From Occultella glacieicola (lineage in GTDB: Bacteria > Actinomycetota > Actinomycetes > Actinomycetales > Beutenbergiaceae): a stretch of 64,000 nt of DNA. Where the stretch lies: assembly GCF_004353825.1 (NCBI RefSeq), contig NZ_SMNA01000008.1, positions 124,001 through 188,000 of the forward strand, given 5' to 3'. The notes under the pieces were generated by a model. That model was given only the letters and a program-made list of their open reading frames with translations. It was not told the origin of the DNA and made no database searches. Shown piece after piece: positions 1-64,000 of the stretch. Both the position numbers and the translations under genes were made by a program. Each line of letters begins with the position of its first letter. Positions within the stretch are counted from its first letter, which is position 1.

Positions 1-2
1 TG

Positions 3-1109
3 GCCGCCGCCGACACCGACTTCGTGGCCGTCGCCGGCGCGCACGGCAAGACCACGACGTCCTCGATGCTGGCGGTCGCGCTGCGCGAGGCCGGGCTCGA
101 CCCCTCGTTCGCGATCGGGGGCCGGGTGCTGGCGCTCGGCACCGGCGCGCACCTGGGCACCGGCACCGTGTTCGTGGCGGAGGCCGACGAGTCCGACGGC
201 TCCTTCCTGAACTACACCCCGCGCGTGGCCGTCGTCACGAACATCGAACCGGACCACCTCGACCACTACGGCACCGCCGACGCCTTCGAGGCCGCGTTCG
301 ACGACTTCGCCGCCCGGGTCCGGCCCGGTGGTGCGGTGGTCGCCTGCGCGGACGACGACGGGGCGCGTCGGTTCACCGAGCGGGCCCGCTCGCGCGGCGC
401 CCGTGTCATCACCTACGGGCTCGCCGACGACGCCGACGTGCGGATCACGGGAGTCGACCTGGGCGCCGGGTCGTCCTCCTCCCGGCTGCGCGCCGCCGCG
501 GGCGAGTTCGAGCTCGACCTGGCCGTTCCCGGTGCGCACAACGTTGCGAACGCGACCGCCGCCTGGGCAGCCGGGGTGGAGCTCGGTGTCGACCCGGCGA
601 CCATGGCGAACTCCCTCGGTACGTTCAGCGGCACGGCGCGCCGCTTCGAGGACAAGGGCACCGCGGCCGGCGTCCGGGTGGTCGACGACTACGCCCACAA
701 CCCCACCAAGGTGGCGGCCGCCGTCGCGACCGGCCGCCGGGCCGTCGGTGCCGGCCGGCTGCTTGTGCTGTTCCAGCCGCACCTGTTCTCGCGCACCGAG
801 GCGTTCGCGGCCGAGTTCGCCGACGCCCTCGCCGGTGCCGACGAGGTGGTCCTGACCTTGATCTACCCGGCCCGGGAGGATCCCAGGCCCGGCGTCACCT
901 CCGCACTGATCGCCGACCGGCTGCCGGGGGCGCGGTACCTGCCCGACCACCTCGAGGCCGCCCACGCCGTCGCCGCCGCCGCACGGCCCGGCGACCTCGT
1001 GATCACCGTCGGAGCCGGCGATGTGACCCGGCTGGGCCCGGTGATCCTCGCCGACCTGGCCGCGCGGGAGGACCGGCCCTCGGGGCTCGCACCGGAGCCG
1101 GGCCGATGA
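3..1109 (+). CDS. murC: UDP-N-acetylmuramate-L-alanine ligase MurC, 5' partial
   Basis: Cytoplasmic Mur ligase that adds L-alanine to UDP-MurNAc with ATP, the first peptide step of peptidoglycan synthesis. About 368 codons are visible; the reading frame is open to the left edge, so the N-terminal UDP-binding Rossmann part lies outside. The ATP-binding loop GAHGKTTTSS is right at the start, followed by the EADESDGSF segment, the NIEPDHLDHYG motif and DDYAHNPTKV of the C-terminal domain. The stop overlaps the ftsQ start as ATGA, which indicates translational coupling inside the dcw cluster. The family is about 460-490 aa, so roughly 100 residues are missing. Confidence 0.95.
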   Translation, partial: AAADTDFVAVAGAHGKTTTSSMLAVALREAGLDPSFAIGGRVLALGTGAHLGTGTVFVAEADESDGSFLNYTPRVAVVTNIEPDHLDHYGTADAFEAAFDDFAARVRPGGAVVACADDDGARRFTERARSRGARVITYGLADDADVRITGVDLGAGSSSSRLRAAAGEFELDLAVPGAHNVANATAAWAAGVELGVDPATMANSLGTFSGTARRFEDKGTAAGVRVVDDYAHNPTKVAAAVATGRRAVGAGRLLVLFQPHLFSRTEAFAAEFADALAGADEVVLTLIYPAREDPRPGVTSALIADRLPGARYLPDHLEAAHAVAAAARPGDLVITVGAGDVTRLGPVILADLAAREDRPSGLAPEPGR

Positions 1110-2083
1110 GGGCGCCGGCCAAGCCGCGCCAGACGAGGCCCACCACCGTCGCCAGGGCCGCGCCGCCGGCCACGCCGGCGGCGACGCGACCGGCCACCAA
1201 GACCACGGCGGGAGCAGCCAAGAAGACCGGGGGCGCCGCCAAGAAGACCACGGAGTCCGCCGCTACGCCGAAGGGGCCGAAGGGGCCGCCGACCACGCTC
1301 GTGAAGCCGACCTCCGCCGTCGGCCGGGGTGCCTCGACGGTGAGCCGGGTCAGCGGCCAACTGGCCGAACGGGTGGCCGAGCGCCGCTCGGCCCGGCGCC
1401 GGCTGCGGTGGCGCACCCTGGCCTGGATCGGTGCCGGCATCCTGGTCGTCGCGGCCCTGAGCTGGCTGGTCCTGTACTCCCCGGTGCTCGCCCTCGAGGA
1501 GGACGAGGTCACGATCAGCGGGACCACCCAGATCGTGACCGACGCCCAGGTCCGGGAGGTCGTCACGGCGCAGGCCGGCGTGCCCCTGGCCCGCCTCGAC
1601 ACGGCCGGCATGGCGGGCGGGATCGAGGCGTTGACCGGTGTGCGGGACGTGCAGATCAGCCGGGTCTGGCCCTCCGGCATCGAGGTGGTGGTCGAGCCAC
1701 GGGTGCCGGTCGCGAGCGTTGCCGCCGAGTCCGGCGGGTTCGTGCTCCTGGATGCCGAGGGCGTGCAGCTGGCGCAGACCGAGGCACCGACCGAGGCGCT
1801 GCCGGTGATCACCGTGCCACTCGGCCAGGACAACACCGCGGCTTCCCTGCAGGCCGTCCTGACCGTGCTCTCGGAACTGCCACCCGAACTGCTCGCCGAG
1901 GTCGCCGACGCGGGCGCGCAGACCCCGAACCAGGTCCGCTTCACCCTCACCGACGGTGCCGAGGTGATCTGGGGGAGCGCGACCGACGGGGAACTGAAGG
2001 TGAGGGTGCTGGCCACGTTGCGCGGCATCCCCGCCGCTGTCTACGACCTGTCCTCGCCGCTGACCCCGATCACCAGGGAATGA
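1106..2083 (+). CDS. ftsQ: cell division protein FtsQ
   Basis: Bitopic membrane protein of the divisome. The 325 aa begin with about 105 cytoplasmic residues rich in Ala, Lys, Pro and Thr, then one membrane segment (about 107-128, LAWIGAGILVVAALSWLVLY), a POTRA domain beginning near VTISGTTQIV, and the FtsQ domain with VSRV/ISRVWPSGIEV and VPVASV type strands. ATG overlaps the murC stop. The order murC-ftsQ-ftsZ is usual in Actinobacteria (ftsA is absent there). The long basic tail is common in actinobacterial FtsQ and varies between genera. Confidence 0.95.
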   Translation: MRAPAKPRQTRPTTVARAAPPATPAATRPATKTTAGAAKKTGGAAKKTTESAATPKGPKGPPTTLVKPTSAVGRGASTVSRVSGQLAERVAERRSARRRLRWRTLAWIGAGILVVAALSWLVLYSPVLALEEDEVTISGTTQIVTDAQVREVVTAQAGVPLARLDTAGMAGGIEALTGVRDVQISRVWPSGIEVVVEPRVPVASVAAESGGFVLLDAEGVQLAQTEAPTEALPVITVPLGQDNTAASLQAVLTVLSELPPELLAEVADAGAQTPNQVRFTLTDGAEVIWGSATDGELKVRVLATLRGIPAAVYDLSSPLTPITRE

Positions 2084-2185
2084 GCCCGGGACCCGTGGAT
2101 CGAAACCCGCGGCGCGACACGCCCGCGTGGTGATTGCCGATCGAGGCAGCGACACCTAGCGTCATGGACATCGAGAAAATGACAT

Positions 2186-2216
2186 AACTCTCAACCTCAG
2201 GTTGAGGTTGAGAGTT
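2186..2216 (+). promoter_or_regulatory. 14-bp perfect inverted repeat upstream of ftsZ
   Basis: Arms 2186-2199 (AACTCTCAACCTCA) and 2203-2216 are exact reverse complements with a 3-nt loop. It sits in the 241-bp ftsQ-ftsZ gap, about 110 bp before the ftsZ start. No T-run follows, so it does not look like a simple terminator. An operator or an RNA hairpin in the ftsZ leader is more plausible. Confidence 0.6.
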
Positions 2217-2324
2217 GAGGGTCCCAGGGGTCGTCCCCGGGTGACCCACGAGTGGGAAGCACGATCGGCCGAGGCCGTGACTGAGGGCCCAGTACCGAGC
2301 GACTGGCGAACGAGAGGGACTGAC

Positions 2325-3578
2325 GTGGCGGCACCGCAGAACTATCTGGCGGTCATCAAGGTGGTGGGGATCGGCGGTGGCGGCGTGAACGCCGTCAACC
2401 GCATGATCGAGGTCGGGTTGAAGGGCGTGGAGTTCATCGCCGTCAACACCGACGCCCAGGCCCTGTTGATGAGCGACGCCGACGTGAAACTCGACGTCGG
2501 CAGGGAACTGACCCGGGGTCTCGGCGCCGGCGCCGACCCGGAGGTCGGCAAGAAGGCGGCCGAGGACCACGCCGAGGAGATCGAGGAGGTCCTGCGCGGG
2601 GCGGACATGGTCTTCGTCACCGCGGGCGAGGGTGGCGGCACCGGCACCGGCGGCGCGCCGGTGGTGGCGAAGATCGCGCGCTCCCTCGGGGCTCTGACGA
2701 TCGGCGTGGTCACTCGCCCGTTCACGTTCGAGGGTCGCCGACGCGGCGTCCAGGCCGACTCCGGCATCGACGCCCTGCGTGCCGAGGTGGACACCCTGAT
2801 CGTGATCCCGAACGACCGGCTGCTGTCGATCAGCGACCGGAACGTGTCCGTGCTGGACGCGTTCAAGTCCGCCGACCAGGTGCTCCTGTCCGGTGTTCAG
2901 GGCATCACGGACCTGATCACCACGCCCGGCCTCATCAACCTGGACTTCGCCGACGTGAAGTCGGTGATGCAGGGCGCCGGCAGCGCGCTGATGGGGATCG
3001 GGTCCGCACGCGGGGAGGACCGCGCGGTGCAGGCGTCCGAGCTGGCGATCTCCTCGCCGCTGCTGGAGGCGAGCATCGACGGCGCCCACGGGGTGCTGCT
3101 GTCCATCCAGGGTGGCAGCGACCTCGGGCTGTTCGAGATCCACGAGGCGGCCCGACTGGTCCAGGAGGCCGCGCACCCGGAGGCGAACATCATCTTCGGT
3201 GCGGTCATCGACGACGCCCTCGGTGACGAGGTCCGGGTCACCGTGATCGCGGCCGGCTTCGATGCGGGCGGCCCGAAGGCGGCCAACCGCGCCGACCAGC
3301 AGCAGAACAAGCCGAAGCAGAGCGCCGCCCCGGCGGTCCAGCAGCGGACGCAGCCGCCGGCCGTCGTCGAGCCTCCCGCCGAGCGCGTCGAGGAGGTCAC
3401 GCCGGCGCCGCGCCCGGCGGCCCCTGTGCGCGAGCCGGTGCCCGTGGCCCAGGCCGCTGGGGAGCGGGGCTCGCAGAACGGCCAGCCGACCCAGGGGCTG
3501 GAGGTGCCACGGGTCTTCGACGAGCAGCCTCGCAGCCGTCGCGACGACGACCTGGACGTGCCCGATTTCCTCAAGTGA
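2325..3578 (+). CDS. ftsZ: cell division GTPase FtsZ
   Basis: Tubulin-like GTPase that forms the Z ring. The start is the GTG at 2325, preceded by GAGAGGGA; the frame is open further upstream but the protein from here begins [10 protein letters not shown], as in other actinobacterial FtsZ. It has 417 aa with [15 protein letters not shown] at the N-terminus, the tubulin signature [12 protein letters not shown] near residue 105, the T7-loop region DFADVKSVM, a Gln/Pro-rich linker from about 320, and the C-terminal peptide [10 protein letters not shown] that binds SepF and other partners. Confidence 0.98.
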
Positions 3579-3585
3579 GGTCCTC

Positions 3586-4293
3586 ATCGCAGACCTCGGC
3601 CCGGGCGCCGTCGGCGGCTTCACCACTCGCGCCGGCGGCGTCAGCCGCGGGGTGTACGAGTCCCTGAACCTCGGCGCCGGGGTGGCCGACGAACCCGCCG
3701 CTGTCGCGGTGAACCGCCGCCGGGTGTCCGACCGGTTCGGGCGCCCGGTGGCGTTCCTGACCCAGGTGCACTCCGACCGCGTCCACGAGGTGACCGGACC
3801 ACCGCCGGCGGGCACGGTCGCCGTGGCCGAGGCGGACGCCCTGCTGACCGCCCGCGTCGACGTGGCCCTCGGCGTGCTGGTCGCCGACTGCGTGCCGATC
3901 CTGCTCGCCGGTGACGGGCTGGTCGCGGCCGTTCACGCGGGGCGGCGGGGCCTGGTGTCGGGTGTCCTGACGCACACCCTCGCGCGGATGGCGGCCGCCG
4001 GGTCGCCGGCCGGGCGCGCGGCCATCGGGCCGTCCATCTGCGGCAGGTGCTACGAGGTTCCCGAAGCCATGCGCGCCGAGGTTGCGGCGCGGATGCCGGT
4101 GGTCGCTGCGACCACGTCCTGGGGCACGCCGGCCCTCGACCTCGCCGCCGGGGTTCGAGCCCAGCTCGCCGACGCCGGGGTGCCAGAGGTGCACCACGAG
4201 GCCCGGTGCACCCGGGAGGACCCGGACCTCTTCTCCTACCGCCGGGACGGCGTGACCGGACGGTTCGCGGGCGTGATCGCCCTCGAGGCGTGA
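3586..4293 (+). CDS. pgeF: PgeF/YfiH-family (laccase-domain) purine nucleosidase-like protein, probable ATC start
   Basis: Family of zinc proteins (formerly called polyphenol oxidases) linked to peptidoglycan editing and purine nucleoside metabolism; usually next to ftsZ. Conserved TQVHSDRVHEV, VLVADCVPILLA, AVHAGRRGLVSGV and GPSICGRCYEV supply the His/Cys/His metal site. The conserved N-terminus (GAVGGFTTRAGGVS) lies upstream of the first in-frame GTG (3652), and no ATG, GTG or TTG precedes it near the ftsZ end. The best start is ATC at 3586, 7 nt after the ftsZ stop, with GTGAGG 5 nt upstream; ATT at 3565 is an alternative. From ATC it is 235 aa, normal for the family. Confidence 0.9.
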   Translation: MADLGPGAVGGFTTRAGGVSRGVYESLNLGAGVADEPAAVAVNRRRVSDRFGRPVAFLTQVHSDRVHEVTGPPPAGTVAVAEADALLTARVDVALGVLVADCVPILLAGDGLVAAVHAGRRGLVSGVLTHTLARMAAAGSPAGRAAIGPSICGRCYEVPEAMRAEVAARMPVVAATTSWGTPALDLAAGVRAQLADAGVPEVHHEARCTREDPDLFSYRRDGVTGRFAGVIALEA

Positions 4294-4439
4294 GCGGCGG
4301 CGTGTTCGAGCCGCGGCGACACGCCGCGACCGGTGCCGGACGGCTCGGGAGGGCTGGTCTAGCGTCTGAGGCAACGACACCCACCCCACCCCGACGGGCG
4401 AGAACCACCCGCCGCCCGGCGAACACATGAGGAGCAGGC

Positions 4440-4925
4440 ATGGCCGGAGCGCTGCGCAAGACGATGATGTACCTCGGGCTCTCCGAGGCTGACCGTGAGA
4501 ACGCCTACGACGACCGGCTCGTGGACACCCACGACGTCGAGGACTCCTACGACGACTACGACGCGTACGAGCCCGTCGAGGAGACGCCCGCCCAGGAGGC
4601 CCAGGTGACACCGATCACACGCGCGGCGTCGCACACCGGCGCGAACCTGCGCCGCATCACCACCGTGCACCCGCGTACCTACAACGACGCGAAGGTGATC
4701 GGTGAGGCCTTCCGGTCCGGCACCCCGGTGATCATGAACCTCACCGACATGACCGACGCCGAGGCCAAGCGTCTCGTCGACTTCTCCGCCGGTCTCGTGT
4801 TCGGGCTACGGGGCGCCATCGAGCGCGTGACGAACCGGGTGTTCCTGCTCTCGCCCGCCACGGTGGAGGTGGCGACCGAGTCGCACGAGCCCGACACCAA
4901 GGCCCGGTTCTTCAACCAGAGCTGA
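4440..4925 (+). CDS. sepF: cell division protein SepF
   Basis: Membrane-associated FtsZ anchor, which replaces FtsA/ZipA in Actinobacteria. The 161 aa start with an amphipathic [14 protein letters not shown] helix expected to contact the membrane, continue through an acidic Tyr/Asp-rich linker (about 20-60), and end with the SepF core ([17 protein letters not shown], then [18 protein letters not shown] and [11 protein letters not shown]). ATG follows TGAGGAGCAGGC. The 146-bp gap upstream may hold its own promoter. Confidence 0.96.
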
Positions 4926-4927
4926 CC

Positions 4928-5221
4928 GTGGCGTGGGTCGTCGGGGTCATCTATCTGGTCCTCCTGCTGTTCCTGATCCTCCTGCTGGTCCGGGTGGTGC
5001 TGGACTGGGTGATCCAGTTCGCCCGGGAGTGGAAGCCTTCCGGCGTGATGCTGGTGGTCGCCGAGGTGGTGTACACCGTCACCGACCCACCGCTGAAGAC
5101 GCTCCGTCGGCTGATCCCGCCGCTGCGCCTGGGTGGCTTCTCCCTCGATCTCGCGTTCCTCGTGCTGATCATCGTGGTCTCCGTGCTGATGGCCATCCTG
5201 CGACCGCTGACACCTGCATGA
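4928..5221 (+). CDS. yggT: YggT-family membrane protein
   Basis: Small integral membrane protein of 97 aa from GTG, 2 nt after the sepF stop, so co-translated with it. Two hydrophobic segments (about 3-27 and 72-92) flank a cytoplasmic-side loop with the family features DPPLKTLRRLIPPLRLGGF and the VLDWV region. Function is unresolved; the conserved position between sepF and divIVA points to an envelope or division role. Confidence 0.93.
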   Translation: MAWVVGVIYLVLLLFLILLLVRVVLDWVIQFAREWKPSGVMLVVAEVVYTVTDPPLKTLRRLIPPLRLGGFSLDLAFLVLIIVVSVLMAILRPLTPA

Positions 5222-5309
5222 GGTGCAAGTACCGAGAAGTCCGCTACCGTGAACCTGCGTCAGTGACACACTGTCGCTGATCCGAACGACCTAGACCGAG
5301 GTGACGACT

Positions 5310-5999
5310 ATGGCGCTGCTGACGGCAGACGACGTCCTCAACAAGAAGTTCCAGCCGACCAAGTTCCGTGAGGGCTACGACCAGGACGAGGTCGACGACT
5401 TCCTCGACGAGATCGTGAACACCCTGCGGGTGGTCGGCGGCGAGAACGAGGAGCTCAAGGCCAAGCTCGAGGCGGCGGAGCGTCGCGTCTCCGAGTTGTC
5501 CGGATTCGCCGGCGGTGGCGAGGCAGCCGCCGCCTCCGTCGAGGACACGACGCAGTTCGCCGCGGTCGGCGACCAGCCCGAGGCCGAGGCGGCCCCCGAG
5601 GCCGAGGAGGCACCGGCCCCCGCAGCCGCGGCCGCCTTCACCCCGCCGTCCGCCGGGACCGAGCCCGAGTCCGCGACCGGCATGCTCCAATTGGCCCAGC
5701 GGGTCCACGACGAGTACGTCAGCAACGGCAAGGCCGAGGCCGACCGGATCGTCTCCGACGCCACGGCCGAGGGCGAGCGCCTCACCCGCGAGGCCGACGA
5801 GCAGCGGGCCCGCACCCTCAACCAGCTCGAGGGTGAGCGTTCCCTGCTCGAGCGCAAGATCGACGAGCTGCGGGTGTTCGAGCGGGACTACCGCACGCGC
5901 CTGAAGAGCTACCTGGAGGGCCTGCTCTCCGACGTCGAGGGTCGCGGCAACGTGTCCTCGTCGTACTCGGACCAGGCCGGCGAGTCGCGCCGCCCGTAG
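5310..5999 (+). CDS. divIVA: polar growth coiled-coil protein DivIVA/Wag31
   Basis: Scaffold that marks poles and septa and organises wall growth. ATG at 5310 is chosen over the in-frame GTG at 5301 because ACCGAGG lies 8 nt before the ATG; 229 aa. The N-terminal DivIVA domain shows FQPTKFREGYDQDEVDDFLDEI, then a coiled coil, an Ala/Glu/Pro-rich linker of about 60 residues (Glu/Ala repeats), and a second long coiled coil containing the RVHDEY and ERDYRTRLKSYLE segments. Confidence 0.96.
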   Translation: MALLTADDVLNKKFQPTKFREGYDQDEVDDFLDEIVNTLRVVGGENEELKAKLEAAERRVSELSGFAGGGEAAAASVEDTTQFAAVGDQPEAEAAPEAEEAPAPAAAAAFTPPSAGTEPESATGMLQLAQRVHDEYVSNGKAEADRIVSDATAEGERLTREADEQRARTLNQLEGERSLLERKIDELRVFERDYRTRLKSYLEGLLSDVEGRGNVSSSYSDQAGESRRP

Positions 6000-6024
6000 G
6001 TCGTAGCGCACCATAGTTCCACCA

Positions 6025-6059
6025 CGGCGGCGGGCCTCCGACCAGGGGGCCCGCCGCCG
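6025..6059 (+). terminator. terminator-like hairpin after divIVA
   Basis: Perfect 12-bp stem: CGGCGGCGGGCC at 6025-6036 and its complement at 6048-6059, with an 11-nt loop, followed by only a short TTCC. It lies 26 bp after the divIVA stop and before lspA. Confidence 0.6.
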
Positions 6060-6085
6060 TTCCTGAGCCGGAGAGGGCAGCACCC

Positions 6086-6832
6086 ATGGACCGTTCGACG
6101 GAGCCGACCCCGTCGGACGCCGAGCAGACGCACCGCTCGACCGACTCCTCGGCCGGTGGCCGCCACCAGGCCACCGCGCCGGCCCGGCGCCGGCGCCTGC
6201 TCGCGCTGTTGGTCGGGCTCACGGTGGTGGTGCTGGTCGTGGATCAGGCGACCAAGTACCTCGCGGTGACCCGGCTGGAGCCGGGTGAGTACGTCCCGGT
6301 CATCGGGGACTTCCTCGGGCTGAGCCTCGTGTTCAACTCCGGGGCTGCCTTCTCGTTCGCGGAGGGTTCCACCTGGATCTTCACGATCGCGGCGACCGTG
6401 GTCACCACCGTCATCATCGTGGTGGCCCGACGGCTCGGGTCGCTCGCGTGGGCGATCGCCCTCGGCGCTCTGCTCGGGGGTAACCTCGGCAACCTCGCGG
6501 ACCGGCTGTTCCGCGAGCCCGGGTTCGGCAAGGGCCACGTGGTCGACATGATCAACTACAACAACTGGTTCGTCGGCAACGTCGCGGACATCGCGATCGT
6601 GCTCTCCGCGATCGGGATCGCGGTCCTCACCTTCCGCGGCCTCGGCGTGGACGGTCGCCGCCTGGCTCCGGCCGGCCCCGACGCGGAGGCGACCACCGAC
6701 GACGAGGCGAGTTCCGCCGTCGAGCCGGAGGGGACCGGACCCGATCGGGACCCGACCACCGACGAGGAGGCGAGCACCGCCGTCGAGCCCGGTGACGGCG
6801 CGACGACCGCCGACGGCTCCGACCGTGGCTGA
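6086..6832 (+). CDS. lspA: lipoprotein signal peptidase LspA
   Basis: Aspartyl membrane protease that cleaves prolipoproteins. 248 aa from ATG with GGAGAGGG upstream. Hydrophobic segments include [18 protein letters not shown] and later helices; conserved [23 protein letters not shown] (catalytic Asp) and VGNVADIAI (second catalytic Asp) are present. The core is followed by about 60 acidic, Thr/Glu-rich residues with an internal near-duplication ([12 protein letters not shown] / [12 protein letters not shown]), which is longer than typical. The stop overlaps rluD. Confidence 0.95.
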
Positions 6833-7751
6833 CACCCGCGCGATGCCTGTCCCGGACGGGCTCGCCGGCGAACGCGTCGACACCGCGCTGGCCCGGCTGC
6901 TCGGTCTGAGCCGTACCCGCGCGGCCGAGCTCGCCGCGAACGGCGACGTGCTCCTGGACGGGCGCCCGCTCGGCAAGTCCGACCGGCTCACCGCGGGCGG
7001 CTGGCTCGAGGTGACCCTCGCGGACCTCGCGCCGACGCCGGCTGCGCCACCGGAGCCGGTGCCCGGCATGGCCATCCGGTTCGACGATGAGGACGTCGTG
7101 GTCGTGGACAAGCCGGTCGGAGTCGCCGCGCACCCGAGCCCGGGCTGGACCGGGCCGACGGTCGTCGGTGGACTGGCCGCGGCGGGGTACCGGATCTCCA
7201 CCTCCGGCGCACCGGAGCGGCAGGGCGTGGTACACCGACTCGACGTCGGCACCTCCGGCCTGATGGTCGTGGCCAAGAGCGAGCGCGCGTACACCGTGCT
7301 CAAGCGTGCGTTCAAGGAGCGCACCGTCGAGAAGGTCTACCACGCCGTGGTCCAGGGGCATCCGGATCCGTCGACCGGCACGATCGATGCCCCGATCGGG
7401 CGGCACCCCACCCTCGACTACAAGTGGGCCGTGGTCGCCGACGGCAAGGACAGCGTCACCCACTACGAGACGCTCGAGGCGATGCGGCGGGCGTCCCTGC
7501 TCCAGATCCGGCTGGAGACCGGCCGGACCCACCAGATCCGGGTGCACATGAGTGCCGTGCACCACCCGTGCGTGGGTGACCTGACCTACGGAGCGGACCC
7601 GAGCATCGCCACGGAACTGGGCCTCACCCGGCAGTGGCTGCACGCGATGCGGCTCGGCTTCCACCATCCCGGCACGGGGGAGTGGCTCGAGGTCACGAGT
7701 TCCTACCCGGAGGACCTCGCCCTCGCCCTGGAGAGGCTGCAGGCGCCGTGA
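6825..7751 (+). CDS. rluD: RluA-family 23S rRNA pseudouridine synthase
   Basis: Isomerises uridines in RNA to pseudouridine, most likely in 23S rRNA. Start set at GTG 6825, overlapping the lspA stop by 8 nt; ATG 6843 is a possible alternative. 308 aa: S4 RNA-binding domain at the N-terminus ([20 protein letters not shown] ... GDVLLDG), then the catalytic domain with [20 protein letters not shown] holding the catalytic Asp, and [12 protein letters not shown]. The lspA-rluD pair is typical of actinobacteria. The exact target base cannot be told from sequence. Confidence 0.93.
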
Positions 7752-8236
7752 GGGTGGTCCGGATCGACCCGGCGGACCCCGCGGCACTGGCCCGGGTGCA
7801 CGCGATCCGGTTCGAGGTGTTCGTCGGCGAACAGGGTGTGCGCGCCGACGAGGAACTCGACGACCTGGACGCCCGGCCGGGCACCTCGCACGTGCTCGTC
7901 ACCGACGACCCCGACGACGCCACCGGGGCCGCCGACCTCGGCACCGCACGGCTGCTCGCCGACCCGGCGCACCCGGGCACCGTGCACGTCACCCGGGTCG
8001 CGGTGCGGGGCCGGGCCCGACGGCGGGGCGTGGGCGGGGTGCTGATGGTCGCCCTCGAGGAGATCGCGCTGGCCGAGCACGCGGCGGGGGAACCGGCGAC
8101 GGTACGGGTCGAGCTGTCCGCACAGGAGGGCGCGCTGCCGTTCTACGCGGCCCTCGGCTACGCGATCGGCACCGACCGCTACCTCGACGCCCGGATCTGG
8201 CACCGCGACGCCGTGAAGGTGCTCACGGCGCGCTGA
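7748..8236 (+). CDS. GNAT-family acetyltransferase (ElaA-like)
   Basis: Start is GTG 7748, giving GTGA overlap with rluD; 162 aa. Shows ElaA-like features: [13 protein letters not shown] near the N-terminus, the acetyl-CoA loop region [17 protein letters not shown], and [17 protein letters not shown] near the end. Substrate unknown; the overlap suggests transcription with lspA-rluD. Confidence 0.85.
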
Positions 8237-8332
8237 CGTCCGGCACTCCGCCCGGCGAGCAGGTCCAGGCGAGCGAGTCGGGCACGGGCGGCTCGGTCGG
8301 CGTGAAGCGGCTCGGTCGGCCGGACGCGACAC

Positions 8333-8794
8333 TCAGCCGACGTCGTCCCAGCGCCGCGGGCCGGCTCCGGTCTCGCCGAGGGTGTCCGACGGGTTCTGCA
8401 GCGTGCAGGTGCGCAGGCTCAGGCAACCGCAGCCGATGCAGCCGGTCAGGTCGTCGCGCAGGTGCTCCAGCGCCGCGATCCGCTCGTCGAGTTCGGTGCG
8501 CCAGATCCGGGACAGCCGGGCCCAGTCCGCCTTCGTCGGGGTGCGGCCCGAGGGTAACGACTCCAGCGCCTCCCGGATCCTGGCCAGCGGGATCCCGACC
8601 CGTTGGGAGACCCGGATGAACGCGACCCGGCGCAGCGTGTCCCGCCGGTAGCGGCGCTGGTTCCCGGGCGTGCGCTCGGCGCCGATCAGCCCCTGCCGCT
8701 CGTAGAAGTGCAACGCCGACGGCGCCACCCCGCTGCGCGCGGAGAGTTCGCCCACGGTCAGCACGTGCGTCTTCCCACCCTCGATCCGGGGCAT
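8333..8794 (-). CDS. soxR: redox-sensitive MerR-family regulator SoxR
   Basis: [2Fe-2S] transcription factor. 153 aa: HTH MerR domain (LTVGELSARSGVAPSALHFY, then RRYRRDTLRRVAFI), dimerisation helix, and the cluster motif CIGCGCLSLRTC, i.e. C-x2-C-x-C-x5-C, followed by the usual LQNPSDTLGE tail. In actinobacteria SoxR responds to redox-cycling molecules and often controls transporters or oxidoreductases. It is divergent from an MFS gene, and the shared 51-bp gap contains a MerR-type palindrome. Confidence 0.96.
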   Translation of the reverse strand: MPRIEGGKTHVLTVGELSARSGVAPSALHFYERQGLIGAERTPGNQRRYRRDTLRRVAFIRVSQRVGIPLARIREALESLPSGRTPTKADWARLSRIWRTELDERIAALEHLRDDLTGCIGCGCLSLRTCTLQNPSDTLGETGAGPRRWDDVG

Positions 8795-8807
8795 CGTCGA
8801 AACCTCC

Positions 8808-8838
8808 TTGACCTCAACCACTGTTGAGACTCTAGCCT
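8808..8838 (+). promoter_or_regulatory. SoxR-type operator and promoter for the MFS gene
   Basis: A -35 TTGACC (8808-8813) and a -10 TAGCCT (8833-8838) are separated by 19 bp, the long spacing used by MerR-family regulators. The palindrome CTCAAC-CACT-GTTGAG (8813-8828) sits between them. The -10 ends 7 nt before the MFS ATG at 8846, so the transcript is probably leaderless. Confidence 0.75.
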
Positions 8839-8845
8839 GCTCGTC

Positions 8846-10318
8846 ATGACCCCATCCGTGGCCGCGGAGCCACCCCTGACCGTGCTCGGCCCGCGGCTGC
8901 GCTGGATCAGCATCGGCATGTGCGCCCTCGTGTTCCTGGCCGCGTTCGAGTCCCTCGCGGTGACCACGGTGATGCCTGGCATCAGCGCCGCTCTGGACGG
9001 AGCCTCGCTGTACGCGCTGGCGTTCTCGGGCCCGCTTGCGGTCGGCATCATCGGGATGGTGGTCGCGGGCCAGTGGTCGGACCGGACCGGGCCGCGGAGT
9101 CCGCTGCTGGCCTCCCTCGCCCTGTTCGTGGTCGGGCTCGCCATCGCCGGGCTCGCCGGCTCGATGGAGATCCTGGTCGCCGGGCGGCTCCTGCACGGAC
9201 TCGGTGGCGGGGCGATCACGGTGGCCCTGTACGTGATGGTCGCCCGGATCTACCCGGCCGACCTGCACCCGCGGATCTTCGCGGGCTTCGCCGCCGCCTG
9301 GGTGGTGCCCTCCCTGGTGGGACCGTTCCTGGGTGGGCTGGTCGCCGAGCATCTCGGCTGGACCTGGGTGTTCCACGGCGTGATCCTGCTCGTCGTCCCG
9401 GCGGTCCTCATGCTGCGACCTGCGCTGCGCCGGCTCGCCGCGGACACCCCGAGTGCCCGGGCGCCCTGGCGCCCGGCCACCGTCGGCTGGGCGGTGCTGG
9501 CCGCGGCCGGGGTGCTCGCTGTCGACATCGCCTCCGCCACCGGGACCACCGGGGGCCGGGTTGGGGCCGCCGCCGCGTTCATCGTGGTGCTCCTTGCGCT
9601 GCGTCCGCTGCTGCCGACCGGTGCCCTGCGGGCCAGGCGCGGTCTCCCGGCCGTCATCACGCTGCGCGGCGTGCTGTCCGGGGCGTTCCTGGGCGCGGAG
9701 GTCTACCTGCCCTACCTGCTCACCGACGTCCACCACGTGAGCCCGGTACTGGCGGGCTTCGCCCTGACGTTCGGTGGGCTCGCGTGGGCGCTGGCGTCCC
9801 AGATCCACGGGCGGGTCGCGGCCCGGGTCAGCGACCGGGGCGTGCTGCGCCTGGGCACCAGCCTGGTGCTGTTCGCGATCGCCGCCTCGATGCTGACCAG
9901 TCTGCTCGCGGCCCCACCGCTGGCCACGGTGATCGTGTGGACCTTCGCGGGCGCCGGCATGGGGCTGGCCTACCCGCGGATCTCCACGATGGTCCTCGCG
10001 ATGTCCACGGACACCGACCGCGGGTTCAACAGTTCGGCGGCGACCATCGCCGACTCCATCGGCGGTGCCGTGGCCCTGGCCGGGACGGGCGTCGTGTTCG
10101 GCACCCTCACCGGCGGCCCGACGGCGAACGCCCCGTTCACCGGGGTGTTCGCCCTGGCCACGCTGTTCGCCGTGGGCGCCGCGCTCCTGGTGCGCCGGGC
10201 GGCCGCCTCACGCCGGGCCGGCTCCGAGACGCGCGCCGCACCGGCCGCCGGTCCTGAGGCGCCCACCGCCGGTCCCGAGGCGCCCACCGACCCGGACGAG
10301 GTCACGGTCGCGGCCTGA
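8846..10318 (+). CDS. MFS drug/metabolite exporter, likely SoxR target
   Basis: 490-aa major facilitator protein with about 14 hydrophobic segments, loop motif GQWSDRTGPRSPLL between TM2 and TM3, and GRLLHGLGGGAITVALYVMV in the motif C-like region; this fits drug:H+ antiporters of the DHA2 type. The C-terminal tail carries a short duplicated PAAGPEAPTAGPEAPT stretch. It starts at the first ATG after the SoxR-type promoter, divergent from soxR. Substrate unknown; redox-active small molecules are an inference from the regulator. Confidence 0.85.
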   Translation: MTPSVAAEPPLTVLGPRLRWISIGMCALVFLAAFESLAVTTVMPGISAALDGASLYALAFSGPLAVGIIGMVVAGQWSDRTGPRSPLLASLALFVVGLAIAGLAGSMEILVAGRLLHGLGGGAITVALYVMVARIYPADLHPRIFAGFAAAWVVPSLVGPFLGGLVAEHLGWTWVFHGVILLVVPAVLMLRPALRRLAADTPSARAPWRPATVGWAVLAAAGVLAVDIASATGTTGGRVGAAAAFIVVLLALRPLLPTGALRARRGLPAVITLRGVLSGAFLGAEVYLPYLLTDVHHVSPVLAGFALTFGGLAWALASQIHGRVAARVSDRGVLRLGTSLVLFAIAASMLTSLLAAPPLATVIVWTFAGAGMGLAYPRISTMVLAMSTDTDRGFNSSAATIADSIGGAVALAGTGVVFGTLTGGPTANAPFTGVFALATLFAVGAALLVRRAAASRRAGSETRAAPAAGPEAPTAGPEAPTDPDEVTVAA

Positions 10319-10366
10319 CCGCGAGTGCGAAGTTGCCGACCTCGTCCACCAGAACGGAGCGCGCGC

Positions 10367-10579
10367 CTACAGGTGGCCCGTCTCGGGGTCGATCTGCGCG
10401 AGGAATCCTCGGATCTCGGCCTCGAGGAACCGGGCATCGAGGTCGGCGCCGGTGTTGCTGCCGATGCTGAAGCCGTACCCGGGGTTCGGCCCGGTCAGCC
10501 AGGTGAGGTGATAGGTGCCGGCCCAGCGGCGCACCTCGAACCGCTCGCCGTCGACCGTGACGGTCTCGACCATGGACAT
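10367..10579 (-). CDS. small conserved-looking protein, unknown function
   Basis: 70 aa, MSMVETVTVDGERFEVRRWA... with a GGGAGGA ribosome-binding site 6 nt before the ATG. Composition is soluble, mixed alpha/beta, with Gly/Asn-rich GPNPGYGFSIGSNTG in the middle and acidic C-terminus. It lies between the convergent MFS gene and a divergent membrane protein gene. Not recognised; the good RBS and typical codon use support a real gene. Confidence 0.75.
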   Translation of the reverse strand: MSMVETVTVDGERFEVRRWAGTYHLTWLTGPNPGYGFSIGSNTGADLDARFLEAEIRGFLAQIDPETGHL

Positions 10580-10651
10580 AGGTTTCCTCCCGCCGTGCCT
10601 CGACCAGTGGGCCGGGCGTACCGGACGCCTCCATCCTCCCAGACCGCCCGG

Positions 10652-10657
10652 TACTGT
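10652..10657 (+). promoter_or_regulatory. -10 hexamer TACTGT for a leaderless gene
   Basis: TACTGT lies 7 nt before the GTG at 10665; no Shine-Dalgarno sequence is seen there. Confidence 0.5.
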
Positions 10658-10664
10658 TCACGGC

Positions 10665-11138
10665 GTGCTGGAACTTGCCGCGGCCTTCGGCTACTGCCTG
10701 GTCTCGGCGATCCTGATCGTGCTGCCCGCCGAGGTGTACCTGCTCACGATGGCGGTGGTCTCGGAGGTCCCCGCGGTGTGGCTGGCGCTCGCCGGAGCGC
10801 TCGGGCAGGTGGCCGGCAAGATGCTCTACTATCTCCTCGGCCGCGGCGTGCTGGACCTCGCCCACCTGCGCAAGCGGTCGACGGCGAAGGGTCGGTGGGT
10901 GGACCGCATGGACCAGGTCGAGACCTGGTGCCGGCGGCACGTCTGGGGTCCGAGCCTGGTCACCGCCGTCAGTGCGTTCGCGGGCGTGCCGCCGTACGCG
11001 CTGGTCAGCGTGCTCGCCGGGACGGTGCGGATGCGTTGGTGGCTCTTCGCGCTGATCTCCGTCGCCGGACGCTGGTTGCGGTTCTGGGCCGTGATGGCGG
11101 TCCCGCACCTGCTTCCGGACACCCTGTTCGGGATCTGA
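10665..11138 (+). CDS. VTT/DedA-like small membrane protein
   Basis: 157 aa from GTG 10665, chosen because the membrane protein begins there (VLELAAAFGYCLVSAILIVL) and a -10 hexamer sits 7 nt upstream. Four or so hydrophobic segments, with the VTT-family features GALGQVAGKMLYYLLGRG and AFAGVPPYALVSVLAGTVRM followed by a C-terminal GRWLRFW segment (compare YqaA/DedA proteins). Probably an inner-membrane lipid-related transporter of unknown substrate. Confidence 0.75.
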   Translation: MLELAAAFGYCLVSAILIVLPAEVYLLTMAVVSEVPAVWLALAGALGQVAGKMLYYLLGRGVLDLAHLRKRSTAKGRWVDRMDQVETWCRRHVWGPSLVTAVSAFAGVPPYALVSVLAGTVRMRWWLFALISVAGRWLRFWAVMAVPHLLPDTLFGI

Positions 11139-11164
11139 ACCGGACAGTCGAGACCGGCGGACCC

Positions 11165-12442
11165 TCAGTGGCCGAGCACCCGCAGCCGCCGCACCGCCTC
11201 GGTGAGCACCTCGGTCGACTTCACGAACGTGAACCGGACCGTCGTGGCCAGGGCCGTGTCGGCGTCGGACCCGGCCCGGGTGAACGCCGAGGTGGGAACG
11301 CCGACGACGCCGGCCAGGGCGGGAAGTTCCCGGCAGAGGTCCGCGCCGGTATCGATGCCGGTGGGCGCCAAGGTGCCGGCGAGCAGGTCCGCGGCGTCGG
11401 CGATCACGAAGTAGGTGCCCTGGGGCCGGATCACCGTGAACCCGGCGTCGGTCAGTCCCGCACAGAGCAGGTCCCGGCGCCCGGCCAGCGATGCGGCGAG
11501 GTCACGCACCCAGGTCGCGTCCGGACCCGACCCGGTCTCGAGCGCGAGCGCGGTGGCGATCGCCGGCTGGAACGGCGATCCGCTGACGTAGGTGAGGAAC
11601 TGCTTGACCGCCCGGACCGCGTCGACGAGTCCCGCCGGACCGCTGACCCAGCCGATCTTCCAGCCGGTCAGGGAGAACGTCTTGCCGGAGGAGGAGATGG
11701 TCAGGGTGCGCTCGGCCATGCCGGGCAGGGTCGCCATCGGGACGTGCGTGACGCCGTCGTAGGTGAGGTGTTCGTAGACCTCGTCGGTCACCACCAGGGC
11801 GTCGTGCGCGAGCGCCAGGCGGGCGATCTCGGTCAGTTCGGCGCGGGTCAGCACGGCGCCGGTCGGGTTGTGCGGGGAGTTGAGCAGCACCACCCGGGTC
11901 GCCGGGGTGAACGCGGCCCGCAGTGCGTCGAGGTCCAGACGGAAGCCGTCGGCCGGGTCCTCGCCAGGCCGCAGCGGCGCGCTCGTGTGCCTCGCGCCGG
12001 CGAGGGCGATGACGGCGGCGTAGGAGTCGTAGAACGGTTCGAGGGTGAGGACCTCGTCGCCCGGACCGGCCAGGGCCAGGATCGCCGCGGCGATGGCCTC
12101 GGTGGCCCCGGCGGTGACCAGGACCTCGGTGTCCGGGTCCGGAGACAGCCCGTAGTGACGCTCCTGATGGGCGGCGATCGCCTCGCGCAGCTCCCGGATC
12201 CCGGGCCCCGGCGGGTACTGGTTGTGTCCGGCCGCGATCGCGGCCGCCGCGGCCGCCTTGACGGTCTCCGGGCCGTCGGCGTCGGGGAAGCCCTGACCGA
12301 GGTTCAGCGAGCCGGTGCTGGCGGCGAGCGCGGACATCTCCGCGAAGATCGTGGGCCGGGGCGCACCGGAGGCACCGAGCAGGCCCGCGGCGGCGGCCAC
12401 CTCGCGCCAGGGTCCACGCGGCAGCGCGCTCAGTTCAGCCAT
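11165..12442 (-). CDS. dapC: class I/II PLP aminotransferase, probable N-succinyldiaminopimelate aminotransferase DapC
   Basis: 425 aa. Substrate-binding LGQGFPDADGP, QYPPGPGIRELREAIA, cofactor-site VTAGATEAIAAAILAL, NSPHNPTGAVLTRAEL, DEVYEHLTYDG and the Schiff-base lysine in SSSGKTFSLTGWKIGW. This matches the actinobacterial DapC/YbdL-type group; DapC acts in lysine and peptidoglycan precursor synthesis. Closely related enzymes accept kynurenine or methionine, so the substrate is inferred. Its 26 N-terminal residues precede the usual family start. Downstream end is convergent with the VTT gene. Confidence 0.8.
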   Translation of the reverse strand: MAELSALPRGPWREVAAAAGLLGASGAPRPTIFAEMSALAASTGSLNLGQGFPDADGPETVKAAAAAAIAAGHNQYPPGPGIRELREAIAAHQERHYGLSPDPDTEVLVTAGATEAIAAAILALAGPGDEVLTLEPFYDSYAAVIALAGARHTSAPLRPGEDPADGFRLDLDALRAAFTPATRVVLLNSPHNPTGAVLTRAELTEIARLALAHDALVVTDEVYEHLTYDGVTHVPMATLPGMAERTLTISSSGKTFSLTGWKIGWVSGPAGLVDAVRAVKQFLTYVSGSPFQPAIATALALETGSGPDATWVRDLAASLAGRRDLLCAGLTDAGFTVIRPQGTYFVIADAADLLAGTLAPTGIDTGADLCRELPALAGVVGVPTSAFTRAGSDADTALATTVRFTFVKSTEVLTEAVRRLRVLGH

Positions 12443-12448
12443 CCGCCG

Positions 12449-12454
12449 ACAGTA
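12449..12454 (-). promoter_or_regulatory. -10 hexamer TACTGT for the dapC-like gene
   Basis: On the minus strand TACTGT is 6 nt upstream of the ATG (12442), giving a probably leaderless transcript. Confidence 0.5.
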
Positions 12455-12461
12455 TCCGCAC

Positions 12462-13331
12462 TCACGGGCACCCCGCTCGCCACTCGTCGAGGTCGCGGTT
12501 CTTCAGGACCAGCGAGAACCCGGCCAGGGCAGGGTCGGAGCAGTATCCGTGGAAGGCGTCGGTGTCCGTCCGGTCGGTGTACTCGATCGCGAACACCGGC
12601 CGGCCGGCGTCGAGGTAGCCGCTCACGTCGGCGCACCAGCCGTCGGCCGCACAGTCCTCGGTGACGGCGAAGTCGAACTCCCCGACGAGGTCCTCGGTCA
12701 GGTCGGGCGCGTTCTTCTGCCCGACGGCGAGTCCCCGCTCGTGCGCGGCGCTCGCCCACCAGAGGGCGTAGGCGACGGCGTCGGCGCGGGTCAGGTCGAA
12801 GCCGGTCGCGGTGTCGTAGGAGTCGATGTTGTCCGGGTCGACGGCGTCGAAGCCCGCCGCGGCGCACCCATCCAGTCGTGCCTCCATCAGCGGCGCGAGG
12901 ACCTCCAGACGGCGGATGTCCAGGAAGCGTTCCCCGTCCCAGCCCGGGTAGGCCGCCCCGATCACCTCGGTGGGGAACTCGTCGGCGTCGTCTCGCCAGT
13001 CCTCCCACGCGCCGGCGTTGACGTAGCAGATGGTGTGCGCCCCGGTCGCAGCGAGGGCGGCGACCCGGTCGGGTGCCGTGTCGGCGCCGTCGAGGTCGTA
13101 CACGTCGACCCCGTCGAGTTCGGCGAGCTCCGCGCCGGGCTCGGCCGCGAGCACGATCTGCCAGGAGGGCACGGTCGGCCCGGCCTCGGGTGACCACCGG
13201 TCCGGATCTCCTGCACCACCGGCACCACCAGTACCTCCGGCACCGTCGGCGCACCCGACCGACACCGCCACCAGCGCAAGGGTCAGCACCAGCGGCGCCG
13301 CCCGCCGTCGGCCCCGAACCGTCCGCACCAC
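12462..13331 (-). CDS. GH114-like (endo-alpha-1,4-polygalactosaminidase family) exported lipoprotein
   Basis: 289 aa from GTG 13331 (GTG 13337 and 13328 are alternatives). Basic N-terminus, hydrophobic APLVLTLALVAVSVGC with a lipobox-like end, then a Gly-rich linker and a TIM-barrel-like domain with YDLDGADT, ICYVNAGAWEDWR, FLDIRRLEVLAPLM, GFDAVDPDNIDSY, VGQKNAPDL and AFHGYCSDP. These are family GH114 landmarks; the acid in FDAVDPDNID is the probable catalytic region. Target may be a galactosaminogalactan-like or wall polysaccharide, which is inference. Confidence 0.8.
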   Translation of the reverse strand: MVRTVRGRRRAAPLVLTLALVAVSVGCADGAGGTGGAGGAGDPDRWSPEAGPTVPSWQIVLAAEPGAELAELDGVDVYDLDGADTAPDRVAALAATGAHTICYVNAGAWEDWRDDADEFPTEVIGAAYPGWDGERFLDIRRLEVLAPLMEARLDGCAAAGFDAVDPDNIDSYDTATGFDLTRADAVAYALWWASAAHERGLAVGQKNAPDLTEDLVGEFDFAVTEDCAADGWCADVSGYLDAGRPVFAIEYTDRTDTDAFHGYCSDPALAGFSLVLKNRDLDEWRAGCP

Positions 13332-13337
13332 CCGCAC

Positions 13338-13343
13338 AGCGTA
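13338..13343 (-). promoter_or_regulatory. -10 hexamer TACGCT for the GH114-like gene
   Basis: TACGCT on the minus strand is 6 nt before GTG 13331; this geometry, shared with neighbours, is why that start was chosen. Confidence 0.45.
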
Positions 13344-13481
13344 CGGTTCGCGCCCGGCCCGGGCGCCGCCGTCGGAGATCGGGAAGCCTCCCGAGCGGCC
13401 CTGAACGGGACACGCCGGGCGGGACACGCCGAGGGCGCCGGGCACGCCGGACGGCCTACCCGAAGTGTCGGCGGCTCGACC

Positions 13482-13487
13482 TAGAAT
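13482..13487 (+). promoter_or_regulatory. -10 hexamer TAGAAT for dnaE
   Basis: TAGAAT ends 7 nt before ATG 13495, and no ribosome-binding site is present, consistent with a leaderless mRNA. Confidence 0.6.
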
Positions 13488-13494
13488 CTCCTGC

Positions 13495-16400
13495 ATGTCC
13501 GACGATTTCGTGCACCTCCACGTCCACACCGAGTACTCGATGTTGGACGGGGCGGCACGGCTGGACGACCTGTTCTCCGAGGCGCAGCGGCTCGGCCAGT
13601 CCGCGGTCGCGACCACGGACCACGGATATCTGTTCGGCGCCTACGACTTCTGGTCGAAGGCCCGCAAGTACGGCATCAAGCCGATCATCGGCGTCGAGGC
13701 GTACGTCACCCCGGGCACGTCCCGCTTCGACAAGACGCGCGTGCGCTGGGGCGAGGCGAGCCAGGCGGGCGACGACGTCTCGGCGCGCGGCGCCTACACG
13801 CACATGACCCTGCTCTCGCGGACCACCGCGGGCATGCACAACCTGTTCCGGATGAGTTCGCTGGCCTCGCTCGAGGGGCAGCTCGGCAAGTGGCCGCGGA
13901 TGGACCGGGACCTGCTGTCCACCTACTCCGAGGGCCTGATCGCCACGAGCGGGTGCGCGTCCGGTGAGATCCAGACCCGGCTGCGCCTGGGCCAGCGCGA
14001 CGAGGCGGTCCGGGCGGCCGGGGAGCTCCAGGACATCTTCGGCAAGGAGAACTTCTACATCGAGATCATGGATCACGGTCTCGACATCGAACGGCGCACG
14101 TTCGCGGACCTGATCGAGATCGCGAAGGAGATCGGCGCGCCGCTGCTGGCCACCAACGACCTGCACTACACCAAGGAGGAGGACGCCCACGCGCACGAGG
14201 CGCTCCTGTGCGTGCAGTCCGGGGCCACGCTCGACGAGCCCACCTACGATCAGGGCGGCAAGCGGTTCGCGTTCGGTGGCCAGGGCTACTATCTGAAGTC
14301 CGCCGCCCAGATGCGCGAGCTGTTCCGGGACTACCCGGAGGCCTGCGACAACACGTTGCTCGTGGCCGAGCAGTGCGACGTGACGTTCACCGAGCAGGTC
14401 GGCAAGTACATGCCGCACTTCCCGGTGCCCGAGGGCGAGGACGAGATCTCCACCTTCGTGAAGTCCGTGGAGGTCGGTCTGCACAAGCGGTTCGGCGAGA
14501 CCGTCCCGGACGAGGTCCGCAAGCAGGCCTCCTACGAGATCGACATCATCACCTCCAAGGGGTACGCCGGCTACTACCTGGTGGTCGCCGACTTCATCAA
14601 CTGGGCCAAGGACAACGGCATCCGGGTCGGGCCAGGCCGTGGCTCCGGAGCCGGGTCCATGGCCGCGTACGCGATGAGCATCACCGAGTTGGACCCGCTG
14701 CAGAACGGGCTGATCTTCGAGCGGTTCCTCAATCCCGAGCGGATGTCGCTGCCGGACTTCGACATCGACTTCGACGAGCGTCGCCGCGGCGAGGTCATCA
14801 AGTACGTCTCGGACACCTACGGCGAGGACAAGGTCGCCTACATCGTCACCTACGGCACCATCAAGGCCAAGCAGGCTTTGAAGGACTCCTCCCGGGTGCT
14901 CGGCTACCCGTTCGGGATGGGGGAGAAGCTCACCAAGGCGATGCCCCCGGCGGTGATGGGCAAGGACGTCACCCTCACGGGCATCTACAACCCGCAGGAC
15001 AAGCGGTACGCCGAGGCGGACGAGTTCCGCAAGGTCGTCGAGCTCGACCCGGACGCCCAGCGGGTGCTCGAGACCGCCCGCGGCCTGGAGAACCTGAAGC
15101 GCCAGTGGGGCGTGCACGCGGCGGGCGTCATCATCGCCAGCGAGCCGCTGATCGACATCATCCCGATCATGCGCCGGGAGCAGGACGGCGCCGTGATCAC
15201 CCAGATCGACTTCCCCGCCGGGGAGGACCTCGGCCTGGTGAAGATGGACTTCCTGGGGCTGCGCAACCTGACCATCCTCGACGACGCGCTCGACAACATC
15301 GTCGTCAACGGCAAGGAACCGGTGGTCGTCGAGGACCTGCCCCTGGACGACCGCCCCACCTACGGTCTGCTCTCGCGTGGCGACACCCTCGGCGTGTTCC
15401 AGCTCGACGGCGGCGGCATGCGGTCGCTGCTGCGGCTGATGCGGCCGGACAACTTCGAGGACATCTCCGCCGTCGGCGCCCTGTACCGGCCGGGCCCGAT
15501 GGGCGCGAACTCACACACGAACTACGCCCTGCGCAAGAACGGCCAGCAGGACATCACCCCGATCCACCCCGAGCTGGCCGAACCGCTCGAGGAGGTCCTC
15601 GGCACCACCTACGGCCTGATCGTCTACCAGGAGCAGGTGATGGCGATCGCCCAGCACCTGGCCGGGTACACGCTCGGGCAGGCCGACCTGCTCCGGCGGG
15701 CGATGGGCAAGAAGAAGCGCGAGGTGCTGGACGCCGAGTTCGACAAGTTCAGTTCCGGCATGGTCGAGCGCGGTTACTCCGCGAAGGCGATCAAGACCCT
15801 CTGGGACGTGCTCGTCCCGTTCTCCGACTATGCGTTCAACAAGGCGCACTCGGCCGCGTACGGGCTGGTCTCCTACTGGACGGCCTACCTCAAGGCGAAC
15901 TACCCGACCGAGTACATGGCCGCCCTGCTCACGTCGACGCGGGACGACAAGGACAAGTCGGCGCTCTACCTCAACGAGTGCCGCCGGATGCGGATCACGG
16001 TCCTGCCGCCGGACGTGAATGCCTCCGCGGCCACGTTCACCCCGGTCGGGTCGGACATCCGGTTCGGCCTCGCCGCGGTGCGTAACGTCGGCAACAACGT
16101 GGTCGCCGCGATCGCCGCGGCCCGCGAGGAGAAGGGGGACTTCACCTCTTTCACGGACTTCCTCGAGAAGGTGCCCGCGGTGGTCTGCAACAAGCGGACC
16201 ATCGAGTCACTGATCAAGGCCGGCGCGTTCGACTCCCTCGGCCACACCCGCCGTGCGCTGCTGATGGTGCACGAGCAGGCGGTGGACTCCGTGATCGGGG
16301 TCAAACGCAAGGAGGCGGAGGGCCAGTTCGACCTGTTCGCCTCGCTCGGCGGTGGGGACGCCGACGGCGGAGGTTTCGCCGTGGAGGTCCCGGACCTTCC

Positions 16401-17040
16401 CGAGTGGGACAAGAAGCAGAAGCTCGCCTTCGAGCGGGAGATGCTCGGCCTGTACGTGTCCGATCACCCGCTGTCCGGCATCGAGCACGTGCTCACCCAG
16501 GCGGCGGACGTCTCGATCGCGACCCTGAACGCGGACGAGGCCCGCCCGGACGGGTCCACGGTGACCATCGCGGGGCTGATCACCTCGCTGCAGCGCAAGA
16601 TGTCGAAGCAGGGCAACGCGTGGGCAGCGGTCACGATCGAGGACATGGAAGGCTCGGTCGAGGTGATGTTCTTCGGCGAGACCTACCTGGCGTACTCCAC
16701 GATCCTCGCCGAGGACCAGGTCGTGGTGCTGCGCGGGCGGGTCCGACGCCGGGACGAGGTCATGCAGTTGCAGGCCATGGAGGTCTCCATCCCGGACGTG
16801 TCCGTGGGCGACGACGCACCGATGCTGCTGTCCATCCCGACGAACCGGTGCACCACGCCGGTCGTCGAGCAGTTGCGCGACATCCTGTCCACGCACCCCG
16901 GGGTCACCGAGGTGCACGTCAAGCTCACCGAACCCGGGCGGGCCACGGTGCTCCGGCTCGAGGACGGCCTGCGGGTGGAGCGCACCCCGGCGCTGTACGG
17001 CGACCTCAAGGCGCTGCTCGGGCCGAGCTGCCTGGTCTGA
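13495..17040 (+). CDS. dnaE: DNA polymerase III alpha subunit DnaE1
   Basis: Replicative polymerase, 1181 aa. Start ATG 13495 gives MSDDFVHLHVHTEYSMLDG, the usual N-terminus with the PHP (proofreading-type) domain. The catalytic palm shows GPGRGSGAGSMAAYAMSI, FERFLNPERMS and LPDFDIDFDERRR with the metal-binding aspartates. Helix-hairpin-helix, then FEREMLGLYVSDHPLSG and an OB fold (VTIAGLITSLQRKMSKQGNA), and a C-terminal tau-binding part complete it. Length is normal for actinobacterial DnaE1. It is followed by three small minus-strand genes. Confidence 0.98.
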   Translation: MSDDFVHLHVHTEYSMLDGAARLDDLFSEAQRLGQSAVATTDHGYLFGAYDFWSKARKYGIKPIIGVEAYVTPGTSRFDKTRVRWGEASQAGDDVSARGAYTHMTLLSRTTAGMHNLFRMSSLASLEGQLGKWPRMDRDLLSTYSEGLIATSGCASGEIQTRLRLGQRDEAVRAAGELQDIFGKENFYIEIMDHGLDIERRTFADLIEIAKEIGAPLLATNDLHYTKEEDAHAHEALLCVQSGATLDEPTYDQGGKRFAFGGQGYYLKSAAQMRELFRDYPEACDNTLLVAEQCDVTFTEQVGKYMPHFPVPEGEDEISTFVKSVEVGLHKRFGETVPDEVRKQASYEIDIITSKGYAGYYLVVADFINWAKDNGIRVGPGRGSGAGSMAAYAMSITELDPLQNGLIFERFLNPERMSLPDFDIDFDERRRGEVIKYVSDTYGEDKVAYIVTYGTIKAKQALKDSSRVLGYPFGMGEKLTKAMPPAVMGKDVTLTGIYNPQDKRYAEADEFRKVVELDPDAQRVLETARGLENLKRQWGVHAAGVIIASEPLIDIIPIMRREQDGAVITQIDFPAGEDLGLVKMDFLGLRNLTILDDALDNIVVNGKEPVVVEDLPLDDRPTYGLLSRGDTLGVFQLDGGGMRSLLRLMRPDNFEDISAVGALYRPGPMGANSHTNYALRKNGQQDITPIHPELAEPLEEVLGTTYGLIVYQEQVMAIAQHLAGYTLGQADLLRRAMGKKKREVLDAEFDKFSSGMVERGYSAKAIKTLWDVLVPFSDYAFNKAHSAAYGLVSYWTAYLKANYPTEYMAALLTSTRDDKDKSALYLNECRRMRITVLPPDVNASAATFTPVGSDIRFGLAAVRNVGNNVVAAIAAAREEKGDFTSFTDFLEKVPAVVCNKRTIESLIKAGAFDSLGHTRRALLMVHEQAVDSVIGVKRKEAEGQFDLFASLGGGDADGGGFAVEVPDLPEWDKKQKLAFEREMLGLYVSDHPLSGIEHVLTQAADVSIATLNADEARPDGSTVTIAGLITSLQRKMSKQGNAWAAVTIEDMEGSVEVMFFGETYLAYSTILAEDQVVVLRGRVRRRDEVMQLQAMEVSIPDVSVGDDAPMLLSIPTNRCTTPVVEQLRDILSTHPGVTEVHVKLTEPGRATVLRLEDGLRVERTPALYGDLKALLGPSCLV

Positions 17041-17077
17041 GCCCGGCGCCGGCCGCCGCCGGACGGGCCGGACCGGT

Positions 17078-17422
17078 TCATTCCAGCCAGGTGGTGACGA
17101 ACCGCTCGTTGGCATGGATGTGCACGGCCTCGTAACCGTCGGAGCCGGTCCGGAACGTGTGCGGGGTGTCCGCGGGGGCCACCAGGATCTGCCCGGCGTG
17201 GCCCTCGAGCTCGACGTCGCCGATCGTGAACGTGGCCGAGCCGCGGCGGATCAGGAACGTCTCCGCGTAGGGGTGCTGATGCAGGCGGGGGCCGACCCCG
17301 GCGCGGGAGGTGGACTCGAGGATCAGCGAGATCCCGGCTCCGCCGGGCAACTCCTCGTAGTTCTCGGCCCACTCCTCGCCGTCGCTGCGACCATCGGTGC
17401 GGTTGATCACGAGGCTGTCCAT
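17078..17422 (-). CDS. cupin-domain protein
   Basis: 114 aa from ATG 17422. A single conserved beta-barrel cupin: GVGPRLHQHPYAETFLIRRG (metal-binding His-His-Glu), then GQILVAPADTPHTFRTG and a final His-containing EAVHIHANERF. Small cupins of this kind bind or isomerise small molecules, or sense them; no substrate can be assigned. It converges on dnaE. Confidence 0.85.
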   Translation of the reverse strand: MDSLVINRTDGRSDGEEWAENYEELPGGAGISLILESTSRAGVGPRLHQHPYAETFLIRRGSATFTIGDVELEGHAGQILVAPADTPHTFRTGSDGYEAVHIHANERFVTTWLE

Positions 17423-17428
17423 CGCTTC

Positions 17429-17434
17429 ACCGTA
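17429..17434 (-). promoter_or_regulatory. -10 hexamer TACGGT for the cupin gene
   Basis: TACGGT on the minus strand lies 6 nt upstream of ATG 17422. Confidence 0.45.
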
Positions 17435-17539
17435 ACCGCGGACCGTGACGGCCACCAGGGTGCGCGCGTGCTCGCCGGCCGCGCCGGCCCGCGGCCGTGC
17501 CACCGGGCGCCACCGGGTCCCACCCGGCCGGCCACCCGC

Positions 17540-17791
17540 TCAGACGGGCCTGACCACCCGGAGCCGCCGGACGCCGTCGGGCAGGTCCACCTCGACCAGG
17601 TCGCCGGGGTGCAGCTGCCGGCCGCGGCGGGACTCCGCCTCGCCGTTGACGTCGATCGCCTCGTCGGAGAGCAGGGCGCGCGCGGTCGCGCCGTCGTCGG
17701 CGATGCCGGTGAGCTTGAGGAACTGACCGAGGCGGATCATGTCGTCACGGATCTCGACGTCGGTGGGCTGGTCGGGCTTCGGCGTGGCCAT
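17540..17791 (-). CDS. S4-domain RNA-binding protein
   Basis: 83-aa stand-alone S4 domain: IRLGQFLKLTGIADDGATAR, ALLSDEAIDVNGEAESRRGR and LHPGDLVEVDLPDG. This is the YbcJ/RlbA-like group that binds structured RNA, usually linked to ribosome assembly or rescue. It starts 18 nt after the preceding minus-strand gene ends, so both may share a transcript. Confidence 0.88.
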   Translation of the reverse strand: MATPKPDQPTDVEIRDDMIRLGQFLKLTGIADDGATARALLSDEAIDVNGEAESRRGRQLHPGDLVEVDLPDGVRRLRVVRPV

Positions 17792-17809
17792 CGGGCCAGT
17801 ATCCCAGCC

Positions 17810-18196
17810 TCACGAGGCGTCGACGGTGACCCAGGCCGCGCGCCACTGGGGTGCCTCGAACGGCTCGGCCCAGTACGCCGTCTCCCGGGCGATCCGGCGG
17901 TCCCGGAACTCGAAGATGAACACGCTGCGGTAGGCGGCCCCGCCTCCGTAGTCCAGCGTGGCCTCGAGGACCACCAGATCCGCGGCGGTCAGGATCCGTC
18001 GCGGCGTGACGGTCGGCAGGCCCGGGAACGCCCCGTAGACGGCCCGGCGGTTGTCGCCGCCGATCACCTGTTCGCCGGACTGGGGCCAGTCCATGACGGC
18101 GTCCTCGTGGAACAGCTCGTCCATGACCTCGGTCCGCTTGTCGTTGAGGCACTGGACCAACCGCTCGACGACGGCTCGGTTCTCGATCTCGTTCAT
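17810..18196 (-). CDS. SnoaL/NTF2-like domain protein
   Basis: 128 aa, ATG preceded by GGAGGTCGTC. NTF2 fold features: an N-terminal helix (NRAVVERLVQCLNDKRTEVM), ELFHEDAVMDWPQSGE, GGDNRRAVYGAFPGLP, and strands ending VFIFEFRDRRIARETAYWAEPFEAPQWR. Such proteins act as small polyketide cyclases, isomerases or unassigned binding proteins. No pathway genes adjoin it. Confidence 0.8.
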   Translation of the reverse strand: MNEIENRAVVERLVQCLNDKRTEVMDELFHEDAVMDWPQSGEQVIGGDNRRAVYGAFPGLPTVTPRRILTAADLVVLEATLDYGGGAAYRSVFIFEFRDRRIARETAYWAEPFEAPQWRAAWVTVDAS

Positions 18197-18302
18197 GACG
18201 ACCTCCTGGCCGCTCTCGCACGCTCCATCGCGTGCGGACCAGGCAAGTGTAGGCCCGACGTCGTCAGGGTACCTGGGAGTTCGGGCCGGTGGCCCGACGC
18301 CC

Positions 18303-18308
18303 TAGACT
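18303..18308 (+). promoter_or_regulatory. -10 hexamer TAGACT for hisD
   Basis: TAGACT ends 7 nt before GTG 18316. This supports the GTG rather than the ATG at 18319 as the start. Confidence 0.55.
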
Positions 18309-18315
18309 CGTGCGC

Positions 18316-19635
18316 GTGATGCGAACGATCGACCTGCGTGGCCGGGCACTTCCGGCGTCCGAGCTGCGAGCGGTGCTGCCGCGCGCCGAGGTGGACATCG
18401 AGGTGGCCATCGGGCGGGTCGCACCCATCCTCGACCGGGTCCGTGCCGAGGGCGCCCCGGCCCTGTACGCCTACGCCGAGCAGTTCGACGGCGTCCGGCC
18501 GGCCAGTCTGCGGGTGCCGGCCGTGGTGCTCGCAGCCGCCCTCGAAGAGCTCGCGGTCGACGTGCGCGTGGCCCTCACCGAAGCGATCCGGCGGGCCCGG
18601 CTCGGCCACGAGGCGCAGCTGCCCACACCGCGGACCACCGCGTTCGGACCCGGTGCCCGCGTGCACCAGAGGTGGATCCCGGTGCAGCGGGTCGGCCTGT
18701 ACGTGCCCGGCGGGCTCGCGGTGTACCCGTCCTCGGTGGTGATGAACGTGGTCGCCGCGCAGGTCGCCGGCGTGGAGTCGCTCGCGGTCGCCAGCCCGCC
18801 GCAGAAGGACAACGACGGCCTGCCGGACCCGACGATCCTGGCGGCCTGCGCCCTGCTCGGTGTCGACGAGGTGTACGCCGTCGGGGGTGCCCAGGCGATC
18901 GGGATGTTCGCTTACGGGCTGCGCTCCGAGGGGCCCGAGGACTCCTGCGAGCCGGTGGATGTGGTCACCGGACCCGGCAACATCTACGTCGCTGCCGCGA
19001 AGCGGGCCGTGCTCGGGGTCGTCGGCATCGACGCCGAGGCCGGCACCACCGAGATCGCGGTGCTCGCCGACGCCGGCGCCGACCCCCGGTTCGTCGCGGC
19101 GGACCTGATCAGCCAGGCCGAGCACGACCCGGCCGCCGCGTCCGTGCTGGTGACCGACTCCGAGGACCTGGCGGCCGCCGTCGCCAAGGAGATCGAGACC
19201 CGCGCCACCACCGCCAAGCACGCCGCGCGGATCCGCGCGGCCCTGAGCGGTCCCCAGTCCGGCGTGGTGCTCGTCGACGACCTCGACCACGGCATCGACG
19301 TGGTCAACGCCTACGCCGCCGAGCACCTGGAGATCCAGACGGCCGACGCCGCCGCCGACGCTGCGCGGATCCGCAACGCGGGAGCGATCTTCGTCGGCCC
19401 GTACTCGCCGGTTCCGCTCGGGGACTACATCGCCGGCTCGAACCACGTGCTTCCCACCGGCGGCACCGCCCGGTTCGCCAGCGGGCTCGGCGTGCAGGCG
19501 TACCTGAAGTCGGTCCAGGTGATCGACTACGACGAGGCCGCCCTGAAGGAGGTCACGGACGACCTCGTCGCGCTCGCCGAGTCCGAGGACCTGCCTGCGC
19601 ACGGTGAGGCCGCGCTGCTTCGTCGCGGGGACTGA
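18316..19635 (+). CDS. hisD: histidinol dehydrogenase HisD
   Basis: Zn-dependent enzyme for the last two oxidations of histidine synthesis. 439 aa from GTG 18316 (ATG 18319 next). Conserved [63 protein letters not shown] with metal-ligand Gln/His, and YAAEHLEI. In most actinobacteria hisD directly precedes hisC-hisB; here those genes lie 12.8 kb downstream, past an accessory stretch. Confidence 0.97.
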
Positions 19636-19673
19636 GAACCCTTCCGACGACGACGGAGGACCGGGGGACGGGC

Positions 19674-20936
19674 ATGAGCGAGGAACGACTGCGCACCCGG
19701 CCCGGGTTCGTGCGGTTCTGGACGGCGTCGACGGCGGCCGGGTTCGGCTCCTACGTCAGCGCCCTCGCGCTGCAGGTCCTCGTGGTGCAGGTCCTGGAGG
19801 CGGGCGCGACCGGCGTCGGCCTCGTCAACGCCGCCCGCTGGCTGCCGTACCTGCTGTTCGGCATCGTCGCCGGGGTCCTGGTGGACCGGGCCCGACGGCG
19901 GCCGGTGCTGGTGGGCGCGGACGTCGCCCGTGCGTTGCTGCTGACCGCGGTGCCCGCGCTGGCGCTCACCGGATACCTGAGCGTGTGGTCTCTGATGGTG
20001 GCGATGGCCCTCTTCGGGCTGATGTCGCTGCTGCATGACGCGGCATCCCAGTCCTACCTGCCGCGGCTCGTGCCGGGACCGCTCCTGGTCCGGGCGAATG
20101 CCCGGCTCGACCAGAGCGACGCGCTCGCCCAGACCACCGGGCCGGTCGTCGCCGGAGCCCTGGTCTCGATCCTGACCGCGCCCTGGGCGATGCTGGTGGA
20201 CGCCGCCACCCGCCTCGTCTCCGCCTTCATGATCGCTCGGATCCCGATCGAGGAGGCGCCGTCGCAGAAGCTGACCCTGCGCGGGGTCGGCCGCGAGGCG
20301 AGGGAGGGGCTGGGCTGGCTGTACCGGCACCGGACCCTCGGCCCGCAGACGATCGGCACCCATGCGTGGTTCCTGTTCAATGCTGCCGCCGGTGCCGTGC
20401 TCGCCCCCTACGTGCTGACGGAGCTGGGGCTGAGCGCGTTCACGCTCGGACTGGTCCTCGCGATCGGCGGCACGGGTGCCCTGCTCGGCAGCCTCAGCGC
20501 GGTTCGGCTCGGCACCCGCTTCGGGGCCGGCCGGGTGGCGATCGCCTCCATGGCCGTCAACGGCGTCGGCTGGGCGATCATGGCGATCGGTGTGGGCCCG
20601 TGGGCGGGCGCGCTGCTGGTCGGTCTCGGTCAGGCGGTGCTCGGCTACTCGATGGGTACGTCCAACCCGAACGAGATGGGCTACCGGCAGGTCGTCACCC
20701 CCGATCACCTGCAGGGCCGCACGAACGCCACGGCGCGCTCCATCAACCGCGCCATGGTCGTCGTCGGCGCACCCGTGGGTGGGCTGGTCGGGGACGCGAT
20801 CGGGTTCCAGCCGGTCCTGCTGGTCACGGCTGTCGGGTTCGTGGCGATCGCGGCGATCCTCTGGCTCACCCCGTACCGGGGCGCCCGGCTCGAGGAGCGC
20901 CCGGAGCCCGGCGCCGGGCCCGGTTCCGACCAGTAG
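19674..20936 (+). CDS. MFS exporter
   Basis: 420 aa with about 12 hydrophobic segments. It has the N-terminal FWTASTAAGFGSYVSALALQ, a loop GVLVDRARRRPVLVGADVAR matching the motif-A position of the EntS/MFS_3-like group, and SQSYLPRLVPGPLLVRANAR. Macrolide or siderophore exporters look like this, but the substrate is unknown. It follows hisD by 38 bp on the same strand and has a GGAGGACCGGGGGACGGGC purine-rich upstream region. Confidence 0.85.
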   Translation: MSEERLRTRPGFVRFWTASTAAGFGSYVSALALQVLVVQVLEAGATGVGLVNAARWLPYLLFGIVAGVLVDRARRRPVLVGADVARALLLTAVPALALTGYLSVWSLMVAMALFGLMSLLHDAASQSYLPRLVPGPLLVRANARLDQSDALAQTTGPVVAGALVSILTAPWAMLVDAATRLVSAFMIARIPIEEAPSQKLTLRGVGREAREGLGWLYRHRTLGPQTIGTHAWFLFNAAAGAVLAPYVLTELGLSAFTLGLVLAIGGTGALLGSLSAVRLGTRFGAGRVAIASMAVNGVGWAIMAIGVGPWAGALLVGLGQAVLGYSMGTSNPNEMGYRQVVTPDHLQGRTNATARSINRAMVVVGAPVGGLVGDAIGFQPVLLVTAVGFVAIAAILWLTPYRGARLEERPEPGAGPGSDQ

Positions 20937-20960
20937 GTGCGGCCGGCGCCGAGACCGCGG

Positions 20961-22643
20961 TCAGTGCCGGGCCAGGATCGCGGTGACGTCCGTCCCGGCC
21001 GGCAGCACTCCGTACTGCGCCGCCCGGTCCGCACCGAGGCGGGCCGCGACGAACGCCTCGGCCGACGCCGTCGGTGAGTGCCGCAGCATGAGCGAGGCCT
21101 GCATCGCCAGGGCGAGGGCCTCGGTGAGCCCGCGGGCGCCAGCCTGGCGGTCCACCGGTTCCTGGCCGGCGGCCGCGGTCAACAGTTCCCGGACCCGGCG
21201 AAGGTGTGCGTCGTAGGTGGGGTGCGCGCCGGCGGTGGTGGCCAACTCGTCGAGGACCGCCTGCACCGAACCGGGCTCGCGGGCGAGCGCGCGCAGGACG
21301 TCGAGGGCGATGACGTTGCCCGAGCCCTCCCAGATCGCCATCACCGGCTGCTCGCGGTAACGCATCGCGAGCGGGAACGCCTCGGTGTACCCGTTCCCAC
21401 CGAGGCACTCCAGCGCCTCGAACGCGTGGTGCGGCCCACGCTTGCAGACCCAGTACTTCGCAAGCGGGGTCGCGAGGCGGCGGAACGCGACGTCCGCCTC
21501 GGAGGCGTCGTCCTCGTAGGCCGCGGCCAACCGAAGAGACGTGAGGGTCGCGGCCTCGGCCTCCAGGGCCAGATCCGCGACGACCGCGGCCATGGCCGGC
21601 TGGTCGACGAGCCGGGACCCGAACGCCTGCCGGTGTCGGACGTGCCAGAGCGCCTCGGCCACCGCCTGGCGCATGCCCGCGGTACTGCCGAGCACGCAGT
21701 CGAGCCGGGTGCGGGCCACCATCTCGATGATGGTGCGAACGCCACGTCCCGGCTCGCCCACCAGGTGGCCGACGGTGCCCTCGAACTCGACCTCGCCGGA
21801 GGCGTTGGACCGGTTGCCGAGTTTGTCCTTGAGTCGCTGGATCCGGAACACGTTAGGGGTCGCATCCTCCAGCACGCGGGGCACCAGCAGGCAGGACAGC
21901 CCTTCGGCGTTACCGTTGCGGGACGTCTGGGCGAGCACCAGGAACGCGTCGGACATCGGCGCCGAGCAGAACCACTTGTGCCCGGTGATCAGGTAGTCGC
22001 TGCCGCCGGCGTGCTCGCCCCAGGTGGTGTTGGCGCGAACGTCCGAGCCACCCTGCTTCTCGGTCATGGCCATACCCAGGAGTGCGCCGGGCTTCGCAGC
22101 CGGCTCGGCGAGGGCACCGTCGTAGCCGCGGGCGAACAGTCGCGGCAGCCAGCGATCGGCCAGGTCCGGCGTGGTGCGCAGCGCCGGGACCGCCGCGTGC
22201 GTCATCGACACCGGGCACGCGTGCCCGGGCTCGACCTGGGCGAAGAGCATGAACGTCGCGGCCCGGGCGACGTGCGCGCCGGGACGGGGGTCAGACCAGC
22301 CGCTCGTGTGCGCACCGTGCGCGACCGCCTCGGCGATCACCCGGTGGTAGCCGGGGTCGTAGTCGACGAGGTCCACCCGGCGGCCCCACCGGTCGTGGCT
22401 GCGCAGCAGCGGAGGGCGGGTCTGCGCGGCCACCGCGTCGGCCTGGAACGCGGCCGACCCGATCAGGGCGCCCGCCTGCTCAAGCACCGGCAGCCCCCAC
22501 CCCGCACCGAATGTGGCCACGGCGTCGACGAGAACCGTGTTGCTGGTGAACTCGTTGACGTCCTCCCGCGCGGGTGCCTGGTTGACCACGTCGTGGGTCT
22601 CCCGGGCCCGTGGGTGCGTCGACTCCCGCTCGATGTCGGTCAT
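20961..22643 (-). CDS. AidB-like acyl-CoA dehydrogenase family protein
   Basis: 560 aa. Flavin dehydrogenase fold: CPVSMTHAAVPAL, GMAMTEKQGGSDVRANTT, ITGHKWFCSAPMSDAFLVLA, RIQRLKDKLGNRSNASGEVE and FEALECLGGNGYTEAFPL with the conserved Glu. The GSDVRANTT and ALECLGGNGY patterns and the length fit the AidB group of the alkylation response rather than beta-oxidation enzymes. Its ATG overlaps the stop of the upstream P-loop gene (ATGA), so the pair is an operon. Confidence 0.85.
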   Translation of the reverse strand: MTDIERESTHPRARETHDVVNQAPAREDVNEFTSNTVLVDAVATFGAGWGLPVLEQAGALIGSAAFQADAVAAQTRPPLLRSHDRWGRRVDLVDYDPGYHRVIAEAVAHGAHTSGWSDPRPGAHVARAATFMLFAQVEPGHACPVSMTHAAVPALRTTPDLADRWLPRLFARGYDGALAEPAAKPGALLGMAMTEKQGGSDVRANTTWGEHAGGSDYLITGHKWFCSAPMSDAFLVLAQTSRNGNAEGLSCLLVPRVLEDATPNVFRIQRLKDKLGNRSNASGEVEFEGTVGHLVGEPGRGVRTIIEMVARTRLDCVLGSTAGMRQAVAEALWHVRHRQAFGSRLVDQPAMAAVVADLALEAEAATLTSLRLAAAYEDDASEADVAFRRLATPLAKYWVCKRGPHHAFEALECLGGNGYTEAFPLAMRYREQPVMAIWEGSGNVIALDVLRALAREPGSVQAVLDELATTAGAHPTYDAHLRRVRELLTAAAGQEPVDRQAGARGLTEALALAMQASLMLRHSPTASAEAFVAARLGADRAAQYGVLPAGTDVTAILARH

Positions 22644-23254
22644 GGCCGCAGGGTGGCCAACCACTGCTCGGTCTCGCGGGAGGTCCGCAGGCGCACCACG
22701 GTGGGAGTCTCGGGCTCCGCCCCCGGGCCGCCGCCGGCCGCGTCCCCCGGAGTCTCGCTCGGCACCCGCCCGCGACCCGGCACGGTCGACGGGTCGGCGG
22801 CCCAGCGCCGGATCCGCTCCCGCTTGCGGGCCCAGCTCTGGAAGTGCCACCTGATGATCGAGTCCTTCGAGAAGGCCTGACGCCAGGACTCGGTGTTGCC
22901 GTTGCACATCTCCTCACGGGTGATCGCGCGGGAGAGGGTCCGGCGAACCAGCCGCTGCAGGGAGAACCAGCGCGGGTAGTCGAGGGCGACGATCAGCTCG
23001 ACCCGGGCGAGCGGCACGTCGACCCACTTGCCGTAGGCGGTGTCCATGACCCAGTGTTCCCGGGCGCAGATCTGCTCGGCGAGCCGGCGCTGCTCCTCAG
23101 GCGGCCGTTCGGTCCAGCCCGGAAGCCACCCGATCTCGTCGTCCACGGAATGCCATGGCAGGCCGCGGGCCTCGCCGATCCTGCGGGCCAGGGTGGTCTT
23201 GCCCGAACCCGTGACGCCGTAGACCAGGATCCGCCGAGCACGTGCGTCGTCCAT
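22640..23254 (-). CDS. P-loop nucleotide kinase-like ATPase
   Basis: 204 aa from ATG 23254. Walker A GVTGSGKTTLARRIGEARG, then HSVDDEIGWLPGWTERP and HWVMDTAYGKWVDVPLAR, and DYPRWFSLQRLVRRTLSRAI, as in the FlaR/topology-modulation or adenylate-kinase-like family. About 40 C-terminal residues are Pro/Gly-rich and look disordered before a final RTSRETEQWL. Its stop overlaps the start of the AidB-like gene. Substrate unknown. Confidence 0.8.
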   Translation of the reverse strand: MDDARARRILVYGVTGSGKTTLARRIGEARGLPWHSVDDEIGWLPGWTERPPEEQRRLAEQICAREHWVMDTAYGKWVDVPLARVELIVALDYPRWFSLQRLVRRTLSRAITREEMCNGNTESWRQAFSKDSIIRWHFQSWARKRERIRRWAADPSTVPGRGRVPSETPGDAAGGGPGAEPETPTVVRLRTSRETEQWLATLRP

Positions 23255-23359
23255 CGGGCCATGCTGGCACACGGTGGGTGTTCCGTCAGGGTCCCGCTCG
23301 AGCCGATCCAAGGGGGGCGGTCAGGGCGATCCCGGATGTTGCGGTCGCCGATTGGCCCG

Positions 23360-23365
23360 TACCGT
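23360..23365 (+). promoter_or_regulatory. -10 hexamer TACCGT for the PspC-domain gene
   Basis: TACCGT ends 7 nt before ATG 23373. A purine-rich TTGAGGAC also overlaps this gap, so either a leaderless or a normal start is possible. Confidence 0.4.
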
Positions 23366-23372
23366 TGAGGAC

Positions 23373-23633
23373 ATGGACGCAATCTTCGACACCATCCGCA
23401 AGTTCGGCTTCCGCCGGGGGCCCAGCCGGATCCTGGGCGGCCTCGGTGGCGGGATCGCCGAACAGACCGGCGTCAGCGTCGGTCTCGCCCGGATCCTGAT
23501 GCTGCTGCTCGGCCTGCTGCCCGTCATCGGCTGGGGCACCTACCTCGTCGCCTGGCTGCTGCTGCCCTGGCAGGACGGCTCGATCCCGCTCGAGCGATTC
23601 ATCCGCCAGCTGACGAACAGCCGCACCCAGTAG
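23373..23633 (+). CDS. PspC-domain membrane protein
   Basis: 86 aa. The PspC domain reads SRILGGLGGGIAEQTGVSVG, then LARILMLLLGLLPVIGWGTY and LVAWLLLPWQDG, i.e. one helical hairpin membrane segment. Stand-alone PspC proteins are common in actinobacteria and usually tied to envelope stress. A short soluble tail follows. It is convergent with recQ. Confidence 0.88.
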   Translation: MDAIFDTIRKFGFRRGPSRILGGLGGGIAEQTGVSVGLARILMLLLGLLPVIGWGTYLVAWLLLPWQDGSIPLERFIRQLTNSRTQ

Positions 23634-23654
23634 CCCGCGTGCCCTGCCTGCCGC

Positions 23655-25874
23655 TCAGGCCTGTGCGAGCACGAGCGGCAGGACCGCGCCGGCGCCCGCG
23701 CGCCGCAGCAGCATCGCAGCATAGGCGAGCGTCCAGCCCGAGTCGGTGTAGTCGTCCACCAGGACGACGCTCTTTCCGGCCAGACCGGTGGCGGCCGCAT
23801 CGGACAGGTCCAGCTCGAGCCGGCGTGCCACGGCCGCCAGGCGCTGGGCGGAGTTCACGTCATGTCGACCCGGCCCGCGTTCCGGCGCCGGCGCGACCCG
23901 CCCCACCATCGGGACCTTGAGCAGGCGGGCGACCCCCTGTGCGAGGTGCTGCACCAATTCGGGGCGGGTGGCCGAGTCCACGAACACCACACCGTCGGCG
24001 TTCGGTGCCCAGTCGGCGACCACCCGCATCAGCGGCGTCCGCAGGCCGACCGGCAGTTCGCCGTCGGGCGTGGACCCACCCACCGGCGCGAACAACTCAC
24101 GCAGCGGCACCGACCACCCCAACCCGTCCAGCCGCGCGATGGCGCGACCCGTTTGCGCCCGCTCGCCCTCGCCCAGCCGTCCGCGCAGGTCCACCCCGAG
24201 CTCGGACATCCCGCTGGGCCACTGCCGCCGCGGTGTGATCTCGATGCCCGGGGTGTCCAGGCGCTCGCGGGCCGCCTCCACCACGTCCAGGTCCGGCGGC
24301 TCCGGCACGGTGACTCCACCGCAGTTGTCACAGCGCCCGCAGCGTTCGCCTTCCGCCAGTTCCGGGTCGTCCAGGTCCCGGCGCAGGAACGCCATGCGAC
24401 ATGCGTCGGTGCGTTCGTACGCGATCATCGCGTCCTGCTCGGCGACGCGGGCCGCCTCGACCCTCTCGTAGCGGTCGGCGTCATAGGCCCATTCCTGACC
24501 CGTGGCCGCCCAGCCACCCTGGACCCGGCGCACTGCGCCGTCCACGTCCAGGACCTTGAGCATCATCTCCAGCCGGGTCCGGCGCAGGTCGACCTGCGTC
24601 TCGAGGGCCGCCACGGACAACGCCCCCTCGCCGAGCATGGGCAGCGCGTCGATCGCGGTGCGCACGTCGGAGGCCTTCGGGAATGCGAGCGAGCCGAAGT
24701 AGTCCCAGATCTGCTTGTCCTCCGCGCCGGGCAGCAGGACCACGTCCGCGCGTTCGACGGCGCGTCCGGCGCGGCCGACCTGCTGGTAGTAGGCGATCGG
24801 CGACGGCGGCGCACCGAGGTGGATCACGAAGCCCAGATCCGGCTTGTCGAAGCCCATCCCGAGGGCGGAGGTGGCCACCAGCGCCTTGACCCGGTTCTCC
24901 TTCAGGTCCGACTCGAGTGCCTCCCGCTCGCTGGGGTCGGTCGCGCCCGTGTACGCCTGCACCGCGTAGCCGGCGCCCCGCAGCTGCCGGGCGACCTCCT
25001 CGGCGGCGGCCACCGTCAGGCAGTAGACGATCCCCGAACCGGCGTAGGAGCTCAGGTTGGCCGTGAGCCAGGCGATCCGGGTCGGTTGGTCGGGCAGGTG
25101 CGCGACGGCCAGGTGCAGGGAGGGCCGATCGAGCCCACCACGCAGCACGAGCACATCCGTGCCGAGCTGCTCGGCGACGTCCGCGGTCACGCGCTCGTTC
25201 GCGGTCGCCGTGGTGGCCAGAACCGGGATGCCGTCGGGGAGGTCGTCGAGCAAGGTGCGGATCCGCCGGTAGTCGGGCCGGAAGTCGTGACCCCAGTCCG
25301 AGATGCAGTGCGCCTCGTCCACGACGACGAGTCCGGCGCTCGCGGCCAGGCGGGGGAGGACCTCGTCCCGGAACGCCGGGTTGTTCAGGCGCTCCGGTGA
25401 GCAGAGCAGCACGTCCACCTCGCCGGCGGCGATCTGCTCGTGAATGGCGGCCCACTCGGTGGTGTTCGCCGAATTGATCGTCACGGCGCGGATCCCGGCC
25501 CGCGATGCCGCCGCGATCTGGTCACGCATCAGCGCCAGGAGCGGGGAGATGATCACGCTCGGCCCGGCGCCGTGTTCGCGCAGGAGTGAGGTGGCCACGA
25601 AGTAGACGGCGGACTTGCCCCATCCCGTGCGCTGCACCACGAGAGCCCGACGGCCGTCGTCGACCAGCGCGGCGATGGCCCGCCACTGGTCGTCGCGCAG
25701 TTCCGCGGCGTCGGAGCCCACCAGGCGCCGCAGCACGGTCGTTGCCCGCGCCCGGGTGTCGATCGGTGCGTGACTGTTCGTGGTGTCACCGTTCCGCTCG
25801 TCATCGTTCGGTGCGGCTGTGCTCGGAGCGGTGAGGCCGGCATCCGCGGTGTCGCTCGCTGGTGTCTCACTCAT
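23655..25874 (-). CDS. recQ: RecQ-family helicase fused to a phosphoribosyltransferase-like domain
   Basis: 739 aa. About 40 disordered residues, then helicase motifs: LRDDQWRAI, QRTGWGKSAVYF (Walker A), SPLLALMRDQI, VVDEAHCISDWGHDFRPDY, TTATANERVT, SALGMGFDKPDLGFVIH and QQVGRAGR. A Cys cluster (CRMAF ... CGRCDNCG) is the RecQ zinc-binding site, followed by a winged-helix-like region. Instead of an HRDC domain the protein ends in about 200 residues with the PRPP-loop signature VVLVDDYTDSGWT (about 702-715). This is a DNA-repair helicase; what the transferase domain does is unknown. Confidence 0.92.
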   Translation of the reverse strand: MSETPASDTADAGLTAPSTAAPNDDERNGDTTNSHAPIDTRARATTVLRRLVGSDAAELRDDQWRAIAALVDDGRRALVVQRTGWGKSAVYFVATSLLREHGAGPSVIISPLLALMRDQIAAASRAGIRAVTINSANTTEWAAIHEQIAAGEVDVLLCSPERLNNPAFRDEVLPRLAASAGLVVVDEAHCISDWGHDFRPDYRRIRTLLDDLPDGIPVLATTATANERVTADVAEQLGTDVLVLRGGLDRPSLHLAVAHLPDQPTRIAWLTANLSSYAGSGIVYCLTVAAAEEVARQLRGAGYAVQAYTGATDPSEREALESDLKENRVKALVATSALGMGFDKPDLGFVIHLGAPPSPIAYYQQVGRAGRAVERADVVLLPGAEDKQIWDYFGSLAFPKASDVRTAIDALPMLGEGALSVAALETQVDLRRTRLEMMLKVLDVDGAVRRVQGGWAATGQEWAYDADRYERVEAARVAEQDAMIAYERTDACRMAFLRRDLDDPELAEGERCGRCDNCGGVTVPEPPDLDVVEAARERLDTPGIEITPRRQWPSGMSELGVDLRGRLGEGERAQTGRAIARLDGLGWSVPLRELFAPVGGSTPDGELPVGLRTPLMRVVADWAPNADGVVFVDSATRPELVQHLAQGVARLLKVPMVGRVAPAPERGPGRHDVNSAQRLAAVARRLELDLSDAAATGLAGKSVVLVDDYTDSGWTLAYAAMLLRRAGAGAVLPLVLAQA

Positions 25875-26202
25875 CGACGGCAGCCTTTCATGCCGGGCCG
25901 ACACACGCGCGCGGCCTGTGGATCGACCTGGTCCACCAGCCCGGAAGTGTGTCGCGAAGTGTCCTTCAATGTCTAGACGATGAGGGATCGCGTCGAGCAC
26001 TTGTGTTACCCAGGGGTGTTCGGTTCATGCCGATTGAGGCGAACTGGCGGAGTCATCGTCGATGATTCCAGCCGACAGTTCGCCTCGAGGTGCCATCTCC
26101 GTCTAGGCTGACGACTAGACGTAGCGGCGTCCATGCCGCACAATCCAGTGGTCCGTCCGGCCTCTGGCGACGGACAGACCTACCACCCCTTGGAATCGAG
26201 CC
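25875..26202. other. intergenic region between recQ and the M23 gene
   Basis: 328 bp between divergent genes, with lower GC than the neighbours. It holds a nested inverted repeat (26036-26086) and a second pair GTCTAG (26101-26106) / CTAGAC (26115-26120) that overlaps a TAGGCT hexamer. No convincing coding sequence was seen. Confidence 0.6.
26036..26086. repeat. nested inverted repeat, candidate operator
   Basis: Outer arms GAGGCGAACTG (26036-26046) and its exact complement (26076-26086), 29 bp apart. Inside lies the palindrome TCATCGTCGATGA (26053-26065). Located in a divergent promoter region. Confidence 0.5.
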
Positions 26203-28002
26203 ATGACGCCCCACTCCCTTCGTGCCCGTGCCGGTACTCGCGTCGGAGCCGCGACGATCGCGGCCGTGCTGATCCTCGTCGGGTTCGGAAGCCCGGCCTG
26301 GGCACAGCCAGCCGCGGACGACACGACCGCACCCGCCGAGGAGACGTCCGAGCCGGTCGAGGGCGAGACCCCGCAACCCCAGCCCACCGACCCGACGGAC
26401 GGCGGCCCGACGGACGGCGACCCGACGGCGCACCCCACCCCCGAGGTGACGGAGCCACCGACTGACGAGGACGGTTCGACCGCCGCACCCGACGAGTCGT
26501 CCGCGAACCTGGTTGCGCCGCAGTCCGTGACGGCCGCGGCCGTTCCGATCCTGGTCGCCCCGCTGCGCCCGGGCACGTACCGCATGACGTCGGCGCAGGG
26601 ACCACGGTGCGCCCCGACGATCAATGCCTCGCTTGCCCACATGGGGCAGGACATGGCCGCCCCGCTGGGCACGCCGATCTATGCGATCGCAGCCGGGGTC
26701 GTGCGCTACGCGAGGCCGGAGGCCTCGGCCGGGCAGTGGATCGTCATCGAGCACGTGATCGACGGCCGCATCGTCAGCAGTTCCTACTCGCACTCGCGTA
26801 ACGCCACCGAGTTCGTCCGCGCCGGCGACCGGGTGGCGGCCGGCCAGCGCATCGCCACCGTGGCCTCGACCGGTGTCTCCACCGGGCCGCACCTGCACCT
26901 TGAGATCTGGGAGGGTCGCTACGGCAACGCAGCCGGCGGGAAGGTCGTCAACCCGGACACCTGGCTCGCTGCCCGCGGCGTGTCCCTGCGCGCCGGGGCG
27001 ACGTCCGTATCCACGGTGAAGCCACCGACCTCATGCACCTACTGGGCGGCCGGGACGACAACCCTGTACGCGTCCCCGTCACGCAGCGCCGCGATCGTCA
27101 CCATGGTCCGGGGTGGAACCGTTCTGACCACCCCCGGTGCCGGTGTGAAGACCAACGGGTTCATCCAGGTCACCACCTCGGGCACCACCGGGTGGGCGCC
27201 GGCGGGCCAGGTCTCCCCGAAGCGCACCAGCGTGACGCCGATCCCTCGCCACGTCGTCAACCTCGACTACACCGGTGATGGCGTCTCCGACGTCCTCGCG
27301 GCCGACGCGGCCGGACGCCTTCGCCTGTACCCCGGGAACGGCGCCGGGGGATGGGCGAGCTCCCGGCAGGTCGGTGCCGGCTGGTCCGGGTTCCAACTGA
27401 TCGCTGCCAATGACTTCAACCGGGACGGCCGGGCCGACATCTTCGGTGTCGACACGACGGGACGCCTGTACTTCTACGCGGGCACCGGCAACGGCGGGTT
27501 CTCCACGCGGGTAGCCTTCGGGCGCGGCTGGTCCGCCCTGACCAACGTCTTCTCACCGGGTGACTTCAACGGTGACGGGAAGGCGGACCTGGTCGCCACC
27601 GACAGCGCCGGCCTTCTCTGGCTCTACCGAGGCAACGGCTCCGGTGGATTCTTACCCGGCCGCGTCCAGATCGGGCACGGTTGGCAGATGTTCACCCAGG
27701 TCATCGCCGGTGGAGACGCGAATCGCGACGGCCGTCCGGACATCCTGGCGGTAAACCGCTCCGGCCGACTGTTCGGCTACTTCGGCAATGGAACCGGCCG
27801 CTTCACCGGGTCACGGCAACTCGGTCACGGGTGGTCCGGTCTTCAGGTGCACGGTGTCGGCGGGTTCGACCTGGACGCTTACGACGACTACCTGGCGATC
27901 ACGGCAGACGGGCGGATGTACCTCTACCGCGGTTCCCCGTCGGCCTGGGTGGGTGCCGGTCAGCAGGTCGGCCGCGGCTGGTCGACGATGCGCCTGGCCT
28001 GA
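26203..28002 (+). CDS. secreted M23 metallopeptidase with SH3-like and FG-GAP repeat domains
   Basis: 599 aa. Signal peptide ending near GSPAWA-QPAA (cleavage about 34), then a Pro/Thr/Glu-rich linker with TDGGPTDGDPT repeats to about 110. The M23 (LytM) domain has HMGQDMAAPLGTPIYAIAAG and STGPHLHLEIWEG, the complete zinc-ligand set. An SH3-like domain follows (TTLYASPSRSAAIVTMVRGG), then five FG-GAP/VCBS blades with Asp-rich calcium loops (DYTGDGVSD, DFNRDGRAD, DFNGDGKAD, DANRDGRPD, and a degenerate last one). Likely a peptidoglycan hydrolase held at the cell surface by the propeller. Confidence 0.9.
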   Translation: MTPHSLRARAGTRVGAATIAAVLILVGFGSPAWAQPAADDTTAPAEETSEPVEGETPQPQPTDPTDGGPTDGDPTAHPTPEVTEPPTDEDGSTAAPDESSANLVAPQSVTAAAVPILVAPLRPGTYRMTSAQGPRCAPTINASLAHMGQDMAAPLGTPIYAIAAGVVRYARPEASAGQWIVIEHVIDGRIVSSSYSHSRNATEFVRAGDRVAAGQRIATVASTGVSTGPHLHLEIWEGRYGNAAGGKVVNPDTWLAARGVSLRAGATSVSTVKPPTSCTYWAAGTTTLYASPSRSAAIVTMVRGGTVLTTPGAGVKTNGFIQVTTSGTTGWAPAGQVSPKRTSVTPIPRHVVNLDYTGDGVSDVLAADAAGRLRLYPGNGAGGWASSRQVGAGWSGFQLIAANDFNRDGRADIFGVDTTGRLYFYAGTGNGGFSTRVAFGRGWSALTNVFSPGDFNGDGKADLVATDSAGLLWLYRGNGSGGFLPGRVQIGHGWQMFTQVIAGGDANRDGRPDILAVNRSGRLFGYFGNGTGRFTGSRQLGHGWSGLQVHGVGGFDLDAYDDYLAITADGRMYLYRGSPSAWVGAGQQVGRGWSTMRLA

Positions 28003-28053
28003 TCCGGCGCCGTCCGGGTCCTGCACCGCCTCGACGGTGGCGCCAGGTTTGCT

Positions 28054-28071
28054 CACGGACAGCCGTCCGTG
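28054..28071 (+). terminator. terminator-like hairpin between convergent genes
   Basis: Stem CACGGAC (28054-28060) pairs with GTCCGTG (28065-28071) around a 4-nt loop, 52 bp after the M23 stop. There is no U-tract, so confidence is moderate. Confidence 0.4.
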
Positions 28072-28123
28072 TGGGGCTAAGTGGCGGGGACCACCCGCCC
28101 GTGGTCGCGCCGGCCGCCGGGTC

Positions 28124-30079
28124 TCACGCAGCCGTGGCGTCCGGGCGAACTTGCCCGTCCTCCGTGCGAGGTCCGTCGGCGACGTTCTCCTCGGCTCGGG
28201 CCTGCTCGTTCTGTCGGTGGATGTCCCAGTTGCCCATGACGGTGCTGACGGCGTCCACGAGGTGCAGCGGGCCGCCGCCGATGGGGGTCAGAGGGTGGTT
28301 GGGATCGCGGAACTGGTCGGGGTCGGATGCTTCCGCGGAAGCGACGCCTGGACCTGATTCGTCGCGGATCGTCGGAGCTGCGCCGGATTCGGGGCTCGTC
28401 GGCCCTGATCCGGCGAGCTCCTTCGGCGTGGTCGTGGCCACGGGGGCTGCGACGGGCTCGGACGTGTGCGCGGCAACCGTAGAAGGGGCCACGGTGACTG
28501 GCGGCGTTGGTACCGAGGTGAGGATCCGGCCGTCGGGGGTGGTGAAGAAGACGGTCCCGTCTTCTCGCAGGGTGATGTCGTAGTTGCCTTCGTGGAGGAG
28601 TCGGTGGTGGGTGGCGCAGAGCAGGACCAGGTTGGTCAGGGTGGTCGGGCCGCCGTCGGCCCAGTGGTGGATGTGGTGGGCGTGGAGGTAGGCGCGGCGG
28701 TGGCAGCCGGGTGCGCGGCAGCCGTGGTCGCGGGACCAGAGTGCGCGTCTGAGGGCGGCGTTGGTGCTGCGTACGCGTGGGCTGACCTCGAGGGTGCGGC
28801 CGGGGCGGGCGTTGGGCACGACGGTGAATCCGGAGGTGTGGTTGGCGTGTAGGTGGGTGACGACGCCGGTGTCGCAGGTCAGGCGGCGCGCGGTCTCGGG
28901 GTGCAGGGCCGGGCCCAGCTCCAGGTGTGGCCCGATCAACTTCGCCGTGTCCGGCGGATCCTCCTCAGCCGTGGCCGGGTCGGCCCCCGGCGCTTCCGCG
29001 GAAGCGCCGGGGCCGGCGATGCCTGTGATTGGGGTGACGGTGGTGAAGCCACCGCGTTGCGCGCCGTCCTCGACTGCCTCGTGGGTGGCGTCATCGGAGC
29101 GCGCCGCTGGATCGCTCCTGAGAGTTCGGGTGTCCTCGCGCCCGAGCCCGTCGGCGGTCTCGGTGGGCTCGAGGACCTCGGGTTCAATGGGGCCGGCCGT
29201 GTCCGTGGGTGCGGGCCGCGCGTTGGCGAGGTCGTCGAGGGTGACGTGCAGGACGGTTTCGCCGCGTCGCTGGCCCCGGGGGGTGTGCGCACCGGTGGAG
29301 ACCGCCGCCTGATCACCGGTGGTGGCGGCGTGGCCGGGGTGGGCCACGACGGACTGTTCACAGATCAGGATCAGCGCATCGATGAGGGCGTGCCCGTGCA
29401 CGACACTCTCCCGCAGCCAGGGCGGTGGTTCGGGATCCGTGGAGTGCCCGGCGTCGGTGTCCTTGAGGTAGTCACCGACCCGGTTCAACTCCTCGATCAG
29501 GACCGCGGCGTCCTCCGGCGAGCACCGCCCGGAGAAGGAATAGGAACCATCGAGTTCCTCCCGGAAACGCAGGTGCCGCTCACCGTGGAGCTGGTTCACC
29601 TCATCCAGCGACCGCGCGGTGCGCACCCCGGCCACGAACCGCTCCAACTGGTTCGCGGTCGCCGACGCGGCCACGGCCAGCAGTTCCGGTTCGGTCTCGG
29701 CCGTGGCGACTCTGGTGATCGCCCGGACCTTCGAGAACGACAAGTGCCCGGCCGCGAACACTGCCGTGGTACCCGGTAGGACGGTCAGAGCATGCGCGAT
29801 CCGCACATGTTCACGGGCGGTGGTCGCCGACATCCCGCACCGCCAGGACAGCCAGTTCACGCAGGAAGCGAACCCGCCCGTGTTCCAACCCTGACGATCA
29901 TCGAACTCGGCCAATAACAGCAGGAACCGACACGTCGACGCCGCGATCTTGACCGCCAACCCGGACAGCTCCGCCTCGATCTCCTCCAACGGCCGCACCT
30001 CGCCAGGATCGAGTGGGGCTGCACCGGGATCGTCGGACAGCCGACTCGCGGGTTGGGTCTGGAAACTGGCTGTGGTCAT
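28124..30079 (-). CDS. DUF222 (13E12 family) HNH endonuclease
   Basis: 651 aa. The N-terminal half is the DUF222 helical domain (LVKIAASTCRFLLLLAEF-like, QGWNTGGFASCVNWLSWRCG, HVRIAHALTVLPGTTAVF), as in the REP13E12 family of mycobacteria. The C-terminal HNH nuclease has CRAPGCHRRAYLHAHHIHHW and LVLLCATHHRLLHEG, with two Cys pairs and the catalytic histidines. Two low-complexity inserts contain ASAEA, encoded by the palindrome GCTTCCGCGGAAGC that recurs outside the gene. The C-terminal 130 residues look disordered. Such genes are multi-copy and often repeat-associated; role unknown. Confidence 0.88.
   Translation of the reverse strand: MTTASFQTQPASRLSDDPGAAPLDPGEVRPLEEIEAELSGLAVKIAASTCRFLLLLAEFDDRQGWNTGGFASCVNWLSWRCGMSATTAREHVRIAHALTVLPGTTAVFAAGHLSFSKVRAITRVATAETEPELLAVAASATANQLERFVAGVRTARSLDEVNQLHGERHLRFREELDGSYSFSGRCSPEDAAVLIEELNRVGDYLKDTDAGHSTDPEPPPWLRESVVHGHALIDALILICEQSVVAHPGHAATTGDQAAVSTGAHTPRGQRRGETVLHVTLDDLANARPAPTDTAGPIEPEVLEPTETADGLGREDTRTLRSDPAARSDDATHEAVEDGAQRGGFTTVTPITGIAGPGASAEAPGADPATAEEDPPDTAKLIGPHLELGPALHPETARRLTCDTGVVTHLHANHTSGFTVVPNARPGRTLEVSPRVRSTNAALRRALWSRDHGCRAPGCHRRAYLHAHHIHHWADGGPTTLTNLVLLCATHHRLLHEGNYDITLREDGTVFFTTPDGRILTSVPTPPVTVAPSTVAAHTSEPVAAPVATTTPKELAGSGPTSPESGAAPTIRDESGPGVASAEASDPDQFRDPNHPLTPIGGGPLHLVDAVSTVMGNWDIHRQNEQARAEENVADGPRTEDGQVRPDATAA
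28329..28342. repeat. dispersed palindrome, copy inside the HNH gene
   Basis: Perfect 14-bp palindrome GCTTCCGCGGAAGC, within the HNH coding sequence where it encodes part of ASAEA. One of at least five perfect or near-perfect copies between 28.3 and 31.6 kb. Confidence 0.8.
28985..29012. repeat. dispersed palindrome, 28-bp extended copy inside the HNH gene
   Basis: The GCTTCCGCGGAAGC core (28992-29005) extends into a perfect 28-bp palindrome with G/C-rich outer arms. Also inside the HNH coding sequence, encoding ASAEA with flanking Pro-Gly. Confidence 0.8.
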
Positions 30080-30178
30080 GGCAACCTCCTAGTTGAAACA
30101 CCTGTTCTAATCGTAGGCTCGGGCACCGACAACGTGATCGGGGCTTGTGGATGGCTGGTGCGGCTGCGTCCGCGGGGC

Positions 30179-30430
30179 GCTTCCGCTGAGGCGGTCTGCG
30201 GTCGCGAGGGCGGGCGCCGGCGGGGACGAGACGCTTCCGCTGAAGCAGTCTCGGGTCACGGGGACGGCGCGCCGGCGGGGAGGGGGCGCTTCCGTTGAAG
30301 CGGTCTCGGGTCACGGGCCGGGGGTGTCGGCGGGGACGGGATGCTTGCGAGAAGCGGTCAGTGGTCGCGGGGGACGGAACGCTTCCGCTGGGGTGTGTGC
30401 GGACGGGACGGGACGCTTCCGCGGAAGCGT
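30179..30430. repeat. degenerate tandem repeat with GCTTCCGCTGAAGC-type cores
   Basis: Six units begin at 30179, 30233, 30288, 30343, 30381 and 30415; the first four are spaced 54-55 bp, the last two 38 and 34 bp. Each starts with a GCTTCCGC-like core, in full units followed by GGTCTCGGGTCACGGG-like sequence and a G-rich tract. The last core (30413-30430) is a perfect 18-bp palindrome. Confidence 0.8.
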
Positions 30431-30527
30431 GTCGTGGATTCGGATCCCGGTCTGTCGCAGCGCACATCCGGGGCGCGCCGACGAGGCGGCGGCGAATGGT
30501 CCGCACGTGCGGTGGCGCAGTGACGGG

Positions 30528-30545
30528 GCGCTTCCGGGGAAGCGG
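30528..30545. repeat. dispersed palindrome, imperfect copy
   Basis: GCGCTTCCGGGGAAGCGG, a near-palindromic copy of the same family, 115 bp after the tandem block. Confidence 0.7.
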
Positions 30546-30634
30546 TGGGCGATCCGTGGACGGCCGTGCCCGGGCTGCTGCCTGCGCGGTGGTCGATCGC
30601 CGCGCCAGCCCGGTGAGTGGGCGTATGGCGCGAT

Positions 30635-30763
30635 GTGCTCGGTCCCGACGATGGCTGCGTCGCGTGGCGCGCTCGGTCCGACTATTGCTGCATCGCGTGC
30701 GGACGATGGATGCGTCGCGTGGTGCGCTCGGACCCGACGATGGCTGCGTCGCGGTGCGCTCGG
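30635..30763. repeat. 34-bp imperfect tandem repeats
   Basis: Units carrying GCGCTCGGTCC and GACGATGGCTGCGTCGCG start near 30635, 30669, 30724 and 30756 (the last partial); a shortened copy lies at about 30697-30722. Unit length is about 32-34 bp. It directly adjoins the palindromic repeat block but has a different sequence. Confidence 0.65.
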
Positions 30764-30855
30764 TAGCCACCGCCAGCGTCGCTGGTCCCGGAAAAAGCGC
30801 GCCGAGGCTCTCCACGAGAATCAGGCGAGCGAGCGGACTCCGGGAGGTGCGCCGG

Positions 30856-31581
30856 TCACGTCGCGTTCCACAGGTCGCGGTAGTACTCCAGGCGGGCGCG
30901 GTCTGGAGCGAGACCGTATGCCTCGATGAGCGCGTCCTCCCAGCCCGGCCCGTAGTTCCATTCCGTGCTCATGGAGGCGACCGCGATGTCGGCCCACCGG
31001 TCCGCGACGCCCATCGCGCCGAGGTCGACATGGCCCACCCAGGACCCGCGGTCGTCGAGGAGCGTGTTGGGGCAGCACGCGTCGCCGTGGCACACGACGG
31101 GCCGGTCGACGGCCGGTGGCTCCCGTAGGGGGTCCGGCACGCGGATGCCGCGGGCGGCCGCGTTCGCCAGGCGGGCGGGCACGCCCCAGTCGAACGGGCA
31201 GCCGTCGACCGGCAACGCCTCGTGCAGAGCCCGGAGTCCGGCGCCGACGGCGCGCACGGCACTCGCCGGATCCGCGATCCAGCGGGCCGCGACCGCCGAC
31301 TCCCCCTCGAGCGCGGCCGTCATCAGCCACTCATGCGTCGCGTCGCCACCCTCAGCGATCACGCGTGGCACCGCGGTGTACGAAGCGGCCCAGACCAGCC
31401 GGGCGGCCTCGGCCTCCATGGACGTCTCGGCGTTCTTGGGACCGTACTTGAGGTAGCGCCCGTCGTCCGTGCGGAAGGTCACCCCGCCGAGCCCGTTGCG
31501 CCACACGGGAGTCAGCCGTGCGTCGCCTGCGAGGCGTCGAACGGGCCGTGGTTCGGCAACGGGTTCGCTGGGGATCGACAC
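30856..31581 (-). CDS. aminoglycoside 3'-phosphotransferase-like kinase
   Basis: 241 aa from GTG 31581, preceded by GGATGGAG. Protein-kinase-like fold: LKYGPKNAETSMEAEAARL (nucleotide-binding Lys and the Glu of helix C), VVCHGDACCPNTLLDDRG with the Brenner motif HGDxxxxN, and HVDLGAMGVADRWADIA with the DxG metal site. This matches the APH(3') family. Whether it confers resistance or phosphorylates a native sugar cannot be told. A palindrome of the dispersed family lies just upstream. Confidence 0.82.
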   Translation of the reverse strand: MSIPSEPVAEPRPVRRLAGDARLTPVWRNGLGGVTFRTDDGRYLKYGPKNAETSMEAEAARLVWAASYTAVPRVIAEGGDATHEWLMTAALEGESAVAARWIADPASAVRAVGAGLRALHEALPVDGCPFDWGVPARLANAAARGIRVPDPLREPPAVDRPVVCHGDACCPNTLLDDRGSWVGHVDLGAMGVADRWADIAVASMSTEWNYGPGWEDALIEAYGLAPDRARLEYYRDLWNAT

Positions 31582-31594
31582 GGCTCCATCCTGC

Positions 31595-31610
31595 CGCTTC
31601 CGCGGAAGCG
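31595..31610. repeat. dispersed palindrome, copy upstream of the phosphotransferase gene
   Basis: Perfect 16-bp CGCTTCCGCGGAAGCG in the 40-bp gap between the DUF952 stop and the phosphotransferase start. Confidence 0.8.
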
Positions 31611-31621
31611 CGGACCGAACC

Positions 31622-32026
31622 TCAGTCGGGACGAGCGGTCGAGGCCGCCGGGTCCGCGCCCCCGTCGGTGAACCCGAACCGACCCGTCGCGTCGAACATC
31701 GCCCCGCGCACGGCCACGACCGCGGCCACCGGCAACGGCCCGCCGTACACATGCGGGAACGGCTCGGGTGCGCCGTCGAGCGCCTCGACCCGCACGGTGC
31801 GCCCGGCCGCCTCGAGAGCCGCGACATCGATCTCGAGCACCACCAGGGGCTCCGGATCGTCGGCGTAGAACGCCTCCGCCACCCCGGCGACCTGTCGCTC
31901 GTAGGAGCAGTGCAGGTACCCGACCTGCTCGATCGTGGCGCCGCGGGTGGACACGGCGTACTCCCCGGTCGCGGACGCGGCGGCCCAGTCGGCGGCGTGG
32001 GCCAGATGCAGGATCGTCTCGCTCAT
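31622..32026 (-). CDS. DUF952 family protein
   Basis: 134 aa from ATG 32026. DUF952 features: ILHLAHAADWAAASATGEY near the start, GYLHCSYERQVAGVAEAFY, VVLEIDVAAL and PEPFPHVYGGPLPVAAVVAV. The family resembles glutathione S-transferase-like or ADP-ribosyl-related small enzymes, with no established role. The frame is open upstream through the 27-bp minisatellite to 32368, but a -10 hexamer 7 nt before 32026 and the family length support the short form. Confidence 0.88.
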   Translation of the reverse strand: MSETILHLAHAADWAAASATGEYAVSTRGATIEQVGYLHCSYERQVAGVAEAFYADDPEPLVVLEIDVAALEAAGRTVRVEALDGAPEPFPHVYGGPLPVAAVVAVRGAMFDATGRFGFTDGGADPAASTARPD

Positions 32027-32033
32027 GCTCGCG

Positions 32034-32039
32034 AGCGTA
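32034..32039 (-). promoter_or_regulatory. -10 hexamer TACGCT for the DUF952 gene
   Basis: TACGCT on the minus strand, 7 nt before ATG 32026. Confidence 0.5.
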
Positions 32040-32130
32040 CGGTGCCCGACGGCGGAGCGCGCCGAGTCCGGTGGGGTCGCCCCGGTCGTGGGGCGAGAGA
32101 CGAACGGCCGGGTTCCGCCGAGCGGCCGGG

Positions 32131-32343
32131 CGCCGGGCCGCCGGCTTCGAGCGGGTTCGCCGGGCCGCCGGCTTCGAGCGGGTTCGCCGGGTTGCCGGCT
32201 TCGAGCGGGTTCGCCGGGCCGCCGGCTTCGAGCGGGTTCGCCGGGCCGCCGGCTTCGAGCGGGTTCGCCGGACCGCCGGCTTCGAGCGGGTCCGCCGGGC
32301 CGCCGGCTTCGAGCGGGTCCGCCGGGCCGCCGGCTTCGAGCGG
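32131..32343. repeat. 27-bp minisatellite, 8 copies of the core
   Basis: The core GGCTTCGAGCGG begins at 32143, 32170, 32197, 32224, 32251, 32278, 32305 and 32332, an exact 27-bp period with a few substitutions. Because 27 is divisible by 3 all frames give 9-residue repeats, for example GPPASSGFA on the plus strand and ARSRRPGEP on the minus strand; these are artefacts of the repeat. Confidence 0.92.
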
Positions 32344-32402
32344 CGGAGCGCCGGACCTGTCCGAACAACGGGCGCCACGAAGGGTGCGCGCTGCGACCCT
32401 CC

Positions 32403-32408
32403 TAGACT
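32403..32408 (+). promoter_or_regulatory. -10 hexamer TAGACT for hisC
   Basis: TAGACT ends 6 nt before GTG 32415; no ribosome-binding site precedes the start. hisC-hisB-hisH-priA therefore appears to have its own promoter. Confidence 0.55.
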
Positions 32409-32414
32409 TACCCC

Positions 32415-33557
32415 GTGACCGGTGACCCGACGACCCAGCCCGCCCCCGCCGTCGTGCTGCCCCTGCGCGCCGACCTGGTCGGCGAGGTGCCCTACGGCGC
32501 CCCGCAGTTGGATGTCCCGCATCTGTTGAACGTCAATGAGAACCCGTATGCGCCGCCGGCCGACGTGGTCGCGGACATCGCCCGGTCCGTCGCGGCCGCG
32601 GCCTCGGACCTGAACCGGTACCCCGACCGGGACTTCCCGGGCCTGCGTCAGGACCTCGCCGACTACCTCGCCGCCGAGTCCGGCGCCGACGACCTCGAGG
32701 TCGCGAACCTCTGGGCCGCGAACGGCTCCAACGAGGTGATGCTGCACCTGCTGCAGGCGTTCGGCGGCCCCGGGCGAAGCGTGATGTCCTTCGCGCCCAC
32801 CTATTCGATGTACCCCGAATACGCCCGGGACACCCTCACCCGGTGGGTGGCCGGCACCCGCCGGAGCGACTTCGGCCTCGACCCCGACGAGACGATCGCC
32901 CAGATCGAGAACGAACGTCCCGCCGTCGTGCTCCTCGCGAGCCCGAACAACCCGACCGGCACCGCCGTGGACGTGGCCACCATCGACGCGATCGCGTCGG
33001 CGACCACCGGCACCGGCCCGGACGGTGCCGCGACCGTGCTCGTGGTCGACGAGGCCTACGCGGAGTTCCGGCGCGTGGGCACCCCGAGCGCGTTGAGCAT
33101 CCTGGCCCGGCACCCGCACCTGGCGGTGTCCCGGACGATGTCCAAGGCGTTCGCATTCGCCGGTGCCCGCCTGGGCTACCTGGCCGCGGCGCCCGCTCTG
33201 GTCGACGCCCTGCAGGTGGTCCGGCTGCCGTATCACCTGTCCGCGGTCACCCAGGCCGTGGCGCGCGCGGCGCTGCGACACCGCGACGTGCTGCAGGCGC
33301 AGGTCGCGCAACTGCGTGACGAACGGGACGCGACCGTGGCCTGGCTGCGGGAGTTGGGCTTCACCGTCGCGGACTCGGACGCGAACTTCGCATTCTTCGG
33401 CCGGTTCACCGACCGGCACACGATCTGGCAGGGTCTGCTCGATCGCGGCGTGCTGATCAGGGAGACTGGTCCCAGTGAGTACCTGCGCGTCTCGATCGGG
33501 ACGGGCGAGGACATGGCCGCGTTCCGCGGCGCATTGAAGGAGGTGACCGGCCGGTGA
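32415..33557 (+). CDS. hisC: histidinol-phosphate aminotransferase HisC
   Basis: PLP enzyme converting imidazole-acetol phosphate to histidinol phosphate. 380 aa from [75 protein letters not shown] and [17 protein letters not shown] with the Schiff-base Lys. The stop overlaps hisB (GTGA). Confidence 0.96.
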
Positions 33558-34231
33558 GCGAGTCCAGCCAGGTCGAAACGCCCGTCGAAACGCCGGTCGA
33601 GACGCAGAGCCCGACGGCGCCGGCTCGGTCGGCGCCCCGCACCGCCCGGGTGGAGCGCACCACGTCCGAGTCCAGCGTCGTGGTGGAGCTCGACCTCGAC
33701 GGCACCGGTGCCGTCGACGTGTCCACGACGGTGCCCTTCTTCGACCACATGCTGAACGCCCTGGGCAAGCACTCCCTGATCGACCTCACCGTACGGGCGA
33801 CCGGTGACATCGACATCGACGCGCACCACACCGTCGAGGACACCGCGATCTGCATCGGGGAGGCGCTGCGCCAGGCCCTCGGCGACAAGGCCGGCATCTC
33901 CCGGTTCGGGGACGCCCTGGTCCCTCTGGACGAGGCGCTCGCGCAGGCCGTCGTGGACGTCTCGGGCCGGCCGTACATCGTGCACACCGGTGAGCCCGAG
34001 GCGCAGGTCTATCACCTCGTCGGTGGCCACTTCACGGGGTCCCTGACCCGGCACGTGTTCGAGGCGATCGCGCTGCACGCAGGCATCTGCCTGCACATCC
34101 GCCTGCTCGCCGGCCGCGACCCGCATCACATCGTCGAGGCCCAGTTCAAGGCGCTGGCGCGCGCCCTGCGGTTCGCGGTCGCCCGAGACCCGCGGGTCAC
34201 CGGCGTGCCCTCGACCAAGGGCTCGTTGTGA
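33554..34231 (+). CDS. hisB: imidazoleglycerol-phosphate dehydratase HisB
   Basis: 225 aa. Monofunctional dehydratase with [34 protein letters not shown] (manganese-binding His/Glu) and the second-half [17 protein letters not shown] and NPHHIVE-like [18 protein letters not shown]. It has about 30 extra N-terminal residues of low complexity ([12 protein letters not shown]), beyond the usual start near [10 protein letters not shown], so an internal start is possible. Overlaps both neighbours. Confidence 0.95.
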
Positions 34232-34932
34232 ACGAGGGCCGGCCCGACGGCGCCGGCTCGCCCGAGGAGTTCGACGAGGCCGCGTTCGAGGCCGCCTTCG
34301 AGGAGGCCTTCGGTGCGACCGCCGAGCCCGACCGCACGTTCCGGCGTGCCGCCGACGCCGACGGCGACTCCGCGGAACCCACCGTCGACGGCGGCGCCGC
34401 GCCCGGGGCCGAGCCGCTCTACGCGCCGGACGGAGTCCGTAAGCGCTCGGTGGTGGCCGTCGTGCTGACGCCGATCACCTCCGCGCCGGCCCTCGCCGGG
34501 CTGTGCGCGATCGCCAAGATCGACGCGGACATCGTGCCGGTCAGGCGTGGCAGTCTCGCCGTGCGGGTGATCCCGCAGTCCGACCAGGTGGACCCGGAGG
34601 AGTTCCTCACCGGGGCACCGGCCGCGGCCGTCGACCTCGCCGCGACGCTGTCCCGGACCGCGAAGGCCGGAGTCATCCTGCTCATCTCCCGCCTGGGGGA
34701 GGGTGACGAGGGCCTCACCGGCACGATCAGCGGGCGCAGCTACGTCAATGGCGACCCGGGCGAGGAGGTCAGCGCCGGCCTGATCCTCGCGAACGCCGAT
34801 GACGTCCTGGAGAACCTGCTGCTCGGCGTCATCACCCCGGAGGAGGCCCCCGGCCACCTGAAGCCGGCGAACCTGACCCGCTGGCAGGCCGGCCGGCTGT
34901 TCGGGCGGACCCAACGGAAGAAGAAGCCGTGA
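34228..34932 (+). CDS. hypothetical protein between hisB and hisH
   Basis: 234 aa from GTG 34228, overlapping hisB by 4 nt. The first 70 residues are acidic and Ala/Phe-repetitive ([16 protein letters not shown]) and look disordered; the rest ([20 protein letters not shown] ... [15 protein letters not shown]) is a compact alpha/beta domain with a basic tail (GRTQRKKKP). Not recognised. The same kind of gene is found in this place in related actinobacteria, as I recall, so a role tied to histidine synthesis or its regulation is possible but unproven. Confidence 0.8.
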
Positions 34933-35549
34933 GCGCACCCGCGCCCACGGTCGTCGTCCTCGACTACGGCTCGGGGAACGTCCGCTCCGCCGTCCGTGCA
35001 CTCGAGCGCGTCGGCGCGCAGGTCGAGCTGACGGCGGATCCCGATGCGGTCGCCGCAGCGGACGGTCTGGTGGTTCCCGGTGTCGGTGCGTTCGCTGCCG
35101 TCATGACCGGCCTGAGGGAGGTCGGTGCAGCACGGATGATCGAGCGCCGGCTCTCCGGTGGCCGCCCGGTCCTGGGCATCTGCGTCGGCCAGCAGGTCCT
35201 GTTCTCCGCCGGCGTCGAGCACGGCGAACGCACCGAGGGCTTGGACCAGTGGCCTGGTGTGGTCGAGCGCCTGGACGCCTCGGTCGTCCCGCACATGGGC
35301 TGGTCCACGGTGACCCCGCCCACCGACAGCGTGCTCTTCGAGGGGATCGCCGATGAGCGCTTCTACTTCGTGCACTCCTACGCCGCGCGCACCGCCCCCG
35401 ACTATGCCCGGGTGACCTGGGCGACGCACGGCGTGGAGTTCGTCGCCGCCGTCGAGAACGGCGCCCTGAGCGCCACCCAGTTCCACCCCGAGAAGTCCGG
35501 TGACGCCGGTGCACACCTGTTGCGCAACTGGCTCGCCACCCTGCGCTGA
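34929..35549 (+). CDS. hisH: imidazole glycerol phosphate synthase glutaminase subunit HisH
   Basis: 206 aa. Class I glutamine amidotransferase: [43 protein letters not shown] with nucleophile Cys85, and [10 protein letters not shown] holding the His/Glu of the triad. It supplies ammonia to HisF, which is not in the window (hisF is commonly placed just downstream of priA but is absent here). GTG start overlaps the preceding stop. Confidence 0.96.
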
Positions 35550-35605
35550 GTCTCCGGGCTGAGCCTCCGCCTCGACCATCCCCGTTGGAAGGACCCCGAT
35601 TCCCC

Positions 35606-36337
35606 GTGACCACTCGCCTCGAACTGCTGCCCGCCGTCGACGTCGCCGACGGTCAGGCCGTGCGCCTGGTCCAGGGCGAGGCCGGCTCCGAGACCACCTA
35701 CGGCGCCCCGATGGACGCCGCGCTGGCCTGGCAGTCCGGTGGCGCCGAGTGGGTGCACCTGGTGGACCTGGACGCGGCGTTCGGGCGCGGTTCGAACGCT
35801 GAACTGCTCGCCGAGGTGGTCGGCACCCTCGACGTGGCAGTGGAACTGTCCGGCGGCATCCGCGACGACGCCTCGCTCGAGCGTGCGCTGGCCACCGGCT
35901 GCCGCCGGGTCAACCTCGGCACCGCCGCTCTGGAGAACCCGGACTGGACCGCAGCGGCAATCGCGCGGCACGGCGACCGGATCGCCGTCGGGCTCGACGT
36001 GCGCGGCACCACCCTCGCCGCCCGCGGCTGGACGAAGGAGGGCGGCGACCTGTGGGAGGTCCTCGCCCGCCTCGACGCCGACGGCTGCTCCCGCTACGTC
36101 CTGACCGACGTCACCAAGGACGGCACCATGCGCGGCCCGAACCTGCACCTGCTCCGCGAGTTCTGCGCCGCCACCGACGCCCCGGTGGTCGCCTCCGGCG
36201 GCATCTCCAGCCTGGAGGACCTGTCCGCCCTGCGGGGCCTGACCGACCTCGGCGTCGAGGGTGCGATCGTCGGCAAGGCTCTGTACGCCGGCGCGTTCAC
36301 GCTCGGCGAGGCGCTGGACGTCGCCGGCCGCCCGTGA
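35606..36337 (+). CDS. priA: bifunctional HisA/TrpF isomerase PriA
   Basis: (beta-alpha)8 barrel that isomerises both ProFAR (histidine) and PRA (tryptophan), typical of actinobacteria. 243 aa from GTG 35606, with TTGGAAGGAC upstream. [20 protein letters not shown] with the general-base Asp, [47 protein letters not shown] with the general-acid Asp, and [11 protein letters not shown]. Assignment to PriA rather than HisA rests on taxonomy; no separate trpF is visible. Confidence 0.92.
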
Positions 36338-37113
36338 GACCGGCGCCCGACCGGCTGCCCGACGGTCGCCCGCTGCCGGACGGCGGCGGGCGGTCCCTGC
36401 CGCCCACCCCGAAATACGCGGGGGACGACGGCGGCACCGACCCGTCGCTGGCCGCGGCGCTCTCGGAGCCCGACGGCGGCGCGCGCCTTCGTGCGGTCGT
36501 GCGCGCCCTGGGCGGGGCGCGGGTGCTCGTGCCCGTGGTGGCGCACCTGGAGGAGCGAGCCGACGCCGTCGGGCACGAGATCAACGGCCACGAGGTGCAG
36601 GTCGCGGGCGAGAAGAGCGCCTCGGCCGCGATGGTCACGGTGGCCACGCCGGACGGGCGCGCGGCGGTCCCCGTGTTCTCCGGGATGGCCGCCCTGACCG
36701 CGTGGCGCGCGGACGCCCGGCCGATCCCGGCCGAGGGGGTGCGGGCCGCGCTGTCCGCGGCGGCCGACGCCGACGGACTGCTGGTCCTGGACCCGGCCGG
36801 GCCGGTGCCGGTCCTGGTGCCCCGCCCGGCCGTCTGGGCGATCGGCCAGCAGCGCGAGTGGGTGCCGGCCGTCGATGACCCGGAGGTCGCGGAGGCGATC
36901 CGGGCGGCCCTGGCCACGGTGCCCGGCGTGGTCGAGGTCCGGGTGCAGCCGGGGGAGCGGGCCGAGGTCAGGGTGGTGCTGGGGTTGCGGCAGGGGCTGG
37001 ACCGGGCCGGCCTGGATCAGGTGCTGCGCGACGCGAGTGGCGCGCTGGCCGCTCAGCAGATCGTGGCCGAGCGGGTGGACTCGCTGGAGTTGCGGGTGGT
37101 CGGCGCGGGTTGA
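36334..37113 (+). CDS. SseB-domain protein
   Basis: 259 aa from GTG 36334, overlapping the priA stop. SseB N-terminal domain ([19 protein letters not shown] ... [38 protein letters not shown]) and a second domain ([19 protein letters not shown]). SseB proteins are linked to serine sensitivity in E. coli and are frequent after priA in actinobacteria. About 45 Pro/Asp-rich residues precede the domain. Molecular role unknown. Confidence 0.85.
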
Positions 37114-37159
37114 GACCGGTGCCACACCGGCCCCGGGTGGTCCGCGACCGCCCTCATGC

Positions 37160-37165
37160 TAAAGT
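37160..37165 (+). promoter_or_regulatory. -10 hexamer TAAAGT for the infC operon
   Basis: TAAAGT in the gap after sseB; transcription from here would give a leader of about 245 nt before infC. The -35 region is not convincing. Confidence 0.4.
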
Positions 37166-37171
37166 TGGTCA

Positions 37172-37417
37172 TTGACCGACCGGTCTCGCTTCGGCACGAC
37201 CGGTGTGCAAGCGGAGTTTCTCCCACCTTTGCTCGACCGGAACGGATCATGCCGCCGACAGGGTACGGGTTCAGGTCGAGGGTCCTGCCGGACCCTCAGT
37301 ACCGGCCGAGGCGATTCGTGCCGGAACAGACCCGAGGCCTCCGTGTGCACCGCACCCGGAGGCCTTTTCCGTGCGGCGCGGTGAACCGACACGACTTTCT
37401 CTCGTAAGGAGCACCAC
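37172..37417 (+). promoter_or_regulatory. infC-rpmI-rplT leader with two hairpins
   Basis: The leader contains a hairpin at 37278-37297 (8-bp stem GAGGGTCC, 4-nt loop) and a terminator at 37335-37368. A terminator inside the leader suggests attenuation of the translation operon, as in ribosomal-protein leaders. No known Rfam family was recognised. Confidence 0.55.
37335..37368 (+). terminator. Rho-independent terminator in the infC leader
   Basis: Arms AGGCCTCCG (37335-37343) and CGGAGGCCT (37357-37365) with an inner GTG/CAC pairing, followed directly by TTTT. It lies 50 nt before infC, so it is likely an attenuator rather than the end of sseB transcription alone. Confidence 0.75.
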
Positions 37418-38017
37418 ATCAGCGAGCCCCGCATCAATGAGCGGATCCGCGTGCCTGAGGTGCGTCTGGTCGGGCCGAACGGTGAGCAGGTTGGCATCGT
37501 TCGGGTCGAGGACGCCCTGCGACTGGCTGCGGAGGCCGACCTGGACCTGGTCGAGGTCGCCCCCGAGGCGCGCCCACCGGTCTGCAAGCTCATGGACTTC
37601 GGCAAGTTCAAGTACGAAGCCGACATGAAGGCGCGTGACGCCCGGCGCAACCAGGCGAACACCGTCCTCAAGGAGATCCGGTTCCGGCTGAAGATCGACC
37701 CGCACGACTACGGCACCAAGAAGGGCCATGTCGAGCGGTTCCTCAAGGCCGGCGACAAGGTCAAGGTGATGATCATGTTCCGCGGGCGTGAGCAGTCACG
37801 TCCGGAGATGGGCATGCGCCTGCTGCAGCGGCTCGCCGAGGATGTGGCGGAACTGGGCCACGTCGAGAGCACCCCGCGTCAGGATGGTCGCAACATGACG
37901 ATGGTGCTCGGCCCGAACAAGAAGAAGACCGAGACCCGCAACGAACAGCGCCGCCGCGCTCAGCAGGCCGCCGCCAAGGCGGAGCCTGCCGACGCGGAGG
38001 CCACCGAGGCCGGCTGA
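37418..38017 (+). CDS. infC: translation initiation factor IF-3, ATC start
   Basis: 199 aa. The protein begins [20 protein letters not shown]; the initiating codon is ATC at 37418, 7 nt after AAGGA, and no ATG/GTG in frame gives the complete N-domain (the next, GTG at about 37451, would truncate it). Rare AUU/AUC starts are conserved in infC, where IF3 discriminates against its own start codon. It has the IF3 N-domain, a linker and C-domain ([15 protein letters not shown]) and a basic/acidic tail. Confidence 0.93.
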
Positions 38018-38047
38018 CCCCAGCCGGCTACCAACAAGGAACAAGAG

Positions 38048-38242
38048 ATGCCGAAGAACAAGACGAACTCCGGTGCCAAGAAGCGCTTCCGGATCACCGG
38101 TTCCGGGAAGGTCATGCGCCAGCGTGCCCGCCACGTCCACAAGTTCCAGGAGCGCCGCGCCAGCCAGGCCCGCCGCCTCGTGAACGACGTCGTGGTCTCC
38201 CCGGCCGACGAGAAGAAGATCAAGAAGCTGCTCGGCAAGTAA
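38048..38242 (+). CDS. rpmI: ribosomal protein bL35
   Basis: 64 aa, MPKNKTNSGAKKRFRITGSG..., very basic, normal length. ATG follows AAGGAACAAGAG. Second gene of the conserved infC-rpmI-rplT operon. Confidence 0.98.
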   Translation: MPKNKTNSGAKKRFRITGSGKVMRQRARHVHKFQERRASQARRLVNDVVVSPADEKKIKKLLGK

Positions 38243-38277
38243 CGCCGCGCCCTACCACCGAGATTTAGGAGTACGAC

Positions 38278-38667
38278 GTGGCACGCGTCAAGCGGGCGGT
38301 CAACGCCCAGAAGAAGCGCAGGACGACCCTCGAGCGGGCCAGCGGTTACCGCGGCCAGCGCTCGCGCCTGTACCGCAAGGCCAAGGAGCAGGTCACCCAC
38401 TCGCTGACCTACGCCTACCGGGACCGCCGGGCGAAGAAGGGTGACTTCCGTCGCCTGTGGATCCAGCGGATCAACGCCGCTGCCCGCGCCAACGGGATCA
38501 CCTACAACCGGTTCATCCAGGGCCTGAAGGCCGCGGGGGTCGAGGTGGACCGTCGCGTCCTCGCCGACCTCGCCGTCACGGACGCCACCGCCTTCGAGGC
38601 GCTGGTCACCCTGGCCAAGAGCAACCTGCCCGAGGACGTCAACGCGCCGGCCACGCCGGCCGCCTGA
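38278..38667 (+). CDS. rplT: ribosomal protein bL20
   Basis: 129 aa from GTG with TAGGAG upstream. [21 protein letters not shown]-terminus and [20 protein letters not shown] core are diagnostic. Binds 23S rRNA early in large-subunit assembly; in some bacteria it represses its own operon. The C-terminus is a little longer than average (Ala/Pro-rich). Confidence 0.98.
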
Positions 38668-38701
38668 CCCACTCGAAGCACAGACACACCCGAACGCCCG
38701 G

Positions 38702-39577
38702 ATGATGCCCGATCCGGACCTGACCAACCCCCGCGCCGAGCGGGTGAAGGCGGTCCGGGGCCTCGCCGGGCGTTCGGCGCGCTCCCGGCACGGTCAGTTC
38801 CTCGCCGAGGGACCACAGACCGTGCGGGAGGCCGTCGCGTTCGCGGCCGAGCACGTCCGGGACGTCTACCTGACGCCGCAGGCCGCCGAGCGCTACCCCG
38901 AGATCGTCGACGCGGCCCACATCGCCGGCCTGTATCTGCACCTGGGCAGCCCCGAGGTGCTCGACGCGATGAGCCCGGACGCCCAAGGGGTCCTCGCGGT
39001 CCTGAACACCTGGGACACCCCGCTCGCGTCGGTGCTGGCCGCCGACCCGGCGCCGCGCCTGATCGCACTGCTGTCCCAGGTGCGCGACCCGGGCAACGCG
39101 GGCACCGTCATCCGGGCCGCGGACGCCGCTGGGGCCGATGCGGTGATCCTGACCTCCGCGAGCGTGGACGCCCACAACCCGAAGGTGGTGCGCGCCACCG
39201 CCGGCTCCCTGTTCCACGTCCCGGTCGTCACCGGGCTCACCCTGGACGATGCGGTCACCGCTGCGCGCGCCGCCGGGATGCAGATCCTCGCCGCCGACGG
39301 CGCCGGCGCCGTCGACCTGGACGAGCTCGCCGAGTCCCCGCGCTCCGGGGCCGACGGCGCCGGCGGCGCCGACCTCGCCGCGCCGACCGTCTGGGTGTTC
39401 GGCAACGAAGCCTGGGGTCTGGGTGCACCCGAACGCGCGCTCGCCGACGCCGTGGTCCGGATCCCGATCCGAGGCCGCGCCGAGTCGCTGAACCTGGCCA
39501 TGGCCGCCACCCTGTGCCTGTACGCCTCCGGCCGGGCACCCAGGCACCGCCGCCCGTGGGAACCGACCGAGTGGTGA
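38702..39577 (+). CDS. SpoU/TrmH-family RNA 2'-O-methyltransferase
   Basis: 291 aa (ATG 38702; ATG 38705 also possible). SpoU substrate-binding domain at the N-terminus (RHGQFLAEGPQTVREAVAF), then the knotted SPOUT domain: LLSQVRDPGNAGTVIRAADA, WVFGNEAWGL and VVRIPIRGRAESLNLAMAAT. Probably methylates 23S rRNA, as in the TsnR/RlmB group; target nucleotide not determined. The GTGA overlap couples it to the next gene. Confidence 0.92.
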   Translation: MMPDPDLTNPRAERVKAVRGLAGRSARSRHGQFLAEGPQTVREAVAFAAEHVRDVYLTPQAAERYPEIVDAAHIAGLYLHLGSPEVLDAMSPDAQGVLAVLNTWDTPLASVLAADPAPRLIALLSQVRDPGNAGTVIRAADAAGADAVILTSASVDAHNPKVVRATAGSLFHVPVVTGLTLDDAVTAARAAGMQILAADGAGAVDLDELAESPRSGADGAGGADLAAPTVWVFGNEAWGLGAPERALADAVVRIPIRGRAESLNLAMAATLCLYASGRAPRHRRPWEPTEW

Positions 39578-40230
39578 GCGGACTGCCCGCGGCACCGGAC
39601 GCCGTCGTGCCGTTGGTGCGGCGGGTCCGCGGCCTCGCGGCCACCCGCGACCGGGTCCTCCTCGGCGTGGTCGGCTCGCCCGGCGCGGGCAAGTCCACCC
39701 TGACCGATGCCCTCGGTGCGGCGCTCGAGTCGGACGGGCTCCGTTGCGCCGTCGTCGGCATGGACGGGTTCCACCTCGCGCAGGCCGAGCTCGAGCGCCT
39801 CGGTCGGGCCGACCGCAAGGGTGCGATCGACACGTTCGACGGCGACGGGTACCTCGCGCTGCTGCGGCGGCTGCGTGCGCAGCGCCCGGGTGACGACGTG
39901 ATCTACGCGCCCCGCTATCTGCGTGGCGCGATGGAGCAGCCGATCGGCAGCCACACGCCGGTCGCCGGCGACGTGCGGGTGCTGCTCACCGAGGGCAACT
40001 ACCTCCTCGCCGACGTCCCGCCCTGGCACCGGGTCCGTGAGGTCCTGGACGAGATCTGGTTCCTGCGCACCGACCCGCTCGTCCGGCGGGAACGGCTGCT
40101 CGCCCGGCATCTGGCGAACGGCAAGACCCTGGAGCGCGCGCTCGCGTTCACCGACGGCTCCGACGCCCGCAACGCGAAGCTCATCGAGGCGACCGCCGGG
40201 GCGGCGGATCTGGTCGTCGACTGGGACTGA
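39574..40230 (+). CDS. nucleoside/pantothenate-type kinase-like P-loop protein
   Basis: 218 aa from GTG 39574. Walker A GSPGAGKSTLTDALG, then VVGMDGFHLAQAELERLGRA with the DGFH signature of the uridine-kinase/PanK-like group, IDTFDGDGYLALLRRLRAQ, YLRGAMEQPIGS and VLLTEGNYLL. Family members phosphorylate sugars or nucleosides; substrate unknown. Its last five codons and stop are part of a 24-bp sequence repeated exactly 3560 bp downstream. Confidence 0.85.
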   Translation: MSGLPAAPDAVVPLVRRVRGLAATRDRVLLGVVGSPGAGKSTLTDALGAALESDGLRCAVVGMDGFHLAQAELERLGRADRKGAIDTFDGDGYLALLRRLRAQRPGDDVIYAPRYLRGAMEQPIGSHTPVAGDVRVLLTEGNYLLADVPPWHRVREVLDEIWFLRTDPLVRRERLLARHLANGKTLERALAFTDGSDARNAKLIEATAGAADLVVDWD

Positions 40231-40237
40231 CCGGCGC
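40214..40237. repeat. 24-bp direct repeat, left copy
   Basis: Identical to 43774-43797. It covers the last five codons and stop of the kinase gene plus 7 nt. The repeats bracket the histidine kinase/ABC/response-regulator genes. Flanking bases differ immediately outside. Confidence 0.93.
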
Positions 40238-40245
40238 TCGGAGCG

Positions 40246-41169
40246 CTACGGTCCGGCGGGTCGACGGGGAACGGCGACCCAGAGCACGAGCCGATCCTCG
40301 GGGCTCTCCTTGCGATGCTCGAGCGTTGCCGAGGCGCAGCCGCCCAGCTGCCGGGCCAGCACGCTGACGATCGACAACCCCAGCCCGGTGGTGCGGTCGG
40401 AGCGCGAGGAGTCGGCTGTGAAGAAGCGCTCGAACAGTCGGTCCGGGTCGACCGCGGCACCCGGCGGGAACGGGTTCGCACACCGGATCTCGACGTGGTC
40501 GCCGGTCGTCACGACTGCGACCTCCAGATGGCCCTGCCCGTGCTGGGCGGCGTTTCGGACGAGGTTCTGCACGATCCGGGTCAACTTCTCGCGGTCCGTG
40601 GTGACCAGGACCGGGCCGGGCGGGTCGAAGCGGACGTCGAGGCCGGCGTCCTCCAGTGATTGGGTCGCCGCGAGCAGGACGTCGGCGACCAGGATCGCGA
40701 CGTCGACCTCCTCGTGCACGATCCGCGGCTCGGCCTCGAGTAGGTAGCTGTACTCGTAGAGCCGTTGGACCAACGTCTCCAGTTCGGTCGCGTGCCGCTG
40801 CGCGACGGCGAGCTTGGCGCGCTGGTCGGCGTCCAGGTCGGAACGGCCGAGCAGTTGTTGGTAGCCGCGCACGGCGGTCAGCGGGGTGCGTAGGTCGTGG
40901 CTGATGTCGGTGATCAGGGCACGGAACCGCAGTTCGTCCCGGTGGGACCGGACCTCGGCGTCCCGGGTCGCCCGGAGAGCCTCGTCGGTTCGCACCGCGA
41001 GGGCCTCCAGCGCAGGGTTGATCAGGTCGAGGGTGATCGTGGTGCGTTCGTCGCCACGCAGGCGCGAGGTGAGCTGCCGGGTGAGGGTGCGGACCTGGCG
41101 CACGATCAGCGCCAGGTAGACCAGCACCGCGACGAGGGCAGTGGCGAGCAGAACGATCGCGGTGACCAC
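40246..41169 (-). CDS. sensor histidine kinase without extracellular sensor domain
   Basis: 307 aa from GTG 41169 with GGGAGGGCACC upstream. A single hydrophobic N-terminal segment (TAIVLLATALVAVLVYLALI), a linker, the HisKA dimerisation domain (ITDISHDLRTPLTAVRGYQQ, phosphorylated His), and HATPase (NLVRNAAQHGQG, TTGLGLSIVSVLA). No periplasmic loop is present, as in kinases that sense through a partner transporter (BceS-like). It is the last gene of a regulator/ATPase/permease/kinase set. Confidence 0.93.
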   Translation of the reverse strand: MVTAIVLLATALVAVLVYLALIVRQVRTLTRQLTSRLRGDERTTITLDLINPALEALAVRTDEALRATRDAEVRSHRDELRFRALITDISHDLRTPLTAVRGYQQLLGRSDLDADQRAKLAVAQRHATELETLVQRLYEYSYLLEAEPRIVHEEVDVAILVADVLLAATQSLEDAGLDVRFDPPGPVLVTTDREKLTRIVQNLVRNAAQHGQGHLEVAVVTTGDHVEIRCANPFPPGAAVDPDRLFERFFTADSSRSDRTTGLGLSIVSVLARQLGGCASATLEHRKESPEDRLVLWVAVPRRPAGP

Positions 41170-41233
41170 GGTGCCCTCCCGGTGTGGCTGTCCCCGGGCG
41201 CGGACGGCGCCCCCTGCGGGCCACTGTAGGGCG

Positions 41234-42016
41234 CTACTTGACGTCCGCCCGGCGGAAGAGCAGCCACGCCAGCGCGCCCATCGCGGCGATGAACACCACC
41301 GAGACGGCGGTAGTGGTCAGCAGGTCACCGGTGCTGCTGTCCGGGAGCGGCATCCGGTCGGCGGAGAACGGGGTGAGCCCGGCGATCGCCTCGCCGGGAG
41401 CGGTGTCCGAGACGGTGCTGACGAGCAGGTCCGCGACGAACGACCAGACGAAGCCCGTCGCCATCACCACGATGGGCCGCTTCAGCACGAAGGCGAGCGG
41501 GATGCACACAGCGAGCTTCGCGGCGTAGAGCAGCCCGGTCACCACACTCACCGCGACCAGGTGGACGACGCCGCCCGCGTCGAGCTCCACGGAGTCGGCC
41601 GTGAGCAACGCGAACGTCGTCGGGAGCGCCGGCTCGAAGGACGCGCCCGTTGCCCGCCCCACGAGCGCGGCCAACCCGTAGGGCAGGCTCACCAGGATCA
41701 CCGCGAGCGAGGCGGTCATGGCCTTCGAGGCGACGACCGGTCCGCGGCCCGCCGCGAGCAGTGCGGCGTGGACGGACTTCGTCTCGAAGGGGCGGGCGAT
41801 GGCGAGACCGATCAGCAGCGGGCCGAGCAGACTGATGATCAGGATGTCGCTGACGCCCTGCACACCGCTCGCGGACGCGGGATCGAGACCGCCGCTCGCC
41901 AACCGGTACTGCAGGAAGGTGTAGAGCGCAGCGGCTGCGCACGCCACCAGGACACTGACGGTCATCGCGGTCGAGTGGCGTTGGACATAGAGGTCGGCCT
42001 GCAGTTGGTTGATCAT
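41234..42016 (-). CDS. ABC-2-type permease (BcrB/LanE-like)
   Basis: 260 aa, about six hydrophobic helices (TVSVLVACAAAALYTFL, IISLLGPLLIGLAIARP, LAVILVSLPYGLAALVG, LVAVSVVTGLLYAAKL, and two more) with cytoplasmic loop MINQLQADLYVQ at the start. This arrangement matches permeases of bacitracin/lantibiotic immunity transporters. Its ATG overlaps the ATPase stop, so the pair makes a transporter. Confidence 0.87.
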   Translation of the reverse strand: MINQLQADLYVQRHSTAMTVSVLVACAAAALYTFLQYRLASGGLDPASASGVQGVSDILIISLLGPLLIGLAIARPFETKSVHAALLAAGRGPVVASKAMTASLAVILVSLPYGLAALVGRATGASFEPALPTTFALLTADSVELDAGGVVHLVAVSVVTGLLYAAKLAVCIPLAFVLKRPIVVMATGFVWSFVADLLVSTVSDTAPGEAIAGLTPFSADRMPLPDSSTGDLLTTTAVSVVFIAAMGALAWLLFRRADVK

Positions 42017-42933
42017 GATCTCCCCGCTCCGGTGACGGTGAGGAAGAAGCTCTCGAGCGACTCTCCCTCAGGGCTGAAGGCGGTGGGCCACACGTCCTGG
42101 CGGACCAGGGTGCGCAGCACGGACTCGGCGTCGTCGAGGTGCGAGGTGAGCCGGACCGAGCGGTCCGGCATCACGGTGAAGTCCGACGTCCCCAGGCCCT
42201 GCTCAAGAACGGTGGTCAGGCGCTCGGTATCGGGTGCCTCGATGCGTAAGAACCTCTGCGTCTGCGCATCGAGCTCGGCGAGGGTAAGGGTCCGGCGCAC
42301 GGCGCCGCGGTCCACGATGATGTAGTCCGTTGCGGTCTGGTACAGCTCCGGCAGGTTGTGGCTGGAGAGCAGGACCGTGATGCCGCGCTCGATCGCGAGG
42401 TCCCGGATGAGGCGCCGCACCTCGACCACTCCGGCGGGATCCAGCCCGTTGACCGGCTCGTCGAGGACCAGCAGTTCCGGCGCCGAGATCAGGGCCAGCG
42501 CGATTCCCAGGCGCTGGCGCATGCCGAGCGAGAAGTTCGAGACCCGCTTGCGGCCGGTGTCGGCCAGCCCGACGAGCTCCAACAGCTCGGTCTCGACGTT
42601 GGGGTCGGGCACGCCGCGGATCAGACGGTGCACGTGCATGTTCTGCCGCGCCGTCATCGCACCGTAGGGCGTCGGGGTCTCGATCAGGGTCCCGATCCGG
42701 GCCAGGTCCTGCTGCCGTGGACGCTCCGCGTCGGAGCCGAACAGACTGATCGTGCCGGCGGTCGGGATCGCCAGTCCCGAGATCATCCGCATCAGGGTGG
42801 TCTTGCCGGCCCCGTTCGACCCGATCAGGCCGTACACGCGACCACGCTCCATCCGGATGCTGACGTCGTCGACCGCACGCTGCTCGCCGTACCGTTTGGT
42901 GAGCCCGCGGGTGACGAGTACCTCCTCGGTCAT
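42013..42933 (-). CDS. ABC transporter ATP-binding protein (BcrA-like)
   Basis: 306 aa from ATG 42933 with GGAGGAGATCGGC upstream. Walker A GSNGAGKTTLMRM, Q-loop region IGTLIETPTPYGAMTARQN, signature NFSLGMRQRLGIALAL, Walker B LLVLDEPVNGLDP and switch His in SSHNLPELY. The C-terminal domain of about 80 aa is as in BcrA/NatA drug and peptide exporters. Probably protects against membrane-active peptides; substrate unproven. Confidence 0.94.
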   Translation of the reverse strand: MTEEVLVTRGLTKRYGEQRAVDDVSIRMERGRVYGLIGSNGAGKTTLMRMISGLAIPTAGTISLFGSDAERPRQQDLARIGTLIETPTPYGAMTARQNMHVHRLIRGVPDPNVETELLELVGLADTGRKRVSNFSLGMRQRLGIALALISAPELLVLDEPVNGLDPAGVVEVRRLIRDLAIERGITVLLSSHNLPELYQTATDYIIVDRGAVRRTLTLAELDAQTQRFLRIEAPDTERLTTVLEQGLGTSDFTVMPDRSVRLTSHLDDAESVLRTLVRQDVWPTAFSPEGESLESFFLTVTGAGRS

Positions 42934-43020
42934 GCCGATCTCCTCCGCCGGTTCCCGGGCCGATCGCGGCCCGGATCTTCTGGACGTCACCGACCGTACG
43001 GACCGGAGGTTCAGCCGACG

Positions 43021-43082
43021 TCAAGTGGCGACCGAGAGGGTGTGGAAAGGGTCAAGAAGCGTCAGGATCGCGTCAGGACCCG
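43021..43082 (-). promoter_or_regulatory. possible OmpR-type response-regulator boxes
   Basis: TCAAG or TCAGG words start at 43021, 43052, 43062 and 43073; the last three are spaced 10-11 bp, the helical repeat used by OmpR-family regulators. They lie upstream of the ATPase gene and overlap the end of the regulator gene. Weak evidence. Confidence 0.25.
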
Positions 43083-43751
43083 CCGCAACCGGTACCCGAG
43101 GCCCCAGACGGTCTCGATCGGATCCGAGTCCGGGGCTGCGTCGCGAAGTTTGGCGCGCAGGTTGGACAGGTGCGTCTTGACCGCGGCGTCGTCGCCGACG
43201 AACGGCTCCTCCCAGACGGCCTCGTAGATCGACGGACGTGACCGGACCGTGTCCGGGGACTCCAGCAACAGGCGCAGGATCCGCAGCTCGGTCGCGGTCA
43301 GCGCCACCGGCCGGCCCGCGATCGTGGCGCGTGCCGAGGCCGGGTCGAGTGTGAGGTCCCCGTGGGCCAGGGACCGGTCATCGGTGGCCGGGTGCGCGCG
43401 GCGCAGCAGGACCTCGATCCGGGTCGCCACCTCGGTGAGGTCGAAGGGCTTGGTCACGTAGTCATCGGCGCCCAGCCGCAGCAGGTCCACCTTGGTGACC
43501 ACGGCATCCCTCGCGCTGAGCACGAGCACCGGGACGGAGCTGTGCCTGCGGATCTCGGTCAACAGCACCGATCCGTCGACGTAGGGGAGCATCAGGTCCA
43601 GCACGACGAGGTCGACGGGGGCGCCGGCCAGCGCGGCGCGTGCGGCGAGACCGTCACGGACCCCGCGCACCTCGTGGCCCTCGGCGGTCAGTGTCTCGAC
43701 CAGCAGGGCGTTCACGTCGGCGTTGTCCTCTACCACCAGGATCTGCGCCAT
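43062..43751 (-). CDS. OmpR-family response regulator
   Basis: 229 aa. Receiver domain: VVEDNADVNALLVETL with acidic pocket, VDLVVLDLMLPYVDG with phospho-acceptor Asp52, VLSARDAV and the KPFDLTEVA lysine. The winged-helix domain ends SNLRAKLRDAAPDSDPIETV, WGLGYRLRR. First gene of the minus-strand module and partner of the kinase at its other end. The ATG is preceded by a -10 hexamer, not by a ribosome-binding site. Confidence 0.95.
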   Translation of the reverse strand: MAQILVVEDNADVNALLVETLTAEGHEVRGVRDGLAARAALAGAPVDLVVLDLMLPYVDGSVLLTEIRRHSSVPVLVLSARDAVVTKVDLLRLGADDYVTKPFDLTEVATRIEVLLRRAHPATDDRSLAHGDLTLDPASARATIAGRPVALTATELRILRLLLESPDTVRSRPSIYEAVWEEPFVGDDAAVKTHLSNLRAKLRDAAPDSDPIETVWGLGYRLRRVLTRS

Positions 43752-43758
43752 GAGGGCA

Positions 43759-43764
43759 ACGCTA
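43759..43764 (-). promoter_or_regulatory. -10 hexamer TAGCGT for the response regulator
   Basis: TAGCGT on the minus strand, 7 nt before ATG 43751. The right 24-bp repeat would occupy the -35 side of this promoter. Confidence 0.5.
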
Positions 43765-43773
43765 GCGGTCCGA

Positions 43774-43797
43774 TCGTCGACTGGGACTGACCGGCGC
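43774..43797. repeat. 24-bp direct repeat, right copy
   Basis: Exact copy of 40214-40237. It ends one base before the stop codon of the methyltransferase gene on the minus strand. Together with the left copy it frames the sensor/transporter genes. Confidence 0.93.
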
Positions 43798-43798
43798 C

Positions 43799-45103
43799 TC
43801 AGGCCTGGCCGGTCCGGCCGAACCGGGTCAGGGCGTCGAGGATCGGTGCCGGCGCGAGCAGGAACATCGGGGTGAGTTCCTCCCACCCGCGTTCCTTGAC
43901 CCGCCGGGCGAACGCCTCGTGTGCGGCGTCCACCGGGTTCGATGTGTCCAGACCCGACCCGTCCGTGCCCAGGAGGGCGAGGTGGTACATCCACACCGAC
44001 CCGTCCGCCTCGGTGTGCTTGAACGTTGCCTCGAACGCCGCTCGCTCGGCGGGGAGCGTGGCTTGGCACTCCGCGTAGCGGTCGGTGAGCATCTGCATCC
44101 AGATGCCGAGCTCGGCCTCCTTGCCCGGCAGGATCCGGGCCCGGGACAGCTCCAGTCGGAGGCCGTCGGGCACGGTGGCGGGCATGGGGTGCGGGGGCGC
44201 GTCCGGGGGATCCGGGCGGAACGGGGTGTTCGCCTGCCGATCCACGGCGTCGGTGCCCGCCTGATCGCCGGCGGGGCCGGGCCCGGCGACGGGTGCGCGC
44301 CCGAGCACCATCAGGTGGGCCGAGGCGCCGATGAGCGTGGGCTCACGCTCGATGCGGCGGATCGCCTCGAGCACCCGCCGCTGCGCCGCACCGCCGTCGA
44401 GCAGGTCCGCCATGGTGGGCGCGGAGCCGGACGGTCCCTCGATGGCGATCGGGCCGTCGACGTCGAGACCCGCGGCCGCGACCTCGGCGGTCAGTTCCTC
44501 GGGGCGGTGGAAGTACGCCGTCGTGAACCACCCGCGGACGTTGGCGGGGTTGAGGTGTCGTCCGGTCGCCACGTCCGCGGCCACGATCTCGGCGAACTCC
44601 TCGCTCTCCAGATGCGAGGCTCCGATGGCGTCCAGGGTCGAGGCGAAGCGGCTGATCCCGACGGCAACCACCACCCCGCCCGGCCGCAGCACCCGGCGTG
44701 CTTCACGTAGGGCGAGCGCCCGGTCGTCCGGCTCGGTCAGGTGGTACAACGGGCCCAGCATCAGCACGACATCCACACTCGCGTCCGCGACGGGCAGGTC
44801 TCGCGCATCGCCCAGCGTCGCCGAGCGCAGCGGTGTGGCCGACGAGGCACTCGCCGCGCTCGCCTCCTCGACGTGCCGTGGCACCGGGTCCAGCAGGTCC
44901 ACGGTGTACCCGCGCTCGGCCAGCCAGAGGGCGTAGGCACCCGGGCCGCCGCCGACGTCGAGCACCACGGCCGGTGCCGGCGGCAGGAGCCGGCCGAGCA
45001 ACTCCTGCGTGCGGACCCGTTCGAGCAGACCTGGGCCCTCGCTGAGCCGGCCCGCCTCGCGGCCCTGGTCGTAGTAGTCGCGGATCTCGTCCTCGATCGG
45101 CAT
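43799..45103 (-). CDS. class I SAM methyltransferase fused to a DUF6176-like domain
   Basis: 434 aa from ATG 45103. The N-terminal methyltransferase (1-270) has VVLDVGGGPGAYALWLAERG (motif I), VADASVDVVLMLGPLYHLTE and RVLRPGGVVVAVGISRFAS. After a Pro/Asp-rich linker (about 280-320) comes a second domain: LRLELSRARILPGKEAELGI, YHLALLGTDGSGLDTSNP and AHEAFARRVKERGWEELTPM, resembling DUF6176. Substrate unknown. It starts 2 nt after the next upstream gene, so they are co-translated. Confidence 0.8.
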   Translation of the reverse strand: MPIEDEIRDYYDQGREAGRLSEGPGLLERVRTQELLGRLLPPAPAVVLDVGGGPGAYALWLAERGYTVDLLDPVPRHVEEASAASASSATPLRSATLGDARDLPVADASVDVVLMLGPLYHLTEPDDRALALREARRVLRPGGVVVAVGISRFASTLDAIGASHLESEEFAEIVAADVATGRHLNPANVRGWFTTAYFHRPEELTAEVAAAGLDVDGPIAIEGPSGSAPTMADLLDGGAAQRRVLEAIRRIEREPTLIGASAHLMVLGRAPVAGPGPAGDQAGTDAVDRQANTPFRPDPPDAPPHPMPATVPDGLRLELSRARILPGKEAELGIWMQMLTDRYAECQATLPAERAAFEATFKHTEADGSVWMYHLALLGTDGSGLDTSNPVDAAHEAFARRVKERGWEELTPMFLLAPAPILDALTRFGRTGQA

Positions 45104-45105
45104 GG

Positions 45106-46218
45106 CTACGGCGTCCCGTCGTCGGTGGGTGGAGGAGCAACCGCCCCGGCGGCGCGACGGCGTCGGGTCGGGTCCGTCAGCACGGCCACGTTGCCGACCC
45201 ACTGCTCGAGGGAGCCGACCTCGGGCGGCAGCGCGAGCACGTCGGGGTCGGTGAGCGACGCCCGCAGGGGGCCATCGTGGGAGACCAGGGAGCGGAACGG
45301 CCGGTCCCAGAAGTTCTCGATGGCCGGGGTCGGCGTGGGCAGGCCGAGGTCCCGCTGCCGCGCGCTCAGGACCTGCAGGGCCTCGACGAGGGCAGCCTCC
45401 CGCCCGCGCCACCCCGGCGCGGTCACGGCTGCGGCCAGGGCGGGCGCGGCCGTCGAGGCGTGGGGGAGCGCTGCGAACAGGGTGCCCCGCCACTTCGGGT
45501 AGGGCGGCCAGGACCGGTCGAGGAGGAACCCGAGGTGCATCGCGATGTCGACGAGACGGGCGGTGATGACAGCGGCCCCGGTCTCGTCACCGCGGGTCCC
45601 GGTGCGGCCGACGAACGGCAGTTCCTGGGTGAGCCGAGCCCAGTCCGCGGCGAGCAGGTACCGCCACAGGTCGTCGGGGTACCAGGCGAGGCGCCGCCGC
45701 AGTTCGGTGAGCGTTCCGGCGGTGTCGATGAACACCGCGCCGGCGGTGACCTCGAGCATCGCCTGCCCGGTCACGCCGAGCCAGTCCGTCACGGTCAGGT
45801 CGGTGCGGGTGTCCAGCCCGGTCCGGGACTCCACGAAGTCGTGGGCCTCGGCGACCTCCACCTGGTGGCCGACCGCCGGGTGCCAGCTCGTCGGGAACCG
45901 GGTCGGCAGGCCCGCGTACGTGCGCGGTAGCTGTGCCTCGAGGAACCCGTCGACATCGGCGACGGAGCCCGCCGGCACCAGCAGGGTCAGCCGCAGGCCC
46001 CAGTCGTGGTCGCGGGACATGGCGTCGTCCAGGCCGAGCACGTCGGAGCCGCTGCCGAGCCGGGCCGCGGCGTGTGGGAGACCGGGCCACCTGGTCCCGA
46101 CCAGTGGACCCACCACGTCACGGTAGTAGGCACCGGCGAGGGCGATCCCGGACCGGACGCCGACGTCGTCGGCCCTCGCGCGATCGGACCACACGGGTGC
46201 CGTCGGTGCCTCATCCAT
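45106..46218 (-). CDS. DUF4037 nucleotidyltransferase-like protein
   Basis: 370 aa. The nucleotidyltransferase core GSGSDVLGLDDAMSRDHDWG carries the GS and DxD pattern, then WLGVTGQAMLEVTAGAVF, RRRLAWYPDDLWRYLLAADW and a helical C-terminal part (ENFWDRPFRSLVSHDGPLRA). DUF4037 proteins are predicted nucleotidyltransferases of unknown substrate. Shares a transcript with the downstream methyltransferase fusion. Confidence 0.83.
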   Translation of the reverse strand: MDEAPTAPVWSDRARADDVGVRSGIALAGAYYRDVVGPLVGTRWPGLPHAAARLGSGSDVLGLDDAMSRDHDWGLRLTLLVPAGSVADVDGFLEAQLPRTYAGLPTRFPTSWHPAVGHQVEVAEAHDFVESRTGLDTRTDLTVTDWLGVTGQAMLEVTAGAVFIDTAGTLTELRRRLAWYPDDLWRYLLAADWARLTQELPFVGRTGTRGDETGAAVITARLVDIAMHLGFLLDRSWPPYPKWRGTLFAALPHASTAAPALAAAVTAPGWRGREAALVEALQVLSARQRDLGLPTPTPAIENFWDRPFRSLVSHDGPLRASLTDPDVLALPPEVGSLEQWVGNVAVLTDPTRRRRAAGAVAPPPTDDGTP

Positions 46219-46280
46219 GCCGCGACCCTGTCATGCTCCGGCGCGGCCGGGCCAGGGCTTTCCGGAGGCACCCCCGGCGT

Positions 46281-47090
46281 TCAGAGCCCGGCGGCGTCCT
46301 CGATGACGCGGTTCATGAGGTCGGCGGTGCTCACCCGCCAGTGCTCGCGCGGTGGCGCGGCGGGCGGGGCGTGCCCGGTCAGTGAGGCCAGTGCCACGGC
46401 CACGATCGGTTCGACATCCCGCCCGAAGGCGCGGATCCCGTACGCTCCGGCTTCCTGTTTCGAGAGCACGGCGCCGGTCGCGATGGTCGCGTGCAGCCGC
46501 AGCGGGCCGAGGACGTTCCATTCCACGGCCGCCGCCCGGATCGGCCGGCCGCCGACCGCGAGCCGCTCGGCCTGGGCCGCCCAGTAGTCTCGCAGGTTCG
46601 CCAGGTTCCACTCCCGGAGGTGGTCGGGTTCGGGGTCGAGGTCGAGCTCCGCCGGCTTCGGCCCCCGTACGGTCATGCCTCGGGTGGCGAGCACCTGCCA
46701 CATGACCGGGTTCACGTCGAACCCCGCGCCCGCGGTGAACTCATGGCCCACATGCGAGGCGACCGGCACGATCCGGGTCACCGGCAGGGACAGGTCCGCC
46801 CGGTGCACGAAGACCGCGTTGCACATCGCGAAGAGCCGACGGGTCCGGGCCAGTCCAGCCAGCATCCGCGGAGTCTGCGCCAGGTGCAGGGCGCGCAGCC
46901 GCCGCCGGTCGGCGGCCGTGACGGCGGCGTCGTCCAGGACCACCAGCAGGTCGATGTCGCTGCGCCCCGGCCGGTAGGCACCCAGCGCCGTGGAACCGAA
47001 CACGTAGGCGCCGACCACCCGACCGGGCAGCAGCCGGTCGGCCCGGCCGAGGTAGGAGCCGACGGCCCGGCGGACCTCGGCGGGGAGCAT
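46281..47090 (-). CDS. nucleotidyltransferase with aminoglycoside adenylyltransferase-like C-terminus
   Basis: 269 aa from ATG 47090. VVGAYVFGSTALGAYRPGRS, then SDIDLLVVLDD (GS...DxD active site), HLAQTPRMLAGL, and a C-terminal helical domain (REWNLANLRDYWAAQAERL, NVLGPLRLHATIATGAVLSK, KQEAGAYGIRAF) like DUF4111 of AadA proteins. It may adenylylate an aminoglycoside or a native small molecule; unproven. Second nucleotidyltransferase-like gene in a row. Confidence 0.82.
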   Translation of the reverse strand: MLPAEVRRAVGSYLGRADRLLPGRVVGAYVFGSTALGAYRPGRSDIDLLVVLDDAAVTAADRRRLRALHLAQTPRMLAGLARTRRLFAMCNAVFVHRADLSLPVTRIVPVASHVGHEFTAGAGFDVNPVMWQVLATRGMTVRGPKPAELDLDPEPDHLREWNLANLRDYWAAQAERLAVGGRPIRAAAVEWNVLGPLRLHATIATGAVLSKQEAGAYGIRAFGRDVEPIVAVALASLTGHAPPAAPPREHWRVSTADLMNRVIEDAAGL

Positions 47091-47422
47091 GACCGGCACC
47101 CTACGCGGCTCCGGGCTTCGCGCTGTGCTGAACAACTCAGTCCACTTGGTCGAGGCGCGTTGCTGTTGTCAGCGTCGCCCGACTCCTCGAACCACAGATC
47201 AGTTGCGACGGCATGGCAACTCCGTATCGATGATCAGGCCAGCACAGCCATCAGATCGAACGGGCCGGCCCGACCATCGCGTTCACCGTCTCCGCGCCAT
47301 CGCCGACCCGGACGAGACAGCAACGAACGACGACTCACTCTCCTGTTTCTGCCCCATCGCAGTCATGTCCAAGTGTCGCTCTTGCCCGAAGACACGGTCC
47401 CGAGGTCCGGAAATGGGAGAAT
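47091..47422. other. intergenic region, lower GC, no gene
   Basis: 332 bp between divergent genes. Apart from the -10 hexamer of the nucleotidyltransferase gene nothing was identified; base composition is visibly less GC-rich than the neighbours. Confidence 0.5.
47098..47103 (-). promoter_or_regulatory. -10 hexamer TAGGGT for the nucleotidyltransferase gene
   Basis: TAGGGT on the minus strand, 7 nt before ATG 47090. Confidence 0.5.
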
Positions 47423-47719
47423 ATGACGATGGTGACACCTGAGGAAGCGCGGCAGTTGCTCGTCGAGTACTTCGCGAAGAATCCGCCGGCGGTATCGGGT
47501 GACCTGTACGTCGCGCCTGAATGGTTCGAAGACGAGGACGACTTCCTCACCGTGTGGGGATCTCGGCAGTTCTTCCTCGAAGGCAAGGCGGAGTACGGCA
47601 GCTGGAACAACGAGGTCCTGTTCATGGACAAGCGCACCGGGGAGGTCCGCCGCGATATGCACAACGCGAACTTCCGCAAGATCCGGGCGATGACCCCGAT
47701 CGATGTGGGTGAGGGATGA
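47423..47719 (+). CDS. small acidic protein, possible orphan immunity protein
   Basis: 98 aa from ATG 47423 (ATG 47429 alternative) with GGGAGA upstream. Acidic and aromatic: PEWFEDEDDFLTVWGSRQFF, then NNEVLFMDKRTGEVRRDMHN. The ending pattern (a fixed strand, DK-TGEV, a short tail) is like YrhB/Imm35-type immunity proteins of polymorphic toxins, but this is a resemblance only. No toxin gene is adjacent. The surrounding DNA has weaker coding quality. Confidence 0.55.
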   Translation: MTMVTPEEARQLLVEYFAKNPPAVSGDLYVAPEWFEDEDDFLTVWGSRQFFLEGKAEYGSWNNEVLFMDKRTGEVRRDMHNANFRKIRAMTPIDVGEG

Positions 47720-48040
47720 CGGTGCGGCTCACGGCAGTCCAGCTCCGATCGCCCCGGACACGATCGGGCAGTTCGCCGACCGGTTCCGGCGCGCGCGGCC
47801 GAGGACCCGGCGCTTGCTGGGCCTGTGTGGGAGTGGGAGCCGCGCTCGGCCGCGGCCGAGCGTGACGGGGTTCCCGCCTTCGTGGCCAGTCGTGAGGGTC
47901 GAGTTGGCTGGCGACCGTCAGCGGCCGCCGGGACGCGCCCCGACGCTGACGTCGTCGAGGTAGGGGCCCTTGAACCGCATCGCGGGTGCCGGCTGCTCGC
48001 ACGGCTCGTGTGGGATGCCGCGCTCCCGTTCAGAACTCGG
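47703..48040 (+). pseudogene. possible frameshifted gene remnant
   Basis: From 47703 one frame reads ...DTIGQFADRFRRARPRTRRL to about 47822; the next frame continues as WEWEPRSAAAERDGVPAFVA, then GWRPSAAAG and RLLARLVWDAALPFRTRVTD. Joined by a single shift near 47822 the two halves read like one protein of about 110 aa. Neither half is recognised and the second frame runs on into the promoter of the next gene. Low confidence; it could be non-coding. Confidence 0.3.
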
Positions 48041-48114
48041 GTGACTGATCCGCCGCGCCGCGGGTCGCTAGGCTCGATGGGGCGCGGCACTGGACCGTGC
48101 GAGAGGAGACCGCA

Positions 48115-48471
48115 ATGGCTCGGATTCCCCCCGCGGTGAGCGTCTTCGTCGACCGTGCGGCGGCACTCGACGGCGCCGCCTACCCCGCGATCGAAGACGC
48201 CCACCTCGACGCCGATGAGGTGGCAGCGCTGCACGAGAGGCGCGACCCGAAGTTGTCGGCGTCCGAGTCGTCGTCCCTCGACGCGTACGTCCGCGAGCGA
48301 CTGCGCGCCCGCAGTGCTGACCTGCCGCAGTCCGGCATCGGCACCATCAGTGGTGCCATCGGCGCGACGAACCTGGCCGCGCGGGTGATCTGGAAGCGCG
48401 ACACCGTGGCGCCGGAGGTCTTCGAGATCGTCGTCGCGCCGTTCCGGGACGCCGGAGTCGAGGTGCCCTGA
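48115..48471 (+). CDS. hypothetical protein
   Basis: 118 aa from ATG 48115, GAGAGGAGACCGCA upstream; a TAGGCT hexamer lies at 48069-48074. Mostly helical, acidic first half (AIEDAHLDADEVAALHERRD) and a C-terminal half GTISGAIGATNLAARVIWKR plus VFEIVVAPFRDAGVEVP. No domain recognised. The RBS and codon use support a real gene. Confidence 0.65.
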   Translation: MARIPPAVSVFVDRAAALDGAAYPAIEDAHLDADEVAALHERRDPKLSASESSSLDAYVRERLRARSADLPQSGIGTISGAIGATNLAARVIWKRDTVAPEVFEIVVAPFRDAGVEVP

Positions 48472-48627
48472 CGGAATTGGTGTTCTCCCCATGCGGTCGA
48501 TCCCGAGGTCCGCTTGTGCTGGGGGCACCGGCCGCGGCGGGAGGACCCCTCCCAGCCCGCGGGCAGATCGACGGCCCTACGTGAACGAACGCATAGCCCG
48601 GCCTTGTGCTCGGTACCAAGGCAGACC

Positions 48628-49209
48628 CTAGGAGGTCTCCAGGTGCAGGCGGCAGCGGGCCTGATAGCTCTCGATGCCGCCGACGTGCTCGGCGCCGGGA
48701 ACCATCGCGTCGCCCACGGCTCCCGCTCGGACCCGCTGGTGGAAGGCCGCGTCCCGCCCGCAGACGGCGCACACCGCGGTGAGTTTCGTGACCGACTCGG
48801 CGACCGCCATCAGGGCCGGCAGCGGCTCGAACGGCCGCGCGTCGAACGTGACCGACAGTCCGGCGACCACCACCACGATGCCGCGCCCGGCGAGCTCCGT
48901 GGCGGCCTCGAGCAGGTCCGGGCCGAAGAACTGGGCCTCGTCGACCGCGACCAGGTCCGGGGCGCGCCCAGCGAGGAGGTCGAGCAGCGCCGGGACGCCG
49001 GAGGCCATGTGCGACTCGGTGCTCTGCCCGGTGTGCGAGGACACCGTGCCGGTGCCGTGTCGCTCGTCCAGGGCGTGGTTGACGACCGTCACCTCCAGGC
49101 CGGCGAGCCGGGCGCGGCGGACCCGGCGCAGCAGTTCCTCGGACTTGCCCGCGAACATCGGCCCGCAGACCACCTCGATCCGGCCGGCGGGGCCGGTTTC
49201 TGTGCGCAT
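48628..49209 (-). CDS. tdk: thymidine kinase
   Basis: TK1-type thymidine salvage enzyme, 193 aa from ATG 49209. P-loop EVVCGPMFAGKSEELLRRVR, VDEAQFFGPDLLEA (Walker B), RGIVVVVAGLSVTFDARPF and the zinc ribbon LTAVCAVCGRDAAFHQRV, then GGIESYQARCRLH. Sits alone; upstream are 9-bp repeats. Confidence 0.96.
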   Translation of the reverse strand: MRTETGPAGRIEVVCGPMFAGKSEELLRRVRRARLAGLEVTVVNHALDERHGTGTVSSHTGQSTESHMASGVPALLDLLAGRAPDLVAVDEAQFFGPDLLEAATELAGRGIVVVVAGLSVTFDARPFEPLPALMAVAESVTKLTAVCAVCGRDAAFHQRVRAGAVGDAMVPGAEHVGGIESYQARCRLHLETS

Positions 49210-49216
49210 GCCCGCG

Positions 49217-49222
49217 AGAGTA
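49217..49222 (-). promoter_or_regulatory. -10 hexamer TACTCT for tdk
   Basis: TACTCT on the minus strand, 7 nt before ATG 49209. Confidence 0.5.
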
Positions 49223-49225
49223 CCT

Positions 49226-49310
49226 GCCGGTGCCGACGATTCCGACAGGTGCCGACGGTGCCGGGTGTGCCGACGGTGCCGAGGGTGCCGACAGTGCCGA
49301 GGTGCCGAGG
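49226..49310. repeat. 9-bp degenerate tandem repeats
   Basis: About nine imperfect repetitions of GGTGCCGAC-like units in the tdk/GNAT divergent gap. It may act as spacer or be slippage-prone; no binding motif identified. Confidence 0.6.
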
Positions 49311-49393
49311 CGCGGATCGCGGTTTGCGCGGAGGTGCCGGCACCGGGCAAATCCCGTGGCCGGGTGCACGGTCGCCCTGCCACCATGGCCGGC

Positions 49394-50104
49394 ATGGACT
49401 ACGTGACGTGGCGGTCCGGTGACGTCGAGGCGACCGCCTGGCGACGCCCGGACGGCCGGTGGCAGCTGGGCCTGCCCGACCGGACCGAGTCCTGGCCGGC
49501 GCTGCTCGCCGGCCGGCCGGGCGCCGTCGACCGGCTTCTTGTCAGCGCGACCGAGGGCTCCTGGGACGCGCCGCTCGCGGACCTGGGATTCACCGCCGTC
49601 CGCACGGAGCAGGTCTGGCACCTCCCGGTGGCCGGCCTGACCACGGCGATCACGAGTGCCGCGCACACCTTCACCCCGGTCACCGGCTGCGACCTGGACC
49701 GCGTGCGGGACCTGGACAACATCGTCCGGCAGCAGATCCCCGGGACCGAGGACTGGACGGGCACCGTCGAGGACCTGCGAGCGACCCTCTCCGACGACGA
49801 GTTCGACCCGCTCCTGTACCTGATCGCCGTGCACACCGGCTCCGGTTCCTACGACGGCCTGATCCGCGTCTGGTACCGCCGCCCCCGGCCCCGGCTGGGC
49901 TGCCTCGGGGTGGTGCCGCAGTGGCGGCGCACCCGGCTCGCGGCCGGGCTGCTCGGCGCCGTCGCCACCATCCTGCGCGGGCGCGCGGTCACCGAGATCC
50001 TGACCGAGACCGACCTGCGCAACCCCGACTCCCACCCGATGGCGGCCCGCCACGGGGGCATCCCACGGCACCGCACGACCGAGTGGGCGCTGACCGCCGG
50101 ATAG
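49394..50104 (+). CDS. GNAT-family acetyltransferase
   Basis: 236 aa from ATG 49394 (ATG 49385 is in frame and possible). N-terminal about 100 residues (WRSGDVEATAWRRPDGRWQL) precede an acetyltransferase domain with RVWYRRPRPRLGCLGVVPQW, RRTRLAAGLLGAVATILRGR and ILTETDLRNPDSHPMAAR. Substrate unknown. No strong ribosome-binding site. Confidence 0.78.
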   Translation: MDYVTWRSGDVEATAWRRPDGRWQLGLPDRTESWPALLAGRPGAVDRLLVSATEGSWDAPLADLGFTAVRTEQVWHLPVAGLTTAITSAAHTFTPVTGCDLDRVRDLDNIVRQQIPGTEDWTGTVEDLRATLSDDEFDPLLYLIAVHTGSGSYDGLIRVWYRRPRPRLGCLGVVPQWRRTRLAAGLLGAVATILRGRAVTEILTETDLRNPDSHPMAARHGGIPRHRTTEWALTAG

Positions 50105-50107
50105 CAT
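50102..50107 (+). promoter_or_regulatory. -10 hexamer TAGCAT for the secreted-protein gene
   Basis: TAGCAT at the very end of the GNAT gene, 6 nt before ATG 50114; CGAGGA in this gap is also a usable Shine-Dalgarno sequence, so two start modes are possible. Confidence 0.4.
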
Positions 50108-50113
50108 CGAGGA

Positions 50114-51124
50114 ATGACGGCCCGTCCTCGCAGCACACGCGCCGCCCTCACCGCCCTCGTCGCCCTCGTGCTGCTGGCCCTGGCCGCGACCGGCGCGCCG
50201 CCCGCCCGCGCCACCACCGGCGGAGCTGCGAGCGCGACCGGGGTGGACGCCATCGCCTCCGAGGTGGACCTGACCGTCACCACGACGGGCGCGATCGGCG
50301 CGCTGCAACCCGTCATCGACCTGCTCACCGAGGACCCGATCCTGCGCGGCCAGACGGTCACGCGCGTGCAGGTCGGCACCCCGGCGGAGCCCAGCGGCAC
50401 CGAGTCCGACGCCGTCGGGCCGGTCTCCGTCGCCGACCTCGTGGTCATCGAGGCGGTCACGGCGGACACCGCGCGGGTCGAGAACGAGACCCTGTCGGCC
50501 CGGTCCGGCGTCGGTGGCGCGAACGTGACCCTGTTCGCCTACGAGGTGCTCGACGTCGGCCCGGTGACGGCCTCGGCCACGACCCACCCGACCGAGGCGC
50601 CCACCGCGGATGCGGCCGTCACCAGCCTGTCGGTGTTCGGCTCGTCCGTCACCATCCCGGACGGCGAGTTCGTCGACCTGGACCTGGCGCTCAGCACCGA
50701 CCAGGTCCTGGACCTGCTCGAGGAGCAGTTCCCGGGACTGTCCTCGATCACCCGGTTCATCGGCTCGGCGATCAGCGCCGACGGCGCGATCGAGGTCACG
50801 ATCGGCAGCGTTCACGAGGTCGACGAGGGGACGGGGTCCGCCCGCGCCGTGGGGTTGAGCGCCGAGGTCGGCCTCGACCTCCACCTGGAATTGTGCCTGC
50901 CCGACTCCGACGGCGGTTGCCGCGGATCGGTGGCGATCAGCACGAACGCGACCGTGCTCGACCTCACGTTGGCCGAGGCCGCCGTCGAGCGACCCGAGGC
51001 GCTGCCCGAACCGGCGAGCGTGAACGGGTGGGTGATCGCCGCGATCGTCGTCGCGGTCGCCGCGGTCGGCGTGACGATCGGGGTGATCGTGGGCACCCGG
51101 CGGGCTCGCCGGCAGGGCGCATGA
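50114..51124 (+). CDS. exported membrane-anchored protein, unknown function
   Basis: 336 aa. Signal peptide (AALTALVALVLLALAATGAPPARA), a mainly beta extracellular part with repeated Thr/Ser/Ala-rich strands, one Cys pair (LELCLPDSDGGCRGS), and a C-terminal membrane anchor (VNGWVIAAIVVAVAAVGVTI) followed by a basic tail GTRRARRQ. It looks like an SCO1860/choice-of-anchor-type surface protein, but this match is weak. Its stop overlaps thpR (ATGA). Confidence 0.72.
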   Translation: MTARPRSTRAALTALVALVLLALAATGAPPARATTGGAASATGVDAIASEVDLTVTTTGAIGALQPVIDLLTEDPILRGQTVTRVQVGTPAEPSGTESDAVGPVSVADLVVIEAVTADTARVENETLSARSGVGGANVTLFAYEVLDVGPVTASATTHPTEAPTADAAVTSLSVFGSSVTIPDGEFVDLDLALSTDQVLDLLEEQFPGLSSITRFIGSAISADGAIEVTIGSVHEVDEGTGSARAVGLSAEVGLDLHLELCLPDSDGGCRGSVAISTNATVLDLTLAEAAVERPEALPEPASVNGWVIAAIVVAVAAVGVTIGVIVGTRRARRQGA

Positions 51125-51705
51125 GGTTGTTCGCCGCGATCCGTCCGCCGGTGCCAGTGCTCGCGCAGCTCGGTGCGGCGACCACCGCGCTGCGGATCGG
51201 CGCCGGCTCGCCGCTGCGGTGGGTGCCGACCGAGCAGCAGCACGTCACCGTCGCGTTCTTCGGGGAGGTGCCCGGCGGCGCAGCCTCCGATCTCGAGGGG
51301 CCGCTGGCGCGGGTGGTGGCCGGCTTCGCGCCGCTGGAGCTGCGACTGCGCGGGGCGGGGGAGTTCGCGGGCCGCTCGCTCTGGGTGGGGGTCGGCGATG
51401 GTGGCACCGGCGGCCCGGGTACCGGCGACCTGCCGCGGTTGCTGGCGCTCATGGCCGCAGCCGACGGCCTGCCGTACGCGCAGGAGCGTGACCGCCGGCG
51501 GGCGCACCTGAGTGTGGCGCGTCGCTCACGCCGGGCCGCGGACGTCGATCTGCACGCCCTCGCCCGCGTGCTCTCGGTGTACTCCGGGCCGGCCTGGGTG
51601 GCCGAGGAGGTCGAGCTGGTGGCCTCCCAGCTCGGCGCGGGCCCCGGCGGCGGGCCGTTGCACGAGGTGATCGACAGGTTTCCGCTGCGCGGCTACGGCA
51701 CCTGA
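51121..51705 (+). CDS. thpR: RNA 2',3'-cyclic phosphodiesterase ThpR (2'-5' RNA ligase family)
   Basis: 194 aa from ATG 51121. 2H phosphoesterase fold with the two catalytic His motifs: QQHVTVAFFGEV and RRRAHLSVARR (H-x-T/S-x). Opens 2',3'-cyclic phosphate RNA ends; may also ligate 2'-5' ends. Upstream overlap with the secreted-protein gene; an ATP-dependent DNA ligase follows 38 bp later. Confidence 0.88.
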   Translation: MRLFAAIRPPVPVLAQLGAATTALRIGAGSPLRWVPTEQQHVTVAFFGEVPGGAASDLEGPLARVVAGFAPLELRLRGAGEFAGRSLWVGVGDGGTGGPGTGDLPRLLALMAAADGLPYAQERDRRRAHLSVARRSRRAADVDLHALARVLSVYSGPAWVAEEVELVASQLGAGPGGGPLHEVIDRFPLRGYGT

Positions 51706-51743
51706 CCCTCGCCGTCGGGCCCCGGTCACGGCAGACTGGGCGG

Positions 51744-52805
51744 ATGCGCCTGCCGATCGACCTGCCCGTCACCCCGATGCTCGCGAAGGCCGTCAAGGCG
51801 GTGCCCGCACCGGACGCCGTCGAGGGCGGCTACTCCTACGAACCGAAGTGGGACGGGTTCCGCGGCATCATCCTGCGCGACGGCGACGAGGTGGAGATCG
51901 CCTCCCGGGGCAGCAAGCCGCTGACGCGGTACTTCCCCGAACTCGTCGAAGCGGTCACGGCGCACCTGCCGTCCCGGTGCGCCGTGGACGGCGAGATCGT
52001 GGTCCGCTCGGGGGAGGCGGGCAGCCAGCGGTTGGACTGGGAGGCGCTCTCGCAGCGGATCCATCCCGCGGACTCGAGGGTGCGACGCCTGGCCGCGGAG
52101 ACGCCGTCGGAGTTCGTGGCGTTCGACCTGCTCGCGCTCGGCGACGACGATCTCATGGGCGAGGCGTTCTCGGTGCGGCGGGCACGCCTCGAGGCCATGT
52201 TCGACGCCGTGTCCCCGGGTGCGCCGATCCACCTCACCCGGGTCACCGGTGACGACGCGGTCGCGAACGACTGGTTCGAGCGGTTCGAGGGGGCGGGGCT
52301 CGACGGTGTCGTCGCCAAGCCGCTCGCGCAGCCGTACGCGCCCGGCAAGCGCACGATGCTCAAGATCAAGCACGCCCGCACGGCGGACGCGGTGCTCGTG
52401 GGCTACCGCGTGCACAAGAGCGGGCAGGGCGTCGGGTCGTTGCTGCTCGGCATGTACACCGAGGACGGGAGCCTGGTGAACGTCGGCGGCATCTCGGCGT
52501 TCACGAACGCCCGGCGCCTCGAACTCGTGGACGAACTGGACGAGCTCGTGGCGCGCGGTGACGACGGCGCGGCCGTGCGCGGCGAGACCGACCGGTCCCG
52601 GTTCAGCGCCAGCAAGGACGTCTCGTTCGTGCGGTTGCGTCCGGAACGGGTGGTCGAGGTCGCGTTCGACCAGCTGGAGGGGTGGCGGTTCCGGCACTCG
52701 GTGACCTTCCTGCGCTGGCGCCCGGACCGGGACCCGGAGTCCTGCCTGATCGACCAGGTGGACCGGGCGGTCGCCTACGACCTGGACGCCGTGCTGGCGA
52801 GGTAG
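51744..52805 (+). CDS. ligC: ATP-dependent DNA ligase LigC
   Basis: 353 aa. Adenylation domain: SYEPKWDGFRGIILRDGDEV with the nucleotidylated Lys35, AVDGEIVVRS, FVAFDLLALG, GLDGVVAKPLAQPYAPGKR and MLKIKH, then the OB-fold DRSRFSASKD. This matches the LigC group of actinobacteria used in repair beside LigD. A LigD-like polymerase lies 2 kb away on the other strand, with no Ku or LigD ligase module visible. Confidence 0.92.
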   Translation: MRLPIDLPVTPMLAKAVKAVPAPDAVEGGYSYEPKWDGFRGIILRDGDEVEIASRGSKPLTRYFPELVEAVTAHLPSRCAVDGEIVVRSGEAGSQRLDWEALSQRIHPADSRVRRLAAETPSEFVAFDLLALGDDDLMGEAFSVRRARLEAMFDAVSPGAPIHLTRVTGDDAVANDWFERFEGAGLDGVVAKPLAQPYAPGKRTMLKIKHARTADAVLVGYRVHKSGQGVGSLLLGMYTEDGSLVNVGGISAFTNARRLELVDELDELVARGDDGAAVRGETDRSRFSASKDVSFVRLRPERVVEVAFDQLEGWRFRHSVTFLRWRPDRDPESCLIDQVDRAVAYDLDAVLAR

Positions 52806-52810
52806 GCAGC

Positions 52811-53587
52811 GTGGCTGGCGGGCAGACGGACCTGGCTCTCGACGAGCACCTGAACGCGATCGCGGCGGGTGCCGACCGGATGCTCGCCGAGCATGCCCGG
52901 TCCGGTCCGGACGCCGGGGTGCCGACCTGCCCGGCGTGGACCGCGGACAAGCTCCTGGCGCACCAGGCGATGGTGCACCGGTGGGCGGCCGCGAACGTGC
53001 GCGGTGAGGGGTCCCGGCCCCCGATCACGCAGACCCGGATCCTCGCGGAGGTCCCGGACCTGCGCGGCTACCTGCGGGAGGGGGCCGAGGCCCTGGTCTC
53101 CGCGATCACCGGGGCCGACGACGACCTGAGGGCGATGACCTTCCTCGACGACGCGCCACCGCCGCGGCGGTTCTGGGCCCGGCGCCAGGCGCACGAGACC
53201 ACCATCCACGCCGTCGACGCGCTCGCGGCCGCCCTCGGCAGGGTGCCGACGGCCGCCGAGGCCGGCCTGCCCGTCGAGCTCGCCGCCGATGGCATCGACG
53301 AACTGCTGCGCGGGTTCGTCCCTCGGGGTACGAAGACGAGCCCGCTCTACGGAGGTGAGATGTTCGCCTTCGCCGTGCGGCCGTCGGACGCCGTCGCGAA
53401 CTGGACCGTCCGGGTCGGCGACGGTCCGCTGGTGACCACGCGAGGCGCCGCCGGTGAGGTCGACGCCGAGCTCACCGGCACCGCGGCGCAGTTGTACCTC
53501 GGACTCTGGAACCGTGGTGCGGAGATCGTCGAGTCCGGCGAGCGCGAGATCCTGCGCCGGTTCGCCGACGTGCGGGTGCGGTGGTGA
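52811..53587 (+). CDS. mycothiol-dependent maleylpyruvate isomerase-like (DinB-fold) protein
   Basis: 258 aa from GTG 52811, 5 nt after ligC. DinB-like helical domain with metal-site residues: PTCPAWTADKLLAHQAMVHR and RRQAHETTIHAVDA, then the C-terminal SCP2-like domain. TIGR03083-type proteins are often mycothiol-linked isomerases or transferases; substrate not known. Confidence 0.85.
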   Translation: MAGGQTDLALDEHLNAIAAGADRMLAEHARSGPDAGVPTCPAWTADKLLAHQAMVHRWAAANVRGEGSRPPITQTRILAEVPDLRGYLREGAEALVSAITGADDDLRAMTFLDDAPPPRRFWARRQAHETTIHAVDALAAALGRVPTAAEAGLPVELAADGIDELLRGFVPRGTKTSPLYGGEMFAFAVRPSDAVANWTVRVGDGPLVTTRGAAGEVDAELTGTAAQLYLGLWNRGAEIVESGEREILRRFADVRVRW

Positions 53588-53702
53588 ACGGGCCGTCCCG
53601 AACGGCGCGGTCCGGAGCGCCGGCGCCCGGACCTGTGGTGCGGTCGCGACGGTCGCGCTAGTGTGCGGCGCATCGCGGGTCACCGACGGCCTGCCGAGAC
53701 GA

Positions 53703-54197
53703 ATGCGGGGGCGTGGGATGTCGAGAGCGCGACGAGGCGTGGTGATGACCTTCCTGGTCGGGGTGCTGCTGGTGCTGGCCGGCTGTTCCGACGGTGCCGG
53801 CCCGACGACGGCGGTGCCCGGGGACTGTCTGGTCGAGGCGAGCGGTGCGGATGACATGAACGTCGTCGAGTGCGCCGACGCGGAGGCGAAGTGGTCGGTC
53901 CTCGCGGTTGCCGACACCACCGACGACACTGTGTGTGCCGACCAGCCGGACGGCGACATCTACCTGACGTTCGAGGACGAGGGGACGTCGGTGTGCCTGC
54001 GCCTGTTGGGCGCGGTGGGTGACTGCGCCTGGACGGACTTCTCGGGACTCGCCGACTGCGAGGAGGACTCCGGCTACCAGCTCGCCGCGATCCTCGAGGA
54101 CACCGACGACGAGTCCGGCTGCCCGGCCGAGACCGAGCAGGTGCGGGTCTACAGCGACCCGAGCGTGTACTGCTGGATCCGCTGGCCGGCCTCGTGA
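53703..54197 (+). CDS. lipoprotein, unknown function
   Basis: 164 aa from ATG 53703, or 159 aa from ATG 53718. Basic N-terminus (RGRGMSRARRGV), hydrophobic MTFLVGVLLVLAGC with lipobox LAGC. The mature part is acidic, with several Cys (CLVE, VVECADAEAKW, DDTVCADQPDGD, VCLRL, DCAWTDF) suggesting disulfides, as in actinobacterial LppU-type small lipoproteins. A TAGTGT hexamer at 53659-53664 may be its -10. Confidence 0.75.
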   Translation: MRGRGMSRARRGVVMTFLVGVLLVLAGCSDGAGPTTAVPGDCLVEASGADDMNVVECADAEAKWSVLAVADTTDDTVCADQPDGDIYLTFEDEGTSVCLRLLGAVGDCAWTDFSGLADCEEDSGYQLAAILEDTDDESGCPAETEQVRVYSDPSVYCWIRWPAS

Positions 54198-54220
54198 CCG
54201 GCAGTCCCTGATCGCCGACG

Positions 54221-54568
54221 GTGAATCGCTCCGCACTGTCCACGGCAGCCAGTTGCCGCCTGCTCACGACCGGGCGGCGGTCCGGGCGCCCCCATGTGGT
54301 CTCGGTGTGGTTCGTGCTCGCCGGGGACACGGTGTTCGTGCTGGCCCGAGGCCCCGGGACCGACTGGGTCCGCAACGTCCGTGCCGAACCGGTGGTCGAG
54401 GTCCGTCATCGGCGCACCGTGCTGCCCGGGCGCGCCCGCCTCGTGACCGACGAGGCGGAGAGTCGCCGGGCCCAGACCGCCTGGCAGGCCAAGTACGCCG
54501 GCCGGCTCGCGGACCTGCCCGCGTACTCGCCCGAGGCCACGGTGGTCGCGGTCGACCTCGATCACTGA
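54221..54568 (+). CDS. Ddn/DUF385-like F420-dependent oxidoreductase family protein
   Basis: 115 aa from GTG. Short split-barrel protein: RLLTTGRRSGRPHVVSVWFV, LARGPGTDWVRNVRAEPVV and TVLPGRARLVTDEAES. Family enzymes bind F420 or flavin and reduce or detoxify small molecules. About 20 nt after the lipoprotein stop. Substrate unknown. Confidence 0.8.
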   Translation: MNRSALSTAASCRLLTTGRRSGRPHVVSVWFVLAGDTVFVLARGPGTDWVRNVRAEPVVEVRHRRTVLPGRARLVTDEAESRRAQTAWQAKYAGRLADLPAYSPEATVVAVDLDH

Positions 54569-54604
54569 CCTCGATCAGCGGTCGCGATCACCGAGCCCGG
54601 CCGG

Positions 54605-55687
54605 TCACTGCTCGATCCGGTTGCCGTCGGAGTCCCAGTGCTCGGCGACCTTCTTGCTCGGCTGCACCCGAGGGGGCTCGCCGGGCTGCTTCGGGTAGTC
54701 CGGCGGCCAGTTCAGCTCGCCGCCGGGCAGCTCCTCCCAGAGCCGCAGCAGCGGCTCGATCGAGTAGGCCCGGTCGTCCATGTCGGCCCACGGGTCGCCG
54801 TCGGCGAGGTAGTCCGGCACGGTGGTCAGGTTGAAGTCGCGCGGGTCCCCGACCTCGGCGAGACCCGCCCAGGTCATCGGCGTGCTGACTGGGGCGCCCG
54901 GCCGGGCCCGCAGGCTCCAGGCGCTCGCGATCGTCCGGTCCCGCAGGTTCTGGTTGTAGTCCAGGAACAGCCGGGACCCGCGTTCCTCCTTCCACCAGGC
55001 CGTGGTGACCCCGCCGTCGCGCCGCTCCAGCTCGCGTCCGAGGCCGATCGCCGCATGCCGCACCTCGTCGAAGGTCCAGTTCGGTTGGATCCGCACGAAG
55101 ATGTGCACGCCACGGTTCCCACTGGTCTTGGGGTAGCCGCGCAGGCCGAGCTCCTCGAGCAACTCCCGGGTCACGTCGGCCACCCGCTGGGCGTCGGCGA
55201 AACCCGTGCCCGGCTGCGGGTCCAGATCCAGCCGGAGCTCGTCGGGGTGGTCGACGTCGGGCCGGCGCACCGGCCAGGGGTGGAACGTGAGCGCACCCAT
55301 GTGCCCGGCCCAGACCAGCGCGGCGGGCTCGGTCGGACAGAGCTCGTCCGCCGTCCGGCCGCTCGGGAACGCGATCCGCACCGTCTCCACGAAGTCCGGT
55401 GCGCCGCGGGGCAGCCGCTTCTGGTAGAAGCCGTCGGCATCCCGGTCCTGCGGGCCGACGGCCAGCCGCATGCCCTCGCGCCAGCCGTCGGGCCAGCGCT
55501 CCATGGCGGTCGGCCGCTCGCCGACGACCCGCATCAGCGCGTCACCGACCGCCGCGAAGTAGCGGCAGACCTCCAGCTTGGTGATCGCCGGGGTCGCAGA
55601 TGTCGCCTCATAGACGACCCGGTCCGGACTGGACACCCGCACCTCGCGCGTGCCGACCTCGACGGTGGCCGCTGGAGTCTTCGCCAT
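54605..55687 (-). CDS. LigD-type polymerase domain (non-homologous end-joining primase-polymerase)
   Basis: 360 aa, stand-alone archaeo-eukaryotic primase-fold polymerase (PolDom): LEVCRYFAAVGDALMRVVG, ELRLDLDPQPGTGFADAQRV (metal-binding DxD), PKTSGNRGVHIFVRI, and AWWKEERGSRLFLDYNQNLR. Fills gaps with preference for ribonucleotides in the family. No Ku, ligase or phosphoesterase part is fused. Likely pairs with a ligase such as LigC upstream. Confidence 0.9.
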   Translation of the reverse strand: MAKTPAATVEVGTREVRVSSPDRVVYEATSATPAITKLEVCRYFAAVGDALMRVVGERPTAMERWPDGWREGMRLAVGPQDRDADGFYQKRLPRGAPDFVETVRIAFPSGRTADELCPTEPAALVWAGHMGALTFHPWPVRRPDVDHPDELRLDLDPQPGTGFADAQRVADVTRELLEELGLRGYPKTSGNRGVHIFVRIQPNWTFDEVRHAAIGLGRELERRDGGVTTAWWKEERGSRLFLDYNQNLRDRTIASAWSLRARPGAPVSTPMTWAGLAEVGDPRDFNLTTVPDYLADGDPWADMDDRAYSIEPLLRLWEELPGGELNWPPDYPKQPGEPPRVQPSKKVAEHWDSDGNRIEQ

Positions 55688-55694
55688 GGCCGTC

Positions 55695-55700
55695 AGCCTA
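55695..55700 (-). promoter_or_regulatory. -10 hexamer TAGGCT for the polymerase gene
   Basis: TAGGCT on the minus strand, 7 nt before ATG 55687; it overlaps the end of the next upstream gene. Confidence 0.45.
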
Positions 55701-56816
55701 CGCGGACGCGCGCTCGCCGAGCCCGTACCGGTGCCCGGCGTAACCCCAGACGGCCAGGCCGAGCATCGGCCCCCAGAACCAGGCCGGGAAGATCAGTGCG
55801 CCCTGCAGGCCCATCATGAGCAGCAGCGGCACGGCGGCCCCGCACAGCATCAGGGCGACGAGCCCACCGGGGATGATCGCCGCGAGCGGGTGCACCGGCC
55901 GGTCGGTCGCGCCGGAGCCGCCGGGGAACCAGCGGGGCAGCCGCTCGCCCCAGCGGGCGATCAGCCCGAGGGTGAGCACGAAGCCGAACCAACCGGCCGC
56001 GCCGAGCATGAGGCCCTGGACGCGGACGCTCGGATCCAGCTCGGCCACCGGCCCGCCGAACTGCGGCCACGGGGTCAGCCAGGTCAACCGGATGACGGCG
56101 TACGGCAGTGGGCCGAGCGCGGCCAGCGCCGTGAACAGCACCCGGTGCCGCGTCACCCACGCCGTCGCGCGGCGGCCACGGCCGTCGGCGCGGGCATCCC
56201 GGATCAGCAGGGCACCCCAGGCCACCGCCGCGAGCAGGGGCAGCACCACGGACGCGATCGTCCACTGGATGCCCGGAAGCATGGGGGCCATCGTCTCGAC
56301 GTAGCCGGCCAGGGCTCCACGGATGACGATCCCACCGATGACGAGAGCCACGGCCACCACCAGCAGCATCGGTCGGGCGCCCCGGTAGGCACGGAAGGCG
56401 AGGATCCAGAGGGTGATCAGCACGAGCGGCAGCGCCCAGGCGACCACGTAGCCGAACGTACTGAGGGTGCCGGTGCCCTGGGCGAGGACGCCGAACACCA
56501 CCGCACTGACGGCGCCGACGGCAGTCGTGAGCGCGGCCGGGGACCGGCCGATCAGCCGGGAGCCGGCGGCGAGCACCCCGAGGCCACCGAGCGCCGCGAG
56601 CGTGGCCGTCATCGCGGTCGGCGACAGCAGGGCCGTGGCGAGCACGCCGTTGTCCGCCGTGTACTGGTTGATGCCGGGCCGGGCCAGGAACAGCAGACAC
56701 AGGGCGGTCACCGCCAGCGAACCGATGCCGGCCAGCAGGACCGGGATGCGGGATGCGGTCGGGACCCCCGCGGCGCGGGGATCGTGGTCGATCACGACCG
56801 GGGTTGTCCGGGGCAT
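55698..56816 (-). CDS. multi-pass membrane protein, unknown function
   Basis: 372 aa from ATG 56816 with GAGAGGAGGGGCACC upstream. About 9-10 hydrophobic segments (e.g. VLLAGIGSLAVTALCLLFLA, ALVALVLLLITLWIL-like, MLLVVAVALVIGGIVI) and short loops; no catalytic motif seen. Topology resembles unassigned actinobacterial transport or integral membrane proteins. Its 3' end converges on the polymerase gene's upstream region. Confidence 0.8.
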   Translation of the reverse strand: MPRTTPVVIDHDPRAAGVPTASRIPVLLAGIGSLAVTALCLLFLARPGINQYTADNGVLATALLSPTAMTATLAALGGLGVLAAGSRLIGRSPAALTTAVGAVSAVVFGVLAQGTGTLSTFGYVVAWALPLVLITLWILAFRAYRGARPMLLVVAVALVIGGIVIRGALAGYVETMAPMLPGIQWTIASVVLPLLAAVAWGALLIRDARADGRGRRATAWVTRHRVLFTALAALGPLPYAVIRLTWLTPWPQFGGPVAELDPSVRVQGLMLGAAGWFGFVLTLGLIARWGERLPRWFPGGSGATDRPVHPLAAIIPGGLVALMLCGAAVPLLLMMGLQGALIFPAWFWGPMLGLAVWGYAGHRYGLGERASA

Positions 56817-56918
56817 GGTGCCCCTCCTCTCGTAGCAGCGTGCTGCCACGATCGCGCCGACCACCCGGTGCGCGGCTCCCCCGAGTGGGGGAGCGGGCGT
56901 CCCGTAGGAGGGAGAACG

Positions 56919-56960
56919 CCGACGGCGGCGCTCACCTCGGGAGGTGAGCGCCGCCGTCGG
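56919..56960. terminator. perfect 20-bp stem hairpin between two minus-strand genes
   Basis: Arms 56919-56938 and 56941-56960 are exact complements around a 2-nt loop, one of the strongest hairpins in the window, just downstream of the second aminotransferase. A weak pyrimidine tract follows on the minus strand. Terminator is the best reading. Confidence 0.75.
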
Positions 56961-56980
56961 GCAGTGCGTGGACTGTCGGG

Positions 56981-58072
56981 CTAGAGGGAGGCGTACGCCT
57001 GCGCGAGGCGGGTGACGCCCTCGTCGATCTCGTCCGGGGTGACGCCGGAGTAGGCGATCCGGATCGAGTTCTTCGCGCCGTCGAGCAGGAAGTCGCTGCC
57101 CTTGACGATCGCCAGACCACGGGCAGCGGCCGCGTCGAACAGGGCGTCGCCGTCGGTGCCCTCGGGGAACTCCACCCAGAGGAAGTAGCCACCCTCGGGG
57201 TCCACGAACCTCGCGTCCGGGATCTGCGCGCGCAGCCCGTCGGCGAGCCGCGCGGCCCGCTCGGCGAGCGCCGTCTTCACGGTCGCGATGGAGGTCTCGA
57301 AGGACCCGCCGCGCACGAACTCGTTCACGATCGACTGGGCGACCATGTTCGGGGAGATGTAGGTGCCGGTGGCGAGCTTCGCGATCTTCGCGATCAGGTC
57401 CTCGTCGCCGACCAGGTAGCCGACCCGGATCCCCGGGCAGACGGTCTTGGAGAAGGAGGACGCGTAGACGACCTCGCCGGAGGTGGACAGCGAGAGCATC
57501 GTGGGCTGGGACTCGCCGGAGAACCGGAGCTCGACGTAGGGGTCGTCCTCGAAGATCGTGACGTCGTACTCCCGGGCGAGCGCCACCAGGGCGCGGCGCT
57601 TGTCCCCGGACAGGGAGTACCCGGCCGGGTTCTGGAAGTTCGGGATCAGGTGGGCCAGGCGCACGTCGGTGCCGCCGGCGAGCAGGTCGGCGAACGCGCG
57701 CACGTTGACGCCGTCCTCCTCCAGTTCGAGCGCGCGCAGGTCCGCCTGGCGGCCCTTCAGGGAGAGCAGGGTGCGGTCGTAGGACGGTCGCTCCACGACC
57801 ACCGTGTCACCGGCGGAGACGAGGGTCTCGAACAGGAACGCGTCCGCCTGCATGGAGCCGTTCGTGACCAGCACCTGGTTCTCGGACACGCCATGCCGCT
57901 CCGCGATCCAGGCGCGCAGCGGCTTGTAGCCGACCGAGGTGCCGTAGGCGAACGTGCCGGCCGGGTCCGTGGTGAACGCACGGTCGGCGGCGGCGCGCAG
58001 CCCCTCGGTGTCGATGATGTCGAGGGAGGGGGCGCCGCGGGCGAACGAGATGGGGGCGGGTTCGGTGGCCAT
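56981..58072 (-). CDS. PLP-dependent aminotransferase (2-aminoadipate/MocR-like catalytic domain)
   Basis: 363 aa. RGAPSLDIIDTEGLRAAADR, FAYGTSVGYKPLRAWIAERH, VTNGSMQADAFLFETL, LIPNFQNPAGYSLSGDKRRA, FEDDPYVELRFSGE and SSFSKTVCPGIRVGYLVG with the Schiff-base Lys. It lacks the GntR-type DNA-binding domain of full MocR regulators. Probably an amino-acid transaminase of the aromatic/2-aminoadipate type; substrate unknown. Confidence 0.87.
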   Translation of the reverse strand: MATEPAPISFARGAPSLDIIDTEGLRAAADRAFTTDPAGTFAYGTSVGYKPLRAWIAERHGVSENQVLVTNGSMQADAFLFETLVSAGDTVVVERPSYDRTLLSLKGRQADLRALELEEDGVNVRAFADLLAGGTDVRLAHLIPNFQNPAGYSLSGDKRRALVALAREYDVTIFEDDPYVELRFSGESQPTMLSLSTSGEVVYASSFSKTVCPGIRVGYLVGDEDLIAKIAKLATGTYISPNMVAQSIVNEFVRGGSFETSIATVKTALAERAARLADGLRAQIPDARFVDPEGGYFLWVEFPEGTDGDALFDAAAARGLAIVKGSDFLLDGAKNSIRIAYSGVTPDEIDEGVTRLAQAYASL

Positions 58073-58079
58073 GGCGACC

Positions 58080-58085
58080 AGCGTA
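58080..58085 (-). promoter_or_regulatory. -10 hexamer TACGCT for the aminotransferase
   Basis: TACGCT on the minus strand, 7 nt before ATG 58072. Confidence 0.5.
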
Positions 58086-58204
58086 GTTCCCGGGTGCCGG
58101 GCGTCGCCAAACCGTCTCGCAGCGCGGCCACGCGAGACTCGGCGAGTGCGTTCCGACCTCGCCGGGCGGGACAGCCGCGTCCTGTCAGTGCTCCAGCCCT
58201 CGAA

Positions 58205-58226
58205 TCAGTCGGGGCCCGCCGACTGA
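58205..58226 (-). terminator. hairpin downstream of dedA
   Basis: Arms TCAGTCGG (58205-58212) and CCGACTGA (58219-58226), 6-nt loop, 35 nt after the dedA stop on the minus strand. Its half-sites (GACTGA) repeat once more at 58241-58246. Confidence 0.45.
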
Positions 58227-58260
58227 CTCGGGGCGTACCCGACTGACAGTGGCGCGGGAC

Positions 58261-58983
58261 TCACCGCGGCCGGTCCTCGGCGGCGTCGTCGGTGTTCTCC
58301 TCGGTCGTGGTGGCCTCGTGGGCGAGCCGGGCACGTTTGCGCAGCCGGACGATGACGAACCACACGATCAGGCCCGCGATCGCGATGAGCACGAGGTTCG
58401 AGATGACCCCGCTCCAGCGCTCGAGCACCGGCTCGATGGCCGGGCCGAACGCGAAGCCCAGGCCGATCCAGATCGTGTTCCAGATCAGCGACCCGAGGAA
58501 TGTGTACAGCGAGAACTTCCACAGGGCCATCCGCTCGATCCCTGCGGGGATCGAGATGAACGAGCGGACCAGCGGTACGCACCGCCCGGTGAAGACCGCG
58601 ACCCCGCCCCAGCGGGAGAAGAACGCCTCGGCCTTGTCGAAGTCGGCCACCTCGACCAGCGGCATCTTCTCGAAGATCCAGCGGGTCCGGTTCCGGCCCA
58701 GCGCGGCGCCCAGGCCGTACCAGATCCAACCGCCGATCAAGCCGGCCAGCGTCGCCGCGAACAGGGCCCACCAGAAGTTCATCCGGCCCGCGTAGGCGAG
58801 GAAGCCGGCGCCGGGCAGGATCGCCTCGGAGGGGATCGGCGGGAAGAACGTCTCGATCAGCACCGCGAGCCCCACGCCGACCTCGCCCACGGTCGTCATC
58901 AACGAGAGCACCCACCCGATGAACCCCTCGTACTCGGCGGCGGGGTCGCCCGTCTGCATGGGGAGGTGGGCAAGCGCGCGCAT
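58261..58983 (-). CDS. DedA-family membrane protein
   Basis: 240 aa from ATG 58983 with CGAGGAGTTCC upstream. VTT/DedA features: ETFFPPIPSEAILPGAGFLA, GLIGGWIWYGLGAALGRN, KAEAFFSRWGGVAVFTGRCV, PLVRSFISIPAGIERMAL and FLGSLIWNTIWIGLGFAFGP, all in the usual order. DedA proteins flip lipid carriers or affect envelope charge. About 35 acidic residues form the C-terminal tail. Confidence 0.93.
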   Translation of the reverse strand: MRALAHLPMQTGDPAAEYEGFIGWVLSLMTTVGEVGVGLAVLIETFFPPIPSEAILPGAGFLAYAGRMNFWWALFAATLAGLIGGWIWYGLGAALGRNRTRWIFEKMPLVEVADFDKAEAFFSRWGGVAVFTGRCVPLVRSFISIPAGIERMALWKFSLYTFLGSLIWNTIWIGLGFAFGPAIEPVLERWSGVISNLVLIAIAGLIVWFVIVRLRKRARLAHEATTTEENTDDAAEDRPR

Positions 58984-59137
58984 GGAACTCCTCGGAGGAT
59001 CGGGCCGGCGATGTCAGCGCAGGTGCGGCGGTCGCCTTCGACCCAAGGTTCTCACGCCTGCTCGCGCTGCCACCTCCCACCACGGTCGTAGCATCCGTGG
59101 GACCGTGGGCGGACCCGGGCCGCCCGCACCCACTGGC

Positions 59138-59713
59138 CTACTGACCCACGCGTCCGTCGACCCGTTCCCGGATCAGGTCCGCATGGCCGCAGTGCCGGGA
59201 GTACTCCTCGATCATGTGGATCAGCACCTGACGTAGCGGGGTCTGCCCGTCCGCACCGATCCAGCCGAGGTCGTCGTGGGCGGCGACGAACGCCTCCGAG
59301 TTCGCGACCTCCGCGCGCCATGTGGCCCACGCCTCCTCGACCACGGCGGCGTCGGCGACCGCGCCGCTGAACTCGGTGTCGATGCCGTCGACCACGTAGG
59401 GCGCCGGTACCTCCTCCCCGGCGAGGATGCGACGGAACCAACTCCGCTCCACACCTGCGAGGTGGCGCACCAGTCCGAGCAGGGAGAGATCCGACGGCGG
59501 CACGGACGCCTTCGCGAGACCGGCCGGATCGAGCCCGGCGCACTTCAGCTCGAGGGTGAGCCGGTAGTCGCTCAGGAAGCCGAGCAGCATGGCCCGCTCG
59601 GTGTTCTCGAAGCCGCCGTCCTGGCGCGGATCCTCCTCCTCGGGCACGAACATGTCCCACCAGCCGAACCTGCGCTCCGGGAGCTCCTGACCGACCTCGT
59701 CGCGGGTGACCAT
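59138..59713 (-). CDS. DinB (DUF664) family protein
   Basis: 191 aa from ATG 59713. Four-helix DinB fold with metal-site pattern: LLGLVRHLAGVERSWFRRIL, GQTPLRQVLIHMIEEYSRHC, HADLIRER. Thiol-dependent transferase relatives use mycothiol or bacillithiol. Function unknown. Upstream gap of 77 bp to the VOC gene. Confidence 0.87.
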   Translation of the reverse strand: MVTRDEVGQELPERRFGWWDMFVPEEEDPRQDGGFENTERAMLLGFLSDYRLTLELKCAGLDPAGLAKASVPPSDLSLLGLVRHLAGVERSWFRRILAGEEVPAPYVVDGIDTEFSGAVADAAVVEEAWATWRAEVANSEAFVAAHDDLGWIGADGQTPLRQVLIHMIEEYSRHCGHADLIRERVDGRVGQ

Positions 59714-59790
59714 GCTCCGAGCCTGCCTCCGGCGGCCGGATGGGGCAAGGACAATTGGCGGCCGGGCGGGCGGCCGGGCGGGTGGATCGG

Positions 59791-60537
59791 TCAGCCGAGC
59801 CGGCGGTACCCGTACAGGTCCTTCTGGGTCTGGTTCACCCAGATCCGGGTGCGCAGGTCGTCGGGGGAGTCGGGGTTGGCGATCTGCAGGGACAGCCCAT
59901 AGTTCTCGTCGACCACGTCCGCGACGATGCCGGCGTCGTTCACCCGCTCGGCCAGGGCGCGCACGTCCGGATGCTCGAACGAGAGCACCGCCCCCACCGA
60001 GCCGGCGCCGTGGACCGCGAACAGCCCACCGCCGGGGGCCCTCAGGTCCACCCACTCGCCGGAGTCGGACCGGATCCGCTCTTCCAGCCCGAGCGCCGTG
60101 AGCGCCCGGACGCCGCCCGGGACGTCCCCGGTGTACCAGAGCGGCAGCACCTCCGCCGGTGCCGCGGCGGCGAGGGCCGTGCGGCCGGTCAGGTCGGAGT
60201 TCTCGTCCAGGTACACGTGCTGCCCGTCGGCCGCGGCGATCGTGGCGTAGCGGCCGAAGTCCTCGGTGGTCACGCTCGGGCTCAGACCGAGCCCGTCCAG
60301 AGCGGCGGCGGCGGCGCGCAGCGCCGCATCCAGGTCCGCGACCACGAATCGCAACTGCGTGCTCCCGACCGACGGGTCGCCGTCGGGCATGGCGTGGATC
60401 GCGACGCCGCCACCGGCGAGCGCGAAGAGCTGCCAGTCGCCCTCGTCGAGGACCTGCTCCGCGCCGAGTGCCGTGACCAGGGCGACCCACGGCGCGGGAT
60501 GCGCGGTGTACCGGATCGGGCGGACGCGCAGACTCAT
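59791..60537 (-). CDS. VOC/glyoxalase-fold protein, two-domain
   Basis: 248 aa from ATG 60537 with GGAGCACGACC upstream. Two beta-alpha-beta-beta-beta halves: one ending [20 protein letters not shown], the other beginning [20 protein letters not shown] and ending [20 protein letters not shown]. Extradiol dioxygenase, glyoxalase or resistance-type proteins look like this; substrate unknown. Its ATG overlaps the stop of a ribbon-helix-helix gene. Confidence 0.82.
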
Positions 60538-60689
60538 CGGTCGTGCTCCTTCAGGTAGGTCTCCAGGGCTCGCTGGACGAACGCGGACAGGCTGAGGCCG
60601 TCGTCGATCGAGCGATGCTTGACCGCCCGGATGAGCTCCGGCGGGAGGTAGACGTTGAACTGGGCCTTCGCGGCCTTCTCCTCTGTCAT
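60534..60689 (-). CDS. ribbon-helix-helix DNA-binding protein
   Basis: 51 aa, beginning [20 protein letters not shown] and ending [11 protein letters not shown]. The [20 protein letters not shown] core is a standard ribbon-helix-helix (CopG/Arc-like) domain. The stop overlaps the VOC start (ATGA), so the two are an operon. A palindromic TGCTAGCA overlaps its own -10, consistent with autoregulation. It could be an antitoxin-like regulator, but no toxin partner is present. Confidence 0.85.
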
Positions 60690-60695
60690 GCGAAC

Positions 60696-60701
60696 ATGCT
60701 A
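60696..60701 (-). promoter_or_regulatory. -10 hexamer TAGCAT with palindrome TGCTAGCA
   Basis: TAGCAT on the minus strand lies 6 nt before ATG 60689 and within TGCTAGCA (60697-60704), a likely autoregulatory site. Confidence 0.45.
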
Positions 60702-60752
60702 GCAACCTACAAAGGCCTTGGGCAACGCCGGCCGGTGTGCCAGGATTGCCCC

Positions 60753-61938
<1,186 letters not shown>

Positions 61939-61939
<1 letters not shown>

Positions 61940-64000
61940 TGCCGTACGTCGTGCCGAGCTGGCTCCGCGACCACGTCGAGATCCCCGTGGGCACCACAGC
62001 CGCCCAGCTGGCCGCGGACCTGGTCCGGGTCGGCCTGGAGGAGGAGGCGGTGCACGCCGCGGGGGTGACCGGCCCGCTCGTGGTCGGCCGGGTGCTCGAG
62101 GTGAACCCCGAGCCGCAGAAGAACGGCAAGACCATCAACTGGTGCCGGGTGGACGTCGGCGCCCACAACAACGCCGACGGCTCCGGCCGTGGGATCGTCT
62201 GCGGCGCCCACAACTTCGCTGCGGGTGACTCCGTGGTGGTCGCCCTGCCCGGCGCCGTGCTGCCCGGCGACTTCGCGATCGCGGCCCGCAAGACGTACGG
62301 CCACGTCTCCGACGGGATGATCTGCTCCGAGAGCGAGCTCGGCCTCGGCGAGGGACACGAGGGCATCATCGTGCTCGAGGACGCGCCCGCGCCGGGCACC
62401 GACGCCATCGCGTTGCTCGGCCTCGGCGAGGAGGTCCTCGAGATCAATGTGACCCCGGACCGCGGCTACTGCTTCAGCGTGCGTGGGGTGGCCCGCGAGT
62501 ACGGCCACTCCACCGGCGCCGCATTCACCGACCACGGGCTGCCGGGCCCGGACCTGCCGTCCGGCAACGACGCGGGCTTCGCCGTCGAACTCGCCGACGA
62601 CGCCCCGATCCACGGGGTGCCCGGCGCGGACCGGTTCGTCGCCCGGATCGTCCGCGGCGTCGACACCACCGCGCCGACCCCGGACTGGATGGCCACCCGG
62701 CTGCGCCAGGCCGGGATGCGCCCGATCTCCCTGGCGGTGGACATCACGAACTACGTGATGCTCGACCTCGGTCAGCCGCTGCACGCCTACGACCTGGCCA
62801 CGCTGGCCGCCCCGATCGTGGTGCGCCGGGCCCGGGCGGGGGAGCGGCTCACCACCCTGGACGACGTCACCCGCACCCTGGACGCCGAGGATCTGTTGAT
62901 CACCGACTCCCCGGACGCACCCGGGTCGCGCATCCTCGGCATCGCCGGAGTGATGGGCGGTGCCGACACAGAGGTGACGGACGCGACCACGGACGTGCTC
63001 ATCGAGGCGGCCCACTTCGACCAGATCTCGGTGGCCCGCAGCGCCCGACGGCACAAGCTGCCCAGCGAGGCCGCCAAGCGGTTCGAACGGGGCGTGGACA
63101 CCGCGCTGCAGGCGGTCGCCGCGCAGCGCGTCGTCGACCTGCTCGTGCAGTTCGCCGGCGGCTCACCCGATGCCGGGGTCACCGACCTCGACCGCACGAC
63201 GGCGCCCGAACCGATCGCGATCGACGTCACCCTGCCGGGTCGGCTGGTCGGGGTCGAGTACTCGGCCGAGACGGTGATCGCCACCCTCGAGTCGCTGGGC
63301 GCTCTGGTGGTCACCGGCGGCGCCGAGCTGCTGGTCACCCCGCCGACCTGGCGGGCCGACCTGACCGAGCCGGCCGACCTCGTCGAGGAGGTCGTGCGCC
63401 TGCAGGGCTACGACCGGGTGCCCTCGGTGCTTCCGGCCGCACCGCCGGGTGGTCGCGGGCTCAGCCTCACGCAGCGCCGCCGGCGCCGGGTGGCGAGCCT
63501 GCTCGCCGACTCCGGTCTCACCCAGGTGCTCACCTACCCGTTCATGGCCTCCTCACGGCACGACGACCTGGCGCTGCCCGAGGGTGATCCACGGCGCCGC
63601 GCCGTGCGGCTGGCGAACCCGCTGTCGGAGGCGATGCCGTACCTGCGGACCTCGCTGCTGCACACGCTGGTCGATGCCGCGGTGCGCAACGTCGGCCGTG
63701 GACTGACCGACGTCGCGATCTACGAGATCGGCATGGTCACCCGACCGGACGGCGCCGGCCACCCGTCGCCGCTTCCGCCCACCGGGGTCCGCCCGAGCGA
63801 TGCGGACCTGGACGCGATCCGGGCCGCCGTGCCCGCGCAGCCGCTGCGGGTGGCCGGCGTCCTGGCCGGCAGCCTGGTCCCGCCCGGCGTGTACACGCAG
63901 GCCCGGCGGGCCGATCACGCCGACGCCATCGCGCTCGTGCACCGGATCGCGCAGGCGACCGGCGTCACGCCCGTCGTCGAGGCGGACACCGAGTCCCTGC
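61939..64000 (+). CDS. pheT: phenylalanine-tRNA ligase beta subunit, 3' partial
   Basis: About 687 codons visible from ATG 61939; the gene runs off the right edge (usual length about 820-850). N-terminal OB-like tRNA-binding domain (GPLVVGRVLEVNPEPQKNGK), the B3/B4 editing region (DRFVARIVRGVDTTAPTPDW, ISLAVDITNYVMLDLGQPLH) and the B5/B6 core (LVEEVVRLQGYDRVPSV) are present. Forms the alpha2beta2 enzyme with PheS. The mature catalytic-like and anticodon parts lie outside the window. Confidence 0.97.

Follow-up and report, generated by a model that had tools for sequence, protein, structure and literature searches.

A compact ABC-transporter module probably inserted with a 24-bp target duplication in the chromosome of Occultella glacieicola

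Results

A four-gene module between identical 24-bp repeats

The window analysed here is a 64,000-nt stretch of the genome of Occultella glacieicola (contig NZ_SMNA01000008.1, positions 124,001 to 188,000), a member of a genus on whose genome biology no paper stood out among those listed by a literature search. The 24-mer TCGTCGACTGGGACTGACCGGCGC occurs in two identical copies, at 40214-40237 and 43774-43797, and the bases just outside them are not the same (G/A to the left, T/C to the right); on both points the letters of the window bear out the first-pass annotation. As that annotation also described, the left copy comprises the end of an upstream kinase gene, namely the last codons (VDWD), the stop codon and a further 7 bp, and the 3′ end of this gene is the duplicated target. 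The gene (39574..40230, plus strand) belongs to the PRK09270-like nucleoside/nucleotide kinase family (NF006743, 250.9 bits, cut-off 227), which refines the earlier label to a kinase of small molecules (nucleotides) as opposed to a sensor kinase. The right copy had been said to abut the stop of a methyltransferase gene; the adjacency holds, with the repeat ending one base before the stop codon (TCA) of that gene (43799..45103, minus strand), the product of which carries a C-terminal DUF6176 domain. Once the module and one repeat are removed, 8 bp separate the two convergent stop codons, in agreement with the spacing given previously.

The length of the repeat exceeds chance expectation, and its sequence is unique to the pair. 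Exact direct repeats reached at most 17-21 nt in order-3 Markov copies of the window, and in the window itself none surpasses the 24-mer except a tandem array of 27 nt at 32 kb. Moreover, the search of the 5.34-Mb genome that the first-pass annotation had proposed returned the two copies only, even with 3 mismatches allowed, and the 24-mer is thus not common throughout the genome. Immediately inside the repeats, the inner left end (40238..40252, overlapping the histidine kinase stop codon) and the inner right end (43759..43773) form an imperfect inverted match of 12/15 positions, which we judged weak.

The space between the repeats holds four minus-strand genes and no others, as first annotated, and all four were identified without any of them proving to be a recombinase; no mobility gene was found inside or near the module. 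An OmpR/PhoB-type response regulator (43062..43751) with Response_reg and Trans_reg_C domains is preceded, 7 bp before its start codon, by a putative −10 box recognized by inspection (TAGCGT, 43759..43764, minus strand), possibly part of a leaderless promoter brought along by the module, although a scan for sigma-70 promoter and terminator consensus sequences yielded no match, including at this box. The intergenic region between the regulator and the ATPase gene (42934..43061, minus strand) contains operator-like half-sites, spaced 20-22 and 10-11 bp and conserved across module copies, together with a −10-like element (GTCCGTACGGT). Neither Rfam nor tRNA scans gave a match anywhere in the window.

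The ABC ATPase (42013..42933) resembles lantibiotic-protection ATPases, its best family being TIGR03740 at 226 bits, below the cut-off of 309.75, and the position of the Q-loop glutamine is occupied by glutamate (GTLIETP). A defence-system reading was rejected; the PADLOC matches fall on ATPase motifs of shared type. The single permease of the module (41234..42016, 260 aa) is ABC-2-like, with a six-helix topology and a short helix between TM2 and TM3, and has no match in Pfam or NCBIfam. Its structure model is of low confidence (pLDDT 57), and the top Foldseek matches, to PmtCD (E 0.06) and NosDFY (E 0.1) chains, offer only a hint of likeness to these transporters. The histidine kinase (40246..41169, 307 aa) is predicted to have one N-terminal transmembrane helix followed by HisKA and HATPase_c domains, with no extracytoplasmic domain; a single N-terminal hydrophobic segment (residues 1-30) is present in 7/7 module copies, and no second N-terminal transmembrane helix or extracellular loop was found in this protein.

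The locus in related genomes

Far from all carrying the module at this place without the repeats, the other three Occultella genomes and a genome of a neighbouring genus (G004) lack it at the kinase/methyltransferase site. The kinase orthologues are 85% identical at the amino-acid level in three Occultella genomes. In two of these Occultella genomes the kinase and methyltransferase genes are adjacent, with 5 bp (G002) or 84 bp (G003) between the homology blocks; in both, the methyltransferase is shortened, and its C-terminal domain is absent. The two genes are separated by a 125-bp gap in G004. At the same site, another Occultella species (G001) carries other cargo, an unrelated 2.7-kb segment without a repeat of the kinase end. 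No trace of a second 24-mer copy was seen at the inspected G001-G004 junctions. The comparison with relatives proposed by the first-pass annotation therefore yielded empty sites in G002, G003 and G004, but none of the relatives compared has the exact predicted junction (one 24-mer, 8 bp and a full-length methyltransferase).

Apart from the source genome, the module was found only in O. gossypii, at a different locus, and in Brachybacterium. The permease was detected in 2/23 near relatives and, among 396 genomes of the order, only in Occultella and in one further genus (g21, probably Brachybacterium), marginal matches aside. In O. gossypii, the module lies upstream of kdpA, a junction that is uninterrupted in G002 and G001. 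Between the source genome and O. gossypii, the modules share 63-80% amino-acid and 72% nucleotide identity, compared with 80-89% nucleotide identity for the shared flanks, and the G+C content of the module (0.68-0.72) is about 5 points below that of its flanks (~0.74-0.75).

Collectively, the sequence comparisons suggest that a discrete foreign module was inserted with a duplicated target, a reading that is well supported because the site is empty in the closest relatives, the copy in the sister genome occupies another site that is also empty in relatives, G+C content and divergence are unlike those of the flanks, and only this lineage carries the second repeat. The insertion of a peptide-sensing and export cassette, as initially annotated, thus stands as far as a foreign insertion with a duplicated target is concerned; the peptide-sensing part is only inferred, the kinase and permease having the sensing domains of neither known type of peptide-detoxification system.

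Possible routes of insertion

In the reading that we consider probable, a compact, self-regulated foreign ABC efflux module for peptide-type export was inserted with a 24-bp target duplication. The module (response regulator, ATPase, permease and one-helix histidine kinase) would have entered between the ends of the nucleotide kinase and methyltransferase genes in this Occultella lineage only, and 24 bp of the target would have been doubled, with the result that the kinase gene still ends in the left copy, while the right copy survives as a remnant of the junction before insertion. The insertion would be harmless because the two flanking genes are convergent and face the site with their 3′ ends. 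No known jumping-gene enzyme appears to account for the 24-bp duplication, for which the sequence leaves transposition, site-specific recombination and end joining as candidate mechanisms. Our best guess as to the route, the likeliest of those considered yet held tentatively, is that a linear foreign fragment was captured at a staggered double-strand break, where fill-in of the overhangs would generate the 24-bp duplication and Ku/LigD would join the ends. The host genome encodes two Ku genes and a LigD_N domain; on the other hand, a 24-nt overhang is long, and the imperfect inverted match of the inner ends would suit transposition. A survey of 220 kb on a single contig covered ~30 further indels with a minimum length of 450 bp; none carries a repeat comparable to the 24-mer, and the matches at their boundaries do not exceed chance, the exceptions being an 18-bp palindrome and a 13-bp match in G001.

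The same product could arise, with no need for mobility genes, from replication template switching or from microhomology-mediated break-induced copying if the fork returned 24 bp behind its exit point; the left edge of the module (GGTCCGGCGGGTCGAC) has a loose likeness to the sequence of the right junction (GGTCCGATCGTCGAC), but this resemblance sits in G+C-rich sequence, and we regard such a route as somewhat unlikely. It appears quite unlikely that the module is a mobile cassette without its own transposase, moved in trans through short imperfect terminal inverted repeats and leaving the 24-mer as a target-site duplication. The arms TCGGAGCGCTACGGT and TCGGACCGCTAGCGT, flush inside the repeats, reach their 12/15 matches in ~1.3e-4 of random pairs, a figure for a pair picked after it had been seen, and the chance climbs to 0.2% when small offsets are allowed. 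Both arms also have ordinary explanations, one as the histidine kinase stop codon and the other as the −10 box of the response regulator. Furthermore, the inverted-end pattern, which as written fits the right arm only, is not repeated in the genome, and the inspected module edges in O. gossypii and Brachybacterium have no such inverted ends. Mobile insertion cassettes without a transposase are already known (PMC3913671), and there is precedent for long duplications in IS1549/IS1634, which give target duplications of variable length (8-514 bp; PMC2266710), but 24 bp falls outside the 4-13 bp usual in the IS4-related groups, where only these two are reported to go longer (PMC2266710). A broader version, in which a family of peptide-detoxification cassettes moves transposase-free between Brachybacterium and Occultella by means of an in-trans enzyme giving 24-bp duplications at convergent 3′ ends, strikes us as very unlikely.

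Many integrase elements target the 3′ ends of genes and leave the gene end intact. A remnant of site-specific integration, with the 24-mer as an attachment core at the kinase 3′ end and the integrase gene lost, would fit the choice and preservation of the target, as well as the presence of different cargo at the same site in G001. Such a remnant nevertheless seems quite improbable: the G001 cargo does not repeat the end of the kinase gene; in 13 genomes, no phage-type integrase (PF00589) was found on the contig of the kinase locus at a distance of 100 kb or less; a 20-bp pattern derived from the repeat had no match in 2.9 million viral contigs; and the module, as judged by its permease, was not detected in plasmid or phage collections. 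Alternatively, the module might be ancestral at the site and have been lost from relatives through recombination between the repeats, given that direct repeats promote deletion and that modules are often lost. Such a history would require independent losses of the module in the other Occultella genomes and in G004 and is at odds with the divergence and G+C content of the module relative to its flanks, and the inspected G001-G004 junctions bear no trace of the second 24-mer; we consider it extremely unlikely.

Discussion

With regard to function, the response regulator would activate the ATPase-permease-kinase unit through the half-sites in the gap upstream of the ATPase gene, and these operator-like repeats fit a self-regulated peptide detoxification system. 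The transporter would export or remove an antimicrobial peptide or a similar membrane-active compound and would report the presence of this compound to the histidine kinase, itself devoid of a sensor. That the transported compound is a peptide is inferred from weak family scores.

The locus illustrates how a whole, apparently regulated operon can join a chromosome in the absence of a mobility gene, with a measurable scar and an absent site for comparison. If the end-joining route is right, Ku/LigD repair, which is common in actinobacteria, would be tied to horizontal gene gain.

Insertion with target duplication is a kind of event already described in other bacteria. In the insertions with long target duplication reported for Helicobacter pylori restriction-modification genes by Nobusato et al. 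2000 (cited in PMC3031569 and PMC1643837), a direct repeat of the target likewise borders a gene cassette without mobility genes; this repeat is single-copy in relatives and longer than the usual IS duplications. The same signs are present here, namely a repeat longer than chance with a second copy not in relatives, empty sites in G002, G003 and G004, and an inserted segment without transposase or integrase. Our case differs from those insertions in its cargo (a two-component/ABC module instead of a restriction system), its actinobacterial host, its short repeat and its being a single instance. Differing cargo at one junction by species, with no mobility genes and no PF00589 match of the kind expected of integrase-type genomic islands, also recalls the integrase-less hotspots of horizontal transfer (Oliveira et al. 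2017, PMC5635113).

The layout of the module, with one permease and a sensor-less one-helix kinase, departs from both the Bce and the Cpr types and lacks defining features of each. It shares with CprABC/LanFEG an ABC-2-type permease of ~260 aa and adjacent regulator and kinase genes, and its ATPase comes nearest to TIGR03740, though below the cut-off; it has, however, one permease gene instead of the two six-helix permeases, and its kinase has no extracellular loop of ~115 residues. Similarly, a sensor-less kinase adjoins an ABC transporter in BceAB-RS, the permease of which has 10 TM helices and an extracellular domain of 200-250 aa (PMC5786555), whereas the permease studied here, 260 residues long, has about six helices and no 200-residue extracellular domain, and its kinase has one helix where Bce kinases have two joined by a loop of ~25 aa.

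Exact 24-bp repeats bound a four-gene module

The sequence TCGTCGACTGGGACTGACCGGCGC occurs in exact copies at 40214-40237 and 43774-43797, with unlike bases adjoining their outer sides, as the first-pass annotation had claimed. Gene and family annotation bore out the four minus-strand genes described between the copies, which encode a histidine kinase (HK, 40246-41169), a permease (41234-42016), an ATPase (42013-42933) and a response regulator (RR, 43062-43751). Taking out this module together with one repeat indeed leaves the convergent stop codons of the flanking genes, a nucleoside/nucleotide kinase family gene (the kinase gene; 39574-40230, plus strand) and a methyltransferase gene (43799-45103, minus strand), 8 bp apart. 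A search of the whole 5.34-Mb genome, with a window-only check and up to three mismatches tolerated, returned these two copies and no other. Order-3 Markov versions of the window yielded longest repeats of 17-21 nt, compared with the 24 nt observed, and the only other repeats of at least 24 nt came from a single 27-nt tandem array, near 32.1 kb. The array spans 32131-32340, and its 27-bp unit includes GCCGGCTTCGAGCGGGTTCGCCGGG.

To place this repeat among other rearrangements, 220 kb of the window's contig was compared with the matching stretches of three other Occultella genomes (G001, G002 and G003, the last being O. gossypii), and for some 30 further indels, each 450 bp or longer, the exact match between the two edges was scored. 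Random edge pairs had a mean match of 8 bp and a maximum of 13 bp; the surveyed indels stayed at this level, except for one 18-bp palindrome in G001; the same genome has a match of 13 bp, on a par with the random maximum. Indels in the surveyed 220 kb thus do not usually carry 24-bp duplications, and that of the module is particular. Separately, a perfect palindrome, CGCTTCCGCGGAAGCG, was present in eight copies (three exact) within 3.3 kb (28328-31610), whereas 0.1 copies would be expected across the window; G001 carries three exact copies in the compared 260 kb, two of which flank an insertion of about 0.8 kb.

The junction in related genomes

The kinase gene of the window has orthologues in three Occultella genomes, with 85% identity to it. 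The kinase and methyltransferase homology blocks are separated by 5 bp in G002 and by 84 bp in O. gossypii, and the C-terminal DUF6176 domain is missing from both methyltransferases. In G004, a genome of another genus, about 125 bp separate the kinase gene from a downstream methyltransferase gene with DUF6176 kept. G001 likewise retains the full methyltransferase, with 2.7 kb of unrelated cargo, encoding a beta-lactamase-fold hydrolase and a MarR-like regulator, between it and the kinase gene; no copy of the kinase end was found at the far side of this cargo. Thus, of the genomes compared, only the window's lineage has the module and the second 24-mer, and a sister species acquired different DNA at this junction. 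The module is absent from the junction in all four genomes, but the exact predicted empty form, with one 24-mer and 8 bp, was found in none.

DUF6176 was lost from the kinase-adjoining methyltransferase at a near-identical point in G002 and O. gossypii (G002:C60 and G003:C8; loci L076 and L077), so that both deletions and insertions tend to occur at this junction. Beyond the methyltransferase gene, a 1.5-kb segment (47121-48619) is missing from G001 and G002, and at the corresponding position O. gossypii has an insert of 1.5 kb; no repeats were found at the edges of the window's segment.

Related modules and their origin

Among 23 near relatives, the permease was found only in the window's genome and in O. 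gossypii, where the module is flanked by a SulP-like transporter gene and kdpA. The same homology blocks meet in G002 with 57 bp between them, and the kdpA block of G001 is likewise uninterrupted by the module. No long direct repeat was seen at the O. gossypii insertion; between its sulP-like gene and the RR gene lies an additional stretch of about 0.5 kb (L079:3090-3600) that is missing in G002. In a scan of genome contigs, matches to the module came from O. gossypii, from five Brachybacterium species with permease identities of 54-60%, and from Lentilactobacillus as a single, very distant hit; strong matches among 396 genomes of the order were limited to Occultella and a second genus (g21). 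The permease and HK genes of the Brachybacterium massiliense module are separated by a further gene (L095:9152-9703, minus strand), whose product of 183 aa is probably secreted and has no Pfam match; it may encode a substrate or bacteriocin-like partner of the module.

A tree of the concatenated four proteins, with seven sequences, grouped the two Occultella modules as sisters with a support of 1.0, and the proteins of this pair were 76% (RR), 80% (ATPase), 63% (permease) and 63% (HK) identical. The module DNA is 72% identical between the two genomes, against 82-89% for their flanking genes, and its G+C is about 0.70, against 0.74-0.75 for the flanks. This greater divergence and lower G+C suggest that related modules arrived on two separate occasions, not that a single old copy moved recently; that the module is an old paralogue keeps a small residual likelihood.

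How the duplication arose

None of the module's genes is a mobility gene, in agreement with the earlier statement that it holds no integrase. Moreover, no phage-type integrase was found within 100 kb of the kinase gene on the same contig in 13 genomes, and a 20-bp pattern derived from the repeat was absent from the viral contigs searched. The inner ends of the module show an inverted match at 12 of 15 positions, a level reached by approximately 1 in 10,000 random pairs, or 0.2% with small shifts. Nevertheless, this match is probably coincidental, because its left arm overlaps the HK stop codon and its right arm a probable -10 box for the RR gene, and because the pattern does not recur elsewhere in the genome. 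The duplication may have arisen through a staggered break at the 3′ end of the kinase gene, where filling in of the overhangs and end joining to a piece of foreign DNA would generate exactly the observed product; the genome has two Ku genes and a LigD_N domain. Template switching would equally give this product.

Predicted function and comparison with known systems

The nearest subfamily of the ATPase is TIGR03740 (lantibiotic-protection), at 226 bits, under the cut-off of 309.75. Its Q-loop position carries a glutamate (GTLIETP), which is a glutamine in other ABC ATPases; lantibiotic immunity ATPases are known to have an E-loop of this kind. The permease matched no family, and its weak structural model had an ABC-2-like helix order, with top matches to PmtCD (phenol-soluble modulin export) and NosDFY chains at E-values of only 0.06 and 0.1. 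A single N-terminal hydrophobic segment was present in the HK of all seven module copies.

Most module copies share a pattern ahead of the ATPase gene, with half-sites like CCTGACCTT spaced at 21 and 11 bp and CCGTAGCGT after them; OmpR-type activator sites over a -10 box are laid out in this way. For the five Brachybacterium copies, the observed half-site score was reached in none of 200 shuffles, and for the window copy in 1%; the fit in O. gossypii was not significant (8.5%), though the stretch CTGACCTTCGCTGAACCTCC is visible. TAGCGT lies 7 bp ahead of the ATG of the RR gene, a placement as in leaderless actinobacterial genes. Given these features of the ATPase, permease, HK and upstream sites, we expect the module to serve in detoxification under its own regulation, with the compound perceived by the transporter and not by the kinase.

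Two types of peptide detoxification are defined in PMC5786555: the Bce type has a ten-helix permease with a large extracellular domain and a two-helix kinase, and the Cpr type has two permeases and a kinase with an extracellular loop. The module belongs to neither. A corynebacterial layout, also outside both types, similarly combines a kinase and permease without sensing domains, but its permeases differ in having ten helices (PMC8003753). Regarding the insertion itself, Nobusato 2000, as cited in PMC3031569 and PMC1643837, describes genes of H. pylori inserted with a long duplicated target and without a mobility gene; gene-gain hotspots without integrases are common (PMC5635113), and transposases too can produce long variable duplications, as for IS1549/IS1634 (PMC2266710). 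The module insertion is a good single example of a known pattern; its host is new, and its cargo is slightly unusual.
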